From IMG/VR virus record IMGVR_UViG_3300010400_000043, positions 1 through 30,331 of that record: a stretch of DNA of 30,331 bases; one strand, 5' to 3'. The notes under the pieces were generated by a model. That model saw nothing but the letters and a program-made list of their open reading frames with translations, was not told where the DNA came from and searched no databases. A program made the position numbers and the translations under genes. Shown here in pieces: positions 1 through 30,331 of the stretch; the stretch's first letter is position 1; each line of letters starts with the position of its first letter. This DNA comes from a virus.

Positions 1-940
1 TGAGCGCATCCTCCACTTCCTGCGCCGTGGCATCGAAATCGAGCGCCGTCGTCGTGTCGCCCCCGTAAGTGAGTATGAACGTTCCATTGCTCAACCAGGA
101 GAGCTTGTAAGGCTGCGTGATGATGGCGGCGACGCTGATGGCCTGGGCGGCGTAGGCGTTAGCGTAGGGCGTGATCCTGATGACGCGGATCTCCGGCGTG
201 CCGCCGGTGCCGTTCTGCGTCACAGACTCGGCGAAGGCGCTGCCCGTCGGGAAGCCCGTCAATGCGCCGGTGAATGCGCCGACGCGATCCCCGTTCGTGA
301 CCCAGGTCACCGTGTAACCACCTTTATAACTGCCAGAGACCGTCACGCCGCCGTCCGCGGTGATTGACGCAAGGGCATTTAACGCGGTCTGCACCTGAGC
401 TGCAGTGGCGTTGAAAGCCAGCGCCATGGTTGTGTCCGCGCCGTAGGTGATCGTGTAATTGATCGTCGCCGAATCGCGCAGATTGTAGCGCTGGAAGTAG
501 GAATTCGCATCCGTCTTCGCGACGTTGTTCTTCCGCATCAATTTGAACCCGACCGTTCCCAACAGGACCGCGCGCGGTGAGAAGGTGATGTTTGGCGGAC
601 TGAACACCGCGGCCGAATGAAATCGCGTCACGACGTCGTCCGTGAGCCGCAGGACATCGAGCGGACTATCGGCGCCGAAAAGGAAACTGCCGACCGGCAG
701 CGAAAGAAATGGATTCAGCTTGTCGAGATTTTCCCATTCGCCGACGAGGTCGAGCGGCAGATCGAACGGCTTTGGATCGCGGCGTTCATCGAGCTTGCCC
801 ACGGCATCGCTGTCGATGGCGAAAGTATTCAAGCTCCGCGGCAGCACGATGGGCGCTTTGGAATAGAAGTAAGCGGAATCCCAGATGACGACGGCTGGGC
901 CGCCGGTGATGAGAGTTCGGTCTTGGGTGGGGAGGCTCAT
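1..940 (-). CDS. Tail tube-like virion protein with repeated domain (3' end outside window)
   Basis: The minus frame is open from an ATG at 940 to the left edge, so the C-terminus is missing; 313 codons are visible. The first ~145 residues look like a tail-tube or tail-sheath-associated domain. Two imperfect copies of a beta-rich repeat follow: each has an aromatic-Thr-Tyr-Gly-Gly/Ala-Asp-Thr-Thr motif, then a helix of the type AxxVxxAL, and the first copy ends in a YTVTW strand. Position at the end of the virion operon, after head-tail connector genes, fits a major tail protein. The exact family is not recognised. The gap to the upstream gene is 5 bases, so it is co-transcribed. Confidence 0.6.
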   Translation of the reverse strand, partial: MSLPTQDRTLITGGPAVVIWDSAYFYSKAPIVLPRSLNTFAIDSDAVGKLDERRDPKPFDLPLDLVGEWENLDKLNPFLSLPVGSFLFGADSPLDVLRLTDDVVTRFHSAAVFSPPNITFSPRAVLLGTVGFKLMRKNNVAKTDANSYFQRYNLRDSATINYTITYGADTTMALAFNATAAQVQTALNALASITADGGVTVSGSYKGGYTVTWVTNGDRVGAFTGALTGFPTGSAFAESVTQNGTGGTPEIRVIRITPYANAYAAQAISVAAIITQPYKLSWLSNGTFILTYGGDTTTALDFDATAQEVEDAL

Positions 941-945
941 AATTT

Positions 946-1521
946 TTAAGCGACAGGGGTTGGATCGAGACGGACGAGCACCTGGAAATTCGCCTGGCCA
1001 TCAATCGGGCTATTGCGTTCCTCAAAACCGGTAAAGACGATCGTGGTGGAGGAGGTCGGATTCTCGAAGTGGAGCGAGCGAATGATCAGCTCCAGGACTT
1101 TTGTGGCGGTCAGCAGCTCGGCCCAATTCGCCGCAGTGCTCTCCGGCTTGGCCATCAGCCAATAGGTTTTGGCAGTATCCGTCTGCGTGACCTTCTCGGC
1201 CGGATTGATCGTCGTCAGCGCCAGGCGCGCGGCTTCATTGGCGACTGAACCGCGGTCAACGCGCGAATCGCGATTGATCGCCGGCTGCTCGATCACGCGC
1301 ACGCCAAACACCAGGGCCAGCTCCACCAGCGCGGCATCAGGCGCTGGATTATCGCCGGAGACCGAGCCAATCAAGGCCACAATGCCGAGCCGACCAAGCG
1401 CTTCATCCACCTTGTTTTTGAGCGATTGATCGTTCTCCTCGATGAAGGTGATGCCCCGCAACGCAGCCTTGGCGGCGAGCTGCGCCTTCACGAAATCCTG
1501 GAGGGCAACGATGTCGCTCAT
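946..1521 (-). CDS. Conserved-type tail completion or neck protein, hypothetical
   Basis: 191 residues, soluble, no signal peptide or membrane segment. It begins MSDIVALQDF, and the start overlaps the end of the upstream gene by 4 bases. The C-terminal third contains SSTTIVFTGFEE followed by a beta strand (NFQVLVRL), typical of small tail-completion proteins in long-tailed phages. Its place between a morphogenesis protein and the tail-tube-like gene supports a role in joining tail to head or finishing the tail tube. No specific family was recognised, so the role is inferred from order. Confidence 0.5.
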   Translation of the reverse strand: MSDIVALQDFVKAQLAAKAALRGITFIEENDQSLKNKVDEALGRLGIVALIGSVSGDNPAPDAALVELALVFGVRVIEQPAINRDSRVDRGSVANEAARLALTTINPAEKVTQTDTAKTYWLMAKPESTAANWAELLTATKVLELIIRSLHFENPTSSTTIVFTGFEERNSPIDGQANFQVLVRLDPTPVA

Positions 1522-2054
1522 GCGTGGCTGGCCCCTTTCCCTGGGTCTTCCCAGGACTTGATGATGGCCTCGGAGATCGAAGTTGTGTAATTCGCGACGC
1601 GATCCTGAATACCGCGGCGGATCGGCGCCCGCAACGGGATGTTGCTGCCAGGATGATGAACGACCGCGGCGAAGACGATGCCTCCGTAAGCCCGGAATCG
1701 CAGCGCTCCGCCCGCCTCCTTCGGTCGAATGTCATGCGGAGGAGTCTTGCCGCCAAACTCATGGATTGCGGCATACTTCACGTTCGTGCCGATCGAGGAA
1801 ATGATTGAGTTGCCGACGATGCGCGCTTTCGACGGCCGCAGAGATCGGCGCAGGCGGCCGGTGCGAACGCCGAGCTTGCCTTGCTCCGGAGGAAACGGGC
1901 CTTCGCCGGTCAGCCGATGCTCGACGATGTGTCCGATGGTCAGTTCGTTCTCGAGGTCCATCGCGACGGCGATGGCGCTCTTCATCCGCGGTGTGATATC
2001 ACGCAGCCGCTCGGCGGCATCGCCGGTCACTTTGATTTGGATTCGCGGCATCAT
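1518..2054 (-). CDS. Virion morphogenesis / HK97 gp10-like tail completion protein
   Basis: 178 residues. The central motif KYAAIHEFGG is the hallmark of the phage virion morphogenesis and HK97 gp10 families (Mu gpG-like), whose members act in tail completion or head-tail joining. A basic TGRLRRSLRP stretch lies ahead of it, and an aromatic-rich C-terminal half follows. It overlaps both neighbours by 4 bases (stop codons overlap starts), showing translational coupling inside the virion operon. Family assignment rests on the motif and on gene order; the precise subfamily is uncertain. Confidence 0.65.
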   Translation of the reverse strand: MMPRIQIKVTGDAAERLRDITPRMKSAIAVAMDLENELTIGHIVEHRLTGEGPFPPEQGKLGVRTGRLRRSLRPSKARIVGNSIISSIGTNVKYAAIHEFGGKTPPHDIRPKEAGGALRFRAYGGIVFAAVVHHPGSNIPLRAPIRRGIQDRVANYTTSISEAIIKSWEDPGKGASHA

Positions 2055-2686
2055 GAAATCTGATAACGGACGTGAGCGTTCAGGATTTGCTTAACTTCGG
2101 GCACGAGTTCCAGAGCCGAGAGCGTTTGAGCGACAAACTGAACCTGTTTATCCGGCGAGATGTTCGTGCCGAGTTTGTCAATCAGCTCCCAGACCCGGCC
2201 GCATTGGAGGAGCCAGGCGAGCTTGATGTCATCGGGCAAGGCCGTTGATCCGCCAGGTTGCGCGGTGGGATAGCCGACGTCCGCCGGTTCGAGTTGCTCC
2301 CAAAAAAAGCCGCCCGTGTAAGTGATTCGCATCCAGCTCCACCATTCGCCGAGCTGCGCCGCGAACCAGATCTGGCCCGTCTTCAAATTGCTGTTCTGCA
2401 CGGCGTCCGGCAGCGCGACGTAGCCCGCGCTCTCTTCATCCTTCTGTTCGACAGTCGTAATGACTTCGACCGGATACCGCGGAAGCCAAAAAGCCGCCCG
2501 GTCAGCGGTGAATTCGGCCTTATCGCCGACGACGCGCGCGAGCTGCCGGTTGCAGTGTTTTTCGATGAGGCCGGCCACGCCTTTCCCGACGTTGGCGATC
2601 TTCGCGTCGAAGTTCGTCTGCGCGACCATGCTCTCCGGGAGCAGATGCCGCTTCAACGTATCGAGATTGCCGAGGCCGGCATTCAT
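2051..2686 (-). CDS. Head-tail connector-type protein
   Basis: 211 residues. The N-terminal half contains a helix (FDAKIANVGKGVAGLIEKHC) and then RxxAEFTADRAAFWLPRYPV, the layout of gp6/gp1-like head-tail connector proteins, in which a helical part is followed by a beta part near RxPV. A WxxMRITYTGGFFW strand is also seen. It sits two genes after the capsid gene and just before the gp10-like gene, the usual place of a connector. The start is the first ATG of the frame, 2 bases past the previous stop. Confidence 0.55.
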   Translation of the reverse strand: MNAGLGNLDTLKRHLLPESMVAQTNFDAKIANVGKGVAGLIEKHCNRQLARVVGDKAEFTADRAAFWLPRYPVEVITTVEQKDEESAGYVALPDAVQNSNLKTGQIWFAAQLGEWWSWMRITYTGGFFWEQLEPADVGYPTAQPGGSTALPDDIKLAWLLQCGRVWELIDKLGTNISPDKQVQFVAQTLSALELVPEVKQILNAHVRYQIS

Positions 2687-2688
2687 GG

Positions 2689-2883
2689 TTATTCGATGGG
2701 CTCGACGAGCTTGCCCAGCGCGGCGGCGCGTTCGGGCGTCATCTCGAAGACAGCGCCTTTGACATAATGGCTGCCTTCTTCGCCGATCGGCTGACCGGTA
2801 ACGCGGACTTTCACCATGCCGCTCTGCACCATGCGGTTCGCTGGCTCGGGCGCTTCGCTCGATGGATTTGATTTTCGTTTCAT
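2689..2883 (-). CDS. Small hypothetical virion-operon protein
   Basis: 64 residues when started at MKRKSNP (2883). A longer frame reaches 2922 but its extra residues look non-coding. The C-terminal half (KVRVTGQPIGEEG, then YVKGAVFEMTPERAAAL) resembles the short proteins found between capsid and connector genes in many Mu-like and lambdoid phages. These carry a small beta domain followed by an ERA(A)AL helix. Function is unknown. Confidence 0.5.
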   Translation of the reverse strand: MKRKSNPSSEAPEPANRMVQSGMVKVRVTGQPIGEEGSHYVKGAVFEMTPERAAALGKLVEPIE

Positions 2884-2927
2884 AACGGATGGCGGGGCCG
2901 CGAACAGCGCGGCCCCGCTCAATGGGT

Positions 2928-3389
2928 TTAACCGTTGCGTTTCGGCTTAACGGTGACCAGGAACTGCAAGTTGGTCACCGCCTGCGCCGATCCATTGTTA
3001 ATGGATTTCAAACGCAGGTAACCGACCGCCCCGACGTTCATGTTGGTCGTGACGCTTACAAGCGTCGTTCCATTGGCAGCATTGGTCCAAAGGAAGGGCG
3101 CTTTGGTTTCCCAATTCGTGCCGTCCACGGACTGGTCCACCGTCGTGATCACGTTTTCGGTGCCGGACCCGGTCAACTTGAAGTTGATCGTGAGCGCGGC
3201 ATCCCCATATTTCGTCAGCCCGATCGTCGCGTTATAGTTCGACGTGGTCGTAGCCGGGATGTTGTTCGTGCCGGCGGCGAGGCCAGCGACCGGGCTGCTG
3301 AGATATTGCTGCGCCGCTGCGCGAGGCGCGGATAGCGCGAGCAATGCGACGGCCGCGACGGCCGCCAGGAGGTTTTTGATCGTTCGCAT
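2928..3389 (-). CDS. Secreted beta-rich protein next to capsid gene
   Basis: 153 residues. The first ~26 residues form a textbook signal peptide: basic MRTIKN start, hydrophobic core AAVAAVALLAL, cleavage site after APRAAA. The remaining ~125 residues are beta-rich, with many Thr, Asn and Val, and no Cys. In this position (directly after the major capsid gene) phages often carry a head decoration or fibre protein, but a Sec signal is unexpected for one assembled in the cytoplasm. It could be a decoration protein with a misleading N-terminus or a host-surface protein carried as cargo. Confidence 0.55.
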   Translation of the reverse strand: MRTIKNLLAAVAAVALLALSAPRAAAQQYLSSPVAGLAAGTNNIPATTTSNYNATIGLTKYGDAALTINFKLTGSGTENVITTVDQSVDGTNWETKAPFLWTNAANGTTLVSVTTNMNVGAVGYLRLKSINNGSAQAVTNLQFLVTVKPKRNG

Positions 3390-3419
3390 GATTTTATCTT
3401 TCGATGAAGTCCGCGTCAG

Positions 3420-4838
3420 TTAAACGGCGGCGGTGGTGAGAATCGCCGAGCCCAGTGCGCGACGGCCTTTCGTTCCCGCCCGGCCGTAGGCGCGGAAGGA
3501 GCGTTCCAGCGTATTCCACTTGTGATGATCGCTGGCCTCGAAACCGAAATCCTGGCGGATACCGACCACCAGGGAATTCGGATCACCAAAGGCGGCAACC
3601 TTGGCGCCGGCGGCATTTGTGCTCGGGGCGGCGTTCACGAGTTCCACCGGATAACCGAGGATGGTCCCGATGCCACCAAGCGTCGGCGCTTCCGTGGCGG
3701 TCAGGAAGATCGAGCGGCCGTTGGCATCGCGCACCAGGATGAAGCGCGCCAATATCTGCGGGTGGATCCACCAGCGGGCCATGCGCGAAAGCACGGCGAC
3801 ATCAACTGTCGTGAGACAGCGGACGAAGTCCTGCAGGTCCAGATTCTCGGCGAGCGTATTACCGGCGCCGGCGGCGGCGGCGGTCCCGAAGTTGAACAGG
3901 CCGGTCATGCCGCCATTCGTCGCATCAGCGGTGCCGTCCGCGATAAAGGCCGCCACATCGAGCCGGAAGTTGTAGGCCTCGACGAAGTCGCCCAGCACAT
4001 CCGGGGTCACATCGAACTCCGCATCCTGGAGGAGCTGGAGCGAGACGTTGATCAGCACGGCGATGACCTCGACTTCGAGATTCACCGAAGTGCCCGCTTT
4101 GTTGGCGTCATCGGAGATGGTGCCGCCTTCGGTGAGGATGAAGTTGGCGATCGGCCGGACGGTTTTGACCGGCATGGCGGTGAGCTTGGTGCCCATGCGG
4201 CGCACGCCGAGGGTGTTCCATTTGCCGAAACTCGCGAGCGTGTCATAAATCTCGCGGAGGAGATCGGTGGTGATGAGCGTCGAGCCGGGCGAGGTGTCTT
4301 CGCCCAGGGCTTTGATCCGCGGAGCCATCAGCCGGTGCATATCGCCGTTCATGTCCGCCGCCAGGCGAAACGCGCAGTTCAGGCGTTCGCGGGTTTCCTC
4401 GTTGCTGAGCATGCGCTGGATGGGATCGCCGAAGGCCATGCGCTGTTCGCGACGGAGCTGCCCCTGCACTTTCTGAATGGCGATAACCATGCCTGCCACA
4501 TCGTTCGCGGCATTCTTGAGTCTGGTGAGTTCCTCGAAGGCTTTCTTGGTTTCCTTGTCGAGGTTGTCGTAGTTCTCCAGCAGTTTTTGCTGCTGCGTCT
4601 TTACGACTTTTACCTCGTTCTCAGCGGCGCTCAGGCCATCGAGCACCTTCTGCTGGAATTGTTCCTCCGGCATGACGATGCCGAGCATGGGAAGAATTCC
4701 AAGACAGATCATTGCGGCTTGCGGAGCGATGAAGAAGAGCATGGCGATCAGCGCCAGGCCCGTCGCGGCCAGAAACCCGCGCGCCAGACGGCGGCTGCGG
4801 AGAATCGGCAGCATGAATTTTCTTTTCGTTCGATTCAT
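3420..4838 (-). CDS. HK97-fold major capsid protein with hydrophobic N-terminus
   Basis: 472 residues. From about residue 60 it reads as an HK97-type capsid: a coiled-coil scaffold region (about 60-120, Gln/Lys/Glu-rich), then the capsid core with SPGSTLITTDLLREIYDTL, an FGKWNTLGVRR segment and a C-terminal FRAYGRAGTKGRRALG. The prohead protease is the upstream neighbour, which would remove the scaffold domain. Odd: residues 21-55 form one or two strongly hydrophobic segments (ATGLALIAMLFF, AAMICLGILPML) that a capsid should not need. A start at M56 (4673) would remove them, but no clear ribosome site favours either start. Confidence 0.85.
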   Translation of the reverse strand: MNRTKRKFMLPILRSRRLARGFLAATGLALIAMLFFIAPQAAMICLGILPMLGIVMPEEQFQQKVLDGLSAAENEVKVVKTQQQKLLENYDNLDKETKKAFEELTRLKNAANDVAGMVIAIQKVQGQLRREQRMAFGDPIQRMLSNEETRERLNCAFRLAADMNGDMHRLMAPRIKALGEDTSPGSTLITTDLLREIYDTLASFGKWNTLGVRRMGTKLTAMPVKTVRPIANFILTEGGTISDDANKAGTSVNLEVEVIAVLINVSLQLLQDAEFDVTPDVLGDFVEAYNFRLDVAAFIADGTADATNGGMTGLFNFGTAAAAGAGNTLAENLDLQDFVRCLTTVDVAVLSRMARWWIHPQILARFILVRDANGRSIFLTATEAPTLGGIGTILGYPVELVNAAPSTNAAGAKVAAFGDPNSLVVGIRQDFGFEASDHHKWNTLERSFRAYGRAGTKGRRALGSAILTTAAV

Positions 4839-4841
4839 AGT

Positions 4842-5534
4842 TCAGATGTTTTTTGTTCGTTGTTGGATCTCCAACAGGAAGATTGTGCGCGCCCGCTGCC
4901 GGGCCGCTTCGGCGACAGCGGGATCATCAGCCGAAGTGGCGGTTTCACGTTTCGTCTTCTCTGCGGAAAATGTTTCGAGATCGGCATCGCTCAGCGCGCC
5001 GGCTTTGTAAGCCTTGGCCAGTGCATTGGGATTCGCGCCCAGGACGACAGCGGAGAGTTCGACCTGTTCCTGCTCGATGTAGATCGTTCGAACGCCGTCC
5101 TCCTCGTGCAGCCCAAGTTCAGAGAGTTGCGAGGCCCAGCCGGATTTGTCCGAATCCCATTTACTGACCCAACGTTTCGGCCAGAAGCCGACGCTTACCG
5201 CTTTAAGATAACCGGCTTCGGTCATCTTCCAGCCGAGCTGCGCGAGTTCATTGCCGGGCACATCGATTGCCCATTGCACCCGTTCAACCAGGCGGCGCTT
5301 GTCCACGTTGAAATCGATGACCTTGCCGACCTGATTCTTGATCGTGGAATAATCGTGCGAATCCACGAAGGGCGCGTTCTTTTGGAAATTGGTGAAGCGC
5401 CAGCCTTCCGCGCGGATGATCTCCTTATAGCTGTCGAGCGTCTCGTCGCTGGCGACATAATCGACAATGCCTTTAGCGGAATCCACGACTTTCACTTCTG
5501 GAAAGATGGTGCGGCGGAGAGTTTTCGCGCTCAT
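4842..5534 (-). CDS. Prohead maturation protease, HK97 type
   Basis: 230 residues. Serine protease of the U35/S78 group that trims the capsid scaffold domain during head maturation. Visible catalytic features are the His in FVDSHDYS (about H60) and the Ser in KAVSVGFWP (about S114), followed by the ELSAVVLGANP motif typical of the family. The C-terminal 50 residues are charged and helical, as expected for a self-cleaved tail. It lies between the Mu F-like gene and the capsid gene, 3 bases from each, which is the classical order. Confidence 0.88.
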   Translation of the reverse strand: MSAKTLRRTIFPEVKVVDSAKGIVDYVASDETLDSYKEIIRAEGWRFTNFQKNAPFVDSHDYSTIKNQVGKVIDFNVDKRRLVERVQWAIDVPGNELAQLGWKMTEAGYLKAVSVGFWPKRWVSKWDSDKSGWASQLSELGLHEEDGVRTIYIEQEQVELSAVVLGANPNALAKAYKAGALSDADLETFSAEKTKRETATSADDPAVAEAARQRARTIFLLEIQQRTKNI

Positions 5535-5536
5535 GA

Positions 5537-6175
5537 TTATTCGTTCGGTGGCGCCACGGCGATGCTGACGCAGTGACAGTTGATGACGTTGCTCGGGGAA
5601 CCATTCGGGTCACCAGGCATCATCAGCTCCTCGATGATCCCTTCGCCGTTGCGGACCTGGAACGGTTCGTCGATCTCGACGGTCTGCTGATTCGCGGCGG
5701 CATGACCGGGGCGCACGTTCGGATTGCCGCTGGTCAGCCACTTCTTAAAACGCACGCCCGCCTGTTTCATGGCGGCATCCCGGCCCTGGCCATAAGCGGC
5801 GGCCGTCTCGGTCATAGCAATGGTGCGCGCTCGTTCATCCGAGATGTCATTGAACTCGGCGCGGATGCGGTCGCTCAGCTCGTCTATGCTTTCACCAAGG
5901 TTCAATCCCTCTTCGAGCGAGGCTTTGATCTGATCGAAGATCTCGTCGGGGACGTCCTTGAGTTTATTTTCGCGGCGGCGATGGAAGTTGAGGACTTCCT
6001 CGGGCGGCATGGAGAAGGGATCATCCGTCTTGCCGATCTCTTCGAGAAGCTGCATGCCGGCGCTTTGCAACGCGCCTGCAGCGGTCCTGCGGAAGGCGGC
6101 CAGCAGCCCGTTCGAAAACGTTTCCAGATCGAACAGGAAGTCCGTAGCCACGGCGCGTTGAACAATTTTGGTCAT
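5537..6175 (-). CDS. Mu F-like / SPP1 gp7-like head morphogenesis protein
   Basis: 212 residues from MTKIVQR (6175), a start that overlaps the upstream stop by 4 bases. The C-terminal domain is diagnostic: ARTIAMTETAAAYGQGR, then KKWLTSGNPNVRPGHAA, ending with PGDPNGSPSNVINCHC. This is the minor head protein family (Mu gpF, SPP1 gp7) that binds the portal and enters the capsid during assembly. The N-terminal half is helical and highly charged. Mu gpF is longer because its N-terminus differs; here only the core is present. Confidence 0.85.
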   Translation of the reverse strand: MTKIVQRAVATDFLFDLETFSNGLLAAFRRTAAGALQSAGMQLLEEIGKTDDPFSMPPEEVLNFHRRRENKLKDVPDEIFDQIKASLEEGLNLGESIDELSDRIRAEFNDISDERARTIAMTETAAAYGQGRDAAMKQAGVRFKKWLTSGNPNVRPGHAAANQQTVEIDEPFQVRNGEGIIEELMMPGDPNGSPSNVINCHCVSIAVAPPNE

Positions 6176-6837
6176 TCGCAAAGTTCGAGAATCGCCGCGA
6201 GCATTTCGGGCGTGGGCTGATGAGTGATGCGCATCGCGGCGCCGCGAGACCGGGTCTGATTGAACGCAGGCTTGCGGATACGATCGGCGGTCAGCGGCAC
6301 ATTGACCGAGAGCATGGCCCAGCAATCGCCGATTCCGTCCGAAAAGCCGCGCAGGTAAATGAGCGGGGTTGGGGCCGGCGCGGCGCTGCTGCGACGCCGA
6401 CGTGATTTGCCTCCCGTTGGCGCAATCTCGCCGCCTTCAACAGTCAGAAAGCCGCTGGCAGAGCTGCTCCCGTTTGAAGAGCCGGACAATGCAATGTCCG
6501 TATCGACCGTTAGATTTCCTTCGGCGGCGGATTGTCCGTCGCCGCCACCCTGCAAAAAGATTTCCACACCCAGACCGGCGCTGCTGGATTCCGTGCCGGC
6601 GGTCTGCGCCGCGAGCTGCTGTTCGACGTTCAGCGCGCCGAGATCTGCGCCGGCGCCCGCTGTCTGCGCCGCGAATTGCTCTTCAATTGTGAGCGCGCCG
6701 AGATCTGCGGCAACACCATCGGCCGCGCCGGCGATCGGCTGCGAGACGGTCAAGATACCGCTCGCCGATGAAAGCCCGGCCGAAGCGCCCTGCAGCAGGA
6801 CTTCGCTGGTGCCAAGCAATGCGAGCAGTAAACTCAT
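6172..6837 (-). CDS. Repeat-rich virion protein, hypothetical
   Basis: 221 residues starting MSLLLALLG, with the ATG overlapping the upstream stop by 4 bases. It is low in charge and built from repeats: units of the type GxSSASGxLTV occur at least three times, and ADLGALTIEEQFAAQTAG is followed by the near copy ADLGALNVEQQLAAQTAG. Similar Gly/Ser/Ala repeats occur in phage structural proteins. A basic stretch (KSRRRRSS) separates the repeats from a short C-terminal domain. Probably a minor head or tail component; function not recognised. Confidence 0.5.
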   Translation of the reverse strand: MSLLLALLGTSEVLLQGASAGLSSASGILTVSQPIAGAADGVAADLGALTIEEQFAAQTAGAGADLGALNVEQQLAAQTAGTESSSAGLGVEIFLQGGGDGQSAAEGNLTVDTDIALSGSSNGSSSASGFLTVEGGEIAPTGGKSRRRRSSAAPAPTPLIYLRGFSDGIGDCWAMLSVNVPLTADRIRKPAFNQTRSRGAAMRITHQPTPEMLAAILELCE

Positions 6838-7094
6838 ACGAGGCTGACGGGATTCAACATCTTCACGTGGTCCACCAGGGGATTGAATTCCTCGGACCAC
6901 TGATCCTGGATGTATCCTTCCACGAAGCCGTGCAGCGACGCGTTCACGGAAGTGGCCAGAGTATTGGCATCGAAATCCGTGTCGTTCAGAACATTGACGG
7001 CGTTGTTCTGGCTGGTCCAGATGTCGAGCCGGCAGCGGTAAACGTCGCCGCTCGGTTCATAACCGCTGATCGCGAAGAGTGCTTTGGTTGCCAT
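6834..7094 (-). CDS. Small hypothetical protein
   Basis: 86 residues, acidic, with one clear beta pattern (VYRCRLDIWTSQNN) and a helical C-terminal half. No motif was recognised. It overlaps the next gene by 4 bases and starts 12 bases after the previous one, so it belongs to the virion operon. Neighbours suggest a structural or assembly role. Confidence 0.5.
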   Translation of the reverse strand: MATKALFAISGYEPSGDVYRCRLDIWTSQNNAVNVLNDTDFDANTLATSVNASLHGFVEGYIQDQWSEEFNPLVDHVKMLNPVSLV

Positions 7095-7106
7095 AATTTT
7101 TGCTTT

Positions 7107-7808
7107 CTAGGCCCAGCCATCGACCAGGGAGGGATCGATCTCGGCCCATTCGACGTTGACTGAAAATTGCCAGGTGCCCGTGGCCGGCACTGTGGCGCGA
7201 ATCACGAAACCTTCATTCTGCTCGAACAGCAGCGGATATTCGTCCGGCGTATTCCGCTGCCACAAATACGTGCCGGGCGGCACGATGAACTGTTCGCTCG
7301 CGGTCGTGGCCACGCTGGAGATGAATGACGTGATTGAGGAAAACCGATTCGTGTCCAGCGTCTTGGTGCCCGCCGTGAGATTCGTCGTGGTGGACACGCG
7401 CACGCCCGTGTCGGAGAAGAGTGAGAGCGGAAAATCCGTCCGCTTCTTGTTCGTGTTCGCGGTGCTGAACACGACCGCCGCGCCGGCGCCGCCATCGGCC
7501 GTCCAGCCGCGCGCCATGGTGCCGTTGAACTCGATCGAGCCGGCGGTGAAGGCCGTGCCGCCGCGCGCCGCGCTCAGGATAATCGAGCGCAGCAACATCA
7601 CGCGCGTGGCATCCACCCAGCGCATCTGGAAAATTTCCGAGTTGGCGCCCAGGCCCGCGGCCATCACACCGCTGACCACGCCGAGCGAATATGCTCCGCG
7701 GGCGCCCAGTTCCATCGGCCGCCCGGCCACTCGCGCGGCGAAATGTTTCGGGTCGACCCCGAGTTGCGTCGCGCCGTCTTTTCCCAGGACTTTATGTAAC
7801 CAGCTCAT
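7107..7808 (-). CDS. Putative virion structural protein, hypothetical
   Basis: 233 residues, Thr/Ser/Ala-rich and largely beta in character, ending with a strand-rich segment (TGTWQFSVNVEWAEIDP) that looks like a capsid-fibre or tail-decoration domain. It starts 1 base after the preceding stop. No enzymatic motif is seen. It is one of four consecutive genes between portal and Mu F-like gene that appear to encode exposed virion parts. Confidence 0.5.
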   Translation of the reverse strand: MSWLHKVLGKDGATQLGVDPKHFAARVAGRPMELGARGAYSLGVVSGVMAAGLGANSEIFQMRWVDATRVMLLRSIILSAARGGTAFTAGSIEFNGTMARGWTADGGAGAAVVFSTANTNKKRTDFPLSLFSDTGVRVSTTTNLTAGTKTLDTNRFSSITSFISSVATTASEQFIVPPGTYLWQRNTPDEYPLLFEQNEGFVIRATVPATGTWQFSVNVEWAEIDPSLVDGWA

Positions 7809-7809
7809 A

Positions 7810-8094
7810 TCAGTTCCAAACCCAATTTACGTTGAATTGGCCAAGGCCGAACGCAGCCAGCGGATGCGCATAAATGGTGAAGCCCGTGCCGGCCACGATG
7901 CTGCCGCAGATCAGCGGACAAAGAGCCGCCGCTTCCGCATGTTCATCCGCGCCGTTATCGGCCGTCGTTTCCTGCATGAAAAACGCCTCGGCGTGCGAAC
8001 CGCTCACGATGCCGGCCTGGCCGGTCACCGCGATCGACGCCTCGTCGGCCGGCGTCGCTCCGAAATTCAAGACCGCTGTTCCAGATGCGCCCAT
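7810..8094 (-). CDS. Small hypothetical virion-operon protein
   Basis: 94 residues from MGASGTAVLNFG (8094). The longer frame to 8280 is the shadow of the upstream gene and was discarded. Rich in Ala and Gly, with segments such as ASIAVTGQAGIVSGSHAEAFFM and a C-terminal FTIYAHPLAAFGLGQFNVNWVWN. The start lies one base beyond the previous stop. A similar layout is known from small phage proteins thought to decorate virions, but no family was recognised. Confidence 0.5.
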   Translation of the reverse strand: MGASGTAVLNFGATPADEASIAVTGQAGIVSGSHAEAFFMQETTADNGADEHAEAAALCPLICGSIVAGTGFTIYAHPLAAFGLGQFNVNWVWN

Positions 8095-8095
8095 A

Positions 8096-8497
8096 TCAAT
8101 CCTCGCTGAAATCCAGATCGCCGATGGCGAACTTCGCCACCGCGCCGTTCGGCACGCTGCGGCTCGGCGAGACCGCGCCCCAGTAAAGAAGGTTGCCCGC
8201 GGTCGGATCGTCCCAGATCCCGAAGGCCACCACCGTGCCCCAGTCCGCGCTCGCCTGGACGAAGGCGATCTCCACGCCATTGCTTTTCGCTCCGCCGCTG
8301 GACGCCGGGAAATTCGTGGCGTTATTCGTCACGGATTTTCGGGCGTAACTGCCGCCGGTCACTTCCGTGCCGCCGCCGGCGTCCGAAGGCGTGGCGGTGT
8401 AGAGCGCGATGTAAACGGTGGCGGGCCGCGTGAAATCGCCGCCGCCCAGGACGTGGTCCAGAATCTTATTTTCGAGGTAATCGCTTTTGCTTCCCAT
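8096..8497 (-). CDS. Phage tail fibre-like small protein
   Basis: 133 residues. The N-terminus reads SDYLENKILDHVLGG, then TVYIALYTATPSD and SYARKSV. This pattern (helix, a strand with LYT, then YAR) is common to a family of small phage proteins annotated as tail fibre or minor tail protein. The C-terminal half is beta-rich with NLLYWGAVSPSRSV. It directly follows the portal gene. Assignment is by remembered sequence pattern and is not firm on molecular role. Confidence 0.6.
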   Translation of the reverse strand: MGSKSDYLENKILDHVLGGGDFTRPATVYIALYTATPSDAGGGTEVTGGSYARKSVTNNATNFPASSGGAKSNGVEIAFVQASADWGTVVAFGIWDDPTAGNLLYWGAVSPSRSVPNGAVAKFAIGDLDFSED

Positions 8498-8500
8498 AGA

Positions 8501-10213
8501 TCAGCTCACTTCCTCCACTTCGGAGGCGACCACTACGCCGCCCTCGTCGCGGACGTGGACGATTTTCTTTTTGCCGCTGCGCATTTCGATGGTGAGATTG
8601 ATTGGCTGCGGCGCTGGCGGGGGCGGAGGCGGTTCCGCGCCGCGTTTGAATTGATCGAGTTTGCGGAGGACTTCGGTGCGGGCCTTCATGAGCATGCGAT
8701 TGAAGGCATTCTCATAAGCTTTGATGACGGGCTTCCGTTTCGCCATTAGCGTCTGCCATTGCGAGATCTCGCGCTTCGGCCGGTTCTCCTGGAAGTTTTC
8801 ATCCGCCGCCGCATGATGACTGCAGGTCATGCCGAGTTGCTTCGCGCGAATCGCGCGGCGCGCTTCGGCCATTGCATTGCCGTCATTATTGTCGGCCGGC
8901 TCCTGAAATTGTTGATCGGCTACCGGCGGCGTCAGATCCGCGCTGCCGACCGGCGCCAGCCCGAACGGGATGTAACCAATGTCCCAGCCCTCGAATTCCT
9001 GCATGCCAAGATCAAGATATTCGCTCACGGCTTCCCAGGGCATGCCGCGATCCCAGAGTTTGGTGCCGGCCTCGAAGCGTTCGCGCCGCACCGCCTGCAT
9101 TACCGGATGTTCATCCCAATTCAGCCAGGCGAAGGTCGGACTGCCACGCATGCGCGTCGTGACTTTCTCAATCGCATCGGTAATCAGATTGCCGGAAGGA
9201 ATGCAGGTATCGACGATCAGCATATACCAGTCGGACGCGGACCCGATCGAGTAACTCTCCATCTTGTCGGCCATTGAAGGCGGCACGCCGAACGCGATGT
9301 AAACCTCGTGCCGGTTCTGCAGCCGGCTGGCGACCAGCGCGGCATCCATCGTCTGCACCTTGGGATCTTCCACAGTGATGTCGCCGGTGAGAAACACGGG
9401 CCGGAACTGGCCGCGCAGCGCGAGTTCTTTTTTCTCGCGGAGCTGCTGAACGATCTGGAGGCGTTGCGTGTCATCCGGGATGCCGCCCTTGGCGACGATG
9501 TAAGGACCGCGATCGCCGTTATTGCGCATCAAATTCAGATTGAACTTGCCCGCCAGATAATCCGCTTCGGCCGCGATCGCGGCGGCTTCATACTCAGCCA
9601 GGCCGCGCCAATCGTTGTAAGGATTCCAGGCTTTGACATGGATGACCTGGTCGGGAACGAGCAAATGCGTTCGCCCGTCGCCATCGGTGAATCGCCAGCC
9701 TTCCAGGTGGCCGGCGCGGACGATTTCCTTCATTCGATCCGGCCGGGCGACGATGAATTGCGGCCAGGCCGTACGCGCCTCCGGGAACGGCACCAGTGCA
9801 TTATCATCAAGCAGCCAGAAGAATTCGCCCCTGAGCTTCCACCAGCCGATCGAGGCATCGATCAGTTCGGTGTAAGTGAGGTTGCGGACCGGCCTTTGCC
9901 AGAAGACGTCAATCGCCGGATCATTGAGGATCTGATCGGAGCCGCGTTTGACCGAGCTGAAGAGCAGACCGACGGCCGTAATCGGGCCGGCGATCTTCTT
10001 AATGGCACGCATGACCCAGGGAGATTGGGCGTAAGGCAGCCGGAGCCGATCTCCTCCGCCACCGTCCATGGGCGGGATTTTATTGAAGGGAAAGAGCGAG
10101 CCTTTTTTGACCAGGCTGGACACGACGCGATCGAGCAAACCGGGCGCAATCGGGTCCTTGAGCGCCCACGGAGCGAACGAAGTCTGGGTGCGGACCTGTT
10201 CGGGCGGGTTCAC
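8501..10213 (-). CDS. Phage portal protein
   Basis: About 570 residues. Portal ring protein through which DNA enters the capsid. Visible family features are LPYAQSPWVMRAIKKIAGPI near the start, VIHVKAWNPYNDWRGLAE, the long wing/stem helices with GKFNLNLMRNNGDRGPYI, and SRLQNRHEVYIAFGVPPSM. The tail carries a proline run and a charged end. The start is uncertain: a GTG at 10213 is preceded by AAAGGAGG at very short spacing, while an ATG at 10258 and a TTG at 10279 lie in the same frame without a ribosome site. It follows the large terminase after a repeat-filled gap, the usual order. Confidence 0.85.
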   Translation of the reverse strand: MNPPEQVRTQTSFAPWALKDPIAPGLLDRVVSSLVKKGSLFPFNKIPPMDGGGGDRLRLPYAQSPWVMRAIKKIAGPITAVGLLFSSVKRGSDQILNDPAIDVFWQRPVRNLTYTELIDASIGWWKLRGEFFWLLDDNALVPFPEARTAWPQFIVARPDRMKEIVRAGHLEGWRFTDGDGRTHLLVPDQVIHVKAWNPYNDWRGLAEYEAAAIAAEADYLAGKFNLNLMRNNGDRGPYIVAKGGIPDDTQRLQIVQQLREKKELALRGQFRPVFLTGDITVEDPKVQTMDAALVASRLQNRHEVYIAFGVPPSMADKMESYSIGSASDWYMLIVDTCIPSGNLITDAIEKVTTRMRGSPTFAWLNWDEHPVMQAVRRERFEAGTKLWDRGMPWEAVSEYLDLGMQEFEGWDIGYIPFGLAPVGSADLTPPVADQQFQEPADNNDGNAMAEARRAIRAKQLGMTCSHHAAADENFQENRPKREISQWQTLMAKRKPVIKAYENAFNRMLMKARTEVLRKLDQFKRGAEPPPPPPAPQPINLTIEMRSGKKKIVHVRDEGGVVVASEVEEVS

Positions 10214-10505
10214 GAACCTCCTTTCGCGATCAGAAGCGCCGATTCCTTTGGGGTGCATATTCGCGCCAATGGGGTGCAAAACTCGCGGAGCGCTGTTCGC
10301 GGGACTTGATCGCCCCCCGGAACGTCCTGGGGCGTTTTAGCGCGGAACTCGGAATTCGGAGTTTGGAACATTCCGCCTTCTGCGTTCAGCATTTCGCCTT
10401 CGAAAAGAGAGCGCCGCGCGGCGCCAGCGATTGGGTCAGGGAGGAGGTGGCCCTGGTGGACCCCAAGGAGCGGGTGAACCGCGCGGCAAAGTGTGGAGGG
10501 GACGA
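10214..10505. repeat. Intergenic stretch with AT-richer dispersed repeat
   Basis: About 290 bases between terminase and portal, the only sizeable gap in the head gene cluster. Around 10337-10403 it holds a run of similar short units (CGGAACTCGGAATTCGGAG, then TTGGAACATTCCGCC, then CTGCGTTCAGCATTTCGCC). This looks like a known type of dispersed bacterial repeat rather than coding sequence. Two copies of TGCACCCC (minus strand) lie at 10251-10280, just before the portal start. Confidence 0.5.
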
Positions 10506-12008
10506 TCATATTACAGCGGCGGAGTAACCGATTGATCCACCGGCTGCGGCGCGATTCGCCAAAGCCAGGGCCGTGCAGCGGTCGCTATGACCCTCTCGGG
10601 TTCGGCGCGACCAGTAACTGTATTCGCCGTTGGTGATCACCTGCTGCATTTCGTGCAGGTCTTCCCGAATGATCGTGGAAATCGGTATGCGCAGCCGGCA
10701 AGTGCCACGGGCGTCCTTGAATGCGGAACGGAGCGATGGAAACAGTAGCCGTTTGAATCCCGTGGTGAAAACACACAGCTCGATCTTTCCGAATTCGTGT
10801 TCCGCGGGCTTCCATCGGCCGAGCCCGCCGCGTTTTACGTCCACCAGATAATCCCCGAGCCCGATGCCTGGGCCGGTATAATCGAAGCAAACTCGCTGCG
10901 CGGCGCGACAACGATCTTTGAGGATCTGCTCCTGATCTGGTGATGATACATTTTTCAGGACCAAAACCTCCCGTGTCCACAGAACGTCGCCGACGCGCTG
11001 CAACGTCCAGCAAACCGTCGGGTCATTTGAGCGGCCGAAGTCGATCCCCAGAAAGGTCGGATTCGTGGTCCCGGCTGCAGCCATGTCCCACATCTCCGTG
11101 GCGTCCGCACTTTCCGCCATCGCGATAATATCATAAGGCAGGAGGACATTCGCGGTATCGAGGAATTGACAAAGAAATTCCTGGGCGAAGCCATCCGGGT
11201 CATCGAACGCGGCCTTCAGCTCCTCGATGTCCACCGGCAGCCCCATGAGAACCGCGTGATAGATCGTCACCAGGTGCCGGCTCCATTTCATCTTCGGACC
11301 GTCTTCCTTGGTCCAGATTTTCTGCATCGCGCCGCCGGCGCCGTTGGGCGTGGTAATCAGCCGGACTTTCTTTTGCCCGCCGCGAAGCGGATTCGTGATG
11401 CTCGGCAGAACAGCGCGCCAGGTTCCCGCGGGGTTCTCGAAGAAATCGAATTCCGTGAGCAATAGATTCGCACTTCGGCCGCGAACGGTATTTGGCTTTC
11501 CCGGAACAGCGCGCATGCGGCTGCCATTTCGGAAAGTCACTTCAGCGCTCTTCAACAGAGTCTCGCTTCCGCCTTCCCGCCGCTCCTCGTAGTCAGCGAT
11601 CGCGAGATCAAACGCCTGCGCCCAGGTCTTGCCTTGATCAAGTGAATCAAGCGCCTGCCGTTCGGACGGAGCGGCGATCATCCATTCGGTCCTAGGCCGT
11701 TTCTGGCAATCCTCCGCGGCTTCGGCTTCACTCGAGAAATCCTTGCCGCTCTGGCGGCTCATCAGGCCGGCTTTGAATCGGCTCTCGTCTTCCTTCCAGG
11801 CAAACTGGTATTCGAGCAGGAGACTGCGCGGATCCTTGGCCGAATAGGGATTTTTCCAGCCATTGATATTTTGCCCGAGCATGTGACCGGCGCAGCGCTT
11901 CTCCAATTCCTCCAGCGGAAGATCACGCAAAGGAATGCCGGCCGTGCGGCGCGCTGCTTCGATGCGCTCGCGCAATTTTTCAACCGCATCTTTTTGTGCG
12001 CTGGCCAT
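10506..12008 (-). CDS. Terminase large subunit (Mu gp28-like)
   Basis: 500 residues from MASAQKD; the start ATG shares its A with the TAA of the small subunit (TAATG). A longer frame to 12545 is only the shadow of that gene. ATP-driven packaging motor: Walker A-like MSRQSGKD at about residues 83-90, Walker B-like LLLTEFDFFE near 182-191, coupling motif LITTPNG near 218-223. The RNase H-type nuclease has GIDFGRSNDP (D323) and VCFDYTGPG downstream. Length and motifs match the Mu gp28-like group, which cuts and packages phage DNA. Confidence 0.88.
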   Translation of the reverse strand: MASAQKDAVEKLRERIEAARRTAGIPLRDLPLEELEKRCAGHMLGQNINGWKNPYSAKDPRSLLLEYQFAWKEDESRFKAGLMSRQSGKDFSSEAEAAEDCQKRPRTEWMIAAPSERQALDSLDQGKTWAQAFDLAIADYEERREGGSETLLKSAEVTFRNGSRMRAVPGKPNTVRGRSANLLLTEFDFFENPAGTWRAVLPSITNPLRGGQKKVRLITTPNGAGGAMQKIWTKEDGPKMKWSRHLVTIYHAVLMGLPVDIEELKAAFDDPDGFAQEFLCQFLDTANVLLPYDIIAMAESADATEMWDMAAAGTTNPTFLGIDFGRSNDPTVCWTLQRVGDVLWTREVLVLKNVSSPDQEQILKDRCRAAQRVCFDYTGPGIGLGDYLVDVKRGGLGRWKPAEHEFGKIELCVFTTGFKRLLFPSLRSAFKDARGTCRLRIPISTIIREDLHEMQQVITNGEYSYWSRRTREGHSDRCTALALANRAAAGGSIGYSAAVI

Positions 12009-12541
12009 TAGACGAGGCCGAACAGCTCGCGCATGCGCGAAGCTTTCTCGGCTTCGGAAAGTTCCTTGTTCTCCAAAAGGCCCTTGGCTTGGTCCGCCTG
12101 CGCGGCTTTGCGCTTCATCTCCTCGAATTTCTCGCGTTCGAGTTCCAGCTGTTTCTCGTCCAGATCCTGGTCCCTGGCTTTCAACACGAGCGAGAAGAGC
12201 GCTTTGACATCCTTCGGGTTCGCTCCTGGAGAAATTGAGAGATTGAAAGCCTGCTGCTTCAATGCGTCGATCGTGGCCTGATCGAACCGTCCCGGCCGGG
12301 CCGACGCGGCCTCCGCTACTGCTTCGGCCGTCTCGACCGAGCGCCGCCGCTTCAATAACAAGTGTGGTACACAAACCTCCTGCCAGAAATTGACCCAGGA
12401 TTCGTTGGAGGCTTGAATGCCCCACTCTTTTTTGACCTGCTCCTTGGCGGCCGGGTAGATCATCCCGCTGAGAAGCCAATCCGCAAGAATCGCCTGTCGA
12501 TCCTCGGACATGTTCAAAAGCGGATTGCGGGATTTTCTCAT
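12008..12541 (-). CDS. Terminase small subunit-like (Mu gp27 / DUF3486 type)
   Basis: 177 residues. The N-terminal part (MSEDRQAILADWLLSGMIYPAAKEQVKKEWGI, read in pieces) is a helix-turn-helix-like region, followed by SNESWVNFW. The C-terminal half is a long charged helix (DEKQLELEREKFEEMKRK) ending in EKASRMRELFGLV. This architecture is that of DUF3486/Mu gp27 proteins, which precede the large terminase in Mu-like phages and recognise phage DNA for packaging. It overlaps the large subunit by 1 base. Confidence 0.7.
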   Translation of the reverse strand: MRKSRNPLLNMSEDRQAILADWLLSGMIYPAAKEQVKKEWGIQASNESWVNFWQEVCVPHLLLKRRRSVETAEAVAEAASARPGRFDQATIDALKQQAFNLSISPGANPKDVKALFSLVLKARDQDLDEKQLELEREKFEEMKRKAAQADQAKGLLENKELSEAEKASRMRELFGLV

Positions 12542-12802
12542 TCACAATTTTTGCGCCTGATGTTTTCCCTTCGTAGTCAGCGTCCAGGTAGCGATCTTTT
12601 CAAAATCGTCAACGGCTCCGGCGAGATAACCTTCAGCCTCCAGCTCGCGCCGGGCGCTTTCATATTCGGCCTGTGGCGGCCGATCCCGGAAGAGAGGTGA
12701 AATCGAGACGGCTGCCCAAAGTGTTCTATCGGTGAATGGCTCCCCGTCCGCTCCGAGCAGAGCGATCAGAATCGCGCGGCGCATGGTGTGGTGAACGCTC
12801 AT
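12542..12802 (-). CDS. Small winged-helix-like protein
   Basis: 86 residues from MSVHHTM (12802), overlapping the upstream stop by 4 bases. Pattern: helix MRRAILIALLG, an acidic turn, helix, EYESARRELEAEGYLAG, then strand-turn-strand ATWTLTTKGKHQA. This is the layout of a winged helix, with ELEAEGYL as recognition helix end and WTLTTKG as wing. Mu-like phages carry similar small proteins just before the terminase genes. DNA binding is inferred from fold pattern only. Confidence 0.55.
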   Translation of the reverse strand: MSVHHTMRRAILIALLGADGEPFTDRTLWAAVSISPLFRDRPPQAEYESARRELEAEGYLAGAVDDFEKIATWTLTTKGKHQAQKL

Positions 12803-13236
12803 GCGACCTCCCGGCATAGAAATTTGGTTTCGCCACGAATGCGATCCAGGCTGTTGAGAATGCCCCGCTGCGTCACGGCCTGGCTGACCGCCTTGACGAT
12901 CTCGCCGCCCCGCAAGTCGTCGCGGCCTTTCACCATGAATCCATCCGCGCCGGCATGAATGGCGGTGGCGATTGTCTCGGGCCGGCCATCGCAACTGATC
13001 GCGATCAACGGCGCTGCGGGCTCGTGCATCCGCACCATGTGAACGGTGTGCACGGGCGATGAATCCGGAAGACTGAGATCAACCAGCAGGCAATGGGCCT
13101 GCACCAGCGGCAGAAGCGAGAGCCCAACCGCCAGCGAAGCCGCTTCGGCGATGTCATAGACATTGCCGATCAGGTGCCGGACGATCAGGCAGTAATCGCG
13201 ATCGTCGTCGATCAGCAGGATTTTATTTCGCGGCAT
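12799..13236 (-). CDS. Single-domain response regulator (CheY-like receiver)
   Basis: 145 residues from MPRNKILLIDDD. Full receiver signature: acidic cluster D10-D11-D12, phosphoacceptor D53 (LLVDLSLPD), switch S81 (LIAISCDG) and K103 (GFMVKG). All five residues needed for phosphotransfer and switching are present, so it is probably active. No output domain follows; about 25 extra residues at the C-terminus form a helix. It is embedded between membrane/lysis-type genes and terminase genes, with 4-base and 14-base overlaps, so it belongs to the phage late operon and not to a host regulon. The target is unknown. Confidence 0.85.
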   Translation of the reverse strand: MPRNKILLIDDDRDYCLIVRHLIGNVYDIAEAASLAVGLSLLPLVQAHCLLVDLSLPDSSPVHTVHMVRMHEPAAPLIAISCDGRPETIATAIHAGADGFMVKGRDDLRGGEIVKAVSQAVTQRGILNSLDRIRGETKFLCREVA

Positions 13237-13600
13237 TAACATGGCCACGGAGTTCGGACACGGCTTCGAGTACCGTGTTGATTCGATTGTGGATCTTCTC
13301 GGCGCGCGCCTCCCCGGCAACGGCCAGCGCTTCGCGATCCGCTTTCATTTCGCGCCGGATTTCGGCCAGACCGGTCAGCAGCACGGCGATTTCGCGCTCG
13401 TGATCGCGACGGAATTGCAGGAGATCCGACTTGAGCGCGTATTCCTCGCTGAAGCTCACCTCGCGTTTCTGCGTGCTGCGCCGGTTCATCAACATGATGA
13501 CGAAGCTTCCCACGGTGCAGACCACCGCAATGACTGCCACCATGCTGTTCCAGAAATTCTGGAACGCGACGGGGTCCTGTGTGACAATGGCGCTCAGCAA
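13223..13600 (-). CDS. Membrane-anchored coiled-coil protein
   Basis: About 125 residues from a TTG at 13600 that overlaps the previous stop; the first ATG would be at 13543. One membrane segment (MVAVIAVVCTVGSFVIMLM) is followed by a basic stop-transfer (NRRSTQKR) and a ~85-residue charged helix with heptads (YALKSDLLQFRRDHEREI). A single anchor plus coiled coil in a phage late operon suggests an inner-membrane spanin (Rz-like) or a holin partner, although the position is somewhat apart from the lipoprotein genes. Start and role are uncertain. Confidence 0.55.
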   Translation of the reverse strand: MLSAIVTQDPVAFQNFWNSMVAVIAVVCTVGSFVIMLMNRRSTQKREVSFSEEYALKSDLLQFRRDHEREIAVLLTGLAEIRREMKADREALAVAGEARAEKIHNRINTVLEAVSELRGHVNAAK

Positions 13601-13761
13601 AAGTTTGCAATTTGCAATTGTTGTCCGGCATCCGGCGCCGGCCCGCCGAGATCGAGCCGGTCGCCGTCTATGATTTCGCAGCGCGGACCCAACAACCTCG
13701 GACAAGTCCCGCCGCCCATGAAACCGCTGATGATCACTCGCGGTTTCGATTGACTTTGCAT
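13594..13761 (-). CDS. Small hypothetical protein
   Basis: 55 residues, MQSQSKPRVIISGF onward, with a Gly/Pro/Cys-rich middle (GGGTCPRLLGPRC) and an acidic EIIDGDRLDLGGP. The ribosome site (AAGGA, 7 bases before ATG) comes from a copy of the dispersed 30-bp repeat. No family recognised. Confidence 0.45.
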   Translation of the reverse strand: MQSQSKPRVIISGFMGGGTCPRLLGPRCEIIDGDRLDLGGPAPDAGQQLQIANFC

Positions 13762-13769
13762 TTTTAATT

Positions 13770-13799
13770 CCTTCGCTTCCTTCGCCCCTTCGCGGGAAA
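13770..13799 (-). repeat. SREGAK-type dispersed repeat copy
   Basis: Copy of the 30-bp repeat (core CCCGCGAAGGGGCGAAG) in minus orientation, filling the space between the outer-membrane gene and the small gene downstream. Its last bases provide the AAGGA used as that gene's probable ribosome site. Confidence 0.75.
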
Positions 13800-13801
13800 C
13801 C

Positions 13802-14323
13802 TTAGAAGCTATATCCCAGGAACGCGCGGAGCTGCAGCGCGTCCGCGTGCGGGTCCCAGATGTAACGCGCTTCGGCACCGGCATAAGCGTGATCGGTGAT
13901 GCGCGCCTGCGCGCCCAGGCCGATGTGCGTGTTCCAGTTGTCCAGTTCCCAATTGCGGCCGACGCCGACGATTCCGTAAGGATCAATTCGGATGCTCGTC
14001 GGGAACCGCAGCGCGAAGCTGAGGCTGGAATAATCCACCGCCGCGCCTTTGAATTCGTCCACCGCGCTGATGACTGAATCCAATTTCAGCCCGACGTGCT
14101 CACCGAACCAGGCGTTGAGCCCGAGACCGGCGCCGAACTTTCCCTGCCGGATGTTCGTGTGCAGGACCTCGTCGATCCCGTTGGGCTCGGGCGCGGTGTA
14201 AGCCGCGAAGGTCTCGGCCTGAAACGTTGTCGTGTCGAGCAGTGAGGCGCAGTTTCCCCGCGAAGGGGCGAAGAGCGCGAGGGCAAGGATGGCTAAGGAG
14301 CAAAGGATGCGATGTTTATTCAT
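13802..14323 (-). CDS. Outer-membrane beta-barrel protein
   Basis: 173 residues from MNKHRIL, overlapping the upstream stop by 8 bases. Signal peptide: basic start, core LAILALALFA, cleavage near CAS. The mature part alternates polar and hydrophobic residues in strand pairs (GKFGAGLGLNAWFGEHVGL, SSLSFALRFPTSIRIDPYG, GLGAQARITDHAYAGAEARY) and ends in a strand with terminal Phe (LQLRAFLGYSF), the assembly signal of outer-membrane barrels. An 8-strand OmpA/OmpW-like barrel is likely. Unusual in a phage late operon: possibly superinfection exclusion, surface change of the lysogen, or outer-membrane disruption. Confidence 0.7.
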   Translation of the reverse strand: MNKHRILCSLAILALALFAPSRGNCASLLDTTTFQAETFAAYTAPEPNGIDEVLHTNIRQGKFGAGLGLNAWFGEHVGLKLDSVISAVDEFKGAAVDYSSLSFALRFPTSIRIDPYGIVGVGRNWELDNWNTHIGLGAQARITDHAYAGAEARYIWDPHADALQLRAFLGYSF

Positions 14324-14483
14324 GATCGGTTTTGGGGTTTGGGGTTTCGGCATTTTTCGGAACTTGCAGAACGAAATTTTGGCGGATCACTTCGCGCAGG
14401 AACTTCTGCCTGCCGGTAAGGACCGGCTCGCGCAGCGCGACGGTCACGGCGTCGGACATTTCCTTGCCGAGACGCAGCTTCAC
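14316..14483 (-). CDS. Small hypothetical protein
   Basis: 55 residues from a GTG at 14483 that overlaps the TGA of the lipoprotein gene (GTGA). A strong GGAGG lies 7 bases upstream, inside that gene, which decides the start. The sequence (MSDAVTVALREPVLTGRQKF, then LREVIRQNFVLQVPKN) has two likely helices and no membrane segment. Function unknown. Confidence 0.5.
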   Translation of the reverse strand: MKLRLGKEMSDAVTVALREPVLTGRQKFLREVIRQNFVLQVPKNAETPNPKTDHE

Positions 14484-14656
14484 TCCGTCACCTCCACGGG
14501 CGGGCGCGGAATGTTCACGTTGATTTCCTCGCCCGGTTTCGGAGTCGTGGAACACGACGCGAGCAGCAGGCAGGCGATCGCGATGATGGCGACCTGGAGG
14601 GCCGCGCTTTGTCGCGGCCTTGATGTCAGGGACTCGACGAAGCGAGTCCCTCCCAT
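14480..14656 (-). CDS. Small proline-rich lipoprotein, Rz1-like outer spanin candidate
   Basis: 58 residues. The ATG shares its A with the previous stop (TAATG). The signal peptide core AIIAIACLLLA leads to the lipobox LLASC, and the mature part is only about 25 residues with Pro (STTPKPGEE, NIPRPPVEV). That size and Pro content match outer spanins (Rz1), which link to an inner-membrane spanin and fuse the membranes at lysis. Odd: the N-terminal 20 codons are almost wholly made of two perfect hairpin repeats. No downstream Rz partner of classical overlapping type is seen. Confidence 0.55.
   Translation of the reverse strand: MGGTRFVESLTSRPRQSAALQVAIIAIACLLLASCSTTPKPGEEINVNIPRPPVEVTE
14600..14650. 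repeat. Two perfect palindromes in tandem (REP-like)
   Basis: GGCCGCG-6 nt-CGCGGCC at 14600-14619 and GGGACTCG-6 nt-CGAGTCCC at 14629-14650, 9 bases apart. They lie inside the 5' coding part of the lipoprotein gene and encode part of its signal peptide n-region. Tandem hairpins of this kind resemble REP-type elements. Confidence 0.7.
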
Positions 14657-15108
14657 TAAAAAAAGTAAGCTTCGCACAGTCGGAGATTTTCTTCGGTGAG
14701 CCGCACGATTCCCTCGTAACCCTGGTAAAAGACCGGCTTCGCCGCGCCGTGCTCGTCGCGCACAATGACCACATTCAATTTGTGGCCGGGCAACGGCTCC
14801 GGGCGGTCGAACGCGAACATCCCGAATGCGAGCGCGCGCGATTCGTTCGGGGACGTCTGCCCGTAGAGCCACACTGCATAGAACCGGACCGAGAGCGCCA
14901 GCTTGGTGCAGGCATTTGCAATCGGCGCGTTCATCGACGCCACCGGCGGAATGCCCATGCGGCTGAGAAACGCGGTGCAGGCCGGATGAAATGTTTCCGC
15001 GAGCCACCCGAGCGCCGGACAGATATATTCTTTGTCGTCGAAGAATCGCTGCTCGGCCATGACTCCGTGATCGCGTAAACATTTGGCGATGTCGAAATAG
15101 TCGATCAC
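14656..15108 (-). CDS. Hypothetical lysis-region protein
   Basis: 150 residues from a GTG at 15108 overlapping the upstream stop (GTGA). Soluble, with several Cys (CLRDHG, ICPALG, HPACTAF, ANACTKLALSVRFY) and a conserved-looking HKLNVVIVRDEHG strand before a helical end. The combination of NxC-helix and later H in a beta hairpin is reminiscent of papain-fold or peptide-processing phage proteins, so a muralytic role is possible, but I do not recognise the family. Flanked on both sides by lipoprotein genes. Confidence 0.5.
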   Translation of the reverse strand: MIDYFDIAKCLRDHGVMAEQRFFDDKEYICPALGWLAETFHPACTAFLSRMGIPPVASMNAPIANACTKLALSVRFYAVWLYGQTSPNESRALAFGMFAFDRPEPLPGHKLNVVIVRDEHGAAKPVFYQGYEGIVRLTEENLRLCEAYFF

Positions 15109-15392
15109 TTCCAGAGGATGGGATACTTCGCGCCGTAACCGTTCTTCGCGGCGATGATGTTCCAGTCCGGATCGAACCGGCGCACGGTCATGTTGCCGTC
15201 CATGATTGGAAGATAGCTTTTGTGCATGTAGGCGAACTCGCGCACCGCGCCGTTGACCTTGCCGTCGGGCGTCCGCAGATCTGCGCGCCACGGTTCGGGT
15301 GTGCTCACGCAACCGGTGCAGCACATCAGGAGGCCGAGAAGCAGAACGAGACAGAGAATGGCGGACAGGAGTTGTTTGAGGGAATAGTTCAT
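15105..15392 (-). CDS. Lipoprotein of the lysis region
   Basis: 95 residues from MNYSLKQLL. Long hydrophobic signal (SAILCLVLLLGLLMCC) ending in the lipobox CTGC, then VSTPEPWRADLRTPDGK. The mature domain (~65 residues) ends with DPDWNIIAAKNGYGAKYPILWK and has no known motif. The stop overlaps the next start by 4 bases. It is probably anchored in the outer membrane or the periplasmic face of the inner membrane. Longer in-frame start at 15512 was rejected because its leader looks non-coding. Confidence 0.6.
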   Translation of the reverse strand: MNYSLKQLLSAILCLVLLLGLLMCCTGCVSTPEPWRADLRTPDGKVNGAVREFAYMHKSYLPIMDGNMTVRRFDPDWNIIAAKNGYGAKYPILWK

Positions 15393-15579
15393 GATGAGTT
15401 TCAGGGTTGAAATTCGGGACGGCGAAACCGGTGGGAAAACGCCGCCCTTCTCCTCGCAAGGAAGAGCTGTGAGGTTTACATACGATGATCCTTTCTTAAG
15501 GGGATCGGTCATGCAGGCCGCATCGGAACACAGCCGCGCGAAGCCAGCACCCCCACGACGGGAATTATGTGTTGCCGGA

Positions 15580-15626
15580 AGAAAAAAAGAAGGACCCCTA
15601 AAGGCGGGTCACGCGCTCCGGGGTCC
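15580..15626 (-). terminator. Rho-independent terminator (leftward)
   Basis: On the minus strand GGACCCC and GGGGTCC form a perfect 7-bp stem with a 21-base loop, followed at once by TTCTTTTTTT. It separates the small membrane gene from the lipoprotein gene, so it would end or attenuate transcription from the right before the lysis genes. The region 15393-15719 has no other gene. Confidence 0.65.
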
Positions 15627-15672
15627 GGGACGGAAGCTAGGAAAGTTTTTCCGCGCTGTCAATCAGGGAGGG

Positions 15673-15695
15673 TTTCCCGCGAAGGGGCGAAGGGG
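15673..15695 (+). repeat. SREGAK-type dispersed repeat copy
   Basis: Intergenic copy of the repeat core (CCCGCGAAGGGGCGAAGGGG) in plus orientation, downstream of the small membrane gene. Confidence 0.75.
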
Positions 15696-15719
15696 GAAAA
15701 GTAATCAGTGACCAGTGAT

Positions 15720-15860
15720 TCAGTGTCTTCGTTTCTTCGCCTGGGAAAATCGGCCGCGCGGGCGGAACTGGCCGAGAATGAAATAAATCAGCGCCGAGCC
15801 GAGCACGACGCCAACAATCACCAGCGGCAGCCAGAGCCAGAACGCAATAGCGGAATCCAC
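15720..15860 (-). CDS. Small single-span membrane protein, holin candidate
   Basis: 46 residues from a GTG at 15860, 3 bases after the previous stop. An N-terminal hydrophobic segment (FWLWLPLVIVGVVLGSALIY) is followed by a strongly basic tail (FRPRGRF, KKRRH). Size, one membrane span and charged C-terminus suit a small phage holin, and the gene lies upstream of the lysis-type genes, but this layout is not diagnostic. The product could equally be a short membrane peptide of unknown role. Confidence 0.5.
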   Translation of the reverse strand: MDSAIAFWLWLPLVIVGVVLGSALIYFILGQFRPRGRFSQAKKRRH

Positions 15861-15863
15861 CGA

Positions 15864-16601
15864 TCAGTAAGCGGTAAATTGTTTGATGGTTCGCCGCGAG
15901 CCAGCGACGGAAGTATATTCGTATGTTCCGCTGTCGCTTGCCTGAATGTTCACCTGATCGCCGTCCACGAAACCTGCTTCATCGGGATGATTTTTGAGCA
16001 GGCACAAGCCCTCATAAATGGACATGCCTCCCTCCCTGATGGTCCGCGTCTCTTTAGGATTTATGATTGAAACGTTCAATGTGCGGAGTGTTCCACTGTG
16101 CCCGCCGACGCTTTGAATGAGCAAGCCATCGCGCGCGCGCTGGATGATACGGCCCTTGATCAGCCAGGGCGTTCCCACGGTTGCATTCGCCGCGCGAGCG
16201 TCCCGTTCGGCCCGCAGACGGGCTTCAACGCGATTCTTTTCTTCGAGATCGGCGAGCTGCGCCTCGGTAATCTTCAATCTGAACCGGGCGGAAGCGAGCG
16301 CATCCTGATTTTCCTTGAGCCTGGCCGCGCGGCCAGCATCTCCATACTTCTCAAGACACCAGGGCGGCAAATCATTCCATTTCGCTTTGACCAGGCCGGC
16401 CTTGTTTCCCAGTAACAGACCCTCCGGCGTGACGCGGCTCAGTTTGAGATTCTTGAAGACATCGCCGATGCTGTTGGTGATAACCAGATCTTCGATCCGA
16501 TTCGTGATCGTTTCCGGATCGCGCCTTATTGGCGCCGGCTGATCCGCCAATGCCGAAGAACCGGCCAGCAAGGCCACGAAGAGAACTTTTCGACCGATCA
16601 T
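15864..16601 (-). CDS. Secreted protein with coiled coil, hypothetical
   Basis: 245 residues from MIGRKVLF; GGGAGG 5 bases before the ATG decides the start. The signal peptide (VLFVALLAGSSALA) is cut before DQPAP. The mature protein has an N-terminal domain with ITNSIGDVFKNLKLSRVTPEGLLL, a charged coiled coil (about 100-150, RLKITEAQLADLEEKNR), and a beta domain near the end. The first domain resembles verrucomicrobial periplasmic proteins that carry this VTPEGL pattern. First gene of the leftward operon; it may be late phage or lysogen-expressed cargo. Confidence 0.6.
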   Translation of the reverse strand: MIGRKVLFVALLAGSSALADQPAPIRRDPETITNRIEDLVITNSIGDVFKNLKLSRVTPEGLLLGNKAGLVKAKWNDLPPWCLEKYGDAGRAARLKENQDALASARFRLKITEAQLADLEEKNRVEARLRAERDARAANATVGTPWLIKGRIIQRARDGLLIQSVGGHSGTLRTLNVSIINPKETRTIREGGMSIYEGLCLLKNHPDEAGFVDGDQVNIQASDSGTYEYTSVAGSRRTIKQFTAY

Positions 16602-16697
16602 ATTAACCTCCCTTTGTGAATAACTTCCTGTTTGCCTGGACAGTTTTTGTCCCATCTGATTTGCGATGCTAGTCCCGAACCAAAGAAAAGGAATCGG
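16602..16697. promoter_or_regulatory. Divergent intergenic region with GGACA dyad
   Basis: The space between the leftward operon and the rightward gene at 16698. It holds a perfect dyad GGACA-5 nt-TGTCC at 16638-16652, a possible site for a late activator. No clear sigma70 promoter for the leftward operon was seen, which would fit dependence on an activator. Weak evidence. Confidence 0.35.
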
Positions 16698-16913
16698 ATG
16701 AAGACTATATTTTCCAACCGCGTCCGGCTGGAGCCGGAATTAGAGGAGATTGCTGCCCTGCTTACTGCCCCCCAGCGTCGGATCATGGCCGCCAAACTTT
16801 CGCGGTGGGCTAGAGAGCTGATGGTGAGTGCCGCAATCATAGACGCTGACGCTACTGGCTACCGCCGACCTTCTTTAAGGCCTTTGACGCGGCGGCGTCT
16901 GGCTTTGAACTAG
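16698..16913 (+). CDS. Small hypothetical protein
   Basis: 71 residues, MKTIFSNRVRLEPELEE onward, with AAGGA 5 bases before the ATG. It is helical and basic at the end (RRPSLRPLTRRRLALN). The last 62 bases overlap, tail to tail, the end of the leftward RHH gene, so transcription of this gene makes antisense RNA to it. Function unknown; the position suggests a role in the switch. Confidence 0.5.
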   Translation: MKTIFSNRVRLEPELEEIAALLTAPQRRIMAAKLSRWARELMVSAAIIDADATGYRRPSLRPLTRRRLALN

Positions 16914-17118
16914 AGTTCCCGTATCGAGGTGGAGACTCCTTCAGTTCAGCCGGGATGCTGATACCGAGGCGTCCGAGCTTTTCGTAAATGGCATCCCTGA
17001 TAAATTGCGACTTGTTGGACACTCTCTTTTTCCGCAGTCCATTCTCCAATGCCTCCTCGAAATTCGATTTAACCGGAAAGGCTATCAGTTTTTGATCTTT
17101 GCCACGCTGGTTCGGCAT
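16852..17118 (-). CDS. Ribbon-helix-helix repressor candidate (leftward)
   Basis: 88 residues from MPNQRGKDQKLIAFPV. The N-terminal 55 residues fit a ribbon-helix-helix domain: a beta strand KLIAFPV, helix NFEEALENGLRKK, turn, helix KSQFIRDAIYEKLGRLGI. The C-terminal tail is flexible. It is clearly related to the protein encoded divergently at 17213 (shared S-x-F-I-R-x-A-I-x-E-K-L-x-R-x-G-I). A perfect palindrome sits directly against its start codon, with no Shine-Dalgarno, suggesting autoregulation. By position it is the candidate prophage repressor. Confidence 0.65.
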   Translation of the reverse strand: MPNQRGKDQKLIAFPVKSNFEEALENGLRKKRVSNKSQFIRDAIYEKLGRLGISIPAELKESPPRYGNSSSKPDAAASKALKKVGGSQ

Positions 17119-17133
17119 GGGTGTATAACACCC
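17119..17133. promoter_or_regulatory. Operator-like palindrome at repressor start
   Basis: GGGTGT-ATA-ACACCC, a perfect dyad that ends at the base next to the ATG of the leftward RHH gene. The half-site GGGTGTATA recurs on the minus strand at 17189-17197, so both may be bound by the same RHH protein. As RNA it could also form a hairpin that hides the start. Confidence 0.6.
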
Positions 17134-17165
17134 AGTCCCATCTGAAAAAAGAAGCACATTTTTTG

Positions 17166-17194
17166 TTGACTGTAGTATAGACTGAGTCTATACA
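17166..17194 (+). promoter_or_regulatory. Early promoter (rightward), sigma70 type
   Basis: TTGACT at 17166-17171, 17-base spacer, TATACA at 17189-17194. Transcription would begin near 17201, giving a leader of about 12 bases before the ATG at 17213, which lacks a Shine-Dalgarno. The whole early operon to about 30170 could depend on it. The spacer and -10 lie inside the 19-bp palindrome, so binding there would block it. Confidence 0.65.
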
Positions 17195-17202
17195 CCCATC
17201 AA
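17174..17202 (-). promoter_or_regulatory. Repressor promoter (leftward), sigma70 type
   Basis: On the minus strand TTGATG (17197-17202), 17-base spacer, TATACT (17174-17179). It overlaps the rightward early promoter almost completely, so the two promoters exclude each other. Confidence 0.55.
17175..17193. promoter_or_regulatory. Shared operator palindrome
   Basis: GTATAGACTGAGTCTATAC, a perfect 19-bp palindrome around a central base, covering the spacers of both promoters, part of the leftward -10 and most of the rightward -10. Likely operator for one or both RHH proteins. Confidence 0.65.
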
Positions 17203-17212
17203 TCACAAACTT

Positions 17213-17392
17213 ATGCCCCGAGGCGCGATCACAAAAAAAGAATCCCGGCTGCTGACCGTCTGGGTGCCAGAAGCTGCTCTGCCACTCCTCGATCGCGGAG
17301 TCCGCAAGGAGGACGTGGACCGGTCGAAGTTCATTCGCCGAGCGATCAGGGAGAAACTGATCCGCATCGGTATAGCCTGTCCAACGGAATGA
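17213..17392 (+). CDS. Ribbon-helix-helix regulator (rightward, Cro-like position)
   Basis: 59 residues, MPRGAITKKESRLLTVWV onward. Strand RLLTVWV, helix ALPLLDRGVRKED, helix RSKFIRRAIREKLIRIGI: a minimal RHH domain and a paralogue of the leftward RHH gene. First gene of the early operon, with the start 12 bases past the predicted transcript start. In phage switches such a protein usually shuts off the repressor gene and tunes early transcription. The stop overlaps the next ATG (ATGA). Confidence 0.65.
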   Translation: MPRGAITKKESRLLTVWVPEAALPLLDRGVRKEDVDRSKFIRRAIREKLIRIGIACPTE

Positions 17393-17652
17393 ACGACAAT
17401 CTTCAAGACAGTCTGCTGTTCAAGCAGGTGACGCAATCCGAGCCAGCTAATCTGACGGAGGCATTGGATCGCGCCCTGGCAGAGCAAGTGAACGGAATTG
17501 GAAGTGTGGTGCGCGATTGTATCGAGCGGCGGTGCAAGAAACTTCTGATGGAACTCGATCTGCAAGCATGTCCTCCCGGCCGGCTGCTCTTTCTCAATCC
17601 CGATCTTTTCCGGCCTTCGCCGACTTCGTCTCTTCGCGGGAAAAAATCATGA
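17389..17652 (+). CDS. Hypothetical early protein
   Basis: 87 residues, start overlapping the previous stop by 4 bases. The N-terminal 60 residues are helical (LTEALDRALAEQVNGIGSVV, then IERRCKKLLMELDL), possibly a distant RHH-type or helical regulator. The last 20 residues (PSPTSSLRGKKS) are encoded by a reverse copy of the dispersed repeat. Confidence 0.5.
   Translation: MNDNLQDSLLFKQVTQSEPANLTEALDRALAEQVNGIGSVVRDCIERRCKKLLMELDLQACPPGRLLFLNPDLFRPSPTSSLRGKKS
17613..17644 (-). repeat. SREGAK-type dispersed repeat copy
   Basis: Reverse-oriented, diverged copy forming the 3' end of the preceding gene, ending 4 bases before the next start at 17649. Confidence 0.65.
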
Positions 17653-18113
17653 GCACTCAACTCATTCTCGATCCGATTGCGCGGCAGTGCCGGCAGGAAG
17701 ATCCGCTCTGCGCCATCGTCGAGGTCAAACGGCGCCTGGGCGCGAATGAGGACGAGGTCATTGCGTTGATCGAGCAGGGTTCTCTGTTCTGGGCGTTTGA
17801 TATCTCCACACCGGGCGCGATCAAGCGCGAAATCCGCGTGTGGCATCAGAGTGTGAATGATTACCAGGAGCAGACGTCCGCCTTGCGCAGTGTCGATGAA
17901 GTGATCCGCGATATTCTGCCGAAGCATCGGCGGCCGGTGCTGCGGGCCACTGAGCTGATGCGCGCGCTGAATTGCAGCCAGCTTCACGTTTACAATTTGA
18001 TCGAGGCGAAACAATTTGACCTGGTGGACCCCAACTGGCGGCCCGGTCCGGGCGGATCAGCGCAGCTTACCCGGACCAGCGCCGCCGGTTTTTTGAAAAG
18101 GAGAAAACTATGA
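17649..18113 (+). CDS. HTH-domain early protein
   Basis: 154 residues from MSTQLILDP, overlapping the previous stop by 4 bases. An N-terminal segment with EVKRRLGANEDEVIALIEQG is a first small helical domain. A second helix-turn-helix near 105-130 (RATELMRALNCSQLHVYNLI) is of excisionase/MerR type, followed by RTSAAGFLKRR. Two helical DNA-binding-like units suggest a regulator or a transposition accessory factor. Exact family not recognised. Confidence 0.55.
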   Translation: MSTQLILDPIARQCRQEDPLCAIVEVKRRLGANEDEVIALIEQGSLFWAFDISTPGAIKREIRVWHQSVNDYQEQTSALRSVDEVIRDILPKHRRPVLRATELMRALNCSQLHVYNLIEAKQFDLVDPNWRPGPGGSAQLTRTSAAGFLKRRKL

Positions 18114-18439
18114 TTTCCCGCGAAGGCTCGAAGGCGGCGAAGGAAGGCGCAATTCAGCCCGTCGCGAACTTCGCTTCTTCGCGGGGAACAGTAGCCCGGA
18201 AATGGAACGGCTTCTGGCCCGAGCCGGCGCACATCGAGCCAGTCGAGGAAAATGTGCTGCGGCCGGAAGTCGCCCGGCGGCTGGTGCAGTTCGGATTGAG
18301 GGAACGGCTTCTGAGTTTCCCGCGAAGATTCGAAGTCAGCGAAGTTCCCCAGATCCTCTGCCCGCCGCGGCGCGCAACGGAGTGCGCGCCCTACCATGAA
18401 CGAATCGTGTTGTTCGGCGAAAGGAATTCATTGCGATGA
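18110..18439 (+). CDS. Early protein largely built from dispersed repeats
   Basis: 109 residues, coupled to both neighbours by 4-base overlaps. The N-terminus (MISREGSKAAKEG) is a forward repeat copy, SSRGTV comes from a reverse copy, and LLSFPRRFEVSEV from a third. Only about 50 residues (KWNGFWPEPAHIEPVEENVL, then RPEVARRLVQFGL) look like ordinary coding sequence. It may be a real small protein that has absorbed repeats, or a decaying gene kept open by the operon. Confidence 0.45.
   Translation: MISREGSKAAKEGAIQPVANFASSRGTVARKWNGFWPEPAHIEPVEENVLRPEVARRLVQFGLRERLLSFPRRFEVSEVPQILCPPRRATECAPYHERIVLFGERNSLR
18114..18145 (+). repeat. SREGAK-type dispersed repeat copy
   Basis: Forward copy beginning at the second codon of the gene at 18110. 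Confidence 0.75.
18168..18188 (-). repeat. SREGAK-type dispersed repeat copy
   Basis: Short reverse copy inside the gene at 18110. Confidence 0.6.
18315..18346 (+). repeat. SREGAK-type dispersed repeat copy
   Basis: Forward, diverged copy (CCCGCGAAGATTCGAAG) inside the gene at 18110. Confidence 0.6.
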
Positions 18440-18774
18440 CCGCGCCGCAGGTGATCGAGCTGCCGTTGTTTCAGGCGTCGCGCGAGGACCCGAACGTGCA
18501 ACGGTTCCTGCGGCTGCTGGAGGCGCACGGGCATCTGACGCGGGCGAAGCTCTCGGCGATCACGGGCTGGAGCGAGCGGCAGATCCGGATGCTGGCCGAG
18601 GCCGCCGGCGATGACGTCGTGCGCGGCCAGAACGGATTCTGCCTGACAGATCGGGCGCTGCGCGAAAATTTGAACGAGGTCCAGGAGACGGCGGAAATGA
18701 GCATCAGCCAGGGAAAGAAAATGATCCGCTACGGCTTCAGGCTGAAGCGGCGCATCCATGCGAGGGTGGCATGA
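18436..18774 (+). CDS. HTH-containing early protein
   Basis: 112 residues. A clear helix-turn-helix lies at about 20-60 (VQRFLRLLEAHGHLTRAKL, then AITGWSERQIRMLAEAAGDD), followed by a wing-like VVRGQNGFCLTD and a helix. This resembles winged-helix domains that choose DNA sites or regulate initiation. Overlaps both neighbours by 4 bases. A regulator of early genes or a transposition helper is likely. Confidence 0.6.
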   Translation: MTAPQVIELPLFQASREDPNVQRFLRLLEAHGHLTRAKLSAITGWSERQIRMLAEAAGDDVVRGQNGFCLTDRALRENLNEVQETAEMSISQGKKMIRYGFRLKRRIHARVA

Positions 18775-19097
18775 TGAGGGGCGGGCTTCCGGCGGCAGTT
18801 CTGGCGCGCGCGTATGAGCGCGGGCGGAAACACATTTCCCGCGAAGTGGCGAAGGGGGCGAAGTCCAGACTGGAGGCGCGGGAAACGGATCTATCCATGA
18901 CGCTGCTGGAAAGTATCCGCGCCGAGCATTTTAAGTGCGCCTGGCGATTCCTGGAGATCGGTGAGCGCACCTGCGCCGCCCGGCATATCCGGGCCGCGAT
19001 CATCGCCCGGCAACAGATTGAGAAGCTGGAGGGCTGCGCTTCATCGCGGCCCAAACAGGGATATGACGTAGCGTGCCCATCCATCATCGACATATGA
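18771..19097 (+). CDS. Hypothetical early protein with repeat insert
   Basis: 108 residues; ATGATG at the start overlaps the previous stop. Residues 22-32 (ISREVAKGAKS) come from a forward repeat copy. The core (LLESIRAEHFKCAWRFLEIG, then RHIRAAIIARQQIEKLEG) is an all-helical unit. A related helical end with IIARRIRQLEKG occurs in the protein at 22862, so these two genes may share a domain. Confidence 0.5.
   Translation: MMRGGLPAAVLARAYERGRKHISREVAKGAKSRLEARETDLSMTLLESIRAEHFKCAWRFLEIGERTCAARHIRAAIIARQQIEKLEGCASSRPKQGYDVACPSIIDI
18834..18864 (+). repeat. SREGAK-type dispersed repeat copy
   Basis: Forward copy with one change in the core, in frame inside the gene at 18771. Confidence 0.75.
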
Positions 19098-19738
19098 GCA
19101 CTGAGCTGATTACCGCGGCTTCGGCTGAACGCATTGAGCGGATCAAAACTTACCATGCCAGTTGCCAGCGGGCAGGCGGAGACATTCTCGCGTATTGGGC
19201 GCTGACGGGACTGGAGCTTCTGGCTTTGAAGGAGGAGACCCCCCACGGTGAATTCGAAGATCTGAAGAAGCGGGAGTTCGGCGACATCCCGCGGGCCTGC
19301 CTGGGGCGTTATATGCAGTTCGCCGGCGATCTCAAAGTCAAATATCCCACTGTGGGATATTTGGTGGCTGACCGCTGTTTGCTGACGAATGGCGAGCTTT
19401 CCGGGGAGCAGCGCGAGACCGTTTTGCAGGCGGTTCACGAGGTAGCTGATGGCAAGACCGTGACGGCGTTTTTCCGTGAGTTGCGAATGATGCGGCAGCC
19501 GAAGAAGCAGCAGTATCACCGGCCAGGCCAAGTGGATGCGCAGAAGCAGGCCGCGCACGAAGCGAAACTGGCGCGCGACCACATTTTGACGCTGGCGCAT
19601 GACCTCGGGCTGGCGCGCGAGGAACTGCACCTGGTGGATGATGCGACGCGGGACGCGCTCTTCGATGCGTGCCTGGAGATCACGACTTTTGTTCGGGTAG
19701 CCAAACAATCAGGAGGCAGAAAAACCAAATGCAAATGA
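19094..19738 (+). CDS. DUF3102-like early protein
   Basis: 214 residues from MSTELITAA, overlapping the previous stop by 4 bases. The middle (AYWALTGLELLALKEETPHG, then EFEDLKKREFG and LGRYMQFA) recalls DUF3102-type proteins, which have a helix with LLxLK followed by xPHGxF. These are found on plasmids and phages and may bind DNA. The C-terminal third is a charged helix. Lies just upstream of the transposase gene, where Mu-like phages carry regulators of transposition. Confidence 0.55.
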   Translation: MSTELITAASAERIERIKTYHASCQRAGGDILAYWALTGLELLALKEETPHGEFEDLKKREFGDIPRACLGRYMQFAGDLKVKYPTVGYLVADRCLLTNGELSGEQRETVLQAVHEVADGKTVTAFFRELRMMRQPKKQQYHRPGQVDAQKQAAHEAKLARDHILTLAHDLGLAREELHLVDDATRDALFDACLEITTFVRVAKQSGGRKTKCK

Positions 19739-21777
19739 ATCCTGATCCAATAGAACCTCTCGCCGCCGGCATGCTGCCGGAGGAGAACTCCGGAGCGCGC
19801 TCGGACCTTTCCTCGGGTCCGGGGGTTTCGACGGACCCCGTTTGTGTCGCGCATGAAACACCGGCGGCGTTTTCCATCCCGGCCAGCGCGCAGGCTGAGT
19901 TCATCGCGCTGCCGGAGCCGGCCCGCGCCCAAGTGCTCAGCCGGCTGAAGGTGATGCAGTCCATCGCCGCGTCCGGCAACAAGCGTGCCACCTGCAGGTT
20001 CTATGCAGCGCGGTTGCGGGGAGTGCGCGGAGGCTCTGCACAGCGGTTTTATACCCTTTATTTCGCTTATCGAAAATCCGGCGACTGGCGGGTGCTGCTG
20101 GATCACGCGAAGGCGGGCATCAAACTGACTGGTTCGGCGTGCCACGCCGCGCTGCCTCGGGCGTTCCGGGAATTCTGGAAATCACTTTGCGAGGAGAACA
20201 AGCGGCGCGGCGGCGACAAGGCGGCGCATCGCGTGTTGCTGGCGATCTGGCGGACGCATTTTCATCCGACCATGCGCAAACCAGTCCGCGAGATTCCGGG
20301 TTATCTGCGCTGGCCGGAAGCTGATCCGGGCACGGGTGCGCCGCAGGGCTGGACCTACTCAAATCTGTCGCGGCATTCGCCGAACGCTTTCGAGAAAATG
20401 GTGGCGCGCATCGGGCGCAGCGCGGCGGGGGCGCATCGGCCGCTGGTGTATGGCACGCGCGCGGATCTGTGGGTGGGGTCGCATTATCTCTTCGACGATT
20501 TGTGGCATGACCATTTCGTGAATTGCCTGGACACGAAGAAGACCGGGCGTCCGCTGGAGTTTGGCGCGTTCGATCTGTTCAGCGCCTGCAAGTTCGCCTG
20601 GGGCATGCGCGTGCGGACCGAAAACGACGCGACCGGGAAAATGGAAGGCCTGAAGGAGGAGATGATGCGCTTCCTGCTGGCGAGCGTGCTGGCGCAGCAC
20701 GGTTATTCTCCACGTGGAACGGTGCTGGTGGTCGAGCACGGCACGGCGGCGATTCGCGACGACCTGGAGCGCGTGCTTTACGATTGCAGCGATGGGAAGA
20801 TCACGGTGGCACGCAGCGGAATGGATGGCGGCGGCGACGCGCTGGGAATTTACGCCGGGCGCGGCAAGGGCAACTTCCGGTTCAAGGCGGCTTACGAATC
20901 GCTTCACAATCTGGTCCACAACGAAATGGGGTTGCTGCCGGGCCAGACCGGGCCGAACCGTGAGACGCGGCCGGAGGCGCTGCACGGTTTGTTGAAGCGC
21001 AATGACGCGTTGCTGTGCGCGATGGCCGCGCTGGAGCAGGAAGCGCCCGAGCGCGCGAAGATGCTGCGATTCGATCTGCTGGAGTTCATGCAGTTCCAGG
21101 AGCTGGCCATGGAGATTTATCAGCGGATTAACGGCCGTGTGGAGCACGATCTGGAAGGGTGGGGAAAACAGATCGTACAAGTGCAGCGCAATGGGCATCC
21201 ATATTTCCGCCGCAAATCACCGACCGAAGTCTGGGACGGCGGCCGCAAGGAGTTGACGAAACTCGGCCCTCTGGCGATCGCGATGATTCTCGGACCGGAC
21301 ATCGGCATCGCGCGGACGATCTACAACGGCGTGACCGAAATTCAGGACAAGGAGTTGTCGGCCGATCCATTGATCTTCGACACGCACGGCGTTGACCGCG
21401 GCGAATACCAGGTGGTGCTGAATCCGTTCCTGCCGGACCGGCTGTTCGTGTTCAACACGAAAGGCGGGTTCGTGGCGGAGTGCCCGCGCATCTGGCGCGT
21501 GAGCCGGCTCGATCCGGAAGCGTTGCAGCGCGCTTACGGCCGGGCGCGAAAGATCGAGGGCGAAATGCTCGCGCCGCTGCGCGCGCGCGGAGCGAAGCTG
21601 CTGACCGAACAGACAGAGAACGCCCGGCACAACGCGGCAGTGCTCGGCGCCGGCAAAGCGCCGATCTCGACGCGCAAAATTGCGGCGGATGCTTTCGAGA
21701 GTCTGCCGGAGCCTGATCAACGCGGCGAGGAGGCGACGCCAGCGGAGGATCAGGAAACGTTGTTGGACAACATTTGA
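19729..21777 (+). CDS. MuA-like transposase (DDE superfamily)
   Basis: 682 residues. AGGAGG 12 bases upstream supports the ATG at 19729; another ATG at 19735 overlaps the previous stop. Catalyses strand transfer that inserts and replicates the phage. After an N-terminal DNA-binding half comes the RNase H-like core: FDDLWHDHF (D256 or D257), VVEHGTAAI (E336, where an Asp is usual), AAYESLHNLVHNEM (E390), then PGQTGPNRETRPEALHG. A Mu C-type beta-barrel follows (YQVVLNPFLPDRLFVF), and a charged tail that would contact MuB. Length is close to MuA (663). Confidence 0.9.
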   Translation: MQMNPDPIEPLAAGMLPEENSGARSDLSSGPGVSTDPVCVAHETPAAFSIPASAQAEFIALPEPARAQVLSRLKVMQSIAASGNKRATCRFYAARLRGVRGGSAQRFYTLYFAYRKSGDWRVLLDHAKAGIKLTGSACHAALPRAFREFWKSLCEENKRRGGDKAAHRVLLAIWRTHFHPTMRKPVREIPGYLRWPEADPGTGAPQGWTYSNLSRHSPNAFEKMVARIGRSAAGAHRPLVYGTRADLWVGSHYLFDDLWHDHFVNCLDTKKTGRPLEFGAFDLFSACKFAWGMRVRTENDATGKMEGLKEEMMRFLLASVLAQHGYSPRGTVLVVEHGTAAIRDDLERVLYDCSDGKITVARSGMDGGGDALGIYAGRGKGNFRFKAAYESLHNLVHNEMGLLPGQTGPNRETRPEALHGLLKRNDALLCAMAALEQEAPERAKMLRFDLLEFMQFQELAMEIYQRINGRVEHDLEGWGKQIVQVQRNGHPYFRRKSPTEVWDGGRKELTKLGPLAIAMILGPDIGIARTIYNGVTEIQDKELSADPLIFDTHGVDRGEYQVVLNPFLPDRLFVFNTKGGFVAECPRIWRVSRLDPEALQRAYGRARKIEGEMLAPLRARGAKLLTEQTENARHNAAVLGAGKAPISTRKIAADAFESLPEPDQRGEEATPAEDQETLLDNI

Positions 21778-21788
21778 GAGTAATCAAA

Positions 21789-22865
21789 ATGGAGGACGAT
21801 CAAAAACTTGCGGTCATCGAAAAGGGCGGCGCCGGCGTCATCAATGTGAGCGGGGACACCTGCACGGTGAAGACCGCCGATTATCCGGAGGAGCATCGCA
21901 ACCTGGTGCGCTGGCTGTTCGCGTTCGCGAAGGAGATGGAATGGAGCTGGGAGGATCTGGCGCGCGAAACGAAGATCAGCACGACGACGATGTATCGCGT
22001 GTGGACCGGCAAATACCGGAACACGGATACGGGCGAGCTGGTGGACCTGACCTCCCTCTGCGAACGGATCGCGCGATTCAAGGAGCTGGCCGAGGAACGG
22101 GCGCTGGCACGCCGGCTGCCGTTCATCGAGACGAGCGTGTTCCGCCGGATCGAGAAGGTGTGTCGCGAGGCGCTGATCATGCAAACGATCGCGATGATTT
22201 ACGGCGAGTCGCAGATCGGCAAGACCGAGAGTTTGAAGGAGGTCGCGCGCCGGAACAATCACGGGAACACGGTTTACGTGCTGATGCCCGCGAGCGCCGG
22301 CGTGCAGGCGATGATGAAAGCGATCGCTGAGGCGTGCCATATCAGCGTGCGCACCAGTTTCGAGCAGCTTCGCGAACGGGTCGGCAATTATCTGGATGGA
22401 TCGAAGCTGCTGGCGATCGACGAGATTCATGAATGTTTCGTGAGTTATCAGAAGTCTTCGCTGGTGAAGTGCCTGAGCGTGTTGCGGCAGTTGCAGGAGA
22501 TCAGCCAGTGCGGCCTGGTTTTGTGCGGCACGAATGTGTTCCGGCATGAGCTGGAGCGCGGGGAATTCTCGCAGTCGCTCAAGCAGCTTCGCAAGCGGGG
22601 CATCTGGGAGCTGCAGCTCGAGGATGCGCCGAAGGAGAAGGATCTGGCGGCGATCGCGGATTTTTACAAGCTGCCGGCGCCGGGAGGCGAGGCGGCCGAG
22701 CTGGTGAAATGGATCGGCAAGGAGATGGGTCTCGGGAAATACACGCGGTTCCTCGCGCGGGGCGCGCAGCTCGCCAACAAACGCAACGACCGGTTTGGCT
22801 GGAAACATTTCGTGGAGATCGTGGGCATCGCCACGAAGCTGAAACAAAAACAGGAGGGTCAATGA
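21789..22865 (+). CDS. MuB-like AAA+ ATPase, transposition target selector
   Basis: 358 residues from the ATG at 21789; a TTG at 21774 overlapping the transposase stop is also possible. ATP-dependent DNA-binding protein that captures target DNA and activates MuA. The N-terminal HTH (LARETKISTTTMYRVWTG) matches MuB's lambda-repressor-like domain. Walker A is GESQIGKTES (about 139-148), Walker B LLAIDEIHE (D211, E212), sensor LCGTNVF. The C-terminal small helical domain follows. Coupled to the transposase upstream and to the gene downstream, as in Mu. Confidence 0.9.
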   Translation: MEDDQKLAVIEKGGAGVINVSGDTCTVKTADYPEEHRNLVRWLFAFAKEMEWSWEDLARETKISTTTMYRVWTGKYRNTDTGELVDLTSLCERIARFKELAEERALARRLPFIETSVFRRIEKVCREALIMQTIAMIYGESQIGKTESLKEVARRNNHGNTVYVLMPASAGVQAMMKAIAEACHISVRTSFEQLRERVGNYLDGSKLLAIDEIHECFVSYQKSSLVKCLSVLRQLQEISQCGLVLCGTNVFRHELERGEFSQSLKQLRKRGIWELQLEDAPKEKDLAAIADFYKLPAPGGEAAELVKWIGKEMGLGKYTRFLARGAQLANKRNDRFGWKHFVEIVGIATKLKQKQEGQ

Positions 22866-23113
22866 GCACAAAGAAGATTTCCCGCGAAGGGGCGAAGGGG
22901 GCGAAGCCGGACAATTACGGAATTCCGCAGCAGGTGCTCGGGCTGGTTCATACAAGCGTGGATGATGCGCACTCACGTTTGTGGCACTGGACGGCGGCGG
23001 ACCTGAATGATCTGCGCAAGGCGCACGAACTTTGCGTTTATCAAGGCCAGAAGACCAAGGCCACGATCATCGCACGCCGGATCAGGCAACTGGAGAAAGG
23101 AGGCGGGCGATGA
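22862..23113 (+). CDS. Small early protein with repeat at N-terminus
   Basis: 83 residues; MSTKKISREGAKGAKP derives from a repeat copy placed just after the start codon. The rest is helical (QVLGLVHTSVDDAHSRLWHW, LNDLRKAHELCVYQGQ, TKATIIARRIRQLEKGG), resembling the core of the gene at 18771. Overlaps both neighbours by 4 bases. Function unknown. Confidence 0.5.
   Translation: MSTKKISREGAKGAKPDNYGIPQQVLGLVHTSVDDAHSRLWHWTAADLNDLRKAHELCVYQGQKTKATIIARRIRQLEKGGGR
22877..22907 (+). repeat. SREGAK-type dispersed repeat copy
   Basis: Near-consensus forward copy starting at codon 6 of the gene at 22862. Confidence 0.8.
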
Positions 23114-23394
23114 GCATGAAGATTTCCCGCGAAGGGGCGAAGGTGGCGAAGCGGAAATGCCGAAGATGTGGATGCACGGAAAACCGCGCTTGCCTGGAAG
23201 GATGCAGTTGGGCATTGGACACGGATATTTGCACCGCGTGTCTGACCGACACCGAAAACGTCATGTTGATGCTGGCCGCGTTTCTGCGCGTCGATGCCGA
23301 GTCTTTCTATAGACGGACGCTGAGTCGGGCCGAATCTGTAGAGAATTTTGTCCGGAGTTTATTGCTGAAGGAGAAGAAAGGAGGCGGACGATGA
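23110..23394 (+). CDS. Cys-rich zinc-binding early protein
   Basis: 94 residues. After a repeat-derived N-terminus (MSMKISREGAKVAKR) comes a dense Cys cluster: CRRCGCTENRACLEGC, then W, then DICTAC. It has eight Cys, enough for two zinc sites. Small phage proteins with CxxCGCT...C..GC.W....C..C are common in early regions and are presumed DNA- or protein-binding. The C-terminal half is helical. Coupled to both neighbours by 4-base overlaps. Confidence 0.6.
   Translation: MSMKISREGAKVAKRKCRRCGCTENRACLEGCSWALDTDICTACLTDTENVMLMLAAFLRVDAESFYRRTLSRAESVENFVRSLLLKEKKGGGR
23121..23152 (+). repeat. SREGAK-type dispersed repeat copy
   Basis: Forward copy placed at codon 4 of the gene at 23110, almost the same context as in the gene before it. 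Confidence 0.8.
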
Positions 23395-23996
23395 AGATCA
23401 TTCTCTGGTTTTACTGCGCCTTGTTTGGCTGGATTATTTGGGAGGCGCTCGCGTTGCATCGCGCAGTCTCTGCGCCTCCGCGTCTCCGCGGTGAAACTTC
23501 CCTTCGCCGCCTTCGCCTCTTCGCGGGAAATGTTTTGGCCAGGATCGTCTTTGCCTGGCTGCACCTTCGCGAATGGTTTGGCTTCGCGAGATCGCGCGTG
23601 CGCGCGTTCTGGTTCCGGCACACGAAGATCATCGTGTGTTCCTGGTGCGGGCACACGCGGCACACTGCGCGGTTCAGTTTCCTGCCCTGGTCGCCGGTCA
23701 CGAATTGCATTTGCCCGACGTGCGCGGCGGACCTGAAGGGATGGGGTCTCCCGCGAAGGTCCGAAGTAAGCGAAGGAATTATTTTTAGCAGCGTCGGAAG
23801 CTCTCCGGATTCTTCAAGTCCGGTTCCCCATCGGCCCCAAGGTGCTGCCGGAGCGCGTTACCCCGCCGGCGCTGCTGAAATTTTCGCATGCGGAGACAGC
23901 CTCGATGTAAATCCTAAACCAGAAGGCCCTGCTTGCCGCGGGGCAGCCGTCGAGGACCCCGCGTGCGATGCTTTATCCCGCGAAGGGGCGAAGTGA
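23391..23996 (+). CDS. Membrane/zinc-ribbon protein extended by repeats
   Basis: 201 residues. It starts with a membrane segment (IILWFYCALFGWIIWEALAL), is interrupted by two different repeats (23463-23530), then has a likely zinc ribbon (CSWCGHTRHT ... CICPTC, about 83-113). The last ~80 residues are low-complexity and end exactly inside another repeat copy (ALSREGAK). The original protein was probably about 90-100 residues; repeats appear to have lengthened it. Function unknown. Confidence 0.5.
   Translation: MKIILWFYCALFGWIIWEALALHRAVSAPPRLRGETSLRRLRLFAGNVLARIVFAWLHLREWFGFARSRVRAFWFRHTKIIVCSWCGHTRHTARFSFLPWSPVTNCICPTCAADLKGWGLPRRSEVSEGIIFSSVGSSPDSSSPVPHRPQGAAGARYPAGAAEIFACGDSLDVNPKPEGPACRGAAVEDPACDALSREGAK
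23463..23496 (+). repeat. Second dispersed repeat family copy
   Basis: CTCTGCGCCTCCGCGTCTCC and flanks, a repeat type that I recall from several bacterial genomes, lying directly before a reverse SREGAK copy inside the gene at 23391. Confidence 0.55.
23499..23530 (-). repeat. SREGAK-type dispersed repeat copy
   Basis: Reverse copy, in frame inside the gene at 23391 and adjacent to a different repeat. Confidence 0.75.
23747..23777 (+). repeat. SREGAK-type dispersed repeat copy
   Basis: Forward, diverged copy directly after the zinc-ribbon part of the gene at 23391, probably marking its old end. Confidence 0.65.
23973..23993 (+). repeat. SREGAK-type dispersed repeat copy
   Basis: Forward partial copy that ends at the GTG of the next gene and supplies a GAAGGGG purine run as its ribosome site. 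Confidence 0.7.
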
Positions 23997-24190
23997 AAAA
24001 CGAATCCATATTACTGGCCGAAGCCGCCAGATTCAGGACGCTGGCCGCGGAGGCGGCTCTCAGTGCCTTGAATTACGTCCCAGGCGATGACAAGAAGCAT
24101 GCGGAAAATGTGCGGCTGGCGCGCGAACATGCGTTGCGAGCCGAGACATGTAAGGATGCCGCGCGATTGATCGGAAAGGGTGCAAAATGA
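23993..24190 (+). CDS. Small hypothetical early protein
   Basis: 65 residues from a GTG at 23993 that overlaps the preceding TGA (GTGA). Helical, Ala-rich (LLAEAARFRTLAAEAALSAL, then NVRLAREHALRAETCKDAAR). The stop overlaps the Gam-like start. Function unknown. Confidence 0.5.
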   Translation: MKNESILLAEAARFRTLAAEAALSALNYVPGDDKKHAENVRLAREHALRAETCKDAARLIGKGAK

Positions 24191-24720
24191 AATCATCATT
24201 AGCAGAGATCGAACGGTTCACCAAAGACTTCGCCGACGCTCGCGAGCGCCTGACGCAATTGGTGGGCGATATTGAATCGGAATTGGCAGCGGTCAAGCGC
24301 CGGCACATGGCGGCGTTGAAACGCTTCGTTGCGGGCACGGCTGAACGGCACGCGCGTCTCAAGGCAGCGATCGAGGAAACGCCCGAGTTGTTCGTCAAGC
24401 CGCGCACATTGATTCTGCACGGGGTGAAGATCGGCTTTCAGAAGGGCAAAGGCGGAATCGAGTTCGATAATGCCGACCGCGTGGTGGAGTTGATCCGCAA
24501 ACATTTCGACGATCCCGATGCGCTGATTCGCAGGGAAGAAAAGCCGGACAAGGAAGCATTGGCAAAATTGTCCGCCGCAGAGCTGAAGAAGATCGGCTGC
24601 GCGATCGTGGATGCCGGCGATCAGGTGGTAATCAAGCCGACTGATGGCGACGTGGAGAAGATCGTGAACGCGCTGCTCAAGGATTCCGTGGACGAGCCGG
24701 GCGTAAAGGAGGCGGCTTGA
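24187..24720 (+). CDS. gam: Gam-like host-nuclease inhibitor
   Basis: 177 residues. Mu Gam family: binds ends of double-stranded DNA and shields phage DNA from host exonucleases, a relative of bacterial Ku. Seen: long N-terminal helices (IERFTKDFADARERLTQLVG), then a beta part with PRTLILHGVKIGFQKGKGGI, followed by VVELIRKHFDDPDALIRREE, and C-terminal VIKPTDGDVEKIVNAL. Length matches Mu Gam (174). It lies downstream of the MuA and MuB genes as in Mu, with 4-base overlaps on both sides. The last gene pair of this style precedes the hairpin-spaced array. Confidence 0.88.
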   Translation: MKSSLAEIERFTKDFADARERLTQLVGDIESELAAVKRRHMAALKRFVAGTAERHARLKAAIEETPELFVKPRTLILHGVKIGFQKGKGGIEFDNADRVVELIRKHFDDPDALIRREEKPDKEALAKLSAAELKKIGCAIVDAGDQVVIKPTDGDVEKIVNALLKDSVDEPGVKEAA

Positions 24721-24935
24721 ACGCAAAACGCTATCACAAAATCGCGGGTGAACTGACCCGGCTGAAAGATGAAATCTTCCGTCTCACGCCTGCGCCACCC
24801 AACCGCCGCCGTCGCTGTCTCTTGTGCTGGCGAATGCACCTGGAGTCGGAGATGACCTATGTGCAAAAATACCGCCGCTTCCAATGCACGAAACCCAGCG
24901 AGTGGTGTCAAGGCACGCCGAACGCGACGAGGTAA
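24717..24935 (+). CDS. Small zinc-finger-like protein
   Basis: 72 residues from a TTG that overlaps the Gam stop (TTGA). N-terminal helix (ELTRLKDEIFRLT), then CLLCW, H, and later C and C (FQCTKPSEWC), a plausible zinc site. Last gene before the array of hairpin-spaced genes; its stop is 11 bases before a long inverted repeat. Confidence 0.5.
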   Translation: MNAKRYHKIAGELTRLKDEIFRLTPAPPNRRRRCLLCWRMHLESEMTYVQKYRRFQCTKPSEWCQGTPNATR

Positions 24936-24940
24936 GCGAA

Positions 24941-25053
24941 CCACGAACTTATGAGCACACAAAAACCTGACAGCCTGATGCCGGACGACGCTGGACACGC
25001 ACAGGCCAAACCAAGTAGCCAGCCTCTAGGGTGTGTGCTCATAAGTGAAGTGG
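24941..25053. repeat. Long inverted repeat at left edge of cassette array
   Basis: ACTTATGAGCACAC at 24947-24960 pairs perfectly with GTGTGCTCATAAGT at 25033-25046, and CCAC/GTGG extends it beyond a small mismatch. The loop is 72 bases. It contains the ATG of the next frame. It may be an attC-like site without clear R boxes, or the left border of the array. A second hairpin (AAGCGA ... TCGCTT with inner CCGCC/GGCGG) follows at 25055-25088. Confidence 0.6.
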
Positions 25054-25448
25054 CAAGCGAAGCGCAGCCGCCGCAGGCGGGATCGCTTCAGCGAGTTTGT
25101 TCCGCAGCGAGCGCGAGCGAAGCAAGGGACAACGAAGCTGATACCTCGTCGCGTTCCGCGCGAGAAAGCGGCCGGGCGGCATGGCATCCGATTGAGACTG
25201 CGCCCCAAGATGGGACAAGACTGTTATTGTGGAGCGATGGGCAAATGGAAATCGGTTACTGGTCCACATGTATATGGGTGGGACGGGGCGCATGGATAAT
25301 TTACGAGAACCGTAGCGACACAATCGAATTAAACCCAACGCACTGGGCGACACTTCCTATGCCGCCAGACGCTCCCCCCGCAGCGGGGGAGCGAGCGCTC
25401 GCGCGGAACGCTCCGGGTGAGCGACTGCCCGGAAAACCAACAACGTAA
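24951..25448 (+). CDS. DUF551-like phage protein
   Basis: 165 residues in the open frame, but recognisable sequence starts only near residue 78 (WHPIETAPQDGTRLLLW), continues with GQMEIGYW and ends at NPTHWATLPMPP (about 145). That is the DUF551 pattern of small phage and prophage proteins of unknown role. The first ~75 and last ~20 residues overlap hairpin DNA and look non-native, so the true start may lie further in. Typical cassette cargo. Confidence 0.55.
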   Translation: MSTQKPDSLMPDDAGHAQAKPSSQPLGCVLISEVASEAQPPQAGSLQRVCSAASASEARDNEADTSSRSARESGRAAWHPIETAPQDGTRLLLWSDGQMEIGYWSTCIWVGRGAWIIYENRSDTIELNPTHWATLPMPPDAPPAAGERALARNAPGERLPGKPTT

Positions 25449-25510
25449 CTCTATGCCAAAAACTCAATTGCAACGCGGGTCGGCAGTTCGCTCCAACCGG
25501 ATTGTTCTGC
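25444..25510 (+). other. Degenerate attC-like site (candidate)
   Basis: Over ~65 bases it aligns by eye with the better site at 26035-26094 (TAAC, CTCT, CCA, AACT, GC, GCTCCA, CGG, TTGTTC, GCC in the same order), and the DNA just before each is also alike (GCGGAACGCTCCG). Only a short stem (AATTGC/GCAGTT) is clear. Either a decayed attC or remains of a duplicated border. Confidence 0.35.
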
Positions 25511-25761
25511 CGCAAGCGTTCAAATTCAAAAAGCTTCCGTCATCGGTGGACGGCTATGGAAATCGGCGCGCACTGATCTGCAATGGGTGCAAGAAAGTCC
25601 TGACGCGATGCGACCCCGGAAACGGCGCGGGATTCCGATACGCTCATGTAATGGAGCAAAACGCACAGAAAGAACACCTGCTCAAATGCTCGAAAGCTCG
25701 CCGAATGGTTAAAGCTCTCGAAAAGCAAATGCGGCAGAACGCGGGAGATGAGGCGCGCTGA
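25453..25761 (+). CDS. Zinc-binding small protein, hypothetical
   Basis: 102 residues from MPKTQLQRG. Contains CNGCKKVLTRC, then H, then HLLKC: a probable zinc-binding cluster. The C-terminal part is a basic helix (KARRMVKALEKQMRQN). The start lies inside the degenerate attC-like site, so translation may begin elsewhere in frame. The stop touches the next hairpin. Confidence 0.5.
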   Translation: MPKTQLQRGSAVRSNRIVLPQAFKFKKLPSSVDGYGNRRALICNGCKKVLTRCDPGNGAGFRYAHVMEQNAQKEHLLKCSKARRMVKALEKQMRQNAGDEAR

Positions 25762-26036
25762 TGAAAACTGACTCCAATCCAAAGGTTCCCGAATCGACTG
25801 CGGCGGAACAAGCGTCGCCTCCAGCGACCTTGTTCCGCGAATCAACCTTCAGACGGCTTGTTATAGCGAGATACTTCCTGTTCATCATTTTCCTCTTCGG
25901 TGCCTCGCTGGGATATGGCCAAATCGTCGTAGGTCTAATGTGGGCCTGCTGGACATTGAACGTCTGGATCCTTGAAGACATGTATTCGCGGAACGCTCCG
26001 CATGAGCTACCCGGCGCGAAGAACCAAGACGCATGA
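25761..26036 (+). CDS. Small membrane protein, hypothetical
   Basis: 91 residues in the open frame, whose ATG overlaps the previous stop. Residues ~36-70 are strongly hydrophobic (YFLFIIFLFGASLGYGQIVV, then GLMWACWTLNVWIL), one or two membrane spans. The first 30 residues are encoded by hairpin DNA. The end (SRNAPHELPGAK) resembles the end of the DUF551-like gene, as both lie before related hairpins. Function unknown. Confidence 0.45.
   Translation: MKTDSNPKVPESTAAEQASPPATLFRESTFRRLVIARYFLFIIFLFGASLGYGQIVVGLMWACWTLNVWILEDMYSRNAPHELPGAKNQDA
25762..25867 (+). other. Large imperfect hairpin, attC-like candidate
   Basis: The core is GCGGAACAAG (25803-25812) / CTTGTTCCGC (25829-25838), continued inward by GTCGC/GCGAC with one extra C, and outward by AAGGTT/AACCTT across an internal loop. 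The right edge reads GTTATAG. It begins one base after a stop codon. R boxes are weak, and the hairpin lies in the 5' part of the next open frame. Confidence 0.4.
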
Positions 26037-26094
26037 ATAACACTCTGGCCATCGAACTGCAGAAGCCCGCCGGGTTAGCTCCATGCGGTTGTTC
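26035..26094 (+). other. attC-like recombination site (candidate)
   Basis: R-type boxes GAATAAC (26035-26041) and GTTGTTC (26088-26094) pair along all seven positions, one as a G-T wobble. Inner arms pair imperfectly (CATcGAaCT against AGCTCCATG, with mismatches). Length 60 bases. It starts inside the stop codon of the membrane-protein gene. The left box fits RYYYAAC only at its AAC end. Confidence 0.5.
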
Positions 26095-26119
26095 AGCCTC
26101 ATTGTCGAGGGTGTGGGAC

Positions 26120-26629
26120 ATGCCGAACTCTGACACTTTCGACGTGCCATCCATCGCGGGCTTCGTGAAAAAGTATCTGATGAAATCCAAAATCTCGGTG
26201 GACTGCTTCTCGCGGAACAAGCGATGGACGACCTACACCAATGACCTGAATCCGAACACGGCGGCGGAATATCACATGGACGCCGAGGACTTCCTGACGA
26301 TGCTCGCGGACAAAGACATCGTGGCTGACCTGGTAATCTGTGACCCGCCATACTCGCCGCGCCAGGTGAAGGAATGCTATGACTCCATCGGTCTGCCCAT
26401 GAAGCAAACGGATGCGCTGCTCGGCATGACGCGCAAACGACTCAAGAGGCAAATCAATCGCCTCGTGCCGGTCGGTGGTGTGGTGCTGCACTTCGGCTGG
26501 AACACGGTCGGCATGGGCAAAGGCTGGAACATCGAAGAAGTGCTGCTCGTGTGCCACGGCAGCGACCACAACGACACAATCTGCATGGCCGAAAGGAAAA
26601 CGCCCGAATTACAGGAGACGTTCCTATGA
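26120..26629 (+). CDS. DNA methyltransferase (DPPY motif)
   Basis: 169 residues from MPNSDTF; GAGGG 8 bases upstream decides this start. S-adenosylmethionine-dependent N6-adenine or N4-cytosine methylase: catalytic DPPY at 75-78 (LVICDPPYSPRQ), an N-terminal NDLNPNTAAEYHMDAEDFL segment that fits the cofactor-binding side, and VGGVVLHFGWNTVGMG after it. Short, as is common for orphan phage methylases that protect against host restriction. Flanked by attC-like sites on both sides, no restriction enzyme nearby. Confidence 0.75.
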   Translation: MPNSDTFDVPSIAGFVKKYLMKSKISVDCFSRNKRWTTYTNDLNPNTAAEYHMDAEDFLTMLADKDIVADLVICDPPYSPRQVKECYDSIGLPMKQTDALLGMTRKRLKRQINRLVPVGGVVLHFGWNTVGMGKGWNIEEVLLVCHGSDHNDTICMAERKTPELQETFL

Positions 26630-26630
26630 G

Positions 26631-26717
26631 GCTGAACGGCGAGATCAGGCGCGGCGAGCCTGACGCAACGAACAAACCTGTGGGCGAATCGCCGTCGCCT
26701 GCATCGAATGGTTAAGC
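26631..26717 (+). other. attC site (strong candidate)
   Basis: GCTGAAC (26631-26637) and GTTAAGC (26711-26717) pair at 6 of 7 positions and match RYYYAAC/GTTRRRY (one mismatch in the left box). Inner arms pair as GAT-CAGGCG with CGCCTGCATC and CGGCGA with TCGCCG, leaving two single unpaired bases (C and T) on the right arm. 87 bases long; it starts 1 base after the methyltransferase stop and ends 6 bases before the next ATG. Confidence 0.65.
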
Positions 26718-26723
26718 ACGAAT

Positions 26724-27029
26724 ATGAAACTAGACCGAAACATCACGAACCCGAGACGTGGCAAATACGCGCTCATCAAACTGCGTGTCGCAACACCACG
26801 AATCATCCGCGACGAAAGTGGAGACGTGCGCGTAAAGGCGGAATCCGTTGACTTTGGGGACACCGAGGATTCGGATTTCTTCGTTATCCGGCTCAAAGAC
26901 AAGTATGCCGGACCTGCTCTCACGGCCTACGCAGTCGAAGCTGAACAAGATGATCCTGAGTATGCGAAGGAAATTTTCGCGCTCGCGGACAAGGCAAAGA
27001 ACCACCCAAATCGAAAGATGCCAGACTAA
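26724..27029 (+). CDS. Small cassette-type protein, hypothetical
   Basis: 101 residues, MKLDRNITNPRRGKYALIKL onward. The end of the sequence (DFFVIRLKDKYAGPALTAYA, then DDPEYAKEIFALADKAKNHP) matches a pattern I recall from small proteins of phages and mobile regions; no activity is known. Acidic, probably one compact domain. An attC-like site lies on each side, making it the best-delimited cassette here. Confidence 0.6.
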   Translation: MKLDRNITNPRRGKYALIKLRVATPRIIRDESGDVRVKAESVDFGDTEDSDFFVIRLKDKYAGPALTAYAVEAEQDDPEYAKEIFALADKAKNHPNRKMPD

Positions 27030-27031
27030 GT

Positions 27032-27133
27032 GCTTAACGACAAGCTCACCCCATGACTGCCGCGCCTATACGCTCCGAACTCGCCAATGATGCCCAACGC
27101 GGCAGTCATTGCGGGTGTAGCGGCTTGTTGTGC
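27032..27133 (+). other. attC site (strong candidate)
   Basis: GCTTAAC (27032-27038) matches RYYYAAC exactly; the partner GTTGTGC (27127-27133) pairs at 6 of 7. Next AAGC pairs with GCTT, CACCC with GGGTG, then TGACTGCCGCG (27054-27064) pairs perfectly with CGCGGCAGTCA (27098-27108), with unpaired C and T on the right arm. 102 bases; begins 2 bases after the preceding stop. Confidence 0.7.
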
Positions 27134-27142
27134 CACGTCAGA

Positions 27143-27481
27143 ATGTTCAAACCTCAATTTGCTCCGCTCGTGGAAGCGGGGACGAAATGCCAGACCGTGC
27201 GCCCGACTCCCAAACGGATGCCGAAAGCTGGCGACAAAATCAGCCTGCGGATGTGGACGGGAAAACCGTATCGAAGCCAACAGCGCGTGCTGCGTGAATC
27301 GGTCATCACTGCCGTCGAGCCATTCGACCTCGACGCAATGCGGCTCTGGAAAGAAAGTGACCGCGATGCGTTCGCACGAGCCGACGGCTTCGGGGACTGG
27401 CCGGAGATGCTTCAATGGTTCATCAAAACTCACGGCTACCCGTTCGTAGGCGTGACGATCAAGTGGCACAACAAGGATTAG
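27143..27481 (+). CDS. ASCH-domain-like protein
   Basis: 112 residues from MFKPQFAPLV, 9 bases after an attC-like site; the longer frame to 27053 runs through that site. The N-terminal FAPLVEAGTKCQTVRP followed by PKAGDKISLRMWTGKPYRS is the ASCH/PUA-like pattern, a fold that binds RNA or modified bases and is common in phages. The C-terminal half has WPEMLQWFIKTHGYPFVGV. The last cassette gene before the integrase. Confidence 0.65.
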   Translation: MFKPQFAPLVEAGTKCQTVRPTPKRMPKAGDKISLRMWTGKPYRSQQRVLRESVITAVEPFDLDAMRLWKESDRDAFARADGFGDWPEMLQWFIKTHGYPFVGVTIKWHNKD

Positions 27482-27501
27482 GCGACACCTGTTCGCATAT
27501 C

Positions 27502-28455
27502 ATGAAACGAGAGCATGCCATTGAACGTTTGCGGCAGGTGATCCGCCGCAAGCACTTCTCGCTGTCCACTGAGGAATCGTACTGCGGCTGGCTTCGACGC
27601 TATATGCTTTTCGTCCGCAAGCTGCGCTCCGGCCTGGCCAGCGAGCAAAAGGTCGAGGTGTTTCTGACCACGCTCGCCCGTGATGATGTGTCCGCTTCAA
27701 CACAAAATCAGGCATTCAATGCTTTGATCTTTTTCTATCGCGAGGCGCTCGGCCGGCCGTTGCAACGCGTGGATTCGCTTCGCGCCAAACGCGCCGCCGT
27801 TGTTCGTAATGCTCCCTCAGTCCAGGAAACGCGCGCGCTCCTGGGCGGCGTCAGGGACGCCAGCGGTTATCCGGTACGGCTGGTGGTGAAGTTGATTTAC
27901 GGCTGCGGGCTGCGCGTTTCAGAGCCGCTGAATCTGCGTATTCGCGATGTGCGGCTGGATGACAGCCGGTTGGTCATCCGCCAGGGCAAAGGCCGCAAGG
28001 ACCGCGTGGTGGCGATCCCGTGTTCGCTGGCTGGCGAGATCAAAGCGCAGATGGAATCAGCGCGGGCTGTGTGGCGACGTGATGTGGCGGCGGGTGTGCC
28101 GATCAAATTGCCGAATCAGATCGCGCGAAAGTATCCGCATTCGCAATTCGCCTGGCCCTGGGCCTGGTTGTTTCCCCTGGCGGCGCCGTGCGCCGATCCG
28201 CGCACAGGCGGGATCGTTCGATGGCGCATGTTGGAATGTAATGTGCAGCGCGCCGTCAAGCGCGCCGGCCGCAAGCTCGGGCTCGCGATCCTGCCGCATG
28301 AGTTGCGGCACGCTTACGCCACGCATTGCTTGAACAGCGGGCAGAATCCGCGGGCGATCCAGGAGGCAATGGGACACAGGTCGCTGGAGACAACGATGGG
28401 TTATTTGCATGCGGAAGCGCTCAGTGTGCGCAGTCCATTGGAGGTTTTAGTATGA
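27502..28455 (+). CDS. intI: Integron integrase-like tyrosine recombinase (IntI type)
   Basis: 317 residues from MKREHAIERL (IntI1 has 337). Full catalytic set: R138 (GLRVSEPL), K163 or K166 (GKGRKDR), H266 and R269 (PHELRHAYATH), H292 (MGHRS), nucleophile Y301 (MGYLH). Decisive is the segment at about 195-240 (LPNQIARKYPHSQFAWPWAW, then DPRTGG), equivalent to the IntI-specific insert with ARKYP...W.W.F...DPR...; simple phage integrases lack it. The SVRSPLEVL end also matches IntI1. IntI enzymes join folded single-strand attC sites to attI. The start lies 20 bases after the ASCH-like stop. Confidence 0.88.
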   Translation: MKREHAIERLRQVIRRKHFSLSTEESYCGWLRRYMLFVRKLRSGLASEQKVEVFLTTLARDDVSASTQNQAFNALIFFYREALGRPLQRVDSLRAKRAAVVRNAPSVQETRALLGGVRDASGYPVRLVVKLIYGCGLRVSEPLNLRIRDVRLDDSRLVIRQGKGRKDRVVAIPCSLAGEIKAQMESARAVWRRDVAAGVPIKLPNQIARKYPHSQFAWPWAWLFPLAAPCADPRTGGIVRWRMLECNVQRAVKRAGRKLGLAILPHELRHAYATHCLNSGQNPRAIQEAMGHRSLETTMGYLHAEALSVRSPLEVLV

Positions 28456-28739
28456 AAATTGCCCGCGAAGCAGCGATGGCAGCGAAGCCCGATTACAAAA
28501 TCTTTTGGGGTAACACCAAGCCCGAGGTAATTGCCGCCCTGAAGCGAGAGGCTGAGGCTCAAACACGTTTCTTCAAACCGTTCAGCGGGGAAACGCCTGA
28601 AGAGTTTGCCATCCGCGTCTGGGCCTGCGGATTTCTTTACAGCCGCGAATTTTACGCCGAGGCAGTTGCTTTGAGGCAGGCTGGTTGGCCGCCTGATCCT
28701 TCGCCTCCTTCGCCCCGTCGCGGGAAACATTCCGGATGA
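28452..28739 (+). CDS. Small hypothetical protein flanked by repeats
   Basis: 95 residues, ATG overlapping the integrase stop by 4 bases. A diverged forward repeat begins just after the start (MKIAREAAMAAKP) and a reverse copy forms the end (PPSPRRGKHSG). The core between is ordinary coding sequence (IFWGNTKPEVIAALKREAEA, then TPEEFAIRVWACGFLYSREF). Function unknown. Confidence 0.5.
   Translation: MKIAREAAMAAKPDYKIFWGNTKPEVIAALKREAEAQTRFFKPFSGETPEEFAIRVWACGFLYSREFYAEAVALRQAGWPPDPSPPSPRRGKHSG
28458..28489 (+). repeat. SREGAK-type dispersed repeat copy
   Basis: Diverged forward copy just after the start codon of the gene at 28452. Confidence 0.6.
28698..28731 (-). repeat. SREGAK-type dispersed repeat copy
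   Basis: Near-consensus reverse copy forming the end of the gene at 28452, 4 bases before the next start. Confidence 0.75.
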
Positions 28740-29248
28740 CTGCGCTACCATTCAACCAGGCATTAAAACTCGCCGAGAAGATCAAGGCCGAACTGGCGCC
28801 GTTTTGTGAACGAATCGAGATCGCCGGGAGCATCCGGCGCCGGCGGCCTTTCGTGAATGATATTGACCTGGTCTGCCTGCCGCTGGCGGATCAGGTGAAC
28901 GCCTTGCGCGCGCGCGTACTGGCGAAAACGCAGCCGATCAGTGATGGTCCGCAAACCATTCTCACTCGGCTGGCGAATGGCGTGCAGCTCGACGTCTGGA
29001 TCGCGCAGCGGCCGTTCAAGGATATGTTTTTCAATACGCCGACGAATTTTGGCAGTTTGCTGGTCTGCCGTACCGGGAGCAAGGAGCACAACATCTATCT
29101 CTGCCAACAGGCGGAGAAGCTCGGGCGCCGATGGAATCCGCATTTTGGGGTGTTCGACAACGGTAAATGCCTGGGCAGCGCGACGGAGGAGGAGATTTTC
29201 AAGGCGCTCGATCTGGAGTTCGTGCGACCGGAGGATCGGGAACGATGA
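28736..29248 (+). CDS. Pol X-type nucleotidyltransferase
   Basis: 170 residues, ATGA-coupled to the gene before. Polymerase beta-like palm: GSIRRRRPFVNDIDLV (about 31-46) has the GS...DxD metal motif, and the third carboxylate is in VQLDVW. The thumb-like end has GSKEHNIYLCQQAEKLG and FGVFDNGKCLGSATEEEIF, the pattern of Pol X C-terminal subdomains. It lacks the helix-hairpin-helix and 8-kDa domains and the PHP nuclease of full enzymes, so it is a minimal nucleotidyltransferase. Likely gap filling or end repair of phage DNA. Confidence 0.8.
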   Translation: MTALPFNQALKLAEKIKAELAPFCERIEIAGSIRRRRPFVNDIDLVCLPLADQVNALRARVLAKTQPISDGPQTILTRLANGVQLDVWIAQRPFKDMFFNTPTNFGSLLVCRTGSKEHNIYLCQQAEKLGRRWNPHFGVFDNGKCLGSATEEEIFKALDLEFVRPEDRER

Positions 29249-29721
29249 GTGGCAAATCACCAATGTTCCCGGAATCGGAGACGCGTCCAGTGCTGCAGGT
29301 CGGATGCGTCGAGTTGGATCGCCGGAGCTTGATTGATGAAGTGCGCTCTTTGCGCGCTGCGGTGGAGCGTCTTTATTTGCGGGTCAAGCATCAGTCTCAC
29401 CAGGCCGAAGATCTGCTTGAAGTTGTCATGGAGTTGGCCGCGGTTGAATTCGCGCGTGAATGTGAACGGTGGCGCACGTGGATGCTCAGCCAAAACCGTT
29501 CAGAGCCCAAGGTCACCGCGAGGATGGTCGCGATGAAATTGTGCGTTGAAGTCCTGGGATGGGGGAAAAATTACACTGGCCGGCGCTTCAAACACGATCG
29601 GGGCACTGTCATGAACGCCTGCCGCTCAATCGGTCGGCGATGTGATGTGGATGATCGTTTTTTTAAGCGTTATCAAGCGGTTGCGGCCAAAGCGCGGGCT
29701 TTGTTGCCGGAGTTGAAATGA
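29245..29721 (+). CDS. DnaA domain IV-like DNA-binding protein
   Basis: 158 residues from MSGKSPMFP, 4-base overlap with the gene before. The first half is a charged coiled helix (RRSLIDEVRSLRAAVERLY). The second half (about 90-145) matches the DnaA C-terminal helix-turn-helix: ARMVAMKLCVEVLGWGKNY, then GRRFKHDRGTVMNACRSI, where DnaA has ARQ..MYL...L, GR.FGGRDHSTV.HAC.KI. The AAA+ domain is absent. It may bind a DnaA-box-like site, as replication regulator or transcription factor. Confidence 0.65.
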   Translation: MSGKSPMFPESETRPVLQVGCVELDRRSLIDEVRSLRAAVERLYLRVKHQSHQAEDLLEVVMELAAVEFARECERWRTWMLSQNRSEPKVTARMVAMKLCVEVLGWGKNYTGRRFKHDRGTVMNACRSIGRRCDVDDRFFKRYQAVAAKARALLPELK

Positions 29722-30170
29722 ACTCCAAGCAAATCGCTTATTTCCAGGGTTCGCTTTGGCCGGCGGCATGCGCTGCGCAGGGTTGGGATCGCAACGATCG
29801 GGAGTTCCGTTTGGAGTTCATTTCGTCGGTAATTGGCCGGCGGATTGAAAGCGCCAAGGAGGTAGAGGAGCGCGACGAATTTACCCTGTTGAAGAATCGT
29901 TGTCTCAGGCTTGCGGATGATCTGGATGGAGCGATTGAAGATGGCAGCCTGGTGTTGAATCAACGGCGCAATCTTTTGTGGATTATCGAGCAATTGCACG
30001 TTCCCGCGGCAGTGATGAATCATTTTCTGAGGGAACGGTTCCATGGGCGGATTCTGGATGACCTGAATTTAGTCGAGGTGCAGCAGTTGTTGTTTACTCT
30101 GAATGGCTGGTCAAATCGCCATAAGCGCTCCGCCAAGACTCAGAATGAGCCGGTGCAATCGCCTTTCTGA
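29718..30170 (+). CDS. Hypothetical early/middle protein (GemA-like position)
   Basis: 150 residues, 4-base overlap with the preceding gene. N-terminal KQIAYFQGSLWPAACAAQGW and DREFRLEFISSVIGR recall the start of GemA/Mu gp16-type proteins (short helical unit with K.I..........G.D...R), but the rest (charged helices, NLVEVQQLLFTLNGW) is not diagnostic. Last gene of the operon in this window. Confidence 0.5.
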   Translation: MNSKQIAYFQGSLWPAACAAQGWDRNDREFRLEFISSVIGRRIESAKEVEERDEFTLLKNRCLRLADDLDGAIEDGSLVLNQRRNLLWIIEQLHVPAAVMNHFLRERFHGRILDDLNLVEVQQLLFTLNGWSNRHKRSAKTQNEPVQSPF

Positions 30171-30331
30171 GAGGGTGCAATTTCCATGACAATGTGTGTC
30201 ATACCGTTGCAAACATCCGGCTTTTTACTGGAAATCTATTCCAGATGCTCCTTGAGCCTCATAAGGCATTGATATTCCGCTTCTTTCCTCCTTCTTCCAT
30301 CTGATTCGTTCCGCCCACCAAAAGCCGCGAA
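30171..30331. other. Non-coding right edge with dyad
   Basis: No gene seen. A dyad at 30178-30211 pairs ATGACA (30186-30191) with TGTCAT (30197-30202), flanked by GCAA and TTGC, total about 34 bases. Could be an activator site or the start of a middle/late promoter region. A clear promoter or terminator was not found. Confidence 0.4.

Follow-up and report, generated by a model that had tools for sequence, protein, structure and literature searches.

The window, a stretch of 30,331 nucleotides of viral DNA, most probably (roughly 90%) represents a Mu-like phage of Verrucomicrobiota with an integron built into its early operon, in which the gene cassettes are reversed and the accessory genes can be swapped. 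Textbook integrons let bacteria capture genes as cassettes, which are oriented away from the attachment site attI and read from Pc.

Phage operon, integrase and attI

The Mu-type genes of the early operon were as follows:

19708-21777, + strand, putative MuA-position transposase (position and relatives only)
21774-22865, + strand, MuB-like transposition ATPase (phrog_296, E 5e-33; TniB/AAA_22)
24187-24720, + strand, Gam-like DNA end protection protein (PF07352, E 2e-9; phrog_491, E 3.6e-18)

The criterion for a Mu-type phage, a MuB ATPase together with Gam in the early operon, was met by the phrog_296 and phrog_491 matches. The Gam-like gene is a marker of the phage early operon. The MuA assignment remains putative: the protein had no matches of its own in Pfam, PHROG or PDB. 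Relatives of it occurred in 34 of 289 Verrucomicrobiota genomes, and MuB adjoined these relatives in six of the seven loci read. With MuB as the query, no relatives were found in viral contigs.

As the earlier note had stated, the integron array and intI were all on the + strand between Gam and further early genes, and many adjacent genes at this locus overlapped by 4 bases. The integron was likewise placed in two other Mu-type contigs, directly 3' of Gam in L015 and directly 3' of MuB in L041. A sigma-70 scan of the + strand revealed no convincing promoter. Early-operon transcription of the cassettes, including expression from the phage's own early promoter, is inferred from the shared strand and overlapping genes.

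The integrase gene and its attachment site were:

27470-27501, + strand, attI, directly 5' of intI and conserved in relatives: AACAAGGATTAGGCGACACCTGTTCGCATATC
27502-28455 (ORF open from 27415), + strand, intI, 317 aa, phage-clade integron integrase (TIGR02249, PDB 2a3v, tree)

The earlier note had recognized an IntI-type tyrosine recombinase with a full R-K-H-R-H-Y set, and both parts of this claim held. IntI scored 268.3 bits with the TIGR02249 integron integrase model (cut-off 265), and Xer models scored it far under their own cut-offs. Its top PDB match was VchIntIA (2a3v, E 5e-47), in an alignment spanning the IntI-specific insert. Residues R138, K163, R269, H292, and Y301 were invariant across the clade, with H266 nearly invariant. 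Relatives (71-51% identical) were found in ~30 viral contigs. The protein grouped with integron integrases and not with ordinary phage integrases. On the tree, the window and L002 were sisters within a group of 27 phage and five Verrucomicrobiota MAG rows, and phage IntIs were strongly clustered (15 changes vs 45.9 shuffled). One Xer outgroup row (L125) had such a long branch that it was unusable, and for this quick tree no root should be read. Among the 289 Verrucomicrobiota genomes the IntI clade was absent except in one already known MAG. Together, these sequence comparisons placed IntI in a largely phage-associated clade.

The attI site had been overlooked in the earlier note. Its consensus, AAC-A-RTGATT-ANGCAAC, immediately preceded intI in some 30 relatives, and the crossover AA^C is inferred to lie between positions 27471 and 27472 (G^TT on the - strand). 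Traced cassettes terminated exactly at the AAC of attI, exact-bounded duplicates reached their end there in L002 and L142, and a cassette adjoined attI at 91% of 34 loci, compared with 2.9% of 340 shuffled controls. From sequence, and without biochemical data, attI appears to be the cassette insertion site beside intI.

attC sites and cassettes

A covariance model trained on 48 attC sites from other phages, with the window left out, detected five attC sites in the window and no more (E 3.1e-15 to 2e-8; next best match 0.11), all on the + strand and lying between accessory genes, in agreement with the integron criterion of sites with R', L', L'' and R'':

25403-25510, + strand, attC of cassettes 1/2 (E 2.7e-9)
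25734-25838, + strand, attC of cassettes 2/3 (E 2e-8)
25988-26097, + strand, attC of cassettes 3/4 (E 1.5e-12)
26631-26717, + strand, attC of cassettes 4/5 (E 3.1e-15)
27032-27133, + strand, attC of cassettes 5/6 (E 1.5e-8)

The distal attC, 5' of the first gene (24943-25105), was degenerate (E about 1). The same model was silent in the integron-less Mu-type relatives (L124, L211-L213, L215-L217) and gave about 20 matches in the Verrucomicrobiota chromosomal integron L095. A search of Rfam yielded no match to an attC family and otherwise only chance-level matches. The earlier description of six accessory genes separated mostly by attC-like hairpins was therefore upheld, with five of those hairpins scoring well.

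Cassettes were delimited with a tracer based on self-pairing of each cassette. It superseded a first simple hairpin scan, which was replaced because attC sites with R boxes from unlike cassettes were missed. The R boxes, given as pairs below, matched 4/4 in every cassette:

24949-25408, + strand, cassette 1 (distal, attC degenerate), GTTCCGC (25099-25105)/GCGGAAC (25403-25409); ORF 24951-25448, DUF551-like (DUF551, E 3e-4)
25409-25739, + strand, cassette 2, GTTCTGC/GCAGAAC; ORF 25453-25761 (102 aa)
25740-25993, + strand, cassette 3, GTTCCGC/GCGGAAC; ORF 25761-26036
25994-26636, + strand, cassette 4, GTTCAGC/GCTGAAC; ORF 26033-26629, adenine-methyltransferase-like (DPPY motif; weak MethyltransfD12, Cons_hypoth95 and Dam matches)
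26637-27037, + strand, cassette 5, GTTAAGC/GCTTAAC; ORF 26724-27029, unknown function
27038-27471, + strand, cassette 6 (attI-proximal), GTTGTGC/GCACAAC; ORF 27053-27481, ASCH-like (ASCH, E 0.0045, below the Pfam cut-off; phrog_8581, E 7e-12), stop codon supplied by attI

The cassette 6 ORF had a relative in L019 (62.6% identical). These matches, weak as they are for the methyltransferase, agree with the methylase, ASCH-like and DUF551-like genes named in the earlier note. In every window cassette the start box was exactly reverse-complementary to the end box of that same cassette: all six R''/R' pairs were perfect, a result reached by 2 of 720 pairings. Across all traced cassettes 101 of 107 R''/R' pairs were perfect, against a shuffled mean of 5.4 (maximum 16). 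At the level of sequence, the array is established as a row of six cassettes that extends from attI in the direction opposite to intI, each with matched R boxes.

Overlapping small genes and the occasional stray recombinase are a feature of phage early operons, and the locus could accordingly be taken for a fixed operon of this kind, in which the tyrosine recombinase is an ordinary one and the hairpins arose by chance. There is practically no room for this explanation against the attC E-values, the R-box matching, the conservation of attI and the exact-bounded duplicates; R-box matching and the attC model refute it.

Cassette orientation and inferred shuffling

The polarity of attC relative to attI and intI was the same in phage and chromosomal integrons, as judged both from the attC model and from the bias in unpaired bases. 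The ORFs of phage cassettes ran towards attI and intI, the reverse of chromosomal arrays: 73 were on the + strand and two on the - strand in phage cassettes, compared with three and 30, respectively, in chromosomal cassettes (Fisher 6e-21). Phage cassettes did not meet the definition of a canonical cassette (ORF leading away from attI, attC 3' of the ORF). Family matches confirmed the ORF strand, as + ORFs of phage cassettes matched 81 PHROG and 32 Pfam families and the best - ORFs of those cassettes matched no PHROG or Pfam family. This reversal of the ORFs relative to attC and attI polarity, missed in the earlier note, is the real novelty of the locus.

The ORFs would lead away from attI in textbook fashion if attI lay at the far 5' end of a canonical array, with intI merely downstream. 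This arrangement is very improbable and was rejected, since the conserved site adjoins intI, the attC model and unpaired-base bias give chromosomal-type polarity relative to intI, and duplicate copies are located at the intI-side attI or its second copy.

Alternatively, the phage could have taken up a fragment of its host's chromosomal integron, the situation in the Vibrio anguillarum phages of Qi et al. (2023). The attC family shared with L095 would be consistent with this, and it makes a Verrucomicrobiota source of the cassette machinery probable. Such a capture is nevertheless quite unlikely given the opposite ORF orientation, the clustering of phage IntIs and the near-restriction of their clade to viral contigs; beyond the one known MAG, the 289 Verrucomicrobiota genomes contained no chromosomal IntI of the clade. 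Other phage contigs of the clade already largely display the reversed layout without a chromosomal array to match. An ancient host origin of the phage integron is not excluded.

Phage cassette ORFs started within or just 3' of their own attC and often lacked a stop. Stop-less ORFs continued, in a standard frame, across the Asn codon (AAC) of the R box and terminated in the leader of the next cassette, usually near its ATG, or in attI. Sixty of the 61 ORFs leaving their cassette did so in frame 0. Start/stop overlap (ATGA) alone was rejected as evidence because A often follows ATG; frame bias was the informative measure. Where identifiable, cargo was mostly for DNA modification (Dam, N6_N4 and C5 methylases, Mom) and is therefore plausibly anti-restriction; PAPS reductase and HNH were also found.

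Comparison of related phages revealed cassette duplication and sharing, with boundaries at the R-box core. A 251-bp cassette was present twice in L002 (99.6% identical) and another was duplicated in L142 (364/364 identical), each with one copy at attI, and L039 had a duplicated cassette (286/286 identical), of which one copy lay 5 kb away at a second attI. In these three the identity stopped exactly at the R-box cores. L026 contained a 305 bp repeat (100% identical) with AAC at both ends. The exact-bounded duplicates are interpreted as the footprint of integrase-driven shuffling, an activity inferred without assay data. The window itself contained no cassette duplicate and no recombination was seen in it. 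No near relative differing from the window in its cassettes came to light, and direct evidence of gain or loss in this lineage is therefore lacking. The earlier claim that the phage captures and shuffles accessory genes is supported, the footprints of mobility coming from relatives, and none of the refuting conditions named in the earlier note was fulfilled.

The degenerate distal attC and the lack of a duplicate would suit an array that is real but fossil in the window phage, its sequence intact and its mobility lost. This is unlikely: IntI reads as intact and lacks none of its catalytic residues, the scores of five attC sites are good, and the six R-box pairs are perfect.

For the preferred reading, a working phage integron, IntI would excise cassettes via folded single-stranded attC and insert them again at attI, with the crossover at AA^C (opposite-strand G^TT). 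A newly inserted cassette would join the early transcript, since its ORF shares direction with the phage early genes and intI, and may be translationally coupled with its neighbors. The phage could then swap accessory genes without requiring a cassette promoter; given the reversed orientation, transcription from a canonical Pc would be of the wrong strand. The evidence leans, with considerable doubt, towards phages having evolved their own kind of integron, with promoterless, often stop-less operon modules and a standardized frame at the core. Cassettes could then succeed one another in any order within a translationally coupled early operon, more than one or two attI landing sites per genome would be possible, and a pool of DNA-modification genes would be common to unrelated Verrucomicrobiota phages. 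Opposite cassette orientation with a fixed frame at the crossover indicates that recombination chemistry and expression logic can be uncoupled. The phage integron would offer phages a site-specific route for trading accessory genes, and the long-standing question of how such genes come to be modular and exchangeable is made directly testable by a standard attC x attI assay.

Comparison with known systems

Captured host integrons and attC clusters (CALINs) in phages were described by Qi et al. (2023; PMC9892861), with examples in Vibrio phages p16 and p42, P1 L-II, Shewanella M16-3, P12002L, TJE1, and PH101. Those phages share with the window the presence of integron parts in phage genomes, including methyltransferase genes in phage attC clusters. 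Their integrases are host-type (75-95% identical to chromosomal ones, or class 1) or absent, unlike the phage clade here, and a phage integrase clade with co-linear reversed cassettes is not described in PMC9892861. P12002L and TJE1 were scanned with the attC model and nothing was found. An IntI-like gene is also present in the published phage Rctr41k, which was not counted because its attC-like matches were downstream and on the other strand. No account of a phage-borne reversed-cassette integron was found in the literature. The earlier note, which knew of no described transposable phage with this arrangement, had missed this prior work on integrons and attC clusters in phages.

Sedentary chromosomal integrons (L095; Vibrio cholerae IntIA type) resemble the phage form in the specific insert of IntI, in an attI that flanks the 5' end of intI, in the polarity of attC, in the matching of R boxes and in having mostly one gene per cassette, and one attC model recognizes both the phage sites and L095. 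Their ORFs lead away from attI, whereas those of the phages lead towards attI and intI. Phage arrays are also short (1-9 cassettes traced), lie within a phage operon and have an IntI of a separate clade.

The Treponema-type atypical integrons (PMC3607928) likewise have intI and cassette ORFs on one strand. Transcription of the Treponema-type intI proceeds towards attI, from which the ORFs point outwards; in the phages, transcription of intI leaves attI behind and the ORFs run up to it. The Mom/Com genes of Mu, like further anti-restriction genes of phages, are similarly accessory genes that modify phage DNA; in contrast to Mom/Com, the modification genes of the phage integron sit in recombinable cassettes.

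The integrase and its relatives

In the window, a 30,331-base IMG/VR virus record, the ORF at 27502-28455 (+) was assigned to the integron integrase family TIGR02249 (268.3 bits; curated cut-off 265), and Xer models scored far under their own cut-offs on it. Its top solved-structure match was VchIntIA (2a3v; E 5e-47), the alignment spanning the IntI-specific insert, and its catalytic residues were invariant or nearly so across 13 aligned relatives. The claim of the earlier note, made from sequence alone, that an IntI-type recombinase follows a run of accessory genes was thus borne out. About 30 viral contigs and five Verrucomicrobiota MAG contigs encoded relatives at 51-71% identity. The remaining chromosomal IntIs, among them those of 289 Verrucomicrobiota genomes, were clearly further away. 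A quick tree, a check that the note had proposed, paired the window and contig L002 IntIs as sisters in a group made up of 27 phage rows and 5 MAG rows. The phage label changed 15 times on the IntI tree versus 45.9 times under label shuffling.

A second, more distant phage IntI set (L022-L029, L033, L145, L149-L161) was about 35-42% identical to the window IntI, and some contigs of this set (L025, L032) contained Gam and MuB. In Virus Rctr41k (L134; KX853513), the gene annotated as xerD was an IntI relative (38%), with attC-like matches on the other strand, downstream of that gene.

Cassette structure, orientation and reading frame

The attI site, AAC-A-RTGATT-ANGCAAC, lay immediately before intI and in many loci was followed by GGTTCGTATATC-ATG. 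Bases upstream of the attI AAC were variable and belonged to the adjoining cassette.

24949-27471, + strand: array of cassettes 1 (distal) to 6 (attI-proximal)
27470-27501: attI, site common to the window and about 30 relatives
27502-28455, + strand: intI

Cassettes were traced outward from attI, requiring an L'/L'' stem and a start box (GTTNNNN) that was the reverse complement of the cassette's own end box (NNNNAAC). A first cassette was traced in 91% of 34 loci versus 2.9% of 340 dinucleotide shuffles, and 111 cassettes were traced in total. Start and end boxes paired perfectly in 101 of 107 cases (mean of 5.4 when shuffled), including 6/6 in the window; because the tracer favours matched boxes, the shuffled-sequence control of 91% versus 2.9% is the fairer test. 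A covariance model built from 48 attC sites, all from other phages, found exactly five sites in the window, all between cassette genes (E 3e-15 to 2e-8; next match 0.11), confirming the attC-like hairpins previously proposed between the six small genes. The model had no match in seven Mu-type relatives without an integron (L124, L211-L213, L215-L217) and matched strongly in a chromosomal Verrucomicrobiota integron (L095).

Within the degenerate distal attC, a 15-bp inverted repeat (ACTTATGAGCACACA ... TGTGTGCTCATAAGT; 24950-25046) lay over the start of a DUF551-like ORF. In many cassette proteins, attC itself encodes the N-terminal residues (window 25417-27481 and relatives; e.g., VAVQRVVR in L002 and L014); part of the recombination site is therefore coding sequence.

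Phage and chromosomal arrays did not differ in attC polarity relative to intI and attI. In both, the unpaired stem base favoured the same arm (94 vs. 12 phage sites; 35 vs. 4 chromosomal sites), and the strand matched by the covariance model, taken relative to intI, was also shared. Under one rule for both sets, 30 chromosomal cassette ORFs ran away from intI and three towards it, whereas 73 phage cassette ORFs ran towards intI and two away (Fisher 6e-21; 7 and 32 undecided cases excluded). Family content confirmed the strand of the cassette genes: in 87 cassettes, + ORFs gave matches to 81 PHROG and 32 Pfam families, and the best - ORFs there gave none. With attC polarity shared and ORF direction opposite, attC in the phage cassettes lies at the 5' end of the gene, not the 3' end.

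Among cassette ORFs running out through the R-box core, AAC was an in-frame codon in 60/61; a further 14 stopped at a TAA inside the R box. The first stop of the AAC frame in the leader fell -20 to +12 bases from the cassette's own ATG in 62/91 cases; the two alternative frames gave 22 and 32 (p 2e-9). Window cassette 6 takes its stop codon from attI, and window ORFs overlapped by 1 base (cassettes 2-3) and 4 bases (cassettes 3-4). From these sequence patterns, the frame bias is inferred to be a standardisation that would suit a coupled operon.

Mobility footprints in related phages, and cassette cargo

The window array itself shows structure only, with no recombination event caught. Duplicated units, all derived from assembled metagenomes, were found in relatives. 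In L002, a 251-bp unit occurred twice (99.6% identical), inside the array and touching attI, with identity stopping exactly at the AAC cores. L142 carried a 364-bp unit twice (100% identical), one copy at attI, and L039 a 286-bp unit twice (100% identical), the second copy at a second attI 5 kb off that was identical at 26/26 bases. L026, with a more distant IntI, held an exact 305-bp duplicate with AAC at its start and end. One cassette was common to L013 and L020 (87% identity). Traced cassettes adjoined second attI copies in L039, L041 (5276, one of two) and L035.

Extra attI-like copies away from intI on the same contig lay at L039:15030-15350, L041:5276 and 6115, L023:9981 and L035:1723 (- strand). 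The methylase-like cassettes at the second attIs of L041 and L035 were related (~70% DNA identity).

Identifiable cassette genes were chiefly DNA methyltransferases of several families, together with a Mom-like protein, PAPS reductase, and HNH and radical SAM proteins; the majority of cassettes had no identifiable function. Such cargo would suit an anti-restriction role, a function inferred from sequence alone.

Phage setting and comparison with known integrons

Family models assigned MuB and Gam in the window. As the earlier note had it, the array lies in the early operon of a Mu-type phage, flanked on the same strand by Gam and by other phage genes. Transcription of the cassettes from a phage promoter is inferred. 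The protein at the MuA position had no family match; its relatives occurred in 34/289 Verrucomicrobiota genomes and adjoined MuB in 6/7 loci read, which points to Verrucomicrobiota as the putative host phylum. In two other Mu-type contigs, the array lay before intI and directly after Gam (L015) or MuB (L041). Most other carriers of the integron were without MuB/Gam-type Mu markers, and a terminase was found in 17/42 records searched, not all from the window's IntI clade.

Elsewhere in the early region, ISREGAKAAK-like peptides arose from a repeated short sequence (18110, 22859-22890, 23116-23150, 23510, 28450-28720). Downstream of intI in the early operon, 28736-29721 encoded PolX-thumb nucleotidyltransferase-like and DnaA domain IV-like proteins.

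Qi et al. (2023; PMC9892861) found complete integrons and attC clusters in phage isolates, which they described as pieces of host or class 1 integrons, and showed that IntI1 works on phage attC sites. A search of open literature, which did not reach subscription papers or preprints, turned up no description of a phage IntI clade whose cassettes are reversed and frame-standardised. In Treponema integrons, intI and the cassettes also share one strand (PMC3607928); there, however, intI points into attI and the ORFs lead away, whereas the phage ORFs run towards attI and intI.
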